Assembly (NCBI GenBank): GCA_003248075.1 | Contig: QJYK01000224.1 | Span: 1 to 51,578, forward strand | Direction of reading: 5' to 3' | From: Gemmatimonadota bacterium | Lineage (GTDB): Bacteria; Gemmatimonadota; Gemmatimonadetes; Longimicrobiales; Gaopeijiaceae | DNA length: 51,578 bases | In this document: piece after piece, positions 1-51,578 of the stretch | Layout of the letters: every line of letters starts with the position of its first letter | How positions within the stretch are numbered: the first letter of the stretch is position 1 | Translations under genes and position numbers: made by a program | The notes under the pieces: generated by a model | The model's database searches: none | What the model saw: only the letters and a program-made list of their open reading frames with translations | Told to the model about the DNA's origin: nothing

Positions 1-697
1 TGCTCGGCCGCACCATCCCCCAGCTCATGGGCATCGTGTCCGGGTCCCCCTCCAGCAGGCGCACGGGCCGGCGAAGCCTCATGCGTGCCGCGAGTCGGGC
101 GGCCGTCGCGCGGACCCTCTCCGAGGTCATGGTGTGCGCGCGCCTCTCAAGGCGTCCGAGGGCCACCTGGCTCATCGCGAGCCGGGTGAGTAGCGCGATC
201 AGGCCCCCGGCCCAGACGATGAGGAGGGTGCCGGAAGTCGGTAGGGTGATCCTCAGGCCACCCGAGGGAACGGCGCTCTCCCGACTGGAAGCGGGTCCGG
301 ACGCGGCCGCGAGGGCCTGCGGCCGAGGGCGCACCGGAAGAGCCGGACCGCCAATCGCCGCGTCCGTCTTCGCGGCCATCCACGTCGACGGAACGCGCTC
401 CGCGTCACGAGGCGTGGGTGCGGTCGCATCCCCACCCGTGACCACCGCCTCCTGCGCCGGAGCCGGCACGACGCGTACGGGGAGATCGAAGGACCAGCCC
501 GGCAGGGCTAGCTCGGCCGCGGGCAACGCCATCAGCCCGCCGAGCGCGAGCAGCCAGATCCAGTGACGCGCCGCGGCGGACCCCCGCCGGAGCGCCAGCG
601 TCGCAGCGACAGCCATAGTCAGGATGAGGACGCCCTTGAGCGCCGTTCCCGCCGCGAAGGCACCCCATCCCTCCCCCGTGATCGACTCGATCGTCAT
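1..697 (-). CDS. BlaR1-like M56 family membrane metallopeptidase / sensor, N-terminal part (runs off left edge)
   Basis: Partial gene; 232 codons are visible and no stop occurs before the window edge. M56 proteins sense cell-wall stress or beta-lactams and cleave, or trigger loss of, the partner BlaI repressor. The ATG at 697 overlaps the BlaI stop as ATGA, so the two are translationally coupled. The visible part has two hydrophobic segments near the N-terminus (about residues 15-35 and 43-55), a Pro/Ala-rich stretch, another transmembrane segment near residue 150 (LLIVWAGGLIALL), then the cytoplasmic start of the M56 domain, ending in the family-typical RPVRLLEGDPDTMPMSWG region. The HEXXH site would lie outside the window. 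Family assignment rests on this region and on the BlaI neighbour. Confidence 0.82.
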   Translation of the reverse strand, partial: MTIESITGEGWGAFAAGTALKGVLILTMAVAATLALRRGSAAARHWIWLLALGGLMALPAAELALPGWSFDLPVRVVPAPAQEAVVTGGDATAPTPRDAERVPSTWMAAKTDAAIGGPALPVRPRPQALAAASGPASSRESAVPSGGLRITLPTSGTLLIVWAGGLIALLTRLAMSQVALGRLERRAHTMTSERVRATAARLAARMRLRRPVRLLEGDPDTMPMSWGMVRPS

Positions 698-1083
698 CGT
701 CCCCTCCGCCTCGCTTCGTCGATGAGCTCGGCCAGCTCGTCCAGCTCGGCCTCCGTCAGCTCCCCGTCCGTCAGGTCCAGGACCGCGGCCACTGCCTTCG
801 TCGGCGACCCGTCGAAGAAGGTGCGCACGAGCCGCCTCAGCGCGGTCTGGCGGGCCTCCCCCGGGGGCTGCGTGGCCAGATACACGTACCGGGCGCCGTC
901 CTGCACGTGACGGAGGTGCCCCTTGTCCTCCAGCTTTCCCATCATCGCACGGACCGCCGAATAGCCGGGCGGGTCGGGGATCTCCGCGCGAACCTCGGAG
1001 ACTCCCGCCCGCCCGAGCCGGTACACGGCGTCCATGATCTGCCGCTCGCGGCGGCTCAGATCGAGATAGGGACTCCGTCCCAT
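694..1083 (-). CDS. BlaI/MecI/CopY family transcriptional repressor
   Basis: 129-residue winged-helix repressor of the penicillinase-repressor family, normally a dimer that leaves DNA when cleaved after signalling by its M56 partner. The N-terminal LSRRERQIMDAVYRLG and the following recognition region (GYSAVRAMMGKLEDKGHL) match the family winged helix. The acidic C-terminal helix (LTEAELDELAELIDEARR) matches the dimerisation part. Length is normal for the family (about 120-130). A GGGAGGGG ribosome site precedes the ATG at 1083. The gene overlaps the downstream M56 gene by 4 bp (ATGA). Two dyads upstream overlap its promoter, pointing to autoregulation. Confidence 0.93.
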   Translation of the reverse strand: MGRSPYLDLSRRERQIMDAVYRLGRAGVSEVRAEIPDPPGYSAVRAMMGKLEDKGHLRHVQDGARYVYLATQPPGEARQTALRRLVRTFFDGSPTKAVAAVLDLTDGELTEAELDELAELIDEARRRGR

Positions 1084-1099
1084 CCACCCCTCCCGTCAG

Positions 1100-1155
1100 T
1101 GCTACTGGAGTAGCAGTGTGCTATTTTCTTAGCACCGCCCCCCCGTCCCTGTCAA
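1100..1155 (-). promoter_or_regulatory. blaI promoter with two BlaI-type operator dyads
   Basis: On the minus strand a TTGACA -35 (1155-1150) is followed after 18 nt by a TAAGAA -10 (1131-1126). The -10 lies inside the perfect dyad GTGCTA-N6-TAGCAC (1118-1135). A second perfect dyad, TGCTACT-GG-AGTAGCA (1100-1115), lies just downstream of the predicted start site. Centres are 19 bp apart. The half-site resembles known BlaI sites containing a CTAC/GTAG core. Binding by this BlaI is inferred from position and symmetry. Confidence 0.75.
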
Positions 1156-1158
1156 GCA

Positions 1159-1722
1159 TCATGATGGCCAGAGCCATCCGAAGGTGCCCGCGGTGAGCAG
1201 ACCGTAGATGAGACCGTCGAGCGTGTTTCGGGCGGTCGTGCTCCAGCTCTGCGCGTACCAGATCGAGCGCTGCCACCCACCTACCGCGTAGCAGACGAAC
1301 GCGGTGAAGCCCGCGAAGCGGAACACCTCGAGGTAGTCGGTCCCGGGGCCCACGGCGCGACCCGTCAGGTAGGCGCAGAAGACGCTCACCACCAGGCAGT
1401 ACGCGAACCACTGCCCGAGCTGCTTGCCCATCCCGAACGGCACCCCGGAGGGCATGATCGTCATCATGCCGACGGGGCCTTTGCGCCACTTCTCCTTGAA
1501 GGCATCGCTCCTCATCACCTCCGGACTCCCGGCATGGGGCATCATGAAGTCCCCAGCGGGCACGCCGGCCTCCCGAAGCGCGTCCATCACCCTGTCTTCG
1601 TTCGGGAGTGGCTTCCAGTCGGCGCGGTGGTAGGTGAAGACCATGTGGATGACCGAGCTCGCGACGAAGGCGAAGACCGAGGCGAGCAGGATCGGCAGCC
1701 AGAGCTGTGGGATCGGGACCAT
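1159..1722 (-). CDS. conserved hypothetical membrane protein, about four transmembrane segments
   Basis: 187 residues, function unknown. A GGAGG site 6 nt before the ATG supports the start. The N-terminus (PQLWLPILLASVFAFVASS) is a membrane helix followed by IHMVFTYHRADW. A soluble stretch of about 60 residues contains the acidic ALREAGVPAGDFMMPHAGSP region. Three more hydrophobic segments follow, near residues 105-120, 135-150 and 170-185. It lies downstream of the propeller and peptidase genes on the same strand, with an 87-bp gap, so it may be co-transcribed or have its own promoter. I do not recognise a named family. Confidence 0.8.
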   Translation of the reverse strand: MVPIPQLWLPILLASVFAFVASSVIHMVFTYHRADWKPLPNEDRVMDALREAGVPAGDFMMPHAGSPEVMRSDAFKEKWRKGPVGMMTIMPSGVPFGMGKQLGQWFAYCLVVSVFCAYLTGRAVGPGTDYLEVFRFAGFTAFVCYAVGGWQRSIWYAQSWSTTARNTLDGLIYGLLTAGTFGWLWPS

Positions 1723-1809
1723 GAATGCCTCCGTTGAACGGGGACGGCCGGCCGCGGGGGAGTATGCGCCCCGACCTGTCCGAGCGCGAGGGCGGGGGCC
1801 GGTGTCGGC

Positions 1810-2838
1810 TCAGCGCGTCACAGGGCTGTGCGCGATGCCGTCGGGGCCGGCCCCTGCCTGGAGGAAGCCGACCACCCTACGGCTCCGCAGATCGACCACT
1901 GCGACGCGGTCGATCCCCTTGGTGGAGAGGAACGCCCAGCGACCGTCGGCGGACACCGCGAAGCCCTGCGGCGACGACTCCCCGGCGAGCCCGATCTCCC
2001 GCGCCGCGAGGCCCACGTCGATCCTCGCGGAGACGCTGCGCGAGCGGCGGTCGATCAACACCAGCTCGTTCGCCGAGGGGTCGCTCACCACGACGGTCGC
2101 GCCGTCCGGGGTGACCGCGAGTCGGTAAGGCACCTGCAGACCCTCGACCCGGGCGATCTCGTCGCCGTCGGCGTCCACCCCCACCACAACCCCCGACTCC
2201 ATGCTCCCGGTCCAGCCCTCGGAACCGTCGGGGGCCGCGGCGACGCCCTCCGTCCGCGCGGCACCGACGGGCCACACGCGGGTCTCCTCGCGGCCGGCGG
2301 GATCCACGCGCGCGATCGACCCGTCCGCGATGTGCGCGACCCAGAGCCAGGGTCCGCCGGGCGACAGCATGTGGGACACACGGCCCGCCGTCGGCACCTT
2401 GCGCACGAGGCGCCCGTCGGCGGCCGACACGACCAGGATCTCGCCCGTCCGCTCCGAGGTCAGCGCCAGGAGCGAGTCGCCCGCGAGGAAGGCGGCGCCG
2501 TGGAGTCGGGTGAACCCCTCGATCGTCAGCACCCGCAGGACCCGGGCGGCGGCCACGTCCGCGATCTGGACGATGTTCCCGTCGCCCTCCGGTCCTCCGT
2601 AGTTCGTGATCGCGGCCAGGCTCCCGTCGTGTGATACCGCGACCTCGTGCGGCGCGGCCAGGGTCTCGACGACCCCGCGGCGGGCCCCGGTCGCGGCGTC
2701 GACGAACCACACCGTGCTCGCGTCCATGTTTGCGACGATCACGGTTCCGGTCGGTGCTTCCTGAGCAGGGGCGGCCGAGGGAGCGCCCAGCGCGAGCACG
2801 ACCAGGGCCATCGAGGCTGGGCAGGCGGCACGCGTCAT
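1810..2838 (-). CDS. secreted YVTN-family beta-propeller protein
   Basis: 342 residues with a signal peptide ending near SAAPAQ, so exported. Repeated blades of the form 'V.VVD..S......I.VG..P.GIA.SPDG' are visible: APHEVAVSHDGSLAAITNYG, VPYRLAVTPDGATVVVSDPS, SPQGFAVSADGRWAFLSTKG and the closing GAGPDGIAHSP. This is the 40-residue YVTN/lactonase-like blade pattern, about seven blades. No catalytic residues can be assigned. Its ATG overlaps the stop of the upstream M42 peptidase gene as ATGA, so the two are translated together and probably act together in the periplasm or outside. The ligand is unknown. Confidence 0.85.
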   Translation of the reverse strand: MTRAACPASMALVVLALGAPSAAPAQEAPTGTVIVANMDASTVWFVDAATGARRGVVETLAAPHEVAVSHDGSLAAITNYGGPEGDGNIVQIADVAAARVLRVLTIEGFTRLHGAAFLAGDSLLALTSERTGEILVVSAADGRLVRKVPTAGRVSHMLSPGGPWLWVAHIADGSIARVDPAGREETRVWPVGAARTEGVAAAPDGSEGWTGSMESGVVVGVDADGDEIARVEGLQVPYRLAVTPDGATVVVSDPSANELVLIDRRSRSVSARIDVGLAAREIGLAGESSPQGFAVSADGRWAFLSTKGIDRVAVVDLRSRRVVGFLQAGAGPDGIAHSPVTR

Positions 2839-5006
2839 GGCTCGCGCCCCCCGTCCTCCACCGACAGGGCCACGATCAGGTCCCGGAGTCCCTCCAGGTC
2901 TCGTAGGTCGAGCACCTCCCCGGGCGAGTGGCTGTACCGCCCGGGCCAGGACAACCCCTGATTCGGGGCGCCGAGGAACGTGAAGCGCGTCCCGTCCGTG
3001 CCGCCCTGCGTCAGCCCGAGCTGAATGGCGATGCCGGCTTCGCGGGCGGTGCGCAGCACGCGGCCCCGCTCGGCCGGCGGTGAGACGCTCGCGTTCTCGA
3101 TCGCCCGTAAGACGGGGCCAGCGCCCAGGGGCGCGTACGCGAAGTGGTCGGACTCGAGGGGAGTGTCCGAGGACACGAAGGTGTCCACGCTGTAGATGCG
3201 CCGCGTGCTCCGGCCGAGGCGTCGGGCCATCGCGGCGGCGCCGCGCAGACCGCCCTCCTCGTGGACCGACCAGGCGAAGACGACCTTCGAGCGGAGCCGG
3301 GCCGGGTCGATCGCCCTGACGGCTTCGAGCAGGGCGGTGCTTCCGGCGCGATCGTCGAGCGCCCGCGCCGTGAAGCGCGTCGCGCCGAGGCGCAGCCCTT
3401 CCTTGTGGCTGGTCACGCCGGCACCGACCGTCACGCCCCGGGCCACGAGCGCCGCGGAGTCGAGACCGAACCAGGCGCGTAGCTCCCGCGGGTTCTTCTC
3501 TTCCGGGCGCTCCCGCGTCAGGAAGACACCGCGCAGAGGCGCGGGCGCCTGGGCCTCGAGGGACAGGCGCTTCCAGCGGGGCGACACGTCGCTCCCGTCC
3601 GCCCGCGTCGTGGAGGGTGCGTCCGGCGGATCGAAGTGGAGCAGCGCGGTCTGGCCCTCCCAGGCCGACGAGACCGCGCCCCCTTGCGTCCCCATCGTGA
3701 CCGTGCCGTCGCGCGCGATCGACGCCACCTGGTACCCCACCTCGTCCATGTGGGCCATGAAGACCGTGGTGTCCCGCTCGGGGCCGACAGCGACCATGAT
3801 GTTCCCGATGTCGTCGACCATGGCGGCCTCACGTGCCCAGGCGGGCAGGTGCTCCAGGATGTAGCGTCGGACGGGCCATTCGTGTCCGGACACCGCGTGG
3901 AGCTCCACGAGATCGGTGAGCGTCGCCGCGATCGTCTCCGGTCCCGGTGCGTGTCCGCGGGTCGTCAGCGCGCGACGCTCCGGAGCGGGGCTCCACGGGG
4001 CACCCGCTGGAAGCGTCACGCCCGCGGCAGATGCGAGCGCCGTGCGCAGCTTGGACGCCTCGACCCCCGTGATCACCTCGATCATGGCACCCGGATCGCG
4101 CACCGCGGGTGCCACGTGCCTGAGGATCGTGACACCTGCGTCGTCGAGGACCTCGGTGAGCCCGCCCAACGACTCCCGCCGCGCCGGTCCGTCGACGGAG
4201 GTCGACTCACCGGCGCCGACCATGATGACCTCGTCCACGTGCCCTGCCCTGGCCACCAGCGAGGACAGGCCGACCCAACCGAGCTCGGCCTGGGCGCTGA
4301 GCACCCAACGGGTGCGACCGCGCGGGGCGGCCCCGCCTCGCGCGGCCTCGGCGACCGAGACGAGCGCGGCGCACCCGGCTCGCCGTCCGGCGTCGGGGCC
4401 GGCGACCGCGCCCTCCAGGGTCCAGGGTGGGAGGTGGCGGGCAATTGGGTCCAACAGACCGATCCCGAGGGCCTCCACATCCGCGACCGTCTCAGCACCC
4501 ACGTCGATCCAGAGGTCGTCCGCCGTGACGATGTCCGTCTCGTCGCGATGCTGCTGAGCGAAATGACCATTGCTGCGGGCGACCACACCCGCGACCGGCC
4601 CCGTCGCCGTGAGCACACGAACCTGCTGTGCTTCGAACGCCTGATCCCACAGCGGGTGGCGGGACCCGCGTCCCACCCGGTGGACCCTCAGGTATCCGTC
4701 GGGCGTGATCCGGCTCACCGCGTAGACCGGCCGGTCGAGCTGACACGCCACCACCCGCTCGGGAGAGCCCGTCCCGACGCTCAGGACCACATTGCCCCAG
4801 CGATCGGCCTCCCATCCGGGCATCGCCCCCGCGAGGGCCGGGGAGGTCCGGGTCTCGTACCCGGTGGCGGCATCGAGAGCCACCCACGAGGCGATGGCAA
4901 CCAGGTCCTGCTGTGCCCGCAGCCCAGGCGCCATGACGCCCCAGAGCAGGACAGCGAGCAGGGCGAGGGGACCTGGATTCGACGGAATCGGCTTCATGGG
5001 CTTCAT
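2835..5006 (-). CDS. secreted tandem M42-type aminopeptidase: inactive-looking N-half plus active C-half
   Basis: 723 residues from the ATG at 5006, chosen because the signal peptide (PGPLALLAVLLWGVMAPGLRAQ) starts there; an in-frame ATG at 5105 would add 33 unlikely residues. The C-terminal half (about 370-723) has the dinuclear-metal ligands of M42 glutamyl/tetrahedral aminopeptidases: H419 in HMDEVG, DD551-552 in ALDDRAG, catalytic E583-E584 in HEEGG, and H693 in SHSPGE. The N-terminal half (about 30-330) follows the same order of motifs in degraded form: GNVVLSVG, then ACQLD where HMD should be (Q89), WIDVGAE, GPDAGRRAG, and QAELG where the catalytic EE should be. The M42 family is usually about 350 residues, so this is a duplicated-domain protein. 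It is coupled to the downstream propeller gene. Confidence 0.85.
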   Translation of the reverse strand: MKPMKPIPSNPGPLALLAVLLWGVMAPGLRAQQDLVAIASWVALDAATGYETRTSPALAGAMPGWEADRWGNVVLSVGTGSPERVVACQLDRPVYAVSRITPDGYLRVHRVGRGSRHPLWDQAFEAQQVRVLTATGPVAGVVARSNGHFAQQHRDETDIVTADDLWIDVGAETVADVEALGIGLLDPIARHLPPWTLEGAVAGPDAGRRAGCAALVSVAEAARGGAAPRGRTRWVLSAQAELGWVGLSSLVARAGHVDEVIMVGAGESTSVDGPARRESLGGLTEVLDDAGVTILRHVAPAVRDPGAMIEVITGVEASKLRTALASAAGVTLPAGAPWSPAPERRALTTRGHAPGPETIAATLTDLVELHAVSGHEWPVRRYILEHLPAWAREAAMVDDIGNIMVAVGPERDTTVFMAHMDEVGYQVASIARDGTVTMGTQGGAVSSAWEGQTALLHFDPPDAPSTTRADGSDVSPRWKRLSLEAQAPAPLRGVFLTRERPEEKNPRELRAWFGLDSAALVARGVTVGAGVTSHKEGLRLGATRFTARALDDRAGSTALLEAVRAIDPARLRSKVVFAWSVHEEGGLRGAAAMARRLGRSTRRIYSVDTFVSSDTPLESDHFAYAPLGAGPVLRAIENASVSPPAERGRVLRTAREAGIAIQLGLTQGGTDGTRFTFLGAPNQGLSWPGRYSHSPGEVLDLRDLEGLRDLIVALSVEDGGREP

Positions 5007-5122
5007 GGGTTGGAGTTGCTCGGGCGGGACATCATGGAAGCTTCGGCCTCGCGACGCCACGCTCCGTACGCTACCCTGCGCGCTCGGCCCACCGTCCACG
5101 ACCATCCCGCGAGGTGACGCCC

Positions 5123-8100
5123 ATGCGAGCTCGACGATCCCTGGTCCCGATCGCCCTCCTTCTCGGCGCTCTCGGCACGCCGCCCGCGCACGCGCAGTCT
5201 ACCGCGGACCGCATCCGATCCGCCACGAGGGCTCTCGAGTTCCGCAACATCGGGCCGACCATCATGGGTGGACGGATCTCCGACATCGCGCCCGTCGATT
5301 CGGACCCACGCATCTTCTACGTGGGGACGGCAACCGGCGGCGTGTGGAAGACCGAGAACGCCGGAATCACGTTCAGCCCCGTGTTCGACGGGGAGGAGAC
5401 CTCCTCGATCGGAGACGTCACGGTGTCCCCGTCGAATCCCAACGTGGTCTGGGTGGGGACCGGTGAGCCGCAAAACCGGCAGAGCTCGCCCTGGGGGAAC
5501 GGCGTGTACCGCTCCGTCGATGGGGGCAGGACCTGGGCGCACCTGGGCCTCGAGGAGACCCACCACATCGCGCGCATCCAGGTCCACCCCCGCGACCCCG
5601 ACGTCGCCTACGTCGCAGCGGTCGGACATCTGTGGGGACCGAACCAGGACCGTGGCGTCTTCCGCACCACCGATGGCGGCCGCACCTGGGAGAAGGTCCT
5701 CTACGTCGACGAGAACACCGGCGTGATCGACCTCGCGATGGACCCGGGCGACCCGCGCACGCTGTTCGCCGCCACCTACCAGCGCCGTCGACGCGCGTGG
5801 GGATTCAACGGCGGCGGCCCGGGTAGCGGCATCTGGCGCACGTTCGACGGTGGTGACAGCTGGTCCGAGCTGACCGAAGGACTCCCCGAGGGGGACAAGG
5901 GGCGCATCGGGCTGGACGTGTTTCGACGGGACGGGAGCCTGGTATGCGCCGTCGTCGAGGCGGACGCCCAGGTACCAGGTCAGGGCTTCGGGGGCGGCGG
6001 GGGGGGTGGTGCGCGCAAGAACGGGGTCTACTGCTCCACCGACCGCGGCGAGACGTGGCTGCAGCGCAGCACAACGAACAACCGGCCCATGTACTACAGC
6101 CAGATCCGCATCGACCCGAACGACCCGGAGCGCATCTACCTGGGTGGATCGGATCTCTTCCGCTCGTCGGACGGTGGGCGGAGCTTCACGAACGACGCAG
6201 CCGAGGGCGTCCACCTCGATCACCACGCCCTGTGGATCGACCCGAACGACTCCGACCACCTGCTGCTGGGGAGCGACGGCGGGCTGTCCGTGAGCTGGGA
6301 CCGCTCGGACCACTGGTTCCAGTACCGCAATCTGCCCGTGGGCCAGTTCTACGAGATCGGCGTCGACATGCGCGAGCCGTACCACGTGTGCGGCGGCCTC
6401 CAGGACAACGGTTCCTGGTGCGCCCCGTCGGACACCTGGTCGAATCAGGGGATCCGCACCCGCGACTGGTACAACGTCGGGTCCGGCGACGGCTTCTTCG
6501 CGGTCATGCACCCGAACGACGAGACCGTGATGTTAGCCGAGTCCCAGGGCGGCAACGTCACGCGCGTGAACCTGGTGACCAACGAGCGCGCTCGGATCCG
6601 ACCGGAGGCCCGGCCGGGCGCGGACGGCGCGACGGCGGACCTCAGGTGGAATTGGGACACGCCCGTGCTCCTCTCGCGCCACGACGAGCGAACCGTGTAC
6701 ATCGGCTCGAACGTCCTCTTCCGGTCACGCGATATGGGACAGAGCTGGGAGACGATCAGCCCCGACCTCACCTGGGCGATCGACCGGGACACGCTCCGAC
6801 TCATGGGCGTCCCGGGCGGCCAGCCGCAGATGTCACGAAACGACGGACAGTCCTCGTACGGGAACCTCACCGCGATCGCCGAGTCCCCCGTGGAAGCGAG
6901 CCTGCTGTACACGGGCGCGGACGACGGGCGCCTCCAGGTGACGCGGGACGCCGGCCAAACGTGGACGGACATCACCGCGAACGTCCGCGGGCTCCCCGCG
7001 CACACCTACGTGACACGCATCGTGGCCTCGCACGGAGCCGCCGGAACCGTCTTCGCGGCCTTCGACGGACACCGCAGCGACGACTTCGCCCCTTATGTCT
7101 TCCGGAGTGACGACTTCGGTCGCACCTGGCGCGCGATCGTGAGCGGTCTGCCCGCCACCTCGGTGAATGCCCTGGCCCAGCACCCGGATCGCCCCGACCT
7201 CCTCTTCCTTGGCAACGAGGTCGGCGTGTACGTGAGCATCGACGGCGGAGGCGCCTGGGTCCGACTCCACAACGGGCTGCCCACCGTGCCCGTGGACGAC
7301 ATCGTGATCCACCCGCGCGACAACGACCTCGTTCTCGGAACCCACGGGCGGGGCATCTGGATCATGGACGACATCGGTCCCCTGGAGGAGCTCACGCCGG
7401 AGCTGCTCGCATCGGCCGCCCACCTTTTCCGGACCCGGCAGGCGGTCTCGTACAACGAGTACACCCCGCAGGGATGGACGCCCGGGATCTTTGCGGCGCC
7501 GAACCCGGAGGCGGGCGCCCGCGTCCGGTACTGGCTGCGCGCGAGCTCGGACTCCGTTGCGCTCACCCTGTCCGACGCGATGGGGAGCCCGGTGCGCGCG
7601 CTGAAAGGCCCGGGGGAAGCGGGTCTCAACGAGGTGATCTGGGACCTCCGGGTCGAGGAGTCGGATGCGTCCGGTGCGGCCATGGGCGCCGGGCCGCGGG
7701 TCCTGCCCGGCACCTATCTGGTTCGGATCGAGGCGGGCGTGCAGGTAATGGAGGGAGAAGTGACGGTCCGGTTGGACCCACGCGCCGTCGCGGACGACGT
7801 CATGCTCGCCGAGCGTCAACGGTCGATGCTGGCCTCCTATCGACTCTCCGGACCGGCGGACAAAGCCCAGGAGTCGCTCGATCGCGTGCGTGAGCAGCTC
7901 CGGCAGGTGCGCACGCTGCTCGGCGATCGTGAGGGCGCCGATGGGCTGAGGGCGGAGGTGGGCGCGATGCTGGCCCTGGCAGATTCCCTGGACGACGACC
8001 TGGGTGAGGCCGGCGCGGGCGCCCAGACCTGGCGGCGCATCGAGGGCGTGACCGGGCCCGCGACGTCCGATCAGGAGTGGCAGATCGAACGCTCGTGGGA

Positions 8101-8239
8101 GGAGCTGCCGCCCGTGATCGGGCGCATCAACACCCTCCTGACGGAGCGGATGCCCGCCTTGAACGCCCGGCTGAACGAGGCGGGAATCCGACCGGATCCG
8201 GGCCCGGTGGTGCCCTTGCCGCGTCGCTCGGGCGGATGA
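5123..8239 (+). CDS. secreted VPS10/sortilin-like BNR (Asp-box) propeller protein, paralogue 1
   Basis: 1038 residues. Start ATG 5123 has GAGGTGA 6 nt upstream and gives a clean signal peptide ending near PAHAQ; an in-frame GTG at 5114 is less likely. Many Asp-boxes (S/T-x-D-x-G-x-T/S-W/F) are visible: SVDGGRTW, TTDGGRTW, TFDGGDSW, STDRGETW, SSDGGRSF, SRDMGQSW, TRDAGQTW, SDDFGRTW. The conserved GTHGRGIWIMDDI closes the propeller. The last 300 residues carry a beta-sandwich-like segment and a helical tail. Proteins of this type are often labelled glycosyl hydrolase or sialidase, but no catalytic residues can be recognised. A Gly-rich loop (GFGGGGGGGA, about residue 290) interrupts one blade. 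Divergent from the M42 gene; two paralogues lie at 32304 and 39129. Confidence 0.88.
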   Translation: MRARRSLVPIALLLGALGTPPAHAQSTADRIRSATRALEFRNIGPTIMGGRISDIAPVDSDPRIFYVGTATGGVWKTENAGITFSPVFDGEETSSIGDVTVSPSNPNVVWVGTGEPQNRQSSPWGNGVYRSVDGGRTWAHLGLEETHHIARIQVHPRDPDVAYVAAVGHLWGPNQDRGVFRTTDGGRTWEKVLYVDENTGVIDLAMDPGDPRTLFAATYQRRRRAWGFNGGGPGSGIWRTFDGGDSWSELTEGLPEGDKGRIGLDVFRRDGSLVCAVVEADAQVPGQGFGGGGGGGARKNGVYCSTDRGETWLQRSTTNNRPMYYSQIRIDPNDPERIYLGGSDLFRSSDGGRSFTNDAAEGVHLDHHALWIDPNDSDHLLLGSDGGLSVSWDRSDHWFQYRNLPVGQFYEIGVDMREPYHVCGGLQDNGSWCAPSDTWSNQGIRTRDWYNVGSGDGFFAVMHPNDETVMLAESQGGNVTRVNLVTNERARIRPEARPGADGATADLRWNWDTPVLLSRHDERTVYIGSNVLFRSRDMGQSWETISPDLTWAIDRDTLRLMGVPGGQPQMSRNDGQSSYGNLTAIAESPVEASLLYTGADDGRLQVTRDAGQTWTDITANVRGLPAHTYVTRIVASHGAAGTVFAAFDGHRSDDFAPYVFRSDDFGRTWRAIVSGLPATSVNALAQHPDRPDLLFLGNEVGVYVSIDGGGAWVRLHNGLPTVPVDDIVIHPRDNDLVLGTHGRGIWIMDDIGPLEELTPELLASAAHLFRTRQAVSYNEYTPQGWTPGIFAAPNPEAGARVRYWLRASSDSVALTLSDAMGSPVRALKGPGEAGLNEVIWDLRVEESDASGAAMGAGPRVLPGTYLVRIEAGVQVMEGEVTVRLDPRAVADDVMLAERQRSMLASYRLSGPADKAQESLDRVREQLRQVRTLLGDREGADGLRAEVGAMLALADSLDDDLGEAGAGAQTWRRIEGVTGPATSDQEWQIERSWEELPPVIGRINTLLTERMPALNARLNEAGIRPDPGPVVPLPRRSGG

Positions 8240-8273
8240 GACGCCGCGGGCCGGAGTGCCCACGGGCACGCGC

Positions 8274-8906
8274 TCAAACGCGCGTCCACCACCTCGGCCC
8301 GCCCCCGCGCCCGCCACCCTCTGCGCGCTTGAACCCGAGCTCGCGCATCTCTCCGCGCAGCGCGGCGACGAGACGGTCGCCCTCCTCGCGGGCGAGGTCG
8401 CCGTGGAACTCCAGGACTCGGCCCCCATCCCCGCCGGCTTCCACCGTGAGCTCCCGCGGGCGGTCGCTGGCCTCCAGGATCTGACCGGCGAGCCGCTCCG
8501 CGAACGCGCGCCGGTCGTCCTTCGTGGCGGAGGCGATCCGGCGGTTGCGCTCCGCCACCTTCTCCGGCCGCTCCTCACTCCAAACCAGCAGGAGCCCCGG
8601 GAGCGCCAGGGGCAGGCCGAGGCCCGCGCCGAGCAGGAAGAGCTCCCAGGGCGAGGGAAGGGAGACGTCCGGTCCCCCGGCCTCCAACATCCGCCGCACC
8701 ATCCACATCAGAGCGGCGGCTCCGACGGCGATCGCGATGACGCCGATCAGAGCGATTCCCCACGTGCGGGTGCGGCGCAAACCGGCACGCCCCCGCGGAC
8801 GCCGCCCCAGCCAGGCCAGGCCCAGCGACGTGCCGAGCCCCCCCAGCAGCAGCATGACCATGTGCGGGACGTAGTCCCGGAGCCCGCTCTCCATCCACTC
8901 CTCCAT
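8274..8906 (-). CDS. hypothetical membrane protein with C-terminal cytoplasmic domain
   Basis: 210 residues, no recognised family. Three hydrophobic segments are seen near residues 14-33 (VPHMVMLLLGGLGTSLGLAW), 49-69 (WGIALIGVIAIAVGAAALMW) and 88-108 (LFLLGAGLGLPLALPGLLLV). A charged C-terminal domain of about 95 residues follows, containing a mostly helical stretch (DDRRAFAERLAGQILEASD). It ends in a Gly/Arg/Trp-rich tail (GGGRGGGPRWWTRV). A perfect 14-bp palindrome sits directly against the start codon. The gene is divergent from the protease gene and convergent with the BNR gene. Confidence 0.75.
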   Translation of the reverse strand: MEEWMESGLRDYVPHMVMLLLGGLGTSLGLAWLGRRPRGRAGLRRTRTWGIALIGVIAIAVGAAALMWMVRRMLEAGGPDVSLPSPWELFLLGAGLGLPLALPGLLLVWSEERPEKVAERNRRIASATKDDRRAFAERLAGQILEASDRPRELTVEAGGDGGRVLEFHGDLAREEGDRLVAALRGEMRELGFKRAEGGGRGGGPRWWTRV

Positions 8907-8920
8907 CTTCGCCGGCGAAG
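8907..8920. promoter_or_regulatory. perfect 14-bp palindrome adjoining the start codon of the 8274-8906 gene
   Basis: CTTCGCCGGCGAAG, self-complementary over 14 bp, ends one base from the minus-strand ATG and so covers the place of the ribosome site. It could be an operator or a short hairpin that hides the site; chance is also possible at this GC content. The rest of the 151-bp divergent gap holds a possible plus-strand promoter, TTGCCG (about 8957) and AACTAT, at about 18 nt spacing, for the protease gene. Confidence 0.35.
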
Positions 8921-9057
8921 TCGATCGATCTCGTGTTGTGGGGACATCGGAACGCTTGCCGTGTATCTCCCGTAGGGTGAACTATCGCGATGGGAGCCGC
9001 CGGGCCAGCGCCCGGCTGGCAGCGCGTGTGATCGAAACGGCCCGCCGGGGAGGAGCG

Positions 9058-10077
9058 ATGCCGAGGAGACTGCTGAAAGGACGGGTCGGTCTGATCCTGG
9101 CTCTCGCCGGTGACCTCCTCCTGTCGGGCGGCCCGCACCTTCATCCGACCGTGCCGGAGGCATCCCTGCGCGCCGCCCTCGACGCCCAGGCGAGGGTGAG
9201 CGACGAGTGGCTCGCCCTGGATGGCGTCGTGGGCACCGCAGTCGGCATGGGCGCGGGCGGTGACGCCGTACTGAAGGTCTACCTGACCGCGCCTGGCGCC
9301 GCGCTTCTTCCCTCCCGCGTCGCCGGCGTTTCGGTCGACCTGGAGGTGACCGGTGAGTTTCGGGCGCTCGAGCCCGCTGCCGAGGACGTGGACCCGAAGG
9401 GCAACTTCGCCCGCCCGGTCCCCATCGGCGTGAGCACCGGGCATCCGGACGTCACGGCCGGCACGATCGGCGCGAGGGTCACCGACGGAGAGCGGATCTA
9501 CGCGCTGAGCAACAACCACGTCTACGCGAACAACAACGCCGCCCGCAAAGGAGACAATCTGCTCCAGCCGGGTCGCGCCGATGGTGGACGAGATCCCGAT
9601 GACGTCATCGGTACACTCTACGACTTCGAGCCGGTGCGCTTCTGCGAAGGGCTCTCCTGTCCGTTCAACCCGATTGACGCGGCGATCGCTGTGACCACCG
9701 CGGAGGACCTGGGCACCGCGACTCCCGACGGCGGCTACGGCCAGCCGCGCACGTCCACCGTCGAGCCGCAGCTCGGGATGGCGGTGCAGAAGTACGGACG
9801 CACGACGGGCCACACGTTCGGGCGCGTCACGGGGATCAACGCGATCATCGACGTCTCGTACCGCGACGGCAAGGCGCGCTTCCAGGGACAGATTGTCATC
9901 TCGGGGGGCAATTTCAGCGCCGGCGGCGACTCGGGGTCGCTCGTGGTCACGGACGGGGTCCTGCTGGGTGATCGCCGGCCGGTGGGGCTCCTCTTCGCCG
10001 GAAGTCCCTCGAACACTCTGGCCAACCCCATCGATCCGGTCCTCGAGCGCTTCAGCGTGCGCATCGACGGGGGCTGA
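9058..10077 (+). CDS. secreted trypsin-like (chymotrypsin-fold) serine protease
   Basis: 339 residues. The ATG at 9058 follows GGGGAGGAGCG and starts a signal-like hydrophobic stretch (VGLILALAGDLLLSGG). The likely triad is H154 in LSNNHVYANNN, D207 in FNPIDAAIAV and S292 in SAGGDSGSLVV, the order and motif style of the chymotrypsin clan. Two cysteines (CEGLSC, 196 and 201) may pair. Residues 50-104, before the catalytic domain, form a separate module (GVVGTAVGMGAGG..LKVYL...) that recurs as the stand-alone protein encoded just downstream. It is probably a pro-region or targeting domain. The two genes are 5 nt apart and surely co-transcribed. The substrate is unknown. Confidence 0.88.
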   Translation: MPRRLLKGRVGLILALAGDLLLSGGPHLHPTVPEASLRAALDAQARVSDEWLALDGVVGTAVGMGAGGDAVLKVYLTAPGAALLPSRVAGVSVDLEVTGEFRALEPAAEDVDPKGNFARPVPIGVSTGHPDVTAGTIGARVTDGERIYALSNNHVYANNNAARKGDNLLQPGRADGGRDPDDVIGTLYDFEPVRFCEGLSCPFNPIDAAIAVTTAEDLGTATPDGGYGQPRTSTVEPQLGMAVQKYGRTTGHTFGRVTGINAIIDVSYRDGKARFQGQIVISGGNFSAGGDSGSLVVTDGVLLGDRRPVGLLFAGSPSNTLANPIDPVLERFSVRIDGG

Positions 10078-10082
10078 GGAAC

Positions 10083-10292
10083 GTGACGGGCGACATCAGG
10101 AAGGCGCAGTCGGAGCTCGCCTCCAGGGTCATGGGCAGACCGGGCGTCGAGGGCGTCGCCATCGGCCAGAAGGCTGGAAAGCCCTGCCTGGTCGTCTACG
10201 TGAGCAGCCAGGCCGGCGAAAAGCTCGTGCCGCGCACGGCGGGGGGCTTCCGCGTCGTGGTCGAGCGCGGCAAGGGGTTCCGCAAGCTCTGA
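10083..10292 (+). CDS. 69-residue stand-alone copy of the protease pro-region-like domain
   Basis: Starts at GTG 10083 with GAGGAAC just upstream, 5 nt after the protease stop. Residues 13-69 align without large gaps to residues 50-104 of the protease. Shared positions include GV.G.A.G...G, L.VY, L.P...G..V..E..G.FR.L. No signal peptide is visible, so it may stay in the cytoplasm. That would fit an inhibitor or folding partner keeping the protease inactive before export, but this is inference. Alternatively it is a regulatory domain left over from duplication. Confidence 0.75.
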   Translation: MTGDIRKAQSELASRVMGRPGVEGVAIGQKAGKPCLVVYVSSQAGEKLVPRTAGGFRVVVERGKGFRKL

Positions 10293-10355
10293 GGGGGGGT
10301 ATCCCATCCCGGGCTCCCCACGGAAACCTCACGGCTCGGACGTCCCCGCCGCCCC

Positions 10356-10384
10356 TTGACCATCGGGCCCCGACGGCTCAGATC
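10356..10384 (+). promoter_or_regulatory. predicted sigma-70-type promoter of the cytochrome operon
   Basis: TTGACC (10356-10361), 17 nt, CAGATC (10379-10384). The predicted start site near 10391 falls just before the riboswitch aptamer. The padR leader has the same arrangement (TTGACC, 17 nt, CAGATT), which supports this being a real house-keeping-type promoter in this genome. Confidence 0.55.
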
Positions 10385-10396
10385 TTGCACCCATTC

Positions 10397-10506
10397 GGAT
10401 CACCACCTGAAAAGGGCAAACCGTCGGCGACGGCGGGGCGCAAAGCCAGGGATCCGCGCGAAATCGCGCGCCGACCGCCCGGCTGCCAGGTAGGACGACG
10501 GGATCC
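10397..10506 (+). promoter_or_regulatory. cyclic-di-GMP-I (GEMM) riboswitch aptamer upstream of the cytochrome operon
   Basis: Shows the class signatures in order: GGGCAAACC (10414-10422), a six-pair hairpin CCGTCG-GCGA-CGGCGG (10421-10436) with a GNRA tetraloop, then GCAAAGCCA (10440-10448). A variable GC-rich hairpin with an AAAT loop and the 3' segment GGCTGCCAGGTAG (10481-10493) follow. The outer stem is GGATC (10397-10401) with GATCC (10502-10506). The GNRA loop is the element that docks in known structures. I see no U-tract terminator between the aptamer and the ATG at 10627, so control may act on translation (AAGGAG at 10612) or on a Rho-type terminator. The full gap 10293-10626 holds only this element and its promoter. 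Confidence 0.85.
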
Positions 10507-10626
10507 ACGGCCGGGTCCGGTCCGTGCTGCCCAGCGCCGCGCGGATCGGGCCTCGTCCTTTCGGGGGGTGGGCGGGCCGCGGGCCTGTCGGCGTCAGGGG
10601 CCCACGTCGGGAAGGAGCTACAGGAG

Positions 10627-11481
10627 ATGCTCGGATTCCTCTTGACCGCGCTGTGGCTCGGCGTGGCGGGGACGGCCCTCCTGTCCGGACTGGACTTCTA
10701 CCTCCTGCCCGACCAGGAACGCGCCTTCTCACCCTTGGCGGACCTATGGGGTCCCACGGGCCTCTACGGGCAGGGGATGGGGATCGTCGGGTCGGCGATG
10801 ATCGTGGTCGGGGTCGTGGCCTACGCACTCCGCAAGCGTGTGTCGTTCCTCGCCCGGGCCGGCCAGCTTCGCCACTGGCTGAGCGTCCACATCTTCCTGT
10901 GCACCCTCGGCCCGTTCCTGGTGCTGCTGCACACCACGTTCAAGTTCGGTGGCATCGTGTCGATCGCGTTCTGGAGCATGGCGATCGTTACGGCGAGCGG
11001 GGTCTTCGGTCGGTACGTCTACGCACGCATCCCGAAGACGGTGAACGGTCGCTTCCTGGGGCTGAGGGCCATACAGGAACGGGCGCTGGAGCTCTCGGCG
11101 GAGATCGCCGCGCGTACGGGGCTCCCCCCGTCGGAAATCGAGGGGATGGTCGCCGCACCGGTGACGAGCACACATGCCGAGAGTCTGCTCGGAGCGTTGG
11201 GAGCGGCCTTCGCGTCCGATATCCGGGCCGTGGGGCATCGGCGCGCGCTGCGGGCGTTCCTCAGGGTACGCGCGGTTCCGGCAGAGCTCCACCGACCCGT
11301 GGTCGCCATGGACGCGGAGCGTCGACGCCTCCAACGTCAGGCCCTGCTGCTGCAGCCCTTCCAACGCCTGTTCCGGTACTGGCACGTGATCCATCTGCCG
11401 CTGGCGACGGTGATGTTCATCGTGCTCGGCATACACGTGACCGTCGCCGTCATGTTCGGGTACACGTGGATCTTCCAGTGA
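10627..11481 (+). CDS. di-haem cytochrome b-type inner-membrane protein
   Basis: 284 residues, first gene of the electron-transfer operon; AAGGAG lies 9 nt before the ATG. Hydrophobic segments occur near residues 1-22, 48-68, 86-103, 112-131 and 255-277. H88 and H102 in one helix and H256 and H270 in another are each 14 apart. That is the spacing by which two antiparallel helices hold two stacked b haems in cytochrome b. H83 and H253 flank these. A soluble, Ala/Arg/Glu-rich helical domain of about 110 residues lies between helices four and five. Likely role: move electrons between the quinone pool or the operon's flavoprotein and the periplasmic multihaem cytochrome. No exact family name is claimed. 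Confidence 0.82.
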   Translation: MLGFLLTALWLGVAGTALLSGLDFYLLPDQERAFSPLADLWGPTGLYGQGMGIVGSAMIVVGVVAYALRKRVSFLARAGQLRHWLSVHIFLCTLGPFLVLLHTTFKFGGIVSIAFWSMAIVTASGVFGRYVYARIPKTVNGRFLGLRAIQERALELSAEIAARTGLPPSEIEGMVAAPVTSTHAESLLGALGAAFASDIRAVGHRRALRAFLRVRAVPAELHRPVVAMDAERRRLQRQALLLQPFQRLFRYWHVIHLPLATVMFIVLGIHVTVAVMFGYTWIFQ

Positions 11482-12962
11482 CCCCGACAGGTCTGACCGG
11501 CATGGCGAGCACGCTGGTGCTCCTCACACTGCTGTGCTCTCCGAGGCCGACGACGGCCCAGCTCATCTCGCCCGGGAAGTTGTCGAGTGGGCACGCGGCG
11601 CTCGAGGGGATACGGAACTGCACACGCTGCCACGAGCTCAGACAGAAGGGCGTGTCCGCCGACCTGTGTCTCGACTGCCACGAGCCGCTCGCCCGCCGGT
11701 ACACCGCGGGGACGGGCTTCCACGCTACGCTCTCCGAGAAGGACTGTGCGGCGTGCCACAAGGAGCACTTCGGCGTCGATTTCGCGATCGTGCGGCTGGA
11801 CACCGCGGAGTTCCGACACGACCGGACCGGCTACGACCTCGAGGGGGCGCACGCGGACCTGGGATGCAGGGAATGTCACGCTCCCGAACGTGTCACGGAC
11901 CGGACGGTGATCGCCTTCGGGAGGGAGCACGGAGGGCTCGCGCGCACCTTTCTCGGGCTCCCCGATACCTGCGAGGCGTGCCATGGCTCGGACTCGCCCC
12001 ACGGCGACGACCTGAACGGACGTCCCTGCGCGAGCTGCCATGGCCAGGAGGACTGGAAGGAGGCCTCGGGGTTCGATCACGCCACCACAGCGTACCCGCT
12101 CACCGGACTGCACGCACGGGTCGTGTGTGAGGGGTGCCATCGTCCGCGCGGCACCGGGCCGGACGCACCGCTGCGCTACGCGGGGATCGATGCGGCGACC
12201 TGTACCTCCTGCCACCAGGATCCGCATCGGGGGGCGATGCCCGGGCGATGCGAACGCTGCCACACGACCCGTGGCTGGCAGAACGTCGATCGCAGGCGGG
12301 TCGAGTCGGACTTCGATCATCGCCGCACCGGCTTCGCCCTGGTGGGCAGCCACGCCGAAGCGCCCTGCGCCTCGTGTCACGATGCCAAGGCCTCGTCGAG
12401 CGTGGTGGGCGTCACGCTGCGCTTCCAGAAGGGAACCGAGCGTCGCGCCTTCCCCCACCCGGTCGCGTCGACCTGCGGGTCCTGCCACGTCGACCGCCAC
12501 GAGAAGCTGCCGCTCGAGGCCGAGGGCGCGTCGCCCTGCGACGCGTGTCATGGCCAGGAAACGTGGCTTCCGTCCGCGTACGATCTCACCCGCCACCTCC
12601 GCGAAGCCGGGTACCCGCTGGTGGGCGCCCACGTAGCGGTGGCCTGCGAGTCGTGTCATCGCTCCAGCGACGGGACTCTGACGTTCCGTCTCGTGGCCAC
12701 GTCGTGCTCCGACTGCCATCAGACCTCCTCTCCGCACGGCGACCAGTTCGAGGGCCGCGCGTGCGACGCGTGCCACGTGGGGGACAGCTTCGTCATCGAA
12801 GCCTTCGACCACGATTCCACGCGCTTCCCCCTGGACGGTGCCCACGCGGGCGTGCCGTGCGCGTCCTGCCACCTGAGCGAGGCACACGGGACCGGAGCGA
12901 CCCAGGTGCGCTATCGCCCCTTGGGCACGGAGTGCCGTGATTGCCACGGAGGCGCCGCGTGA
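11478..12962 (+). CDS. 17-haem c-type cytochrome, periplasmic
   Basis: 494 residues if started at GTG 11478, whose GTGA overlaps the cytochrome b stop; ATG 11502 is the alternative. A hydrophobic export signal ends near RPTTAQ. I count 17 CXXCH haem-attachment motifs, the first CTRCH and the last CRDCH. Between many pairs runs a recurring unit, (W)....FDH..T.FPL.GAH....C..CH (for example FDHDSTRFPLDGAHAGVPCASCH positions), which supplies further histidines for bis-His ligation. No catalytic domain is evident, so it is a wire-like electron carrier. It sits between the membrane cytochrome b gene and the 28-haem protein, as expected for the periplasmic part of a trans-envelope conduit. Confidence 0.93.
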   Translation: MTPTGLTGMASTLVLLTLLCSPRPTTAQLISPGKLSSGHAALEGIRNCTRCHELRQKGVSADLCLDCHEPLARRYTAGTGFHATLSEKDCAACHKEHFGVDFAIVRLDTAEFRHDRTGYDLEGAHADLGCRECHAPERVTDRTVIAFGREHGGLARTFLGLPDTCEACHGSDSPHGDDLNGRPCASCHGQEDWKEASGFDHATTAYPLTGLHARVVCEGCHRPRGTGPDAPLRYAGIDAATCTSCHQDPHRGAMPGRCERCHTTRGWQNVDRRRVESDFDHRRTGFALVGSHAEAPCASCHDAKASSSVVGVTLRFQKGTERRAFPHPVASTCGSCHVDRHEKLPLEAEGASPCDACHGQETWLPSAYDLTRHLREAGYPLVGAHVAVACESCHRSSDGTLTFRLVATSCSDCHQTSSPHGDQFEGRACDACHVGDSFVIEAFDHDSTRFPLDGAHAGVPCASCHLSEAHGTGATQVRYRPLGTECRDCHGGAA

Positions 12963-15142
12963 TCCGCGCCCCGATCGCCCTGCTCGGGCTGATGGCGCTC
13001 GCTCCCGCGCGAGCCGCGGCCCGACAGGGCGTGGAGAGCCCCCACGGGACACTCCCTCCCGACCTGGACTGCTCGGCCTGTCACAGCGAGACGGGATGGA
13101 CGCCGCTGCGGCGCGATCCGACGTTCGACCACGACCGTAGGACCGGTTTCGTCATGACCGGAGCGCACACCCGGGCTTCGTGCGCGGCGTGCCACCTCGA
13201 GCTGCGCTTCGACGGCCCCAGCCTCGCGATGGACGACTGCGCGGGATGTCACGCGGACATCCACGAGGGAAAGATGGTGCGGGACTGCGCCGACTGTCAC
13301 ACGACGGGCTCCTTCCATGCCGTCGACGGCGAGGAGGTCCACGCCAGGACGTCGTTCCCCCTCACTGGGGCCCACCGGCAGGTGAGCTGCGAGAGCTGTC
13401 ACATCAACGACGTCGGCGGCGCGTATACGCCGCTGGAGACCGAGTGCACTACCTGCCACGCGGACGACTACGCCGGCGCGAGCACCGTCGATCACGTGGC
13501 CAACGGGTATCCCACCGACTGCACCGAGTGCCACAGCACGCTGGGATGGAGCGACTCCCCGGCGTTCGATCACGCGGCGGTGTCCGGTGGCTTCGAGCTC
13601 CTGGGTGCCCACGACGGGCTGCGTTGCGCCAGCTGTCACACCGTACCCGGCCTCGATCCCATCTTCCAGCCGGCAGGACAGGACGATTGCGTGGCGTGTC
13701 ACGCCGCGGACTACGAGCGCCAGCACGGTGGATCGGGCTTCCCGACGACCTGCGCGACCTGCCATGGCGTGGACAACTGGGATGTCGAGAGCTTCGACCA
13801 CGCCTTCACGGGCTTCCCGCTCGTCGAACGGCACGCGGGCCTGTCGTGCGGCAGCTGCCACACCGGCGACGGCCGCGGCCTGCTCTTCCCCACCCCCAGC
13901 GACCCGACGGACTGCGTCGCCTGCCATCGTGACGACTACGACCGGAAGCACACAGGGTCCGGCTTCCCCACCACCTGCCTGTCGTGCCATACGCAGCGGA
14001 ACTGGGACGCCGAAGGCTTCAACCACGCCCTGACCGCCTTCCCTCTGGTGGGGGCGCACGTGGCGGCCCGGTGCGACGACTGTCACGGCCCTCAGGCGGT
14101 GAGTGGCGGAACCGGTGGCGCATCCGCGGAGTGCGTCTCCTGTCATCAGGCGGCGTACGACGGGACCCACGCCGGGTCCGGCTATCCCACGGAGTGCACC
14201 ACCTGCCACACGCAGGACTCATGGGCGGGAGCGACGTTCGATCACGCACTGACGACATTCCCGCTGGAGGGCGCCCACGCGACCGCTCCCTGCGCCACCT
14301 GCCACGGAGGCTCGTCTCCACTGGCGTCGCTTCCGACGGGACCGGAGGACTGCGCATCCTGCCACACCGCCGCGTACGATGCGGCCCATGGTGCCTCCTC
14401 CGGCTTCCCCACGACCTGCGCCGACTGCCACGACGTCGTGACCTGGTCAGGAGCGACGGCCGATCACGCGGCCCTTTCCGGGGGCTTCGCGCTGAGCGGA
14501 CCCCACGCGACCGCGGCATGCACCTCGTGCCACGCGGTGCCCGGGTACCAGCTGCTCTTTCCCAAACCCTCGGGCACGGACCATTGCGTGGCCTGTCACC
14601 AGGCCCAGTACGACGCCGCGCACGCCGGCTCCGGATTCCCGACCGCGTGCACCACCTGCCACGCGGACGACCGATGGACCGGGGCCACGATCGACCACCC
14701 GACAGTCTCGGGGGGATTCCGCCTCCTCGGCGCCCATCAGGCCGCCACCTGCACAGCCTGCCACGCCGTGCCCGGATACGCGCTCCTCTACCCCATCCCC
14801 TCGGACGACCAGGACTGCGTGGCGTGCCACCAGGACCGCTACGACGCTGCCCATGGCGGCAGCGGCTACCCGACCGCATGCGCCGACTGCCACACGACCA
14901 CCGCCTGGCAGCCGTCCACCTTCGACCATGAGCGCGTCTTCCTGCTGCAGTCCGGTCCGCACCAGCAGAAGTGGTCGGCGTGCTCGGACTGCCACACCTC
15001 CTCGTCCAACATCTCGGCCTTCACGTGCTTCAACTGCCACGTCCACGCCCAATCGGTGATGGACGAAAAGCACAAGCAGGTCAACGGCTACGTCTACGAA
15101 AGCGGCCAGTGCCTCAACTGCCACCCCAGGGGACTCAAGTGA
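12959..15142 (+). CDS. 28-haem c-type cytochrome built from tandem tri-haem modules
   Basis: 727 residues from GTG 12959 (GTGA overlap with the previous stop), giving a clean signal peptide (IRAPIALLGLMALAPARAAA). 28 CXXCH motifs: five N-terminal, seven repeats of three, two C-terminal. Repeats begin near residues 163, 244, 319, 392, 465, 543 and 620, with a 73-81 residue period. A typical repeat reads CVACH..DYD..H.GSGFPT.C.TCH....W....FDHA....FPL.GAH....C..CH. Six of the seven carry three extra histidines (YDxxH, DH, GAH), enough to give each of the three haems a distal His ligand. The design suits a long conductive wire, periplasm-spanning or at the surface. It could be exported through or plugged into the barrel protein encoded next. 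Confidence 0.93.
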   Translation: MIRAPIALLGLMALAPARAAARQGVESPHGTLPPDLDCSACHSETGWTPLRRDPTFDHDRRTGFVMTGAHTRASCAACHLELRFDGPSLAMDDCAGCHADIHEGKMVRDCADCHTTGSFHAVDGEEVHARTSFPLTGAHRQVSCESCHINDVGGAYTPLETECTTCHADDYAGASTVDHVANGYPTDCTECHSTLGWSDSPAFDHAAVSGGFELLGAHDGLRCASCHTVPGLDPIFQPAGQDDCVACHAADYERQHGGSGFPTTCATCHGVDNWDVESFDHAFTGFPLVERHAGLSCGSCHTGDGRGLLFPTPSDPTDCVACHRDDYDRKHTGSGFPTTCLSCHTQRNWDAEGFNHALTAFPLVGAHVAARCDDCHGPQAVSGGTGGASAECVSCHQAAYDGTHAGSGYPTECTTCHTQDSWAGATFDHALTTFPLEGAHATAPCATCHGGSSPLASLPTGPEDCASCHTAAYDAAHGASSGFPTTCADCHDVVTWSGATADHAALSGGFALSGPHATAACTSCHAVPGYQLLFPKPSGTDHCVACHQAQYDAAHAGSGFPTACTTCHADDRWTGATIDHPTVSGGFRLLGAHQAATCTACHAVPGYALLYPIPSDDQDCVACHQDRYDAAHGGSGYPTACADCHTTTAWQPSTFDHERVFLLQSGPHQQKWSACSDCHTSSSNISAFTCFNCHVHAQSVMDEKHKQVNGYVYESGQCLNCHPRGLK

Positions 15143-16740
15143 GGCGGCGTCGGACGTTGGGTGCCCGCGCATCGCTGACCGGCGTGCTCCTCCTGGTGTG
15201 CGTCGCGTCGGTGGTGGCCCAGGAGCCCCGGCCGCAGGATGCGCCGAGGGCCACCGTCTTGGTGCGGCAGGTGGCCGGCACGAGCATCTACCTGGACATC
15301 GGGCGTAGGCACGGACTCGACACCGGCGACACCGTCGAGGTCGCCCGGGAGGCGGACGGAGCGACCGTGGGGCGCCTGACCGTGACCGCCGCGACCGAAG
15401 ACCGCTCGGTGCTGACGTTCGCGGGTGAGCCCTTCGCCGTCACGCGCGGTGCGTCGCTGACCCTCTTCCTGCTGCGGACGCCCACGGATGCGGTACCGGA
15501 GGCCGCCGCGCCACGACCTGGCGCCCAGACCGGCGCTCGGGTCTCCCAGCCGGCCTCCTCCCTGTCGCGTCCGCGGGGGCGGGTGGGGATCGACCTGTCC
15601 GCGTCCCAGTCCACGACCAGCGTGGGGTCCGTCGATCCCGAACGGGTGAGCCGCACCTTCGCGACGCCGGCCTTCCGGCTCGACGCCACCGTTCCTCGGG
15701 CCGTCGGGCCCCTCGCGCTGCATCTCGGTGGGCGGCTGGCCTACCGCTACGCGGACGGAGCGAGCATCACACCGGCGACGTCCGTCCGTATCTACGAGGC
15801 ATCGCTGGAGCACGACGCCCCCGGGTCTCCGGTCCGGGTCCGCCTGGGACGTTTCCACAGCCCGGTCGAGGCCTACAGCGGCTGGTGGGACGGAGCCATG
15901 CTCCGTCTGGGAGGCCGTAGCTTCGGCGTGGGGGCGCTCGCCGGCTTCGAGCCGGACCGCTGGAACGAGAAGCCATCCGCCGACCGGCCCAAGCTGACGG
16001 CCTTCGCGGACTGGGAGGGGCGCGGGCGCGGGTGGCGGTGGCAGGGAGACGTCTCGGTCCATGGAATGCGACCCCGCGACAGCCTTCCCGACCATACGTT
16101 CTTCGGGGTCAGCCAACGCATCACCAGCGGTCCGCTGCGAATCGTGCAGGACCTCCAGGTCGACCGGGATGACGTGGCGGGCAAATGGCGGCTGTCGCGG
16201 GCCGGACTTCGATCGGCGCTGGCCCTCGGGCGCCACCTCGACGTACGCGTGGGAGTCAGCCGCCGCGAAACGTGGCTCATCGGGCTCGGCGCCGGCCTGT
16301 TCGCCCCGCGCTCCGACCGGATTGACGGCGGCATCGCCGTCCGCGGAACCGCTGGGTACCTGTCCCTGGACGCGTCGCGCTCCACGGACGGGCTCGGCCG
16401 CGAGAGCACGGGTCTGACGGGGAGCGCGGCTCTGCGGAGGCTACCCGAGACCTCGATCCTCGGAGCCTCGGCGGTCGTGAGTCGCTGGACCGGGCCCTAC
16501 GGGAACACCCTGCTGGCCTCCCCGACACTCCAGGTGGATCTGTCACCCGCCTGGCTGCGCCTCGGGTACCGATTCTATCGGTCCGACTTCATCGAGCGTA
16601 TCAGCACGACCCATGGGGCCGAAGCCTCCGTGGACGCCCCCTTCGGCTCGGGCCTGCGCTTGTCCGCACGCGTGCGCGTCCAGTGGGGGTCGTACCTGGC
16701 CAACCGGTCGGTCGACCTCTCCCTGTATCGCGTATTCTGA
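15139..16740 (+). CDS. predicted outer-membrane beta-barrel protein of the cytochrome conduit
   Basis: 533 residues from GTG 15139 (GTGA overlap, third in a row). Arg-rich signal peptide RRRRTLGARASLTGVLLLVC ends near VVAQ. Residues about 30-110 form a small beta domain (VLVRQVAGTSIYLDIGRRHG ... VEVAREADG). A Pro/Ala linker follows. From about residue 145 to the end, alternating amphipathic strands dominate (LALHLGGRLAYRY, VRVRLGRFHSP, GYLSLDASRS, WLRLGYRFYRSDF). The protein ends in LSLYRVF, whose C-terminal phenylalanine is typical of barrel proteins. It may be the functional counterpart of the porin in porin-cytochrome complexes such as MtrB, though smaller and without recognisable similarity. 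The role is inferred from operon position. Confidence 0.78.
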   Translation: MRRRRTLGARASLTGVLLLVCVASVVAQEPRPQDAPRATVLVRQVAGTSIYLDIGRRHGLDTGDTVEVAREADGATVGRLTVTAATEDRSVLTFAGEPFAVTRGASLTLFLLRTPTDAVPEAAAPRPGAQTGARVSQPASSLSRPRGRVGIDLSASQSTTSVGSVDPERVSRTFATPAFRLDATVPRAVGPLALHLGGRLAYRYADGASITPATSVRIYEASLEHDAPGSPVRVRLGRFHSPVEAYSGWWDGAMLRLGGRSFGVGALAGFEPDRWNEKPSADRPKLTAFADWEGRGRGWRWQGDVSVHGMRPRDSLPDHTFFGVSQRITSGPLRIVQDLQVDRDDVAGKWRLSRAGLRSALALGRHLDVRVGVSRRETWLIGLGAGLFAPRSDRIDGGIAVRGTAGYLSLDASRSTDGLGRESTGLTGSAALRRLPETSILGASAVVSRWTGPYGNTLLASPTLQVDLSPAWLRLGYRFYRSDFIERISTTHGAEASVDAPFGSGLRLSARVRVQWGSYLANRSVDLSLYRVF

Positions 16741-16746
16741 GGCAGG

Positions 16747-18072
16747 ATGGATCCGGATAGCCTGATCATCGTGGCGCTCGGCGTGGGCCTGACGGTGTTG
16801 GCCATGCTCCCCACGTTCCTGAAGAGGGAGGCCCAGGAACGTCGCACGAGGATCGCCCACGCCGAGTCCCTCCGCTACGGCCTACACGAGCCCGTCTCAC
16901 TCCACCCCATCGTGGATCCGGGCGGATGCATCGGCACATCGAACTGCGTCTCCGTGTGTCCGGAGGAGGTCCTGGGGCTCAGAGCGGGTCAGGCCATTGC
17001 GGTGAGTCCTGCCCGGTGCATCGGACACGGCCTGTGCGAGCGCATCTGCCCGGTCGACGCGATCCAGCTCGTGTTCGGCACGGAGAAGCGCGGCGTCGAT
17101 CTGCCCCGCATCCAGGAGAACTTCGAGACCAACGTGCCGGGGCTGTACGTGATCGGGGAGCTCGGCGGCATGGGGCTCGTCGCGAACGCCTTCGAGCAGG
17201 GACGTCAGTGCGTAGAGGGCATCGTCCGCGAGATGGCGAGAGATCCTGGTGGGCAGGGGGACCTGGACGACCTGATCGTGGTGGGTTGCGGCCCCGCCGG
17301 CCTGTCCGCCTCGCTCACCGCGCTGGAAAAGGGCCTGCGATTCAGCACCCTGGAACGGGAAGACCTGGGCGGTACCGTTCGCCACTATCCACGCAAGAAG
17401 CTGGTGATGACGAGACCGGTGAAGGTCCCTGGATACGGAAGGCTCCCCATGCGCGAGGTGCGCAAAGAGGAGCTGATCGGGCTCTGGGAGGATATCGCCC
17501 ACAAGGTGGGGCTCCGGGTCGACACCGGGGTGACCGTGACCGGGATCAGTCGCGTGGACCATCTCCACTTCGAGGTGTCGACCGCGGAGGGCGTACGCAG
17601 GGCGAGGCGCGTGGTGCTGGCCATCGGGCGGCGGGGCGTGCCTCGTAAGCTCGGCGTCCCGGGAGAGGACGAGGCGGTGCACGTCGCGTATGCACTGCGC
17701 GAGCCCGAGGCCTACCGGGACGACCGCATCCTGGTCGTGGGCGGCGGGGACTCGGCGGTCGAAGCCGCGCTCGCCCTCGCCGAGCAGCCGGGAAACGACG
17801 TACGCCTCTCCTACCGAGGTGACGCGTTCTCCCGCATCAAGCCCGCCAATCAGCGACGGCTCGAGAGCGCTCTTTCCGACGGCTCGTTGGAGGTATTGCT
17901 GCAGACCCTGCCCCGCCGCATCCTCCCGGACGAGGTCACCCTCGAGTGGCCGGACGGTCGTGCCCGGGAGGTTCCCGCGGATCAGGTCTTCGTCTTCATC
18001 GGCGGAGAGCTACCGACCGCCTTCCTGCGCTCCGCCGGTGTGGAGATCGAGACGCACTTCGGCGCTCCCTGA
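16747..18072 (+). CDS. membrane-anchored ferredoxin-domain FAD/NAD(P) oxidoreductase
   Basis: 441 residues, last gene of the conduit operon, 6 nt after the barrel gene. One N-terminal membrane helix (IIVALGVGLTVLAMLPTF). A ferredoxin-like domain follows with C61-x5-C67-x3-C71-P and C91-x5-C97-x3-C101-P. In both motifs the usual second cysteine is replaced, by T64 and H94. Then comes a thioredoxin-reductase-fold flavoprotein: GCGPAGLSAS at 180 for FAD and VGGGDSAVEAAL near 330 for NAD(P). No CXXC redox pair is seen, so it is not a thioredoxin reductase. Likely role: pass electrons between NAD(P)H or ferredoxin and the membrane cytochrome b. Direction is not known. Confidence 0.85.
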   Translation: MDPDSLIIVALGVGLTVLAMLPTFLKREAQERRTRIAHAESLRYGLHEPVSLHPIVDPGGCIGTSNCVSVCPEEVLGLRAGQAIAVSPARCIGHGLCERICPVDAIQLVFGTEKRGVDLPRIQENFETNVPGLYVIGELGGMGLVANAFEQGRQCVEGIVREMARDPGGQGDLDDLIVVGCGPAGLSASLTALEKGLRFSTLEREDLGGTVRHYPRKKLVMTRPVKVPGYGRLPMREVRKEELIGLWEDIAHKVGLRVDTGVTVTGISRVDHLHFEVSTAEGVRRARRVVLAIGRRGVPRKLGVPGEDEAVHVAYALREPEAYRDDRILVVGGGDSAVEAALALAEQPGNDVRLSYRGDAFSRIKPANQRRLESALSDGSLEVLLQTLPRRILPDEVTLEWPDGRAREVPADQVFVFIGGELPTAFLRSAGVEIETHFGAP

Positions 18073-18091
18073 GCCCGACCCGGCGAGGGCA

Positions 18092-18787
18092 CTAGGATCG
18101 CTCCACGTCGCCGCCGGCGCGCGCCGAGCCATGCGCTTCGGCGGCCAGTGAATCCGCGAGTCGCGTGACGCGAACGTGGCTCCTGGACGACATCGCGGTC
18201 CATACGGCGCGACCGATCGCGCCCCCCACGAGTGCCCCCCCGGCGAGGGCGAAGCCACCCACCGCCCCCAGACCCAGCAGTGGCGCGGCCAGCATGGCGC
18301 CCCAGGCCGCGGGCATTAGCTGGACCACGAGGCGCAGGCGGGGCCTGGACTTCTCGACGACCTGGATGTGCGTCTCGCCGTCCCCGGGAGTGATCGACAC
18401 CTGCATGCTGCGGAAGCGGTCCGCACTGGTCCAGCGCAACGAACCCAACGCCTGCGAGACGGATCCAGCGCCGTCCGCTCGCTCGTCGACGAGGTGGACG
18501 AGCCCGCCGAGCGCGGCCTCGTCGAGCCGCCCGGGCACGGCTCTCACGGCCTTGTGCACCAGGGGTGCCCCCGCGAGCACGCTCGCGGCCGAGTCCCGTC
18601 GCTCCAGCGTGGACACGGCCCGTGCGATGGCGTCCGCCGAGATGCCGACCTCGCGGCCGATGTCCTGCAGGTCTTCGAGCGAAAGTCCCGCGGCCGCGGG
18701 TCCTTCGGCTTCCTCCATCTCGGAGGCCCGTCGCAGGACGAGCGCGACCTCTCGGTCCGTGAAGCGGCGACCGGGCTCCGAAGACAT
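18092..18787 (-). CDS. conserved hypothetical protein with central hydrophobic glycine-rich hairpin
   Basis: 231 residues from ATG 18787, which has GGGAG 8 nt upstream. The N-terminal segment (FTDREVALVLRRASEME and LSLEDLQDIGREVGIS) looks like two short helical units, possibly a regulatory or protein-binding module. A predicted beta region follows. A strongly hydrophobic Gly/Ala-rich pair of helices covers about residues 150-195 (GAVGGFALAGGALVGGAIGR). The C-terminal tail is charged. It converges on the cytochrome operon with a 19-bp gap, in which I see no clear terminator. Function unknown. Confidence 0.75.
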   Translation of the reverse strand: MSSEPGRRFTDREVALVLRRASEMEEAEGPAAAGLSLEDLQDIGREVGISADAIARAVSTLERRDSAASVLAGAPLVHKAVRAVPGRLDEAALGGLVHLVDERADGAGSVSQALGSLRWTSADRFRSMQVSITPGDGETHIQVVEKSRPRLRLVVQLMPAAWGAMLAAPLLGLGAVGGFALAGGALVGGAIGRAVWTAMSSRSHVRVTRLADSLAAEAHGSARAGGDVERS

Positions 18788-18969
18788 GGGCGGCTCCCTG
18801 GAAAGAGATGGCTCTGGCCGGTGGGCAATACGCGTCAACGGCGCGAGACATTCAGCCCGCGAGGGCCGCGAGGGCAAGCCTACCCCCGCTCACACGCCGG
18901 CGCTCCCTGGCGGCGCCCAGCGACGGCCCGCACGTTGGCGGCCGGATCCACCCGGACCTGGAGGAAGTC

Positions 18970-21519
18970 GTGCCCCGCCCGCGCCTCGCCTGGATCGTAA
19001 CGATGCTCACGCCCTGCGTCGCGTCCACGACCACGGCCCAGACCACATTCGGCGGTTACCCGGCGGCCCGCATGGGCGGCTTCTACATGGAGAACTTCTA
19101 CCTTCCGCCCGCGCCGTCCTCCACGCCGTGGTACCCGTCCTGGTCACCGGACGGCGCGCACGTGGCGGTGGCCATGTCGGGGTCCGTCTGGGAGGTCGAG
19201 CTCGCCACCGGCGTGGCAACCGAGCTCGTGTCCGGACCGAGTTACTACTCGTCGCCGGACTACTCCCCGGACGGACGCTGGATCGTCTACACGGCCGACG
19301 ATCACGGCCGCTCGATCCAGCTCGAGGTCCTGGACCGACGGACCGGCGCCACCCGTCCTCTCACGGAAGGCGACGAGGTCTACGCGGACCCCCGCTTTTC
19401 CCCCGATGGTGGCCGCATCGCCTATGTGTCCACCCGGCCGACCGGCTACTTCAACGTGTATGTCCGCGGCTTCGCGGACGGAGCCTGGTCCGGGGCCGAG
19501 GAGGCGGTCACCTCGGACCACGATTTCGGTCGCGACCGGCTCTATTTCGGTCGCTGGGACATCCACATATCCCCGGCCTGGCTGCCGGATGGGCGGGAGC
19601 TCCTGATCGTGTCGAATCGGGACGTGGCCCTCGGCAGCGGCAACGTGTTCCGCGTCCCGGCCCGCCCGGGTGGCTTTTCGGACCGGCGGACGGTCCTGCA
19701 GGAGCAAACCCTCTATCGGACGCAGCCGGACGTGTCACTGGACGGCAAGCGCTTCGTGTTCTCCTCGACGCGGGGGGCCGCGGATCAGTACAACAACCTG
19801 TACGTGCAGCCGACCGAGGGAGGCGAGCCGTACAAGCTGACCTTCTTCCAGCACGACGCGTTCCACCCGCGCTGGTCGCCGGACGGAGAATGGATCGCGT
19901 TCGTATCCAACGGGGATCCCGATGGGCTCCCCGCGCTGAAGCTCCTCGAGACCTACGGCGGCAGGCTGGTCGACGTGCCCATCACCGAGCGACGCTGGAA
20001 GAGGCCGACCGGTCGCCTCAGCGTCACCACCGTGGACGCCGGCGGCACCCCGACCGCGACCCGTGTGCACCTCACCGCCTCCGACGGCAAGGCGTACGCG
20101 CCGTACGATGCGTACGCGCGCATCGGGCGTGCGGGGGACTACCTCTTCCACCACCAGGGGAGCTTCGAGGTCGAGGTCCCGGCCGGGCGAACCAGGATCG
20201 TGGCCGTGCAGGGCTTCGAGCACACTCCGGCGCAGCGTGAGGTGGACGTCCCCGCGGGCGGAAGCACCGACCTTTCGCTCCGTCTCGAGCCCGCGGAGGA
20301 CATGGCCGCCCGCGGCTGGTTCAACGGCTCCACGCACGTGCACATGAACTACGGTGGCAATCTCCACAACTCGCTCGAAAACCTGATGATGATGTCCGCG
20401 GCCGAGGATCAGGACATCGTGCTCGAGCAGATCGCGAACAAGGACAACCGGATCCTCGACCACCAGTACTTCCGGCCCGGCGGGGGACCCCACCCGCTGT
20501 CCCGGCCGGACCAGGTGCTGGTGGTGGGACAGGAGTACCGCCCGCCCTTCTACGGGCACGTCTTCATGTTCGGGATGCGCGACCATCTGATCTCGCCCTT
20601 CACGACCGGATACGAGGGCACGGCCATCGAGAGCCTCTATCCGTCCAACACGGACATGTTCAGGAAGGCCATCGCGCAGGGAGCGACGGTCGGCTACGTG
20701 CACTCGTTCTATTCGGGAGATCCGCTGCAGGGCGACCTAGGGGGCGCGAAGGGGATGATCGTCGACGCCGCCCTCGGCACCACGCACGCCGTCGAGTGGT
20801 CGACGGCCCAGGACGGCTTCGCGCCGCTCTATGCGGTGTGGAGCAACGGGCTCCACGTGACCGTCGTCGGGGGCGAGGACTCGATCAGTGACCTCCAACA
20901 GAACCCTCTCGTGGGTTCGGTGCGGACCTACGTGAAGCCGCGCGACGGCCGCCTCACGATGGAGGGCTGGCTGGAAGGCCTTCGGGAGGGTCGTGCGTTC
21001 ATGACCACGGGGCCGCTGGTCGATCTGGAGGTGGACGGACGAGGACCGGGCGAGACCCTCGAGTTGACCGGCGGTCAGGAGGTGGTCGTGACGCTCCGGG
21101 TCGTTTCCATCGCACCCCTGGAAAAGGCCGAGCTCGTCTTCGACGGAGAGGTGGTCGAGACCTTCCGGTTCACCGGCGACCGGCGATCGTTGGAGGTACG
21201 CACGCGGGTCCGCCCCGGCCGCTCGGGGTGGTATCACGTGCGCGTCAACGGCGTGCCCGCCGAGCGCTTCCCGTTCGACATCACGTACGCCCAGGCCCTG
21301 ACCAATCCGGTCTGGATCATCGTGGATGGCGCACCCGTGCGCAGCAGATCCGCCGCGGACTATGCTCTCCGATGGATCGACAAGCTCCAGGACATGGCGG
21401 AGGCGTGGCCGGGGTGGCGATCGGACGACGAGCGGATCCACGTGCTCGCTCAGTTCGACGAGGCCAGAGGCGTCTATCGGCGACTGGCTTCGCAGGCCGC
21501 GGCACGGAGCGTGAGGTAG
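18970..21519 (+). CDS. secreted TolB-like (PD40) propeller fused to a CehA/McbA-type PHP metallohydrolase
   Basis: 849 residues from GTG 18970, with GGAG 5 nt upstream and a signal peptide ending near STTTAQ. The N-terminal 330 residues are WD40-like PD40 blades with SPDG motifs (WSPDGAHVAVAM, YSPDGRWIVYTA, FSPDGGRIAYVS, WSPDGEWIAFVS). After a carboxypeptidase-regulatory-like beta domain (about 360-440) comes the metallohydrolase, starting GWFNGSTHVHMNYGGN. H456 and H458 are the HxH metal ligands of the PHP superfamily. The hallmark AEDQDIVLEQIANKDNRI matches the CehA/McbA group, whose few characterised members hydrolyse carbaryl or mature a microcin. The natural substrate here is unknown. 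Confidence 0.87.
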   Translation: MPRPRLAWIVTMLTPCVASTTTAQTTFGGYPAARMGGFYMENFYLPPAPSSTPWYPSWSPDGAHVAVAMSGSVWEVELATGVATELVSGPSYYSSPDYSPDGRWIVYTADDHGRSIQLEVLDRRTGATRPLTEGDEVYADPRFSPDGGRIAYVSTRPTGYFNVYVRGFADGAWSGAEEAVTSDHDFGRDRLYFGRWDIHISPAWLPDGRELLIVSNRDVALGSGNVFRVPARPGGFSDRRTVLQEQTLYRTQPDVSLDGKRFVFSSTRGAADQYNNLYVQPTEGGEPYKLTFFQHDAFHPRWSPDGEWIAFVSNGDPDGLPALKLLETYGGRLVDVPITERRWKRPTGRLSVTTVDAGGTPTATRVHLTASDGKAYAPYDAYARIGRAGDYLFHHQGSFEVEVPAGRTRIVAVQGFEHTPAQREVDVPAGGSTDLSLRLEPAEDMAARGWFNGSTHVHMNYGGNLHNSLENLMMMSAAEDQDIVLEQIANKDNRILDHQYFRPGGGPHPLSRPDQVLVVGQEYRPPFYGHVFMFGMRDHLISPFTTGYEGTAIESLYPSNTDMFRKAIAQGATVGYVHSFYSGDPLQGDLGGAKGMIVDAALGTTHAVEWSTAQDGFAPLYAVWSNGLHVTVVGGEDSISDLQQNPLVGSVRTYVKPRDGRLTMEGWLEGLREGRAFMTTGPLVDLEVDGRGPGETLELTGGQEVVVTLRVVSIAPLEKAELVFDGEVVETFRFTGDRRSLEVRTRVRPGRSGWYHVRVNGVPAERFPFDITYAQALTNPVWIIVDGAPVRSRSAADYALRWIDKLQDMAEAWPGWRSDDERIHVLAQFDEARGVYRRLASQAAARSVR

Positions 21520-21535
21520 CGTCGGGGGCGGCCGC

Positions 21536-21820
21536 TCAGGCGTCCTTCCCGGCCGGGGTCGGAGCACGGGTCGCGCCCTCCACCATCGCCCCGACGCTGG
21601 ACAGCACGGACACCACGTATGGGACGATCACGGTGAGGCCCATCTTCAGGTAGTTGCCGGGGCCGAGAGCCCCGCGCAGGATCGCGTCACCGTGGTTGAT
21701 CGCGATCAGGATGGTTCCCACCACGACAGCGAACTTGAGACCCCGTAGGATCACGGTGCGCCGGCACGCGAGGAGACACCACTCACGGAGCGTGGTCGGA
21801 AGTGACGTGACGTGACCCAT
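21536..21820 (-). CDS. nrtS: NrtS-like nitrate/nitrite transporter, small two-helix membrane protein
   Basis: 94 residues from ATG 21820. Two membrane helices with the family pattern: VVVGTILIAINHGDAIL and LKMGLTVIVPYVVSVLSSVG. The central INHGDAIL and the VPYVVS segment match the short NrtS proteins described as nitrate/nitrite transporters. The start fits the family length of about 70-95 residues; the longer open frame upstream has no family match. Divergent from the PAS histidine kinase gene. Confidence 0.72.
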   Translation of the reverse strand: MGHVTSLPTTLREWCLLACRRTVILRGLKFAVVVGTILIAINHGDAILRGALGPGNYLKMGLTVIVPYVVSVLSSVGAMVEGATRAPTPAGKDA

Positions 21821-22030
21821 GGGCGTCCCTGGCATTGTCTTCGGGTCGAGGGTATACCTAGGCGCGTCGTCCGAGGTGCCTTCGTCCGGCGGACGAGGGC
21901 TCCGCGGACAAAGCCCTACACGCTCCCGGAAGTTCCCGAGGGTACAGGTACGTCGACCTCCCGACCCGGCCAATCCGACCTCGCCCCGGACGCTTCGCCG
22001 ATCCGGTCGCGGGGAAGTCTACCAACCCAC

Positions 22031-24340
22031 GTGGTGGACGGCCTGCCGATGCCGGTGGTGATCACACGCACGCTGGACGATTCGGTCGTGCGGGTGAATG
22101 CCGAGTACACCGCCGCGTTCGGACTCGGCGACGCCGAGGTGGCCGGAAAGCCGTTCCGGGACCTCCACGACGTGCCGGAGGACCGGGACCGCACCCTCGA
22201 AGCCCACCGCGCGGGGGGGATCGAGTCCGTCGAGGTCAGGATGCGCACGGCCACCGGCGAGTGCCGGTGGGCGCAGGCCGACGTCGCGGTGTTCGGGTTC
22301 CAGGGGGAGCCGGTCTACCTGAACACGTTGTACGACATCGGTCAGCTGAAGAGCGCGGAGCGCGGCCTGGAAGAGGCGACCGAGGTCCTCCATGAGATGG
22401 CGCGCTTCCCGGAGATGAACCCCGGCCCCGTGGCTCGACTCGAGCTGGACGGGACCATCCTGCGCGCCAACGTCGCCGCGCAGGAGGTGTTCGGTCTCGA
22501 CTCCCTGGACGGGATGTGCCTCTGGGACCTCCTCGGAGTCGACCATGCGGTCCAGACCCAGATCTCGGAGGCCGCGGCGCCCATCCAGCTGGAGGTGCAG
22601 GTGGGTGAGGTCTGGCTCGCGCTCACCTTCGCTTACGAAGCCGCCAGCCGGCACATCTTCGTCTATGGGACCGACGTCACCGCGCAGAAGAGGGCGGAGC
22701 GGGAGCTGGCCGAGCGGGCGCGGTTCCCGCAGCTGAATCCGGGGCCTGTCGCACGTCTGCGCCCGGACGGAACGGTCATCCGGGCGAACCCGGCCGCGGG
22801 CAGCGTCTTCGGGAAGCAGAGCCTGGCCGGGGAGTCGTTTCGCGCTCTGTGTGGCATCGACGAGCCACTCTGGACGCGGATCCTGTCCACGGGCGCGCCG
22901 GTCCGGCACGAGGCGACCCTCGCCGACCGCTGTATCTCGTTCACGCTCGTCTACGAGGGCTCGCTGGACCAGGTCTTCGCCTACGGGGCGGACATCTCGG
23001 AGCTGAAGGCGGCGGAGCGGGCGCTGGCCGACCTGGCCCGCTTCCCGGAGATGAACCCCGGCCCGGTCCTGCGCCTGGACCAGAGCGGAACCGTCCTCCT
23101 GGCCAACCGGGCTGCCAGGACGCTCTTCGATCAGGACGACCTCTCGGGACGGTCCTGGCTGGACCTCTGTCCCGGGGTCGACGCCGCCTTCTGGTCGTCG
23201 GTCCGGAGCGCCACCGACGCGGTCCCCCTCGAGGCGAAGCTGGGCTCCCGGTTCTTCATGCTCCACCACGCCCCGGGGCCCGACGGAGCGTTCGTGTTCG
23301 TCTACGGGTCGGATCTCACCGCGCAGAAGAAGGCGGAAAGCGCGCTCCGTCAGAGCGAGAAGATGGCGACGCTCGGCACCCTGACCGCCGGAATGGCGCA
23401 TGAGCTGAACAACCCCGCGGCCGCGGCGCAGAGGGCGGCGGAACAGCTCGAGGTCGCGTTCGCGGACCTGGAGAAGGCCCATCTCACCCTGCGAGGCGTC
23501 AGCCTCGGGGTGGACGTGGACCGCCTGCTCGCCGAGCTGAGTCAACAGGCGCGGCACGTCGCCGCACACCCGATCGAGATCGGAGCCATGGAGCGCGTCG
23601 ATCGGGAGGCTCAGGTGGAACACTGGCTCGAGGAGCACGGGGTGGACCACGCATGGGAGTCGGCACCGGCGTTGGTTGAGATGGGGTACTCACCCACGAC
23701 CCTCGACGAGCTGGTCGGCAAGGGCGCCGGAGATCACGTCGGACTGGTGGTGGCCTGGCAGGCGCAGGCGCACCGCGTGTACCGACTCGCGGGCGAGATC
23801 CGACACGGCTCGAGCCGACTCGTGGAGATCGTGGGCGCCATGAAGGCGTACGCCTACCTCGGTCAGGCTCCCGTCCAGAGCGTGGACGTGAACGAGGGGC
23901 TCCGGAACACCCTGGTCATCTTGCGTGGAAAACTGGGCGAGGACATCGAGGTGGAGCAGGCGCTCACGCCGGGCCTACCCCGCCTGGAGGCCTATGGCAG
24001 CGAGCTGAACCAGGTGTGGACGAACCTCATCGACAACGCGCTGGACGCTCTCGGCGGCAAGGGACGAATCGCCATCAGGTCCGGACTGGTGGACGATCGC
24101 CTGGTGGTCGAGATCGAGGACGATGGTCCCGGGATCCCCGAGCCCATCCAATCCCAGGTCTTCGACGCCTTCTTCACGACCAAGCCGCCCGGAATGGGGA
24201 CCGGCCTGGGCCTCAACACGTGCTACAACGTCGTGGTCAAGAAGCACGCGGGCTCGATCGAGGTGAGCTCGGTACCGGGCCGCACGTGCTTCACCGTGTC
24301 CCTGCCCCTTCACGCCACCCACCCGACCGTCGGCGGCTAG
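22031..24340 (+). CDS. soluble multi-PAS sensor histidine kinase
   Basis: 769 residues from GTG 22031; the frame is open back to a GTG at 21812, but those 73 residues are Arg/Pro-rich and unlike a domain, so the start is uncertain. Four PAS domains: the first starts at DGLPMPVVITR, and the next three share RFPxMNPGPVxRL. There is no membrane segment, so the signal is cytosolic. DHp motif MAHELNNPAAA with phospho-acceptor H457, N-box NQVWTNLIDNALDA, G1 EDDGPGIP, G2 GTGLGLN. Between the two DHp helices lies an extra stretch of about 110 residues, shared with the kinase encoded at 24337-25773. The stop TAG lies in a CTAG palindrome that also ends that convergent gene. Confidence 0.88.
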   Translation: MVDGLPMPVVITRTLDDSVVRVNAEYTAAFGLGDAEVAGKPFRDLHDVPEDRDRTLEAHRAGGIESVEVRMRTATGECRWAQADVAVFGFQGEPVYLNTLYDIGQLKSAERGLEEATEVLHEMARFPEMNPGPVARLELDGTILRANVAAQEVFGLDSLDGMCLWDLLGVDHAVQTQISEAAAPIQLEVQVGEVWLALTFAYEAASRHIFVYGTDVTAQKRAERELAERARFPQLNPGPVARLRPDGTVIRANPAAGSVFGKQSLAGESFRALCGIDEPLWTRILSTGAPVRHEATLADRCISFTLVYEGSLDQVFAYGADISELKAAERALADLARFPEMNPGPVLRLDQSGTVLLANRAARTLFDQDDLSGRSWLDLCPGVDAAFWSSVRSATDAVPLEAKLGSRFFMLHHAPGPDGAFVFVYGSDLTAQKKAESALRQSEKMATLGTLTAGMAHELNNPAAAAQRAAEQLEVAFADLEKAHLTLRGVSLGVDVDRLLAELSQQARHVAAHPIEIGAMERVDREAQVEHWLEEHGVDHAWESAPALVEMGYSPTTLDELVGKGAGDHVGLVVAWQAQAHRVYRLAGEIRHGSSRLVEIVGAMKAYAYLGQAPVQSVDVNEGLRNTLVILRGKLGEDIEVEQALTPGLPRLEAYGSELNQVWTNLIDNALDALGGKGRIAIRSGLVDDRLVVEIEDDGPGIPEPIQSQVFDAFFTTKPPGMGTGLGLNTCYNVVVKKHAGSIEVSSVPGRTCFTVSLPLHATHPTVGG

Positions 24341-25773
24341 CCGGGCCCGGAGGGCGACAGGGGCAGGCGGACACACATGACGGTCTCCCCCGGCATCGAG
24401 CGGACCTCGATGTCGCCCTGGTGGGTCCTCACGATCCGGAGCGCGATGCCGAGGCCCAGACCGGTGCCGACGCCCACCTCCTTGGTGGTGAAGAACGGCT
24501 CGAAGATGCGACCCCGGACGTCGTCCGGGATCCCCGGGCCGGTGTCGGCGACATCGACCTCCACCCACATGTCGTTCTGCCGGGCCCTGACCGTCAGTGT
24601 CCCCCCCTCGCCCATGGCGTCGATGGCATTGTCGACGAGGTTGGTCCATACCTGATTGAGCTCCCCGGCGTGCGCGGGGACCAGGGGCAGGTCCTCCTGG
24701 TACTCGCGCTCCAGCCGAATCGCACTCTTCTTCAGCTTGTGGCCGAGCATGGTGAGCGTGTTGTCGAGCCCGAGCCGAACGTCGGTGGGCTTGTGCTCGG
24801 TGGATCGGTCCATGTGGGAGTACGTCTTGATCGACGCCACGAGGTCTGCGATGCGCCCGGAGGCCGCGTTGATCTCGTCGACGATCCGGTCCGAGTCGAT
24901 TCCACCGCCCAGCCAGGCGAGCGCATCGGAGAGGGCGTTCGGCGGCAACAACCGGGCCACCTCGGCCAGGTCCTCGGGGGTGATGCCCGCCTCGCTGAGC
25001 GTCGCCGCCAACTGCCAGTGCTCCGGCACATCGCGTTCCTCGAGCCAGTCCGACAACTCGTCCTCGAGGGCGCCCCGCTCGAGCGCCGACACCCCTGACG
25101 CGTCGCCATCCCTGCCCTGGGCCCTGAGCCGCTCGAGCTTGGAAAGCCCCTGCTCCTCGACGTTGTGCCGGACCAGCGCCAGAACCAGGCCCGGAAGCCT
25201 TGCGCGGTGCTCGGACAGCCGGGCAGCGGCCCGACGGACGGCAGCCGCAGGATTGTTGAGCTCGTGGGCGAGGCCCGCCGAGAGTCGCCCGAGCGCCATC
25301 ATCTTCTCGTTCTGTTGCTCGAGCCGCACATCGCCCCTGACCCGGTCCGACATCTCGGCCACGAGACGTCGTCCCATCTCGTGGCTGACTCCGATGAGAT
25401 CCCTGAGCTGCGAGGCGTCGATCCGAAGCACGACCGAGGGCTCGGCGGCGACCGTGTGGCGGGGGTAGTGCGTCATGCGGGAGAAGGGGAGCATCCCCGT
25501 CACCTCCCCCGGGTGGGTCGTTGCCACGAGGAGCCACTGCCCCCCGATCTCCTCGAATCCCTGAATGAGCCCCTCCACGACGATCCAAAGCGCGTCCGCG
25601 ACCTGACCGCGCTCGAACATGCGGTCCCCCGCGCCCAGCTCGACCCGCTCGCCGTTCTGGCAGAACCAGTGCAGCTCGTCGTCCGGGATCCCTTCGAGGA
25701 TGGCGAGGGACCTCAGCTCGTCTGGGACGAACCTCATGCCCGCTGCGCGGGGTGGGCCCGGCACCCACGCCAT
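24337..25773 (-). CDS. cNMP-binding-domain sensor histidine kinase
   Basis: 478 residues. The ATG at 25773 lies 1 nt after the stop of the response-regulator/flavoprotein gene, with GAGGTGAG before it. Residues about 20-135 form a cyclic-nucleotide-binding fold (ALWIVVEGLIQGFEE, THPGEVTGMLPF). The short LGAGDRMFERGQ segment fits the family's first Gly-rich turn. The DHp motif LAHELNNPAAAVRR places the phospho-His at H170. An acidic insert (about 190-300, including LEDELSDWLEERDVPEHW) separates the DHp helices. ATPase motifs: NQVWTNLVDNAIDA, DTGPGIPDD, GTGLGLG. No membrane segment. Its obvious partner is the receiver-domain flavoprotein in the same operon. Confidence 0.9.
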   Translation of the reverse strand: MAWVPGPPRAAGMRFVPDELRSLAILEGIPDDELHWFCQNGERVELGAGDRMFERGQVADALWIVVEGLIQGFEEIGGQWLLVATTHPGEVTGMLPFSRMTHYPRHTVAAEPSVVLRIDASQLRDLIGVSHEMGRRLVAEMSDRVRGDVRLEQQNEKMMALGRLSAGLAHELNNPAAAVRRAAARLSEHRARLPGLVLALVRHNVEEQGLSKLERLRAQGRDGDASGVSALERGALEDELSDWLEERDVPEHWQLAATLSEAGITPEDLAEVARLLPPNALSDALAWLGGGIDSDRIVDEINAASGRIADLVASIKTYSHMDRSTEHKPTDVRLGLDNTLTMLGHKLKKSAIRLEREYQEDLPLVPAHAGELNQVWTNLVDNAIDAMGEGGTLTVRARQNDMWVEVDVADTGPGIPDDVRGRIFEPFFTTKEVGVGTGLGLGIALRIVRTHQGDIEVRSMPGETVMCVRLPLSPSGPG

Positions 25774-25774
25774 C

Positions 25775-27427
25775 TCACCTCTGGGCCAGGATCTGATGCA
25801 TGAAGGACACCGACACCGAGCCCTCTCCAACCGCCGAGGCGACCCGCTTGATGGACTCGTGACGGGCGTCCCCACACGAGAAGATCCCCGGCACGTTGGT
25901 CTCCAGCAGGTAGGGCGCGCGCTCCAGCGGCCAATCGCGCAGGTGCAGCTTGGGGTCCAGGTCCGGCCCGGTGAGCACGAATCCACGCTCGTCGCACGCG
26001 ACGAGCCCCCGAAGCCATTCCGTGCGCGGGGCGGCTCCGAGAAAGATAAACAGGTACTGAGCCGGGACCCGCTCCGAAGTCCCGTCGCGGGTGCACCTGA
26101 GCTCCAGCTCCTCCAGGCGCGCGGACCCATGGCAGGCGACGACCTCTGTGTTGAGGCGCACCTCGATGTTGTCCGTGGCTTCGATCCGACTCACCAGGTA
26201 GTGGGACATCCTCGCGCCCAGGGAGTCACCGCGGACGAGCATGACGACCTTGGCGGCGTAGTCCTTGAAGAACATGGCAGCCTGGCCGGCCGAATTGCCC
26301 GCTCCGACCGTGAACACGGTCTGGCCCACCGAGTGCATGGCCTCGGTCATCGCCGCTCCGTAGTACACACCCGCCCCCGTCAGGCGCTCGGCACCCTCGG
26401 CGGGGAGCCTGTTCCACGACACCCCCACCGAGAGCATGAGGACGTGGCAGGCGATCTCGGACCCGTCGGCCAGTGCCAGGTACTTGTAGGGGCCCTCGAC
26501 GCGGAGCCCCACGGCTTCCTGCGGCGTGAGGATCTCGACCCCGAACTTGCGGGCCTGCGCCACCGCGCGGCGCGCCAGATCCCCTCCCGACAGACCGGAG
26601 GGAAACCCGAGATAGTTCTCGATGCTGCTGCTCGTACCTGCCTGCCCGCCCGGGGCCTCACGCTCGATGAGCACCGTGCGCAGCCCCTCCGACCCGCCGT
26701 AGACGGCCGCGGCCAGGCCCCCTGGGCCTGCACCGACGATGGCGAGGTCGTAGAACTCCTCCTTGGCCTTGGTTTCCAGGCCAATATGCTGCGCGATGGC
26801 CGTGGGATCCGGACGCAGGAGGCGTTGGCCGCTCGGGAGCACGACCAGAGGCAGCGACGTCGGGTCGACGGAGGCGGCAAGGTCCCGCGCCTCCGGAGAT
26901 GTCTCGATGTCCAGGAACTCGTAGGGGACCCGGTTCCGCGCCAGGAAATCGCGGATCGAGTGACAGCGCGCCGACCACCGGTCGCCGACCACGCGCACCC
27001 CTCCGTATCCGGGGCGGTAGGTCGACCGCCACTCCTCCAGCATGTCGTCCAGCACCGGGAAGAGCTTCTCTTCCGGCGGGTCCCACGGCTTCACCAGGTA
27101 GTAGTGGACCTTCGACTGGTTGATTGCCGAGACGGCGGCCTGCGTGTCGGCGTAGGCAGTGAGGAGCACCCGCTTGGCCTTGGGGTGCAGTGTGACGGCC
27201 TGAGACAGGAACGCCACCCCCTCCATGCCCGGCATGCGCTGGTCCGACAGGAGCAGGGCCACCGGCGTGCCGCGCACCTTCAGCTCGCGCAGCAGCTCCA
27301 GGGCGGCATCCCCCGAGTCCGCGCGCAGCACGCGGTACTCCTTGCCATAGCGCCCGCGGAGGTCGCGGGCGACGGCATTGAGAACGTCCGGGTCGTCGTC
27401 TACGGTGAGGAGAATCGGCTTGGCCAT
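25775..27427 (-). CDS. response regulator fused to a thioredoxin-reductase-like flavoprotein lacking CXXC
   Basis: 550 residues. Receiver domain 1-125, with acidic pocket D10-D12, phospho-acceptor D62 (LLLSDQRMPG) and K113 (LVKPWD). Residues about 142-218 resemble a glutaredoxin/thioredoxin-like module with one cysteine (C155) where a CXXC would sit. From 228 on, a TrxR-fold flavoprotein: VGAGPGGLAAAVYG for FAD and VGAGNSAGQAAMFF for NAD(P). It ends in the FAD closing motif IFSCGDAR. The CXXC of true thioredoxin reductases is replaced in GVYYGAAMTEA, so reduction of thioredoxin is unlikely. The output may be phosphorylation-controlled NAD(P)H oxidation. Start ATG 27427 fits the receiver start; the ribosome site is weak. 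Confidence 0.88.
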   Translation of the reverse strand: MAKPILLTVDDDPDVLNAVARDLRGRYGKEYRVLRADSGDAALELLRELKVRGTPVALLLSDQRMPGMEGVAFLSQAVTLHPKAKRVLLTAYADTQAAVSAINQSKVHYYLVKPWDPPEEKLFPVLDDMLEEWRSTYRPGYGGVRVVGDRWSARCHSIRDFLARNRVPYEFLDIETSPEARDLAASVDPTSLPLVVLPSGQRLLRPDPTAIAQHIGLETKAKEEFYDLAIVGAGPGGLAAAVYGGSEGLRTVLIEREAPGGQAGTSSSIENYLGFPSGLSGGDLARRAVAQARKFGVEILTPQEAVGLRVEGPYKYLALADGSEIACHVLMLSVGVSWNRLPAEGAERLTGAGVYYGAAMTEAMHSVGQTVFTVGAGNSAGQAAMFFKDYAAKVVMLVRGDSLGARMSHYLVSRIEATDNIEVRLNTEVVACHGSARLEELELRCTRDGTSERVPAQYLFIFLGAAPRTEWLRGLVACDERGFVLTGPDLDPKLHLRDWPLERAPYLLETNVPGIFSCGDARHESIKRVASAVGEGSVSVSFMHQILAQR

Positions 27428-27613
27428 TCGATGCAACCTGTGGCGTCGACGCGAGCGCAGCAACCTCCGGCCGGAGCGATACCGCCCCTCCATCGCCGCG
27501 CCGTGTCTGGCGCCGCGGCCCGGGCTCCTCCATGGTGTTCCAACGCCCGGCCCACGCGCTCCGGCCAGCCCGGCCGGTGGGTCTGTTCCGCACGCCATTT
27601 GAGGAGCCGCCCC

Positions 27614-28336
27614 ATGTGGACCGCCATACCGAGAGCCCTCGCCGCGTGCGCCGCGACGCTCCTTTGGGGGTGCGGCGACACGGGACCGAGCGGACCGGCC
27701 GTCCAGCGAGAGTTGGAGTGGTTCCAGCTCTCGTGGCCGGGTGGTGTCACCGACGTGGGGCTGGTCCGCCCCGACGCGGGAACCCTGGCGCCGCACCCGG
27801 TCCTGTTGGCGCTCCCATGGGGCGCGGGGACGCCCGATCTGGTGTACTCGTTCATCGACGCCTACTGGGCCGTCGAGCCACCCTCACGAGGCTACTACGT
27901 GGTCTCGCCCGCGATCACGGGCTCGTCTCTCGCCCAGGTCGGCGGCGACTTCATCCCGGCCCTCCTCGACTGGATCGAGGGCAACCTGGACGCGGACCCC
28001 GATCGCGTCGCCCTGGTCGGCGCGTCGAACGGGGGGCGCGGCATCTTCCACGCCGCGTTGGTGGCGCCCGAGCGCTTCGCGGCGATGGTGGGTCTGCCCG
28101 GCTCGTACACGGGCGTGGGATCGAACCTCGCGCCCCTCTCAGGGATGCCCGTCTGGCTTCTGGTGGGCGAGTTGGACACGTCGTGGGTGGAGAGCACGGC
28201 TGCCACCGCCGGCGCGCTCAGGGAGCTGGGCATCGAAGTGCGCGTGGACACGGTTCCCGGCCAGGGACACGTCATGTTCCTGAACCCGGTGGACCTCATG
28301 ATCTGGCTCGACGAGGCGATCGGACACCAGCCCTGA
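27614..28336 (+). CDS. alpha/beta-hydrolase, secreted or lipoprotein esterase
   Basis: 240 residues; GAGGAG lies 8 nt before the ATG. The N-terminus is a signal peptide ending ATLLWGCGD, a possible though imperfect lipobox. The mature part is a compact alpha/beta-hydrolase: nucleophile motif GASNGG (GxSxG), acid in GELDTSW, and histidine in GQGHVMF, in the right order. It resembles the esterase/depolymerase-type (dienelactone hydrolase-like) group. The divergent gap 27428-27613 shows no promoter I can name with confidence. The 7-nt convergent gap to the metallopeptidase gene has no terminator. Confidence 0.83.
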   Translation: MWTAIPRALAACAATLLWGCGDTGPSGPAVQRELEWFQLSWPGGVTDVGLVRPDAGTLAPHPVLLALPWGAGTPDLVYSFIDAYWAVEPPSRGYYVVSPAITGSSLAQVGGDFIPALLDWIEGNLDADPDRVALVGASNGGRGIFHAALVAPERFAAMVGLPGSYTGVGSNLAPLSGMPVWLLVGELDTSWVESTAATAGALRELGIEVRVDTVPGQGHVMFLNPVDLMIWLDEAIGHQP

Positions 28337-28343
28337 GGCGAGG

Positions 28344-29198
28344 TCAGCGGAGCTCGACTCCCGCCTCGGTGAAGGTGTCGCACGCGCCGGGGTCGCCGGT
28401 CTCGAGGCCCTCGGCGAGCCAACGCCGGCGTTGCGCGGAGGAGCCGTGCGTGAACGACTCGGGCGTTACCTCTCGACCGGCGCGGCGCTGGAGTCGATCG
28501 TCCCCGATCGCCGCGGCAGCCGCCAGACCCTCTTCGATGTCGCCGGGTTCGAGCACGCGCCCCGTCCGGTTGGCGTGGCTCGCGAAGACGCCGGCGTAAC
28601 AATCGGCCTGGAGCTCCAACAGCACCTGGAGCGCGTTCCCGTCCGCCTCACGCGCGCCCCGCTGTAGCCGCCGCACGGCGTCGGACGTGCCGGAGAGCGT
28701 CTGGACGTGATGGCCCACCTCGTGGCCCACCACGTACGCCTGCGCGAAGTCCCCCGCACCGCCCATGCGCGCGAGCTCGTCGAAGAACGTCGCGTCCAGG
28801 AAGAGCTTCCGGTCGGGGGGACAGTAGAACGGTCCGGTCGCGGCGGACTGGAATCCGCAGGCGGACTGCACAGCGTCGTTGAAGAGGACGAGGGTGGGCG
28901 GATCGTAACGCGCCCCGGACTCGGCGAAGATCTCGGACCAGGCGTCCTCGGTCATTCCCAGGACCGCCGACAGGAACGGGGCGGTCTCGTCGTCGCCAAC
29001 CGGTGCGGTCGTGGGTGGGGCCAGGGCGGGCCCGGCTCCGCCGAGCAGCTGAAGCACCTGGATGGGATCGCCGCCCAGGAGGAGGAGGACGACGATCAGG
29101 AGGAGACCGGCGCCGCCACCCAGGCGAACGCCACCGGACAGGCGCTGTCCGCGGCGGTCCTCGACGTTCGTGCTCCGACGACTCTGACTCCAGCGCAT
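28344..29198 (-). CDS. YpfJ-family neutral zinc metallopeptidase, membrane-anchored
   Basis: 284 residues from ATG 29198 (GAGAG upstream). A short basic segment (RWSQSRRSTNVEDRRGQR) precedes one membrane helix (LLLIVVLLLLGG). The domain carries HEVGH at residues 159-163, the zinc/catalytic HEXXH. The family pattern ACGFQSAATGPFYCPPDRKL lies before it, and the C-terminal FTHGSSAQRRRW near the end. This is the standard layout of the YpfJ/neutral zinc metallopeptidase family, whose physiological role is poorly known. Confidence 0.92.
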   Translation of the reverse strand: MRWSQSRRSTNVEDRRGQRLSGGVRLGGGAGLLLIVVLLLLGGDPIQVLQLLGGAGPALAPPTTAPVGDDETAPFLSAVLGMTEDAWSEIFAESGARYDPPTLVLFNDAVQSACGFQSAATGPFYCPPDRKLFLDATFFDELARMGGAGDFAQAYVVGHEVGHHVQTLSGTSDAVRRLQRGAREADGNALQVLLELQADCYAGVFASHANRTGRVLEPGDIEEGLAAAAAIGDDRLQRRAGREVTPESFTHGSSAQRRRWLAEGLETGDPGACDTFTEAGVELR

Positions 29199-29321
29199 GG
29201 ACTCTCGCGATAGGAGGCCTGCCGAGCAGGGCACCCCGCTCGGGGCGCAGGCCCCTTGAGGAGCCCGCGCACGCTGTGAGACCACCGTAGAATGCGGCCC
29301 CCGAAGCGGCAAGATCGCCAG

Positions 29322-29341
29322 CCCCCGGGGGGACCCGGGGG
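29322..29341 (+). promoter_or_regulatory. GC hairpin in the asparagine synthetase leader
   Basis: CCCCCGGG-GGGA-CCCGGGGG gives an uninterrupted 8-pair stem with a four-base purine loop, 63 nt before the asnB ATG. No U-tract follows, so it is not an intrinsic terminator. A -10-like TAGAAT lies at 29288-29293 but has no fitting -35. The remainder of the 206-bp gap 29199-29404 shows nothing else I can support. Confidence 0.35.
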
Positions 29342-29404
29342 TAGCGAACGACAGAGGCGGGCGCCATTCTGCGCCGCCGCCACCTCTCGCCGGAATCGTC
29401 CGCC

Positions 29405-31330
29405 ATGTGTGGGATCGTCGCCGCCGTCGCCTTCGACGGCTCCGTATCGCCCGAGACCATCGACCGCGGAATCGCGGTCCTGCGCCACCGAGGTCCCGAC
29501 GGAACGGGCCGCTGGATCGCCGATCACCAACGTGTCGGCCTGGGCCACGCTCGGCTCTCGATCATCGACCTGGAGACGGGAGACCAGCCCATCGCCAACG
29601 AGGACGAGCGGCTCTGGCTCGTGGCCAACGGCGAGTTCTACGACTACGAGCGTGACCGGAAGGAGCTCCAGGACCGCGGCCACCGACTGCGCACGAAGTC
29701 CGACTCGGAGATCGCGGTCCACCATTTCGAGGAGCTGGGTGCCGGATTCGTCCACCGCCTTCGCGGTGAGTTCGCGTTCGCGCTCTGGGACGAGAGGGCC
29801 CACGCCCTGGTGGCCGTCCGCGACCGACATGGCGTGAAGCCGCTCTTCTTCGCCGAGCACGAGGGATGCCTGTATCTCGCGTCGGAGATGAAGGCGCTGT
29901 TCGCGATGGGGGTGCCCGCCCGCTGGGACCCCGAGGCCGCTTATTTCGGGCTGGGTCTGCGCCCCCCGGGGACGACGCTGTTCGCCGGCGTCCACGCGGT
30001 CCCGCCGGGCCACTACCTGATCGCGAGCGAGCGGGGCCTGCGGGTGCACCGCTACTGGGACGTCGACTACCCGGCCGCCGACGGCACGGCGCAGGCGATG
30101 TCGGACGAGGAGTACGTGTCGGAGTTCCGTCGGGTGCTCGAGGATTCCGTGCGAACGCGCCTGCGCGCCGACGTGCCGGTGGCGTGTTACCTGAGCGGAG
30201 GTCTGGACTCCTGCGCGGTCCTCGGGCTCGCGCAGCTCCACCGGACGGACCCGGTGCGCGCGTTCACGCTCACCTTCGACCACGAAGACTACGACGAGGG
30301 GGCGATCGCTCGAGAGATGGCGGCCCACTGTGGGGCAGAGTTCGTTCCCGTCCCGATGAAGCACGACGAGATCGCCGACCACTTCTCCGACTCCGTCTAC
30401 CACTCGGAGCAGCTGTGCATCAACGGGCACGGGGTGGCGAAATACCTCCTGAGCCGGGCGGTCCGGGACGCCGGCTTCAAGGTCGTGCTCACCGGCGAGG
30501 GCTCGGACGAGCTCCTGGCCGGCTATCCGCACTTCCGTAGGGACATGCTGCTGTACGACAACGGCGGCCAGGATCCCGCGGAGGTCGAGCGCATGCTGCG
30601 ACAGCTCGAGGCGGCCAACCAGGTCTCGCGGGGACTCCTGATGCCCGAGGGCCCGAGGGCGGCGTCACCGCTCATGGAGCGTCTGCTCGGCTTCACACCC
30701 TCGTGGCTCGAGACCCAGCTGGCGAACTTCGTGCGGGCCCGGGCGCTCTTCGCTCCGGAATATTTCCGGAGCTTCCAGGAGCGTGACCTGGGGTCCTTCC
30801 TCCTGGACAACCTGGACGTCCGCAGTCAGCTGGAGGGACGCGCGCCGGTCCATCAGTCGCTCTACCTGTGGGCCAAAACGGTCCTGCACGAGTACATCCT
30901 GTGCGTCCTCGGCGACCGGATGGAGATGGCGCACTCGATCGAGGGGCGGGTGCCTTTCCTCGACCACACGGTCGCCGAGCAGCTCAGGGACGTGCCCGTC
31001 TCGCTCAAGATCCGCGGGACGACCGAGAAGTACATCCTCCGCGAAGCGACCAAGGACGTGATCACCGACACGGTGTACCGCCGCCAGAAGCACCCCTTCC
31101 TGAGCCCGCCGTCCGCGCACGAGCCCGACCAGGGGCTGTGGATGCTGGTGCAGGACACACTGCGCTCGAAGGTCGTCGAGGACGTGCCGTTCCTGGACGC
31201 GTCGGGCGTGCACGCTTTCCTGGACGGTCTCCAAGGTGCGGACGCCGGAGCGCGCACGGTCGCCGAGCCGGGGCTCATGTCGCTGTTGAGCACGGTGTTC
31301 CTGCACGAGCGGATGGGCGTGGCAGCGTGA
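29405..31330 (+). CDS. asnB: glutamine-hydrolysing asparagine synthetase
   Basis: 641 residues, normal for class B asparagine synthetase, which makes asparagine from aspartate, ATP and glutamine in the cytosol. It begins MCGIVAAVAF, so Cys2 becomes the N-terminal nucleophile of the class II glutaminase. Other glutaminase landmarks are RHRGPDGTG, HARLSIIDL and NGEFYDY. The synthetase half has the PP-loop LSGGLDS near residue 263, then TGEGSDELLAGYPHF. Late segments EGRVPFLDH and REATKD complete the set. Paralogues act in secondary metabolism, so the true product is not certain. The stop is shared with the next gene as GTGA. Confidence 0.95.
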   Translation: MCGIVAAVAFDGSVSPETIDRGIAVLRHRGPDGTGRWIADHQRVGLGHARLSIIDLETGDQPIANEDERLWLVANGEFYDYERDRKELQDRGHRLRTKSDSEIAVHHFEELGAGFVHRLRGEFAFALWDERAHALVAVRDRHGVKPLFFAEHEGCLYLASEMKALFAMGVPARWDPEAAYFGLGLRPPGTTLFAGVHAVPPGHYLIASERGLRVHRYWDVDYPAADGTAQAMSDEEYVSEFRRVLEDSVRTRLRADVPVACYLSGGLDSCAVLGLAQLHRTDPVRAFTLTFDHEDYDEGAIAREMAAHCGAEFVPVPMKHDEIADHFSDSVYHSEQLCINGHGVAKYLLSRAVRDAGFKVVLTGEGSDELLAGYPHFRRDMLLYDNGGQDPAEVERMLRQLEAANQVSRGLLMPEGPRAASPLMERLLGFTPSWLETQLANFVRARALFAPEYFRSFQERDLGSFLLDNLDVRSQLEGRAPVHQSLYLWAKTVLHEYILCVLGDRMEMAHSIEGRVPFLDHTVAEQLRDVPVSLKIRGTTEKYILREATKDVITDTVYRRQKHPFLSPPSAHEPDQGLWMLVQDTLRSKVVEDVPFLDASGVHAFLDGLQGADAGARTVAEPGLMSLLSTVFLHERMGVAA

Positions 31331-32163
31331 GGCTCGCGCACCGGACCTTCGCCGCCGTGGCCCTCCTCACGCTCGTGAGCGCGCTCCCGGCCCCTCCGGA
31401 ATACACGATCGAGGCTGTCCGTTACGGTACGATCCGGCAGTTCCGCCTGTCCGGCCTCCTCGTGGGTGCGCCTCCCGAGGAGCGCATCGACATCGCCATG
31501 GCCGTGTGGCTGATCCGCGGCAACGGGCACACCGTCCTCTTCGACACGGGGTTCCACCGGTCCGAGTGGTTCGAGCGCTTCGACGTCGCCGACTACCTTC
31601 GGCCGGACTCGGCCCTGATGCTCGCCGGAGTCGACCCGGCGGACGTCACCGACGTGATCGTGAGCCACGCCCACTGGGACCACATGGGTGGCATCGACCT
31701 GTTCCCGAACGCGACGATCCACATCCAGCGGGACGAATACGACTACTACACGGGCCCCGCCTGGCGGGAGGGGGGCCGGCACGGCGGCATCGACCCGGAG
31801 GACATCGTCCACCTCGTGCGCCGCAACCTCGCGGGGCAGGTTGCGCCCATCGACGGTGACGACGTCGAGGTCCTTCCCGGGATCCGCGCGTATACGGGCG
31901 CGCGCCACACCTACGCGTCCCAGTACATCCTCGTGGAGGGTGCCGAGCGCTTCGTGCTGGCGTCGGACAACTGCTACCTGTTCCGCAATCTGGAAACCCG
32001 TACCGCCGGGGCGACGTTCCTCCCATCCGACCGGGCGGGGAACGAGGCCGCCTTGTCCCGGATGGAGCGACTCGCGGGAGCGGCGGGGCGCGTGGTCCCC
32101 GGCCACGATCCGGAGCAGTTCGCTCGCTTCCCGACCCAGGGGCGGGTCGCGCGCATCCGCTGA
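31327..32163 (+). CDS. MBL-fold metallo-hydrolase, lactonase-like, with signal sequence
   Basis: 278 residues from GTG 31327, overlapping the asnB stop as GTGA. The N-terminus RLAHRTFAAVALLTLVSALP suggests export. Metal-binding motif HAHWDH, with H114, H116, D118 and H119. Later ligands are plausible in GARHTYAS, ASDNC and VPGHD. The layout (short insert IHIQRDEYDYYTGPAW after the motif) is like the N-acyl-homoserine lactonase branch, but substrate cannot be told from sequence. Co-translation with AsnB is clear; a functional link is not. Confidence 0.87.
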   Translation: MRLAHRTFAAVALLTLVSALPAPPEYTIEAVRYGTIRQFRLSGLLVGAPPEERIDIAMAVWLIRGNGHTVLFDTGFHRSEWFERFDVADYLRPDSALMLAGVDPADVTDVIVSHAHWDHMGGIDLFPNATIHIQRDEYDYYTGPAWREGGRHGGIDPEDIVHLVRRNLAGQVAPIDGDDVEVLPGIRAYTGARHTYASQYILVEGAERFVLASDNCYLFRNLETRTAGATFLPSDRAGNEAALSRMERLAGAAGRVVPGHDPEQFARFPTQGRVARIR

Positions 32164-32303
32164 ACGCGCCCGCGCCCGGCGCCGCGCACCTCGGTCGTCG
32201 GGACGTCGGTGCCCGTGCGGTGGCCGGGACTCCACCGTCCTCGCACATTCCGTGCGTTCGTCGGCGCCGGGCCGGCGACCCGTCCCGAGGCCACGCACGT
32301 CCC

Positions 32304-35237
32304 ATGCTCCTTCGCTCGAGAACCGCCATCGCGACGCTGGCGTCGCTCAGCCTGCTCGCGAGCCTCGTCGTCCTCCCCGCCCCGACGACGGCCCAGCCCG
32401 TCGACGCGTCCCTCTACCGGGGGCTGCGCTGGCGCATGATCGGCCCCCACCGCGGCGGGCGCACCAAGGCCGTCGTGGGAGTCCCGGCGCAGCCGGGGCT
32501 CTTCTACGTGGGCTTCGTGCACGGCGGCGTTTGGAAGACGACCGACTACGGCCGCATCTGGACGCCGATCTTCGACGACCAGCCCACCGGCTCGATCGGC
32601 GCGGTCGCGGTGGCGCCCTCGAACCATGCGGTGATCTACGTGGGGAGCGGGGAGGGGATGCAGCGCCCCGACCTCACGACCGGAGACGGCATCTACCGCT
32701 CGCGTGACGGCGGGGAGACGTGGACGCACCTCGGGCTGAGGGACGGGCAGCAGATCCCGCAGATCCAGGTCGACCCGCGCGACCCGAACCGGCTCTGGGT
32801 CGCGGTCCTCGGCCACCCGTACGCGGCCAACGAGGAGCGCGGCATCTTCCGATCGACCGACGGGGGAGCGTCATTCCAGCGCATCCTGTACCGCGGTCCG
32901 ACGGTCGGCGGCGCCGACGTCACGCTCGACCCGGCGAACCCGGATGTCGTCTACGCCGTCCTGTGGGAGTCGCAGCACGGGCCGTGGGAGAACGCGGTCT
33001 TCTCCGGCCCGGCGAGCGGCCTGTTCAAGTCGACCGACGGCGGGGACACGTGGATGCAGATCGGGCGCGGACTCCCCACGGGGGAGGAGGGGCTCGGCCG
33101 CATCGGCATCGGCATCGCCGAGAGCGATCCGAGCCGGATCTACGCCATCGTCGGGTCGCCGCGCGAGCGTGGCGGCATGTACCGCAGCGACGACGCGGGC
33201 GAGACGTTCCGCCTGGTGCAGGCCGACCCCCGCATCTGGGGCCGGGACGGCGACTTCAACGAGGTGAAGGCCGACCCGACCGACCGGGACGTGGTCTACG
33301 TCGCGAACGTGGTCACCTGGAAGTCGACCGACGGAGGCGAGACGTTCGAGGCGTTCCGCGGCGCGCCCGGCGGCGACGACTATCAACGCATCTGGATCGA
33401 CCCCACGAACCCGCGCGTGATCGCGCTCGCCGCCGACCAGGGCGTGGTCATCACGGTGAACGGCGGCGAGTCGTTCAGCAGCTGGTACAACCAGCCGACC
33501 GCGCAGCTGTACCACGTGAGCACCGACAACGCCTTCCCCTACCGCGTGTGCGGCGGCCAGCAGGAGAGCGGCTCGGTGTGCATCGCCAGCCGGAGCGACG
33601 ATGGACAGATCACCTTCCACGATTGGCGGCCGGTCGGCGTCGAGGAGTACGGCTACGTCGCGCCCGACCCGCTCGACCCGGACCTCGTCTACGGCGGCAA
33701 GGTCACCCGCTACGACCGGCGCACGAACGACGTGCAGGACGTGGGGCCCAAGCCGCTCAGAGGGGACGGCTATTTCACGGTGCGCACCGCGCCGATCCTC
33801 TTCGCGCCGACCGATCCGCGCACGCTCTACTTCGGCGCGAACACGCTGTGGAAGACGACGGACGGCGCGCGCACCTGGGAGGAGATCTCCCCGGACCTGA
33901 CCCGGAAGGACTCCGTCGTGCCCGCGAGCGTGGGCAAGTGGCGCGACACCCCGGAGGCGCGCCGCCACCACCCGGGCACGATCTATACGATCGCCCCGTC
34001 GTACGTGGACGGCGACTGGATCTGGATCGGCACGGACGACGGTCTGATCCACCTGACGCGCGACGGCGGTGCGACGTGGAGCGACGTCACCCCCGCCCAG
34101 ATCCGCAACGCCCCATGGAGCAAGGTCTCGATCATGGACGCGTCGCACACCGACACGCTCACCGCGTATGCCGCGGTGAACACGTTTCGGCTCGACGACC
34201 TGCGCCCGCACCTGTACGCGACGCACGACGGCGGACGCAGCTGGACGGAGATCGTGAGCGGCATCCCGGACGGCGGCGCGACCAACACGATCAAGGAGGA
34301 CCCCGTCCGGAAAGGCCTGCTCTTCGCGGGCACGGAGCAGGCCGTCTACTTCTCGGTGGACGACGGGGCGCACTGGCAGACGCTGCGCCTCAACATGCCC
34401 GCCACCTCGATCCGCGACCTCGTGATCAAGGACAACGACCTGGTGGTGGGCACCCACGGGCGGTCGTTCTGGATCCTCGACGACATCTCGCCGCTCCGTC
34501 AGATCGACGGCACCACCATCCAGCAGCCGTCCGCGCTCTTCGAGCCGGGTGACGCCTGGCGCTTCCGCTGGAACCGCTGGACCGACACGCCGCTCCCGCC
34601 CGACGAGCCCGCGGGGGAGAACCCGCCCGAGGGCGCCATCCTCTACTACTGGCTGAAGGAGGCGCCCCGCGGTCCCGTCGTCCTCGAGGTCCTCGACGTG
34701 GCCGGCCGGGTCGCCCGCCGCTTTTCCAGCGACGACGTGCCCGAGCCCATGCTCGAGGGCCAGCAGGTGCCGCCGCGCTGGGTGCGCCCCCCGCAGGTGC
34801 CGTCGGCCGATGCCGGGATGCACCGCTTCGCGTGGGACCTGCGCTACGAGCGCCCGGCCGGGGTTCGTCAGGGATACCCGATCTCGGCGATCGACCGATA
34901 CACCCCCGCGGAGCCGCGCGGCCCGATCGCGCTCCCCGGCGACTACACGGTGCGCCTCACGGTGGACGGCCGGACACACACAGGGACGCTCCATGTCGAC
35001 ATGGACCCGCGCGTAACGACCTCCGCGGCCGACCTGCGCCTCCAGTTCGACACGTCGATGCGCATCAAGAGTGTGCTGGACCGCGCCGATGGCCGGGACG
35101 ACGCGACGCTACGGCGCATCGCGGGTGAGCTGGAGTCGCTCTACCGGGACCTCCAGGGGAGCGACCAGGCGCCCAACCCGATCACCGTGCGTCTCGCCGA
35201 GGACCGGATCGCCGCGGCGGAGCGCCTGCTCCGATAG
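32304..35237 (+). CDS. secreted VPS10/sortilin-like BNR propeller protein, paralogue 2
   Basis: 977 residues from ATG 32304, which starts a signal peptide ending PAPTTAQ. It shares the plan of the proteins at 5123 and 39129: opening RWRMIGPHRGGR, repeated Asp-boxes (SRDGGETW, STDGGASF, STDGGDTW, SDDAGETF, TTDGARTW, TRDGGATW, THDGGRSW), propeller-closing GTHGRSFWILDD, then a C-terminal beta-sandwich segment (FAWDLRYERP) and a helical tail. Also shared are YNQPTAQLYHVSTDN and CGGQQESGS in mid-propeller. Probably extracellular and binding peptide or glycan. No hydrolytic residues are identifiable. The 140-bp gap before it has no obvious promoter. Confidence 0.88.
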   Translation: MLLRSRTAIATLASLSLLASLVVLPAPTTAQPVDASLYRGLRWRMIGPHRGGRTKAVVGVPAQPGLFYVGFVHGGVWKTTDYGRIWTPIFDDQPTGSIGAVAVAPSNHAVIYVGSGEGMQRPDLTTGDGIYRSRDGGETWTHLGLRDGQQIPQIQVDPRDPNRLWVAVLGHPYAANEERGIFRSTDGGASFQRILYRGPTVGGADVTLDPANPDVVYAVLWESQHGPWENAVFSGPASGLFKSTDGGDTWMQIGRGLPTGEEGLGRIGIGIAESDPSRIYAIVGSPRERGGMYRSDDAGETFRLVQADPRIWGRDGDFNEVKADPTDRDVVYVANVVTWKSTDGGETFEAFRGAPGGDDYQRIWIDPTNPRVIALAADQGVVITVNGGESFSSWYNQPTAQLYHVSTDNAFPYRVCGGQQESGSVCIASRSDDGQITFHDWRPVGVEEYGYVAPDPLDPDLVYGGKVTRYDRRTNDVQDVGPKPLRGDGYFTVRTAPILFAPTDPRTLYFGANTLWKTTDGARTWEEISPDLTRKDSVVPASVGKWRDTPEARRHHPGTIYTIAPSYVDGDWIWIGTDDGLIHLTRDGGATWSDVTPAQIRNAPWSKVSIMDASHTDTLTAYAAVNTFRLDDLRPHLYATHDGGRSWTEIVSGIPDGGATNTIKEDPVRKGLLFAGTEQAVYFSVDDGAHWQTLRLNMPATSIRDLVIKDNDLVVGTHGRSFWILDDISPLRQIDGTTIQQPSALFEPGDAWRFRWNRWTDTPLPPDEPAGENPPEGAILYYWLKEAPRGPVVLEVLDVAGRVARRFSSDDVPEPMLEGQQVPPRWVRPPQVPSADAGMHRFAWDLRYERPAGVRQGYPISAIDRYTPAEPRGPIALPGDYTVRLTVDGRTHTGTLHVDMDPRVTTSAADLRLQFDTSMRIKSVLDRADGRDDATLRRIAGELESLYRDLQGSDQAPNPITVRLAEDRIAAAERLLR

Positions 35238-35260
35238 GCGACCGAGATGAGAATGACGTC

Positions 35261-36100
35261 ATGAGCTGGACACGCATCGCCACCCTGGGGGCAGCCCTCG
35301 TGACGACGGCGTTCCAGGTCCTCACGGAGGCGCATGCCGTGCCCTCCGTCACGATGAGCCCCCCGTGGCTCGACGGGCGGCCGACGTTGCAGCTCGTGGC
35401 CCCTGGGCCGACGTGGCGCCCCAGTGGGCCGGAGCCCACCCGCTTCGTGCGCTTCGATGCCGGACTGGGTCCCACGTACGGGATCCTCGATGGGGACGTG
35501 GTCCGGGGGATCGTCGGCGACCCCTTTTCTGCCCCGACCCCGACCGGATGGACGCACCCGCTCGGCGACGTGCGCCTGCTCGCGCCCCTCGGGCCGGGGG
35601 TCTTCCACCGGGCGATATGGCTGGGAAGGCCGCGGACGACCCTGGCGACGGCGATCGCCCGCATCGACGCGTCCGCACTCTCGGGACCGGGTGACCGGTT
35701 CCCGCTCCCGGTGGCGTCTACGATCGTACGTCCGGCGGTGGGCGTCTTGGTCGGCGGGTCACCGGGTGCGCCCGAGGCGTTCGGCGTGACCGCGGGGCTC
35801 GTGGCGCACGCCTCGCCGGAGCGCCCCCGGCTGGCGCTCGGCCCGTGTGTGGCTCGTGGCCTCGAGGTCGAGGAGCTCGGCGGCGTCGGCCACCCGGGCG
35901 GTGGCGGCCCACGGCGGGTGCTACCCGGCGCCGCGTCCCTGGAGCGGTTGCGCGCCCTGCTCGACGGGCGGCGCGTGACCCACGGCGACGTGCTGCTGCT
36001 CCCGTTGGGCCCAGGAAGGCCTGTGCGGAGCGAGCCGCAGGACGAGCCCGCGATCCGAATCCCAGGCGTCGGCGAGCTACGCTGCAGCCTCGCGGTGTGA
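35261..36100 (+). CDS. secreted, degenerate fumarylacetoacetate-hydrolase-like protein
   Basis: 279 residues with a signal peptide ending near TEAHA. The N-terminal part (RFVRFDAGLGPTYGILDGD, GDPF, HPLGDVRLLAP) matches the small N-terminal domain of FAH-family enzymes. The C-terminal part (THGDVLLLPLGPG ... IPGVGELRCSLAV) matches the end of the FAH fold (GDvi.TGtp.G....giG.l). The acidic EXE metal ligands and the GLNYxxH region of active members are missing, and FAH enzymes are cytosolic. I read it as an exported relative without the usual chemistry. It is 23 nt downstream of BNR paralogue 2 and likely co-transcribed. Confidence 0.65.
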   Translation: MSWTRIATLGAALVTTAFQVLTEAHAVPSVTMSPPWLDGRPTLQLVAPGPTWRPSGPEPTRFVRFDAGLGPTYGILDGDVVRGIVGDPFSAPTPTGWTHPLGDVRLLAPLGPGVFHRAIWLGRPRTTLATAIARIDASALSGPGDRFPLPVASTIVRPAVGVLVGGSPGAPEAFGVTAGLVAHASPERPRLALGPCVARGLEVEELGGVGHPGGGGPRRVLPGAASLERLRALLDGRRVTHGDVLLLPLGPGRPVRSEPQDEPAIRIPGVGELRCSLAV

Positions 36101-36117
36101 CCGGGCGGAGCGCGGCG

Positions 36118-36714
36118 TCAGCGGCCGTGGCGCCACAGCCGCGTCTCCAGGTGCTTGCGCACGCCGGGCCACTCGTGCGCGAGGATCGAGTACATGACGT
36201 CGTCCCGCACGCTCCCGTCCCGTCGCACGGAGTGGTTCCGCAGCACGCCGTCGCGCTTGGCGCCGATCCCCTCTATGGCCCGCTGCGAGCGGAAGTTGAG
36301 CCCGTCGGTACGCAGGCCCACGACGCCACATCCCAGAACGTCGAACGCGTACTCCAGCAACAGCAGCTTGCACGCGGTGTTGACGTGCGTGCGCTGGCAG
36401 CGCGGCCGGTACCACGTGTAGCCGATCTCCACCCGGTCCGCAGCGGCCACCACGTCGTGGTACCGCGACGACCCGACTAGCTCCCCCGATTCGAGCTCCC
36501 GAACGACCCAGGGAAGCATGTGACCAGCGGCGTGCCCCTCGAGCGCGTGGTCCACGTACGCGGACACCTCGTCGGGCCGCGGCACGAACGTGAAGAAGAG
36601 GCGCCACTGCTCGCCGTCGGCCGCCGCCGCCGCCAACGCATCGACGTGGTCGTGGGACATCGGCTCCAGACGGACGCCGTACCCCTCGAGCGCCCGGGGC
36701 TCGAGCATGATCAT
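36118..36714 (-). CDS. GNAT family N-acetyltransferase, RimJ/RimL-like
   Basis: 198 residues; GAGGAG lies 6 nt before the ATG at 36714. The start MIMLEPRALEGYGVRLEPM and the core (LVGSSRYHDVVAAADRVEIG, then YTWYRPRCQRTHVNTACKLL) match acetyltransferases of the RimJ/RimL/YjgM type. The acetyl-CoA loop lies in the QRTHVNTAC segment, and GLNFRSQRAIEGIGAKRDGV is the usual alpha4 region. Targets may be protein N-termini, antibiotics or amino acids. It is downstream of the serine hydrolase gene by 13 nt, so likely one operon. Confidence 0.9.
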   Translation of the reverse strand: MIMLEPRALEGYGVRLEPMSHDHVDALAAAAADGEQWRLFFTFVPRPDEVSAYVDHALEGHAAGHMLPWVVRELESGELVGSSRYHDVVAAADRVEIGYTWYRPRCQRTHVNTACKLLLLEYAFDVLGCGVVGLRTDGLNFRSQRAIEGIGAKRDGVLRNHSVRRDGSVRDDVMYSILAHEWPGVRKHLETRLWRHGR

Positions 36715-36727
36715 GGCACGCTCCTCC

Positions 36728-38299
36728 TCAACGGACCGGTCTCAGCAGCAGATCCTGGAAGTCGTAACTGAAATCGGTCGCCGGCGACACCGGCTTCATG
36801 AGCGCCCGTTCGATGCTTCCGTCCGGGTTGAGCGAGAAGGTGACGAACGCGTCCGCGCGCAGCTCCCGCAGGCGCCAGCGCGCCACGAACGTGTCGTACT
36901 GCCAGTGCACCAGGTCACCCACGAGCTGGGGCGAGCGCGAGAAGCGGATCACCAGCCCGTCCCCCTCACGCGCGATCGTCACGTCTCCGTACCATGCGTC
37001 TCGATAGGTACCGGCATATCGGTCCATAGGTAGAGACGGCGTCGACGCCGCGTCGCGCTCGCCCGTGGTGGCCGCCTCGGCAGCGGCGATCTCCGAATCA
37101 CCGCGCGCCTTCACCGCGGAGAACGCCTCCAGCCAGTCGAACGGCTCGGCTCCCAGGAAGTGGTCCAGGATCCCCCAGGTGATCGCCTCGAAGGCCTCTC
37201 CCGATTCCTGGTTCGTGAGCACCACCACGCCGAGCTTCCGGTCCGGCACCATCGTCACGCGGGACACGTGTCCCGGCAGGCCACCCGTGTGCGTCAGGAC
37301 CCGCTCGCCGCGATAGTCACGCACGTTCAGGCCGAGGGCGTAGAAGTTGACGAAGCGCCGGAGCGGTGCGAGCTCCGGCGGCGGGTCGCCGAAGGGCATG
37401 GGTGAAACCGGCGCCCACAGCTCGCGGGTGACGGCCGGACCGAACACACGCGCCCCGCCCGCCGCGACGCGACCGGAGTCCATCTGGACCATCACCCAGC
37501 GCGCCATGTCCTCGGCGTTCGAGAAGATCCCGCCCGCCGGATTCACGACATCGCCCAGGTACGGCTCGACGCCGCGCACCACGCCGTCCACGCGCGCGTG
37601 GGTCATCGCGGCGTTCGGCACCTTACGGGGATCGCCGAGGCGCACGTCGCTCCCCGCCATGCCCACAGGGCGCAGGATGCGAGCGCGCACGAAGTCCTCC
37701 CAGGTCATCCCGCTCACGGCTTCGATGACCTCGCCAGCCACGGGATAGAGCACGTTGTCGTAGGCGTAGGCGCTCCGGAAGCTGGTCGCCGGCGGGATGT
37801 AGCGGAGCCGCTCGACCAGCTCCTTCCGCGTGAAGTCCGTCGGTGGCCAGAACATGAGGTCGCCGGCGCCCAGCCCGAGGCCACTCCTGTGCACCAACAG
37901 GTCCCGTACGGTGATGTTCCGCGTCACCCACGGGTCGTACATGGCGAACGAGGGCAGGTAGCGCACCACCGGAGCATCCCAGTCCAGCTTCCCCTCCTCG
38001 ACCAGGATGCCGAGCGCGGTGGCCGTGAAGACCTTCGTGTTCGAGGCGATGCCGAAGAGCGTCTTGCCGTCCACCGGCGCCGGTTGGCCGAGCGCGCGCA
38101 CGCCGTAGCCCTTCGCGAGCAGGACCCGGTCGTTCTTCACGACCGCGACGGAGAGGCCCGGCACCTCGAAGCGCTCCATGATGCGGCGGATGTAGGCGTC
38201 CAGGCCGGGCGGGAGCGCCTCGCGGGACTGGGCCGCGGACGACGGCGCGACGACGAGCGCAGCGACGAGGGCGAGGGCTGGGACGAGCGGGCGAGCCAT
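36728..38299 (-). CDS. secreted beta-lactamase-family (class C-like) serine hydrolase
   Basis: 523 residues from ATG 38299, signal peptide ending near PSSAAQ. Catalytic motifs of the serine beta-lactamase/DD-peptidase fold: S86-N-T-K89 (IASNTKVFT), Y180-D-N182, and HTGG as the third motif. After the catalytic domain (to about residue 390) there is a lipocalin-like C-terminal domain, YAGTYRDAWYGDVTIAREGD, of the DUF3471 kind. Proteins like this are usually esterases, peptidases or beta-lactamase homologues; resistance should not be assumed. First gene of a two-gene operon with the GNAT gene. Confidence 0.88.
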   Translation of the reverse strand: MARPLVPALALVAALVVAPSSAAQSREALPPGLDAYIRRIMERFEVPGLSVAVVKNDRVLLAKGYGVRALGQPAPVDGKTLFGIASNTKVFTATALGILVEEGKLDWDAPVVRYLPSFAMYDPWVTRNITVRDLLVHRSGLGLGAGDLMFWPPTDFTRKELVERLRYIPPATSFRSAYAYDNVLYPVAGEVIEAVSGMTWEDFVRARILRPVGMAGSDVRLGDPRKVPNAAMTHARVDGVVRGVEPYLGDVVNPAGGIFSNAEDMARWVMVQMDSGRVAAGGARVFGPAVTRELWAPVSPMPFGDPPPELAPLRRFVNFYALGLNVRDYRGERVLTHTGGLPGHVSRVTMVPDRKLGVVVLTNQESGEAFEAITWGILDHFLGAEPFDWLEAFSAVKARGDSEIAAAEAATTGERDAASTPSLPMDRYAGTYRDAWYGDVTIAREGDGLVIRFSRSPQLVGDLVHWQYDTFVARWRLRELRADAFVTFSLNPDGSIERALMKPVSPATDFSYDFQDLLLRPVR

Positions 38300-38470
38300 G
38301 GCGGTGCACCGGTCTGGAGCGGAAGCGTCCGGCGACCATGGCGGCGGGACGCCCCGGAGAGCAAGGGCCGAGACGCACCTCGGCCGCAGCGGGTCGGAGG
38401 GCTTCCCTCCCCAGGCGCCGCCCCAGCCGCCATCTTGCAACGACTGCCCACCGACCGATGGGAGGACCCC

Positions 38471-39103
38471 ATGGCACCCCTGCTCACCGTGCTCGTCGTG
38501 GCTCTCGCGGCGCTCGGGGCAGGATCGATCCTGGCGGGTGTGAAGGCGCTCCGGCGCGCGAAACCGGTCGGATTCGGTCTCCGAACGCTGGGTGGCCTGC
38601 TGCTCCTCTCGCTGGGTGGACTCGTCGCCACGATCGGAGCGGGCCTGCACGGGTACCGGGCGCTGACGCGCGAGGTGCTCGCCGCGCGCATCGACGTGCG
38701 GCCGCTCGGGGAGCAGCGCTTCCAGGCGACCGTGCACATCCCCGACCGGCCCGACGCGACGTACGAGCTGGCGGGCGATCAGATCTACGTCGATGCGCGG
38801 ATACTCAAGTGGAAGCCCCTCGTGAACGTCCTCGGGCTCCACACCGCCTACGATCTCGACCGCATCGCAGGGCGGTACGGGAACATCGACCAGGAGATCG
38901 ACGCCGAGCGCACGGTCTACTCGCTGACCGGGGAGCGCTGGGTGGACCTCTTCGATCTGCGACGGCGCTTCGCAGCGCTCTCGCCCTTTCTGGACGCCGA
39001 GTACGGATCGGGCACGTTCGTGTCCGTGCGCCAGCCGGCGCAGCTCGAAGTCCTCGTGTCGACCTCGGGCCTCCTCGTCAGGGAGGTCGAGGCGGGCCGG
39101 TAG
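38471..39103 (+). CDS. hypothetical protein with two N-terminal membrane helices
   Basis: 210 residues; GGGAGG lies 5 nt before the ATG at 38471. Two hydrophobic helices, APLLTVLVVALAALGAGSIL and LRTLGGLLLLSLGGLVATIG, flank a short basic loop. The remaining 140 residues look soluble and mixed alpha/beta, with DQIYVDARILKWKPL and SLTGERWVDLFDLRRRF. The soluble part is probably outside the inner membrane. No family is recognised. The 171-bp gap to the divergent serine hydrolase gene shows no promoter I can name. Confidence 0.75.
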   Translation: MAPLLTVLVVALAALGAGSILAGVKALRRAKPVGFGLRTLGGLLLLSLGGLVATIGAGLHGYRALTREVLAARIDVRPLGEQRFQATVHIPDRPDATYELAGDQIYVDARILKWKPLVNVLGLHTAYDLDRIAGRYGNIDQEIDAERTVYSLTGERWVDLFDLRRRFAALSPFLDAEYGSGTFVSVRQPAQLEVLVSTSGLLVREVEAGR

Positions 39104-39128
39104 GGAAGCTCCGCACAGGGGCTATAGG

Positions 39129-42100
39129 CTACTCACCGACCGGCCGTGCCATCCGGACGAGGCGCGCATACTCCTCCGCCTCCACCCGCGCCAGCGCGTC
39201 GGCCCGCTCCGCGATGGCCTGGACGAGCCGCCCGAAGAGCTCCTGCTCGCCCTGGGTGGGAGGCGCATCCGCCATCGACGCGAAGTTCATGAGCCGGGCG
39301 AGCTTGCTGTCGATGCCCGTGGGCTGGGCGATGAGATCCTGCCCGGCGCGCGCACGGTACTGGACCAGGCGCTCCTCCAGCGGATAGAGCTTGTCGTTCA
39401 GCTCCTGGAGCGCGTCCTGGAGCTGCTGGCGACCCCCGGCTCGCTCCACCATCTGCCCCGCCTGTGCGCGCATCTCACGGATCCGCCCGACCAGGTCCAT
39501 CGTCTCGGTCAGCTTGTCGCGCACATCCATGAGAAACTCGAACTGGGCGACGAGCTCGGCATCCGTGTAGTCGATACGCGGGTCACGCAGGATCTCGAAC
39601 GGCTGCGCAAGCGTGCGACCGCCCGTGGTCAGCTCCGCGCGGTACGTGCCGGGAGGCGCGAGCGGCCCCTGCGCGCTGCCCTGGAAGACCGCGTCCGGGA
39701 GCACCGTGGCGCCCGGGTAGCGCATGTCCCACACAAAGCGGTTGGCCCCCGCCCTTGCGCTCACCGCCTCGAAGCGGCGCACCTCGCCGCGGGAGTCCAG
39801 GATGCGGACACTCACGGGGCCGTTGGGCGCCGAACCCAGGTAGAACGGGATCACCACACCGCGCGGCGGATTCCGACCCGCCACCGAGTTGCTCGAGAAC
39901 GTGGCGACCAGGTCGGCCCCGTCCCGGAAGCGGATCGTGGGGCGCGGCCGGAACAGATGCACCGGCTCCGCCATGGCGGCCGCGTCCAGCTGGTGCAGCA
40001 GCGCAACGTCGTCGAGGATCCAGAACGAGCGACCATGCGTCGCGACCGCCAGGTCTCCGTCCTTTACCTGGATGTCGTGGATCGGAACCACCGGGAGGCC
40101 GTTGCTCAACGGCTGCCAGTGATCGCCCGAGTCGAAGGACACGTACACCGTGCGCTCGGTGCCCGCGTAGAGCGTCCCGGCCCGATCCGGGTCCTCGCGG
40201 ACGACCCGCGTGAAGTCCCCGTCGGGAATCCCGTTCGTGATGCGCGTCCAGGTGCGCCCATAGTCCCGAGTCCGGTACAGGTACGGCGTCTGGTCATCGA
40301 GCTTGTAGCGGGTCGCCGCCACCCACGCGGTGCCGGCATCGTGCGGTGAGGGGTCGATGATGCTGACGAGCGCGAACTCGGGCAGGTCCGGGATGTTGAC
40401 CTTCGTCCAGCTGGCTCCCCCGTCGCGCGACACGTGGATCCAACCGTCGTCCGACCCTGCCCACATGACGTTCCCGTCCACGGGCGACTCCGCGAACGCG
40501 AAGATCGTCGCGTACCACTCCGGCCCGTACGCCTCCCGGGTGATCGGCCCCCAGTATTGCCCCGGCTCGGGATGCTCGTAGGAGGGCGTGCGCTCGAGCG
40601 TTTGCGGGTCCGCGCGCGTCAGGTCGGGGCTGATCACCTCCCAGCTCTGTCCTTCGTCGCGGGTACGGTGCACGTACTGCGAGGTCACGTACAGCACGTC
40701 CGGGTCGTGGGGCGACGTCATCACGGGGTACGTCCACCAGAAGCGGTACAGCATGTCCGCCGCGCCCCAGCCGTAATAGGTCTCGGGGTTCGGCGAGATG
40801 TCGCGGATCTGGCGGGTGCGGTGGTCGTAGCGATACACGAAGTGGTGATCGCCGGCGTATACGATGTTCGAATCATCCGTGCGCGGCGCGACGTAGCCGT
40901 CCTCACCGCCGCCGACCGTGTACCAGTCCTCGATCGTGATCGACCCGAAGTCCGACCGACTCGGCACCGAGATCGTGGTGTTGTCCTGCTGCGAGGCGTA
41001 GAGCCGGTAGGGGAAGCCGTTGTCCACCGCGACGTGGTAGAGCTGAGCGGTCGGCTGGTTCATGAGGTCCGACCACGAGCGTCCCCCGTTGAACGAGATC
41101 GTCGCGCCGCCGTCGTTCGCCTCGGCCATGCGCATCGGGTTGTCCGGGTCGATCCACAGATCGTGATTGTCGCCGTGGGGCACGGCCATCTGCTCGAAAG
41201 TCACGCCTCCGTCCGTCGACTTCCAGAAACGCACGTTGAGGACGTAGACGGTATTCACGTCCGCGGGGTCCGCGAAGATATGGTGGTAGTACCAGGGGCG
41301 CTGTGTCAGGTCCGCGTCTTCGTTGGTACGGGTCCAGCTGGCCCCGGCGTCGTCGGAACGGAAGACGCCCTTCTTCCCCAGCTCGGCGTCGATGATCGCC
41401 CAGACGCGCCGTGGGTTGGCCGGCGACACCGTGATGCCGATCCGGCCCTTGAGGCCGTCGGGCAGCCCGGGGTTGCCGGTGAGCTCGCTCCAGGTGTCGC
41501 CGCCGTCCACCGACTTGAAGAGGCCGGTGCCCGGCCCCGCGCTGGTGAAGCCCCAGGGGTAGCGGCGCAGCTCGAGAAGCGAGGCGTAGAGGACGTTCGG
41601 GTTCGAGGGGTCCATGACCAGGTCGATCGCGCCCGTCTTGTCGTCTCGGTAGAGGATCTTGTCCCAGGTGCGCCCTCCGTCCGTCGTCCGGTAGACGCCC
41701 CGATCCTCGCCCGGGCCCCAGGGCGTCCCCAGTGCCGCCACGTAGGCGAGGTCGGGGTTCGTGGGGTGGATGCGCACGCGGGCGATCTGGCTCGTCGCCT
41801 CCAGCCCCAGGTGCATCCACGTCGCACCGCCGTCGTTCGAGCGGTACACGCCGTCGCCGATGGAGGCGTTGCCACGGATGCACGCCTCGCCCATGCCCAC
41901 GTATACGACCTGCGGATTCGCGTCGGAGACGGCGATCGCGCCCACCGAGCCGGTACCGAAGAAGCCGTCCGAGACGTTGTGCCATCCGATGCCGCCGTCC
42001 TCGGTCTTCCACACCCCGCCACCCGCCGTGCCCTGATAGAAGACCAGATCGTCCTCGGGGTCCCCGGCCACGGCCAGGACGCGACCGCCACGCGAAGGCC

Positions 42101-42230
42101 CCACCATGCGCCACTGGACCAGATCCAGATAGGCGGGGTCCACCTCCTGCGCGGACGACGACACGGCGGCGGGAAGCTGGACGACGACGCCCGCCAGCAG
42201 GGCGGTCACGAGGACGGTGCGGCCGGACAT
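39129..42230 (-). CDS. secreted VPS10/sortilin-like BNR propeller protein, paralogue 3
   Basis: 1033 residues from ATG 42230, with GAGGAGCCAGGGAC upstream and a signal peptide ending near SSSAQ. It opens VQWRMVGPSRGGRVLAVAGD and carries Asp-boxes TEDGGIGW, SNDGGATW, TTDGGRTW, SVDGGDTW, SDDAGASW, STDGGVTF, SRDGGASW and TRDYGRTW. It shares the mid-propeller NQPTAQLYHVAVDNGFPYR with paralogue 2 and the closing GRSFWILDDV. The C-terminal quarter has FVWDMRYPGA and a charged helical tail (about 880-1030). It is divergent from the M28 peptidase gene, as paralogue 1 is from the M42 gene. No enzymatic residues are evident. Confidence 0.88.
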   Translation of the reverse strand: MSGRTVLVTALLAGVVVQLPAAVSSSAQEVDPAYLDLVQWRMVGPSRGGRVLAVAGDPEDDLVFYQGTAGGGVWKTEDGGIGWHNVSDGFFGTGSVGAIAVSDANPQVVYVGMGEACIRGNASIGDGVYRSNDGGATWMHLGLEATSQIARVRIHPTNPDLAYVAALGTPWGPGEDRGVYRTTDGGRTWDKILYRDDKTGAIDLVMDPSNPNVLYASLLELRRYPWGFTSAGPGTGLFKSVDGGDTWSELTGNPGLPDGLKGRIGITVSPANPRRVWAIIDAELGKKGVFRSDDAGASWTRTNEDADLTQRPWYYHHIFADPADVNTVYVLNVRFWKSTDGGVTFEQMAVPHGDNHDLWIDPDNPMRMAEANDGGATISFNGGRSWSDLMNQPTAQLYHVAVDNGFPYRLYASQQDNTTISVPSRSDFGSITIEDWYTVGGGEDGYVAPRTDDSNIVYAGDHHFVYRYDHRTRQIRDISPNPETYYGWGAADMLYRFWWTYPVMTSPHDPDVLYVTSQYVHRTRDEGQSWEVISPDLTRADPQTLERTPSYEHPEPGQYWGPITREAYGPEWYATIFAFAESPVDGNVMWAGSDDGWIHVSRDGGASWTKVNIPDLPEFALVSIIDPSPHDAGTAWVAATRYKLDDQTPYLYRTRDYGRTWTRITNGIPDGDFTRVVREDPDRAGTLYAGTERTVYVSFDSGDHWQPLSNGLPVVPIHDIQVKDGDLAVATHGRSFWILDDVALLHQLDAAAMAEPVHLFRPRPTIRFRDGADLVATFSSNSVAGRNPPRGVVIPFYLGSAPNGPVSVRILDSRGEVRRFEAVSARAGANRFVWDMRYPGATVLPDAVFQGSAQGPLAPPGTYRAELTTGGRTLAQPFEILRDPRIDYTDAELVAQFEFLMDVRDKLTETMDLVGRIREMRAQAGQMVERAGGRQQLQDALQELNDKLYPLEERLVQYRARAGQDLIAQPTGIDSKLARLMNFASMADAPPTQGEQELFGRLVQAIAERADALARVEAEEYARLVRMARPVGE

Positions 42231-42384
42231 GTCCCTGGCTCCTCGATGCATGGGGGAGGGTCTGGAGGGATGGTGGCGTCCCGAGGATGCCTCAGCAAGA
42301 AGGGGAGGCGTGGCATCCGTCGACCGTCCGCGCCATTGTTCGACGCGCGCCCGAAAAAGCCCCGAGCTGCAAGGAGTCGAGACG

Positions 42385-43722
42385 ATGAGGTTCCGGTCAC
42401 GGAGTTGGCGACGGGTGACCCTGCCCACCGCCCTCTCGCTTGCCTGGATCGCGGGGTCTTGCGGTCAACCGGGCCTCTCGCCGCCCGACCCGGATGCGAT
42501 CACGCGGGAGGACGTGGAGCGGGTGATCGGCATCCTGGCGTCCGACGACATGCGCGGTCGACGCGCGTTCACGGACGACGCGCTTCGCGCTGCCGACTTC
42601 CTCGCCCGGGAGTTCGAGGCTGCCGGCCTCTCCCAGCTCCCCGACGCGGATGGCTACCTCCAGCGCTTCTCCGTCCATTCGATCCGCACCGAGAGCGCGA
42701 GCATGACGGTGAACGGGTCAGCCCTCGCGGACGACGCGTTCGCGGCCCGCTTGGGCGGAGAGACCCTGGAATGGAAGACGGGCTCGATGGCACCAACCGT
42801 GGTGGCGGCAGGGGAGCCGGATCCACAGGGCGCCATCCTCCGAGCGATCCGCGGTGGGCAGGACGCCCTCGTCTTCGTCCATCCCGCGCACGCCCAGCTC
42901 TTCCGGCAGTTCCGCCGCTTCTTCGGCGGACCCGTTCGCACGCTGGGTGGCTCGGGCACCCCCAACGTGGTGTTCGCCCTGGTCGACGACGGCGCCGACG
43001 CCACCTACTCGGTGTCCGCCACCGCAAGCTTCGCCGAGGAGCCGCTGGCCAACGTGGTGGGCGTGCTGCCGGGAAGACGCTCGAACGAGCTCGTCCTGTT
43101 CTCGGCCCACTACGACCACATCGGCATCCAGCCCCCCGTCGACGGCGACTCCATCGCGAACGGCGCCAACGACGACGCCTCGGGGACCACCGCGGTGGTG
43201 GAGCTCGCCCGGTACTTCGCCTCCCGGGGCACTCCGGAGCGTTCGCTCCTGTTCGCGGCGTTCACGGCGGAGGAGGCGGGCGGCTACGGCTCTCGGTACT
43301 TCTCCAGAGGGCTCGACCCCGACGAGATCGTCGCCATGTTCAACATCGAGATGATCGGCAAGCCCGCCGCGGAGGGCCCGTTCACGGCCTGGATCACCGG
43401 CTTCGATCGCTCGTCCTTCGGACCGCTGCTCCAGGCGGCGGTGGAGGGCACGGGCTACACGTTCTACCCGGACCCGTACCCGGGCCAGAACCTGTTCACC
43501 CGTTCCGACAACGCGACCCTCGCGCGCCTGGGCGTACCGGCGCATTCGATCTCGACGACGCCCATCGACGTCGATCGCGACTACCACCAGGTGAGCGACC
43601 ACGTCTCCACGCTCGACCTCGAGCACATGACGCAGACGATCAGGGCGATCGCGCTGGGGGCGGAAACGATCATCTCCGGCGAGTCCACCCCCACCCGCGT
43701 CGACCCGGCGACGCTGAACTGA
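42385..43722 (+). CDS. M28-family zinc aminopeptidase, predicted lipoprotein
   Basis: 445 residues; AAGGAG lies 8 nt before the ATG. The signal peptide ends LAWIAGSCGQ, a plausible lipobox with Cys acylation. A PA-like insert (about 95-215) precedes or interrupts the peptidase core, as in many M28 enzymes. Metal ligands: H242 in SAHYDHIGI, Asp in GANDDASGTT, catalytic and metal E296-E297 in TAEEAGGYG, Asp in FNIEMIG (shifted, here Glu), and His near the end in YHQVSDHVSTL. Probably releases N-terminal residues from peptides in the periplasm. Divergent from BNR paralogue 3 and 27 nt before the CoA-transferase gene. Confidence 0.9.
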   Translation: MRFRSRSWRRVTLPTALSLAWIAGSCGQPGLSPPDPDAITREDVERVIGILASDDMRGRRAFTDDALRAADFLAREFEAAGLSQLPDADGYLQRFSVHSIRTESASMTVNGSALADDAFAARLGGETLEWKTGSMAPTVVAAGEPDPQGAILRAIRGGQDALVFVHPAHAQLFRQFRRFFGGPVRTLGGSGTPNVVFALVDDGADATYSVSATASFAEEPLANVVGVLPGRRSNELVLFSAHYDHIGIQPPVDGDSIANGANDDASGTTAVVELARYFASRGTPERSLLFAAFTAEEAGGYGSRYFSRGLDPDEIVAMFNIEMIGKPAAEGPFTAWITGFDRSSFGPLLQAAVEGTGYTFYPDPYPGQNLFTRSDNATLARLGVPAHSISTTPIDVDRDYHQVSDHVSTLDLEHMTQTIRAIALGAETIISGESTPTRVDPATLN

Positions 43723-43749
43723 CACGTCGCGGCGCGACCGGAGCGATCC

Positions 43750-45627
43750 ATGGACGGCTGGCAGGAGCGGTATGGGCGGAAGATCACCACGGCCCGCGAA
43801 GCGGTCGCGCGCATCCCCAAGGGGCGGCGCATCCTGATCGGATCCGGCGCGGCCGAGCCCCGGGAGCTCGTGGCCGCGATGGTGACGCACGGCCTGCATC
43901 TGGCGGACAACGACATCGTCCACCTCATGACCCTCGGACCGGCGCCGTACGTGGCCCCCGGAATGCAGGGCCGGTTCCGACACACGGCGTTCTTCATCGG
44001 CGGAAACGTACGCGAGGCCGTCGCCGAGGGGCGGGCGGACTTCATGCCGGTGTTCCTATCCGAGATCCCGCTCCTGATCCGCAGCCGACGCGTGCGCCTG
44101 GACGTGGCGCTCATCCAGGTGTCCCCACCCGATCGACACGGGTACGTGAGCCTGGGCGTGTCGGTGGACATCGTGAAGGCGGGCGTAGACGCGGCCGACC
44201 TGGTGATCGCCGAGGTCAACCCGAAGATGCCGCGCACGCACGGGGACTCGTTCATCCACGTGGACCGCATCGACGCCCTGGTCCCGGTCGAGTACGAGCT
44301 GCCCGAGCTCCCGGACAATCCCGCGGACGAGGTGTCCCGCGCGATCGGCGAGCACGTGGCGTCGCTCGTCCCCAACGGGGCCACACTCCAGCTCGGCATC
44401 GGCAAGATCCCGGATTCGGTGCTCCGGGCGCTTGAAGGTCACCACGACCTGGGGATCCACTCCGAGATGGTGTCGGACGGGGTCATGCGCCTCGTGGAGG
44501 CCGGCGTGGTGACCGGACGTCGTAAATCGCTGCTGCCGGGCAAGGTGGTCACCTCGTTCATGATGGGGAGCCGCGCGCTATACGAGTGGGCGCACGACAA
44601 TCCGGCCGTGGAGATGCGCGCGAGCAACTTCACCAACGATCCGTTGACCGTGTCGCGCAACGACCGCATGATCGCCGTGAACTCCGCGCTCGCGGTGGAC
44701 CTCACGGGCCAGGTCGCCGCCGACACGCTCCTGGGCAAGTTCTTCTCGGGCATCGGGGGGCAGGTCGACTTCATCCGGGGCGCGGCGCGCAGCGAGGGCG
44801 GCAAGCCGGTCATCGCGCTCCCCTCCACCGCGAAGGGAGGGACCTTGAGCCGGATCCTGCCCGTGCTGGAGGAGGGAGCGGGCGTCGTGACCAGCCGCGG
44901 CGACGTCCGCTACGTGGTGACCGAGCACGGTGTCGCGGACCTGTGGGGCAAGAACATCCGCCAGCGCACCATGGCGCTCATCGAGATCGCCCACCCCGAC
45001 TTCCGTACCGAGCTGCTGGCCGCAGCGAAGCAGCGCCGCTACGTGTTTCCGGACCAGGTGGCCTCGAAGACCACCTACCCCTGGGAGGAGACGGGCACCT
45101 ACGAGCTCCTGGACGGGAGGCGGGTCGACGTACGCCCTGCCCGGCTCACAGACGAGGAGCCGCTCCGCGACCTGTTCTACCGGCTCTCGGACGACAGCAC
45201 CTACAAGCGGTTCATGGGATTCAAGAGCGTCCACCCCCATGCCGAGATGCAGCGGCTGGTGGACACCGACTACGAGACCAGCATGGCGCTGATCGCGACC
45301 GCGGTGGTGGAGAACGAGGAGCGGATCGTCGCCATGGCCCGGTACGATGTCGACCCCGGCACCCGCTTGGCGGACATCGCCTTCGTGGTTCGCGACGAGT
45401 GGCAGGGTCAGGGATTGGGCACGCTCCTGATGAGGCGCATGGGCGAGGTGGCGCGCTCCCGCGGGATCGCGGGCTTCACCGCTGACGTGCTGATGTCCAA
45501 CAAGCCCATGCTCATGGTGTTCCAGAACAGCGGGCTGCGGGTGGAGAACCGCACGGAGGGAAGCTGCTACCACCTCACGCTGTGGTTCGACCCCGACGGT
45601 TCCGAGGCGCGCCGAACACCGTCGTGA
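43750..45627 (+). CDS. acetyl-CoA hydrolase/CoA-transferase fused to a GNAT acetyltransferase domain
   Basis: 625 residues; GGAG lies before the ATG. Residues 1-430 are a class I CoA-transferase of the acetyl-CoA hydrolase/4-hydroxybutyrate CoA-transferase type: LIGSGAAEPRELV, LDVALIQVSPPDRHGYVSLG, QLGIGKIPDSV. The HSEMVSDGV segment holds the glutamate expected to form the acyl-CoA intermediate, and EHGVADLWGK is near the end. From about residue 455 to 620 a GNAT fold follows: VDVRPARLTDEEPLRDLFY, then DEWQGQGLGTLLMRRM as acetyl-CoA loop. The fusion could couple CoA-thioester turnover with protein acetylation. Which acyl group it moves is unknown. Confidence 0.9.
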   Translation: MDGWQERYGRKITTAREAVARIPKGRRILIGSGAAEPRELVAAMVTHGLHLADNDIVHLMTLGPAPYVAPGMQGRFRHTAFFIGGNVREAVAEGRADFMPVFLSEIPLLIRSRRVRLDVALIQVSPPDRHGYVSLGVSVDIVKAGVDAADLVIAEVNPKMPRTHGDSFIHVDRIDALVPVEYELPELPDNPADEVSRAIGEHVASLVPNGATLQLGIGKIPDSVLRALEGHHDLGIHSEMVSDGVMRLVEAGVVTGRRKSLLPGKVVTSFMMGSRALYEWAHDNPAVEMRASNFTNDPLTVSRNDRMIAVNSALAVDLTGQVAADTLLGKFFSGIGGQVDFIRGAARSEGGKPVIALPSTAKGGTLSRILPVLEEGAGVVTSRGDVRYVVTEHGVADLWGKNIRQRTMALIEIAHPDFRTELLAAAKQRRYVFPDQVASKTTYPWEETGTYELLDGRRVDVRPARLTDEEPLRDLFYRLSDDSTYKRFMGFKSVHPHAEMQRLVDTDYETSMALIATAVVENEERIVAMARYDVDPGTRLADIAFVVRDEWQGQGLGTLLMRRMGEVARSRGIAGFTADVLMSNKPMLMVFQNSGLRVENRTEGSCYHLTLWFDPDGSEARRTPS

Positions 45628-45636
45628 GGCTCGGAC

Positions 45637-46914
45637 TCAGGGACGGGTGAGCGCGGTCGTGACCTCGCGTTGGAGCGGCCCCACGTCCGGGTAGGCCCAC
45701 GCGCTGTCCAGGCCCACGTTCTGCCGGTTGGTGAGCAGGACCGCGGCGAGCCGCCGCGACGGGACGCCGAGGACGAAGGTCCCGGTGAACCCGGTGTGGG
45801 AGAAGCTCCCGTCCGGCGCCCAAGCCGGCACCTGCCAGCCCAGGGCCTGGCCGTCGCCCGTGGAGGCGAGGAACCGGTCCACCGTCTCCGCGCGCAGCAA
45901 GCGACGTCCGCCGGCCTCGCCCCGGTCGAGCAGGAGCCGAAGCAGCACCACCAGATCCGACGCGGTCGAGAAGAGGCCCGCGTGTCCGGCCTTGCCGCCG
46001 AAGGCGTGGTATGCGTTCCCGTCGTTGACCTCTCCCGCCAGCGTGTAGTGTCGCCAGCCGTCCCACGCGTCGGGATCGCCCGAGTAGCGGTAGCCGAAGG
46101 CGCTGTCGTGGACCATGCGGTGCTCGAACGGGTTGCCGTGGGAGGTCGACGCGACGGCGACGTCCTCGGTGAGCGGCCCGAACCCCGTGTGCCTCAGCCC
46201 GAGCGGCTCCCAGAGGCGCCTTCTCAGGAAGCCGTCCAGCGTCGTCCCCGACCCACGCTCGACGATCCTGCCGAGGAGCATGAAGCCCAGGTCGGAGTAG
46301 TGACGCCCCTCGCCGACGCCCCACGCGAGGGGCAGTTCGCGGACGTAGGCGTATGCTTCCTCGGCGTTCGCGGCGTGGTAGAACGTCGGCTGCCACTGAT
46401 AGAGGCCGGCGCGGTGGGTCAACAGGTGGCGCAGGGTGATCGCGTCCTTGCCTGCGCCACCGAAATCGGGCAGGTACGCCCGCGCCGGCGCGTCCAGGTC
46501 CAGCGTGCCGTCGTCGACCAGCAGCATGACCGCGAACGTGGTCGCCATCACCTTGGTCACCGACGCCAGGTCGAAGCGGGTGTCCGTGGTCATCTCCCGG
46601 GGTGACGCGACGCGCCTGATTCCACCGGGACGTCCGCCCACCTCGCCGGCGTCGCTCGTCCACCGTCCGTACTGACCCTCGTCGTACTCGTAGAGACGTG
46701 CCCAACCGTACGCCCGTTCGAAGACGGTTCGCCCACCCTCGGAGACGAGGAGCACCGCCCCCGGGACGCGCTCGTCGGCCACCCACGCGGACACGATCGA
46801 GTCGGCTCGGGCCAGGTGAGCGGGCAACGGCCCCGGGGCACCCGGGCCGCTGGAGCAGGAACCGACGGCCAGCGCAGCCGTCAGCACGAATGGAAGGGAG
46901 CACGCCGGGCGCAT
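45637..46914 (-). CDS. beta-lactamase-family serine hydrolase, predicted lipoprotein
   Basis: 425 residues. The signal peptide ends LAVGSCSS, with Cys20 a likely lipidation site. Catalytic motifs: S118-V-T-K121 (LASVTKVMAT), YSD (GRHYSDLGF) and HTG in SFSHTGFTGT. It lacks the extra lipocalin-like domain seen in the hydrolase at 36728-38299, and the two are only distantly alike. Probably an exported esterase or peptidoglycan-related hydrolase. It converges on the CoA-transferase gene, and its start faces the padR leader. Confidence 0.88.
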   Translation of the reverse strand: MRPACSLPFVLTAALAVGSCSSGPGAPGPLPAHLARADSIVSAWVADERVPGAVLLVSEGGRTVFERAYGWARLYEYDEGQYGRWTSDAGEVGGRPGGIRRVASPREMTTDTRFDLASVTKVMATTFAVMLLVDDGTLDLDAPARAYLPDFGGAGKDAITLRHLLTHRAGLYQWQPTFYHAANAEEAYAYVRELPLAWGVGEGRHYSDLGFMLLGRIVERGSGTTLDGFLRRRLWEPLGLRHTGFGPLTEDVAVASTSHGNPFEHRMVHDSAFGYRYSGDPDAWDGWRHYTLAGEVNDGNAYHAFGGKAGHAGLFSTASDLVVLLRLLLDRGEAGGRRLLRAETVDRFLASTGDGQALGWQVPAWAPDGSFSHTGFTGTFVLGVPSRRLAAVLLTNRQNVGLDSAWAYPDVGPLQREVTTALTRP

Positions 46915-46991
46915 CCCCGATGGTACGAGGTCGCGGACCGAGCCGCGAGGGCGTCACGGTGGGGCTCCGCGACCGAGCCCGAGGCTCCCTC

Positions 46992-47020
46992 TTGACCCCC
47001 TCGGCGACACCCCCCAGATT
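46992..47020 (+). promoter_or_regulatory. predicted promoter of the padR-permease operon
   Basis: TTGACC (46992-46997), 17 nt, CAGATT (47015-47020). Hexamers and spacing agree with the cytochrome operon promoter. The predicted start near 47027 falls within the first of two direct repeats and just before a terminator-like hairpin. Confidence 0.6.
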
Positions 47021-47021
47021 G

Positions 47022-47102
47022 CCCTCAACAATTCAGGGGAAGGGCCCCGGGCGTCGGTCCGGGGCTCTTTTCGGCCGCTTTCCCTCAACATTTCAGGTGA
47101 AG
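47022..47102 (+). repeat. pair of 21-bp direct repeats spaced exactly 60 bp in the padR leader
   Basis: Copy 1 at 47022-47042 and copy 2 at 47082-47102 follow CCCTCAACA(A/T)TTCAGG(G/T)GAAG, 19 of 21 identical. Copy 2 contains the padR ribosome site (AGGTGAAG). Copy 1 contains the same ribosome-site-like end but no gene. They could be PadR operator sites or a duplicated leader. Confidence 0.7.
47041..47071 (+). terminator. intrinsic terminator-like hairpin in the padR leader
   Basis: A ten-pair stem, AGGGCCCCGG with CCGGGGCTCT, around an 8-nt loop, followed by a short T run (47068-47071). It lies between a promoter and padR, and the upstream gene is divergent, so it cannot simply end a neighbouring transcript. 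It looks like an attenuator. Confidence 0.6.
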
Positions 47103-47106
47103 ACCG

Positions 47107-47442
47107 ATGTCCCCGAAACAGCTCGGCCTGCTCCAGGGAACGCTCGATGTTCTGGTCCTCCAGGCGCTGGCGGGCGAGCCGCGTCACGGATACGGGGTCG
47201 CCGAGTGGATCCGGCGCACGAGCGACGGCACGCTCGAGATCGAGGACGGGGCGCTGTATACGTCCCTGCACCGGATGGCGAAGCGGGAACTGTTGGCTTC
47301 CACCTGGGGCGTGAGCGAGAACAACCGACGGGCCAAATACTACAGCCTCACGCCGCACGGGCGCCGCGAGCTCGAGGCGTCGACGCAGGAGTGGGCCCTC
47401 TATGCGGAGGCCATGGCCAAGGTCCTGGCCGCGGGACGCTGA
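47107..47442 (+). CDS. PadR family transcriptional regulator
   Basis: 111 residues; AGGTGAAG lies just before the ATG. A winged-helix regulator of the short PadR type: LLQGTLDVLVLQALAGEPRH, then YGVAEWIRR, the ALYTSLHRM recognition part, and the wing KYYSLTPHGRRELEA. In Acidobacteriota and Gemmatimonadota such genes are regularly paired with a large FtsX-type permease, as here, where the permease starts 1 nt after the stop. Likely a self-regulating repressor of the pair, possibly acting on the leader repeats. Confidence 0.93.
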   Translation: MSPKQLGLLQGTLDVLVLQALAGEPRHGYGVAEWIRRTSDGTLEIEDGALYTSLHRMAKRELLASTWGVSENNRRAKYYSLTPHGRRELEASTQEWALYAEAMAKVLAAGR

Positions 47443-47443
47443 C

Positions 47444-50164
47444 ATGGCGCTCCCCAAGGGCATTCGTCGCCTCTTCCGGGTGGGCGCGGGTCGACGCGAT
47501 GCCACCAAGGACCTGGACGAGGAGCTCGCCTTCCACTTCGAGGAGACCGTGCGGGCTCTGATGACCCAGGGCATGTCGGAGGCGGCGGCCCGACGCGAGG
47601 CGGAGCGGCGGTTCGGGAACGAGGCGGCCTATCGCCGCGCGTTGGAGCGCATCGACGGAACCGGTACGGGGAAAGAGAGGGGGGTGGAGCGCATGGACGT
47701 GCTACGGAGCAATCTGACGTTCGCCTTCAGGGGGATGCGCCGTTCGCCGGGCTTCGCCGGAGCGATCATCACCATCCTGGCGCTGGGCATCGGCGCCAAC
47801 GCGGTCATGTTCGGCGTCGTGGACCGCCTTCTGCTTTCGCCTCCGCAGCACGTGCGGGACGCGGACCGGGTGCGCGACGTCTTCATTGAGCGCGACATCT
47901 TCAACGGCACGCGACCCGTCAGTCGCACCCTGACCTTCCCGGACTACGTCGACCTCGAGCGGGTGCAATCGTTCCGGTCCGTGGCCGCGTACACCCAGGC
48001 CGAGCCGCTCACGATGGGGCGCGGGGAGGAGTCGGAGCGCATCCGGATGATCAGCGCGTCGGCCAGCCTCTTCCCCCTCGTGGGCGTCGCCCCGGAGCTG
48101 GGCCGCTTCTTCAACCCGGAGGACGACCGTCTGGGTGCGAGCCCGGTCGCCGTGCTCTCGGAGGAGTTCTGGAAGCGCCGGTTCGGATCGGATCCCGAGG
48201 TGCTCGGACACAAGCTCGAGATCGGCCAGGGAACCTACGAGGTGGTCGGCGTCGCCCCGGCAGGGTTCACCGGTGTCGAGCTGGAGCCGGTCGACGTCTG
48301 GCTCCCCATCGAGCGTGCCCAGGAGCTGGAGCAGGGCGGCACGCAGTGGCGTGACAACCGGAACTGGTGGTGGCTGCGCAGCGTGGTTCGCCTGCGTGAC
48401 GACGTGTCCGACGAGGTCGCCACGGCCGAGGCGACCGCCGCGCATCGGGCCGGCCGGCAGGAGCTGATCGAGCAGGACCGCTACGACGCGAATGCGGAGC
48501 TGGTGCTCGGGTCGGTGATCGCGGCCCGTGGCCCCGACCCGTCGGCGGAGGCTCGGGTCGCTGGCTGGCTCGCCGGCGTGTCGGCGATCGTCCTGCTCAT
48601 CGCGTGCTTCAATGTCGCGAACCTCCTCCTGGCCCGGGCGGCCCGGTGGCGCCGGGAGCTCGCAGTGCGCACCGCGCTCGGCGTCAGCCGCGGCCGTCTG
48701 CTCGGCCAGCTCCTGACCGAGAGCCTGGCGCTGGCGCTCCTGGGCGCGGTGGGCGCACTGCTGGTCGCGCGCTGGGGCGGTGACGTGATCCACCAGGTCC
48801 TCCTGCCCAACGTCGCGTTCACCGACCAGACGATGGGTCGCCGTCTGCTGGCTTTCCTGGCCGTGTCGTCGGCCGTCACGGCCCTGCTCGCGGGTCTCCT
48901 CCCGGCGCTGCAGGCGAGTCGAGGGGAGGTCGCCGACGCCCTGCGGGCCGGAGCCCGGAGCATCTCCCATGGCTCGGGACGGCTGCGGGCCGCGCTCCTG
49001 GTCGGCCAGGCCACCCTTTCGGCCGTCCTCCTGATCGGTGCCGGTCTCTTCGTCCTGAGCCTGCGCGGCGCCCTGGGCACGGATCTCGGCTTCGATCCCG
49101 AGCGGGTCGCCATCGTCGGTCTCGAATGGTCGGAGACGCTCCCACGCGACGAGCGTCTGCGCGTCTTCCGAGAGGTCGCGGAGCGGGTTCGGGCCCTTCC
49201 GCAAGTGGACGACGCCGCGCTCGCCATGACGATCCCCTTCTACTCCAGCATCGGGATCGGCAGGCCCCGGGTTCCTGGGCTCGACTCGTTCCCACGACAC
49301 CCCAGCGGTGGTCCGTACGTCAACAAGGTCAGCCCTGAATACTTCCACACGATGGGGCTCGAGATCCTCCGTGGCCGGGGCCTCGAAGCCTCGGACGAGG
49401 CACCCGAGGCGGCGCCGGTGGCGGTGCTCACCGAGAGCATGGCGCGCGCCGCCTGGCCCGACGCCGACCCCCTGGGACAGTGCATCTACCTGGACCGGAA
49501 CGACGAGGACTCCCCGTGCACCACCGTGGTCGGGATCGTGGAGAACTTCCGCCGACAGGAGCTGATCGAGCCGCAGCCGCATTTCATGTACTTCGTGAAC
49601 CAGGGACACCCGGAGGCGGTGGGGCCGCCCCAGGCCCTCATGGTTCGGACCGTCGGCCCACCCGCGGACGCGCTCGCGGAGATCGCCGCCGTCGTGCGCT
49701 CCACGTCTCCCCTGATCCGCGCCCCGGTAGTGCGCTCGTTGATGGACAACATCGAGCCGCAGCTTCGCTCCTGGCGGCTGGGTGCCTCGATGTTCTCGGT
49801 GTTCGGGCTGCTGGCACTGGTGGTGGCCGCCCTCGGACTCTACAGCGTCCTGGCCTTCGACGTTGCACTCCGGCAGAGCGAGCTGGGGATCCGGGCCGCG
49901 CTCGGCGCGGCACGGTCGCGCCTCGTCTCGATCGTGCTCCGACGAGCCGTCGCGCTGGTCGCAGCCGGCGTCGTGCTCGGGAGCGCGGCGGCTGTCGCCG
50001 CCGCGCGCTTCGTGGGAGCCCTCCTCTACGAGGTGTCGCCGACGAGTCCGCTCGTGTACGCGGGCGTCGCCGTGGTGCTGCTGATGGTGGCAGGGATCGC
50101 GGGATCGGTGCCGGCCTGGCGGGTCGCGCGCATCGATCCCCGGAGCGCGCTTCAGGCCGAGTAG
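47444..50164 (+). CDS. large FtsX/MacB-like permease (ADOP type: duplicated permease without ATPase)
   Basis: 906 residues. A cytoplasmic N-terminal part (DATKDLDEELAFHFEETVRAL ... ARREAERRFGN) precedes the first membrane helix (IITILALGIGANAVMFGVVD), as in the 'acidobacterial duplicated orphan permease' family. MacB-type periplasmic domains follow each half (VLSEEFWKRRFGSDPEVLG; VSPEYFHTMGLEILRGRG). FtsX segments are near residues 380-500 (GVSAIVLLIACFNVANLLLAR) and 785-900. It ends VARIDPRSALQAE, the family's usual tail. No ATPase gene is next to it, so it may work with a distant ATPase or not as a transporter. Regulated with padR. Confidence 0.92.
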   Translation: MALPKGIRRLFRVGAGRRDATKDLDEELAFHFEETVRALMTQGMSEAAARREAERRFGNEAAYRRALERIDGTGTGKERGVERMDVLRSNLTFAFRGMRRSPGFAGAIITILALGIGANAVMFGVVDRLLLSPPQHVRDADRVRDVFIERDIFNGTRPVSRTLTFPDYVDLERVQSFRSVAAYTQAEPLTMGRGEESERIRMISASASLFPLVGVAPELGRFFNPEDDRLGASPVAVLSEEFWKRRFGSDPEVLGHKLEIGQGTYEVVGVAPAGFTGVELEPVDVWLPIERAQELEQGGTQWRDNRNWWWLRSVVRLRDDVSDEVATAEATAAHRAGRQELIEQDRYDANAELVLGSVIAARGPDPSAEARVAGWLAGVSAIVLLIACFNVANLLLARAARWRRELAVRTALGVSRGRLLGQLLTESLALALLGAVGALLVARWGGDVIHQVLLPNVAFTDQTMGRRLLAFLAVSSAVTALLAGLLPALQASRGEVADALRAGARSISHGSGRLRAALLVGQATLSAVLLIGAGLFVLSLRGALGTDLGFDPERVAIVGLEWSETLPRDERLRVFREVAERVRALPQVDDAALAMTIPFYSSIGIGRPRVPGLDSFPRHPSGGPYVNKVSPEYFHTMGLEILRGRGLEASDEAPEAAPVAVLTESMARAAWPDADPLGQCIYLDRNDEDSPCTTVVGIVENFRRQELIEPQPHFMYFVNQGHPEAVGPPQALMVRTVGPPADALAEIAAVVRSTSPLIRAPVVRSLMDNIEPQLRSWRLGASMFSVFGLLALVVAALGLYSVLAFDVALRQSELGIRAALGAARSRLVSIVLRRAVALVAAGVVLGSAAAVAAARFVGALLYEVSPTSPLVYAGVAVVLLMVAGIAGSVPAWRVARIDPRSALQAE

Positions 50165-50171
50165 GGCCTCT

Positions 50172-50188
50172 CGGGGCGGTGCGCCCCG
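50172..50188 (+). other. GC hairpin after the permease gene
   Basis: CGGGGC-GGTGC-GCCCCG begins 8 nt after the permease stop. There is no T run, so it is a weak terminator candidate at best. A second hairpin, CGGCGGG-CCC-CCCGCCG (50254-50270), precedes the ribosome site of the next gene. Confidence 0.35.
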
Positions 50189-50288
50189 GCACCCCCTCGA
50201 CAGATTCCCGCCGAAGGAGGATCTTCGAAGCTCGATCTCGAATCTGCCCACGGCGGCGGGCCCCCCGCCGAGAGACGAGGGACCTCAC

Positions 50289-50702
50289 GTGCTCCCAAGC
50301 CGAATCGAACTGACCTCCATGCTCGCGCTCGTCCTGGGCTCGGGCGCCTTCGTGCTGCCGGCGGTGTCCGCATCCGCGCCGACGCCCGACGACCGGTCGG
50401 CTCGCGCCGAGGTCAGCTATGCCAACGACGTCTTCCCGATCCTGGAGAAGCGCTGCATCCGCTGCCACGGTGGCATGGACGAGGGCGAGATCCGGCTGGA
50501 GCTGAGCCTCAACATGACCACCTACGAGGGCCTCATGATCGGCTCGGAGTATGGCGAGGTGGTCACGCCGGGAGACCCGGACGACAGCGTCATCATCCAG
50601 ATGATCGAGGACGGTGACATGCCGGACGAGGGCGACCCGGTTCCTCCCGAAGAGCTGGCGCTGCTGCGGGCGTGGATCGCGGAGGGCGCCCAGAACAACT
50701 GA
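50289..50702 (+). CDS. exported mono-haem c-type cytochrome, planctomycete (PSCyt1) type
   Basis: 137 residues from GTG 50289 with GAGGGAC upstream; the signal peptide ends near VSASA. One haem site, RCIRCHGG, preceded by the typical YANDVFPILEKRC. The rest follows the family: STYEGL-like MTTYEGLMIG, GDPDDSVIIQMI, then a candidate axial methionine in DGDMPDEGDPVP, and LLRAWIAEGA at the end. Such short proteins carry electrons in the periplasm or act as domains of larger dehydrogenases. Its 124-bp upstream gap separates it from the permease, so it may have its own promoter. Confidence 0.85.
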   Translation: MLPSRIELTSMLALVLGSGAFVLPAVSASAPTPDDRSARAEVSYANDVFPILEKRCIRCHGGMDEGEIRLELSLNMTTYEGLMIGSEYGEVVTPGDPDDSVIIQMIEDGDMPDEGDPVPPEELALLRAWIAEGAQNN

Positions 50703-50743
50703 GGCCGCAGGGACGAGGGGGCGGCGGCTCCGCCGACCGTCCG

Positions 50744-51578
50744 TCAGTTCACGGTCAGCGTCCCGATGGGGACGAAGCGCAGCTTCAGCGGATCTCCCCA
50801 GAGCCGGCGGTACTCGTCGAATCCCGGTTCCAGGCTCGTCGCGGTCGAGGCGATGACGAGCACCGCGTATATGGTGCCGCCCACGCTGGGGGCCGCGAAC
50901 GAAATAGCCTGGTCGCCGTAGTCCTGCCCGGGGTGGGCGCCCGGGCTGTCGAAGCGGTGAACCGCTACCGGCTCACCCTCCACGCCGATGGCTATGGACG
51001 GGACACAGCCCGGGCAGTGGATCCGGTTCCAGACGCGGAAACCGAGCGTGACGTTGACGTTCCCTCCCGGCGCCGCCGAGACCGTGAGGTCCGTGTTCAG
51101 CATGTCGAGGTGGTAGCCGCGTCGGACGTCCCGGTCGGCCACGGTCGTGTCACCGGCGAGGACCACCGTGGTGTCACCCGACGTGGAAACCCAGCGGCTC
51201 CCGTCGAGTCCGCTCACGCCGACCACGTACTGGCCGCTGGACACTTCGAAGAGGAATCCGCCGGGGGGAATGACGCCCGGCTCGAGAGGGAGCGGGTCGC
51301 CGGACCACCCGCGGGGCCGCGACGTGCCGGACGACCCCGCGATCGGCTCGACGATGACGTAGATGCTGTCGAGGGGTGTCGACCCGTCGAGCACACGACC
51401 GCGCAACACGCCCGGCGCGGACTGCGGTGTGACCGTCAGGGTCCCGATCGGGATCATGGTGGTCCCCTGGACATTGGCCGCCCAACGATCCCGATACTGC
51501 TGGAGGCCCGGCTCGATGTTGCTCTCGCTGGTGGAAGTGGTGATCAGGGTCGCGTAGATCGTGCCGCCCTGAGCCGGG
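50744..51578 (-). CDS. secreted protein with repeated beta modules, C-terminal part (start outside window)
   Basis: 278 codons are open to the right edge, so the start is missing. Two copies of a module can be seen. A first GGTIYATLITTSTS...EPGLQQYRDRW...IPIGTLTV runs across 51460-51577. The last copy, GGTIYAVLVIASTATSLEPG...YRRLWG...VPIGTLTV, closes the protein. Between them lies a CarboxypepD_reg/bacterial Ig-like segment (VLRGRVLDGSTPLDSIYVIV) and a Cys pair (HCPGC). The pattern suits a cell-surface or extracellular protein. Function unknown. It converges on the cytochrome gene; CGGCGG-CT-CCGCCG in the 41-bp gap may be a weak bidirectional terminator. Confidence 0.78.
   Translation of the reverse strand, partial: PAQGGTIYATLITTSTSESNIEPGLQQYRDRWAANVQGTTMIPIGTLTVTPQSAPGVLRGRVLDGSTPLDSIYVIVEPIAGSSGTSRPRGWSGDPLPLEPGVIPPGGFLFEVSSGQYVVGVSGLDGSRWVSTSGDTTVVLAGDTTVADRDVRRGYHLDMLNTDLTVSAAPGGNVNVTLGFRVWNRIHCPGCVPSIAIGVEGEPVAVHRFDSPGAHPGQDYGDQAISFAAPSVGGTIYAVLVIASTATSLEPGFDEYRRLWGDPLKLRFVPIGTLTVN

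Follow-up and report, generated by a model that had tools for sequence, protein, structure and literature searches.

A possible electron conduit in Gemmatimonadota

Do five adjacent genes of a Gemmatimonadota bacterium suffice to carry electrons across the whole cell envelope? A first-pass annotation of contig QJYK01000224.1 (assembly GCA_003248075.1; the analysed stretch of 51,578 nucleotides is hereafter the window) had proposed this, describing a complete-looking conduit. All five genes lie where it had placed them, tightly packed at 10627-18072 on the forward strand; with the riboswitch that leads it, the operon covers 10405-18072 (+). GTGA stop/start overlaps are possible at the first three junctions (11478, 12959 and 15139). 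The gene order had been said to follow the electron path, which is not the case: the order is cytochrome b, cytochrome, cytochrome, barrel, oxidoreductase, so that the cytoplasmic donor comes last. The set has one predicted component per envelope layer, and we counted this in favor of a conduit. We judge that the five genes probably form a conduit for electrons across the envelope, dedicated to that task and similar in function to porin-cytochrome systems.

Inner-membrane components

The first gene (10627-11481, +) encodes a protein of 284 residues without any CxxCH motif. In an alignment of 13 sequences, His88, His102, His256 and His270 are invariant, in agreement with the di-haem cytochrome b proposed earlier, and His253 is likewise invariant. 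The pairs H88/H102 and H256/H270, each spaced by 14 residues and carried by two helices, have the arrangement of a di-haem transmembrane cytochrome and would ligate two bis-His haems b. About five membrane helices were counted by eye. The protein matched no Pfam or NCBIfam family above cut-off; a weak resemblance to DUF4405 and cytochrome b561 fell below it, and no credible PDB relatives were found by profile search.

The last gene (16747-18072, +) encodes 441 residues that combine one N-terminal membrane helix, two ferredoxin-like motifs and an FAD/NAD(P) fold, as expected for a membrane-anchored ferredoxin/flavin oxidoreductase. The fold is of the YpdA/TrxR-like ferredoxin-NADP reductase (FNR) type (7a7b, E 5.8e-49; FNR 3ab1, E 1.7e-28). 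The ferredoxin motifs are unusual, as they contain Ser/Thr and an invariant histidine. The FAD motif reads GxGPAG in 69 of 71 relatives and GxGPSG in another, no motif being found in the remaining one; the redox Cys of disulfide reductases is absent. At its cytoplasmic end, the set has a flavoprotein that binds NAD(P) and bears ferredoxin-like motifs, and not an obvious quinol enzyme. This would suit an inward flow, in which Fe(II), Fe(0), an electrode or a partner cell would feed the barrel, the cytochromes, cytochrome b and the flavoprotein in turn, reducing NAD(P)+ and spending membrane potential. However, a mineral donor could reduce NADP only at an energetic cost, and we regard inward flow as unlikely.

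Two multihaem cytochromes c

Exactly 17 and 28 CxxCH motifs are present in the two exported cytochromes, as claimed; shuffling the same proteins gave means of 0.19 and 0.33, respectively, and never more than 3. The 17-haem gene (11478-12962, +) starts either at GTG 11478, which overlaps the cytochrome b stop as GTGA, or at ATG 11502. All 17 motifs are invariant among 16 sequences, and relatives mostly hold 17, 20, 23 or 26 haems. The start of the 28-haem gene (12959-15142, +), GTG 12959, has GGAGG ahead of it and overlaps the preceding stop, again as GTGA. Single-sequence search gave no PDB match for either protein. A lipoprotein signal was detected in neither cytochrome of the window and in one of 73 and one of 78 of their respective relatives. 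Therefore, neither bears the mark of a surface-anchored cytochrome such as MtrC, which was counted against the conduit.

In the 28-haem protein, tri-haem repeats of about 75 residues (69-79 in the window) fill the stretch between two conserved ends, and adjacent repeats are up to 96% identical. Among homologues of the protein, the haem number ranges from 9 to 88 while the partner genes stay the same. Counted from CxxCH motifs, it equals 3n+1 in 62 of 71 ORFs, a figure uncorrected for split genes and relatedness. The number of modules probably changes between species by tandem duplication, which would make the reach of the chain adjustable. Each repeat has the order hhCChC, and its three extra histidines are enough for bis-His ligation of every haem. 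The profile of this chain of tri-haem modules matched 3ov0 (E 4.7e-10) and 1z1n (E 7e-12). An AlphaFold2 model of the 28-haem protein built from 20 sequences reached a pLDDT of 49 and a pTM of 0.22; this low pLDDT was counted against the conduit, and a straight haem chain and its fit in the barrel are proposals.

Another reading makes the cytochromes themselves a respiratory reductase and the barrel the gate for its substrate, which would be soluble and either periplasmic or at the surface (metal, selenite/tellurite, sulfur or nitrogen oxides). The 17-haem protein is weakly similar to ExtN/ExtO of a selenite/tellurite reduction operon, and the 28-haem protein to the DmsE family. However, both matches lie far below their cut-offs (30 bits against 200, and 48.5 against 192 for the DmsE-family model TIGR03508), and the five-gene set contains no catalytic reductase subunit. 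Moreover, every haem site has a matching distal His, hence no obvious open active-site haem, and we consider a reductase very improbable.

Alternatively, the long cytochromes might act as a capacitor, taking up surplus electrons in the periplasm while the barrel is used for secretion or anchoring or has an unrelated role. The lack of a lipobox in both proteins and the variation in haem number beside unchanged partners are consistent with such a store, and a capacitor-like role was suggested earlier for giant cytochromes of activated-sludge bacteria (PMC11495043). However, conservation at the two ends of the variable cytochrome looks like that of docking sites, and the barrel is linked to the set as strictly as the inner-membrane pair. 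A storage role thus appears quite unlikely.

Outer-membrane barrel

The fourth gene (15139-16740, +, from GTG 15139) encodes a protein with a signal peptide, a small N-terminal beta domain and a C-terminal Phe, the usual end of outer-membrane barrels. The same residue ends 33 of 48 barrel matches, some of which are truncated by contig ends. In the AlphaFold2 model (mean pLDDT 78), residues 140-526 form about 22 long antiparallel strands, and the best 50 Foldseek matches of this model were outer-membrane barrels, so barrel prediction upholds the assignment of the first-pass annotation. No Pfam or NCBIfam family matched above cut-off, nine relatives of the barrel were also without a Pfam match, and profile search against a library that included the MtrCAB entry 6r2q gave no credible PDB relatives. 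Matches to the FimD/PapC ushers were rejected because they reflect generic barrel likeness (TM-score by query length at most 0.45, rmsd 9 or more, 9-12% identity). A FlgT_C match at the N-terminus (E 0.0067, below cut-off) was set aside.

Conservation and distribution

The set is kept together in related genomes: all five genes are present in 38 of the 49 long loci (those with at least 7.5 kb downstream), and cytochrome b and the oxidoreductase in all 49. With short contigs included, 44 of 80 relatives have the complete set. Eleven long loci are incomplete; in seven of them (L079, L095, L103, L110, L111, L114 and L124), a gene like that of the 28-haem cytochrome, with 49-88 CxxCH, reaches or nears the end of the fetched stretch, so that a barrel beyond it would go unseen. 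When 150 genomes of the phylum were searched separately for cytochrome b, the oxidoreductase and the barrel, each was found in 16 genomes, 14 of them common to all three (with pairwise P between about 1e-15 and 1e-18, uncorrected for shared ancestry).

Carriers belong to Gemmatimonadota, Rhodothermota, Bacteroidota and Ignavibacteriota; Chlorobiota and Latescibacterota appear in the title of one record each. The locus had been said to do the same job as known systems with different parts, in a phylum where it is poorly described. The different parts stand, but the set occurs in several phyla, and we infer extracellular electron transfer and its direction. The open-access literature searched gave no published description of the five-gene set and no experiment on any of its members. 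The full set is also present in Prolixibacter bellariivorans, a species obtained from a sediment fuel cell; since it is cultured, extracellular activity is directly testable. Mariniphaga sediminis is another carrier in culture. Some Prolixibacter strains corrode metallic iron with nitrate present (PMC8368055), which would agree with inward flow. However, that study names nitrite in its title as the causal factor, and nitrate was not respired by P. bellariivorans itself (PMC8368055). Moreover, Prolixibacter is a sugar fermenter that would gain more from an electron sink.

Riboswitch ahead of the operon

A c-di-GMP-I riboswitch aptamer (RF01051; 10405-10490, +) ends 136 bases upstream of the cytochrome b gene. 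It scored 57 bits with the Rfam covariance model (E 1.3e-8), above the gathering score of 35, and this is the sole RF01051 match in the 5.6 Mb assembly. The aptamer lies inside the interval 10356-18072 described by the first-pass annotation, which did not mention it. Two near relatives, L058 (RF01051, 64.9 bits) and L057 (RF03167, 61.2 bits), have an aptamer at the same place, and GC-rich hairpins were seen by eye 3' of it in both; a simple scan of the window gave no terminator-like site. The riboswitch was rejected as a system-wide feature: the other loci searched gave weak matches only, so it is not general to the system. In the Gemmatimonadota genome, it would put expression of the operon under c-di-GMP control and tie it to surface or biofilm life, a predicted effect.

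Proposed electron path

In the conduit that we favor, electrons from cytoplasmic NAD(P)H would enter the FAD of the membrane-anchored oxidoreductase and its iron-sulfur clusters, and then cross the inner membrane by way of the two cytochrome b haems, where quinol may also feed in. From there, electrons would reach the 17-haem periplasmic cytochrome and then the 28-haem cytochrome. The latter, passing through the 22-strand barrel or docked to it, would deliver them to an outside acceptor or partner. We infer the partner contacts, the placement of the two cytochromes and the extracellular end point. Four COX1-family genes in this genome make oxygen respiration likely available, and were counted against the conduit.

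A further proposal, possible but doubtful, is a haem wire of evolvable length, in which one barrel-linked polypeptide with conserved ends grows by duplication of its tri-haem modules and holds 9 to 88 haems. Its feed would be a flavoprotein/cytochrome b pair that is driven by NAD(P)H and bypasses quinones, and in this lineage c-di-GMP would switch it. If true, and if the chain is extended, its reach would be tens of nanometres, and it would be a covalent alternative, across the FCB group, to OmcS-like polymerised cytochrome nanowires.

Altogether, the new features are the riboswitch ahead of the operon, the repeat architecture with its mostly 3n+1 haem numbers, a cytochrome b and a barrel that match no Pfam or NCBIfam family above cut-off, and the odd ferredoxin motifs. 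The set would place an electron conduit in several phyla that are not generally regarded as electroactive, and its five genes form a searchable marker. Growth in steps of three offers a natural series, from 9 to 88 haems, for relating conductance and reach to haem number.

Comparison with known systems

Judged from its sequences, a conduit is the best reading of the locus, with parts that appear unlike those of MtrCAB, CbcL and ImcH. As in porin-cytochrome conduits (MtrCAB, Geobacter Pcc/OmbB-OmaB-OmcB), a barrel gene stands beside multihaem cytochromes, and passage of electrons across the outer membrane is proposed. By this gene content, the set may be a porin-cytochrome complex in the broad sense. 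Unlike in MtrCAB, MtrB_PioB (PF11854) has no match in the genome or the barrel family, the barrel has about 22 strands, and no curated family names it. There is no surface lipoprotein decahaem cytochrome (MtrC) here, the cytochromes holding 17 and 28 haems, and the 28 CxxCH and TIGR03508 score (48.5 against 192) set the longer one apart from the MtrA/DmsE decahaem cytochromes. Moreover, in contrast to porin-cytochrome conduits, the set has its own inner-membrane cytochrome b and cytoplasmic flavoprotein. A pcc survey names no Bacteroidetes or Gemmatimonadetes (PMC4245776).

Like the inner-membrane quinol oxidases CbcL/MtrH/MtoC and ImcH/CymA, the set has an inner-membrane haem protein that would feed multihaem c cytochromes. 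Unlike in CbcL and ImcH, c haems are not fused to this cytochrome b, it matches no family (cytochrome b561 of Pfam included) above cut-off, and its constant neighbor is an NAD(P)/FAD/Fe-S protein. The oxidoreductase shares its FAD/NAD(P) fold with the bacillithiol disulfide reductase YpdA/Bdr and TrxR-like ferredoxin-NADP reductases. The redox Cys of Bdr is Cys14; here GxGPAG replaces the Cys-bearing GxGPCG of YpdA/Bdr, and the fold is joined to a ferredoxin with two motifs and to a membrane helix.

The chain of tri-haem modules recalls the polymeric cytochromes c7 of Geobacter (GSU1996, 12 haems, 3ov0) and class III multihaem cytochromes (1z1n). In PpcA, a cytochrome c7, the module order is hhChCC. 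The 28-haem protein differs from polymeric cytochromes c7 in its order hhCChC, in being exported within an envelope set and in its range of 9 to 88 haems. The accessible text on FCB giant cytochromes gives no operon, partners or repeat rule (PMC11495043), and haem-number variation is termed an unexplored area in PMC7399161. The variable cytochrome resembles the giant cytochromes of Bacteroidota/Saprospiraceae (PMC11495043) in its very many haems, and both these and the length-variable cytochromes of Burkholderiales and Anaerolineales (PMC7399161) in a haem number that varies between homologues.

Composition of the five-gene set

Five open frames lie head-to-tail on the + strand: cytb (10627-11481), the cytochrome c genes c17 (from 11478 or 11502 to 12962) and c28 (12959-15142), a barrel gene (15139-16740) and the oxidoreductase gene oxr (16747-18072). 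A GTGA stop/start overlap is possible at each of the first three junctions (11478, 12959 and 15139), and oxr starts seven bases past the end of the barrel gene. c17 and c28 encode 17 and 28 CxxCH motifs, respectively; residue shuffles averaged 0.2-0.3, with a maximum of 3. No lipobox was detected in either cytochrome of the window. For the 28-haem protein, AlphaFold2 yielded no reliable structure (pLDDT 49).

The first gene, cytb, encodes a 284-residue membrane protein in which His88/His102 and His256/His270 are invariant. They are spaced 14 residues apart in two helices, as is typical where two haems b are held within the membrane. The product of the fourth gene starts with a signal peptide and ends in Phe. 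AlphaFold2, run with nine sequences, predicted about 22 long strands (pLDDT 78), and Foldseek matched this model to outer-membrane barrels. Neither cytb nor the barrel was assigned to a Pfam or NCBIfam family above cut-off. The first-pass annotation, which had proposed five packed genes with 17- and 28-haem cytochromes, a di-haem cytochrome b and an outer-membrane beta-barrel, is thus upheld by the motif counts and frames, the invariant histidines and, for the barrel, structure prediction. Barrel residues ~31-106 form a small N-terminal beta domain weakly resembling FlgT_C (E 0.0067, below cut-off).

The oxr protein has a single membrane helix at its N-terminus. It also carries two ferredoxin-like motifs, and its FAD/NAD(P) fold resembles that of YpdA/TrxR. 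Most of 71 relatives read C-x2-[S/T, rarely C]-x2-C-x3-CP in motif 1 and C-x2-H-x2-C-x3-CP in motif 2; the usual second Cys is therefore replaced by Ser/Thr (motif 1, most relatives) or His (motif 2). The Ser/Thr and near-universal His motifs (residues 61-101, 16927-17049) are retained across phyla. YpdA has a Cys-bearing FAD motif, whereas oxr has GxGPAG in its place.

Conservation and gene order

When oxr, cytb and barrel were searched separately in 150 genomes of the phylum, each was found in 16 genomes, 14 of them common to all three; the associated co-occurrence probabilities ignore shared ancestry. In longer stretches, c17 and c28 accompany them. A cytb alignment scan of 84,980 species genomes yielded 194 relatives. 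The best 80 were retained; they came from Gemmatimonadota, Rhodothermota, Ignavibacteriota and Bacteroidota (including Saprospiraceae, Flavobacteriaceae and Prolixibacteraceae), with one record titled Chlorobiota and one titled Latescibacterota.

Among the 49 loci whose downstream stretch reached 7.5 kb or more, oxr was present in 49, a c28-like gene in 48, a c17-like gene in 47, the barrel in 40 and all five in 38, confirming that the set is conserved together. Seven of the 11 incomplete loci (L079, L095, L103, L110, L111, L114 and L124) end within or just past a c28-like gene of 49-88 CxxCH, so a barrel gene may follow outside the stretch. L078 and L091 carry c28 and barrel upstream, with no c17 within the stretch; L087 and L117 lack further genes. 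The order cytb-c17-c28-barrel-oxr occurs in 13 loci, relatives of the window and Rhodothermota among them, and 30 loci have cytb-oxr-c17-c28-barrel; c17 and c28 are swapped in one.

Several variants were also observed. Some Gemmatimonadota have a small version, in which a shorter cytb precedes a cytochrome of 8-9 haems that resembles the c28 end (L055:5794-7511, L034:1300-3053, L056:7777-9113). In a distant variant from genome G144 (L054:7603-13588), cytb is 22% identical, a cytochrome carries 10 CxxCH, and part of a 1084-residue ORF resembles an oxidoreductase. In genome G120, cytb is spread over two frames (L053:4083-4929), and other set members were not found on its short contig. In Rhodothermota and Ignavibacteriota, a membrane-anchored protein of ~200-230 aa, TPR-like by eye (NrfG/CcmI-like), lies between cytb and the next gene (L063:2519-3409, L083:5143-5841, L129:10800-11492, L125:10810-11424); it is absent from the window.

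Modular growth of the variable cytochrome

CxxCH number ranges from 9 to 88 among the c28-like ORFs and follows a 3n+1 rule in 62 of the 71 with both ends within the fetched stretch; the c17-like set follows 3n+2 in 82 of 87, both tallies ignoring relatedness and split or doubled genes. The c28 modules span ~75 residues in the order hhCChC (h, His outside CxxCH), which accounts for haem number rising by threes. In an alignment of 20 c28-like proteins, haem sites 2-7 and the final five never vary, whereas the middle does. Adjacent modules are up to 92-96% identical in relatives L103, L114 and L107, so tandem duplication has been active there recently; modules of the window's c28 share 22-55% identity and are thus old. 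The c28 profile matched 1z1n, 3ov0 (the GSU1996 chain) and chain A of 6r2q (an MtrCAB complex), and thereby the class III/c7 world in general.

A c-di-GMP-I riboswitch upstream of the set

Positions 10405-10490 match the c-di-GMP-I riboswitch family in Rfam (57 bits, E 1.3e-8). This element lies inside the interval of the first-pass annotation, which starts at 10356, and had been overlooked there. A whole-genome search of the 5.6 Mb assembly revealed no second copy. Two close relatives, L057 and L058, which join the window inside a supported clade of four in the cytb tree, have an aptamer of this class at the equivalent place, that of L057 scoring highest as variant RF03167. When 92 loci were searched with a model built from the three aptamers, all further matches were weak (at most 21.6 bits, versus ~90 for true copies), which suggests that the riboswitch was added locally to an operon that is older. 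Further upstream, the protein encoded at 8938-10077 bears weak similarity to the C-terminal domain of Nal1, and the short frame after it (~10085-10293) resembles a piece of the same kind of protein.

Proposed function and comparison with known systems

Gene content, motifs, predicted barrel, linkage, repeats and riboswitch match are established for the five-gene set. Its architecture supports a putative trans-envelope conduit. Electrons would pass from cytoplasmic NAD(P)H to cytb, the conserved 17-26-haem cytochrome, the variable cytochrome and the barrel; the same path may run reversed, towards cytoplasmic NAD(P)H. The source genome also holds other cytochrome c7-type matches (contigs C102, C285, C304, C128 and C236) and four COX1-family genes (C41, C237 and C228), which suggests that the organism respires and has multihaem cytochromes beyond those of the set.

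No MtrB/PioB was found in the source genome, and DmsE/MtrA, ExtN and ExtO matches were all far below cut-off, in agreement with the first-pass view that the parts are unlike MtrCAB. Bacteroidetes and Gemmatimonadetes are not among the groups named in a 2014 pcc survey (PMC4245776). Two other papers report Bacteroidota cytochromes with >100 haem motifs as undescribed (PMC11495043) and call cytochrome length variation in other groups unexplored (PMC7399161).
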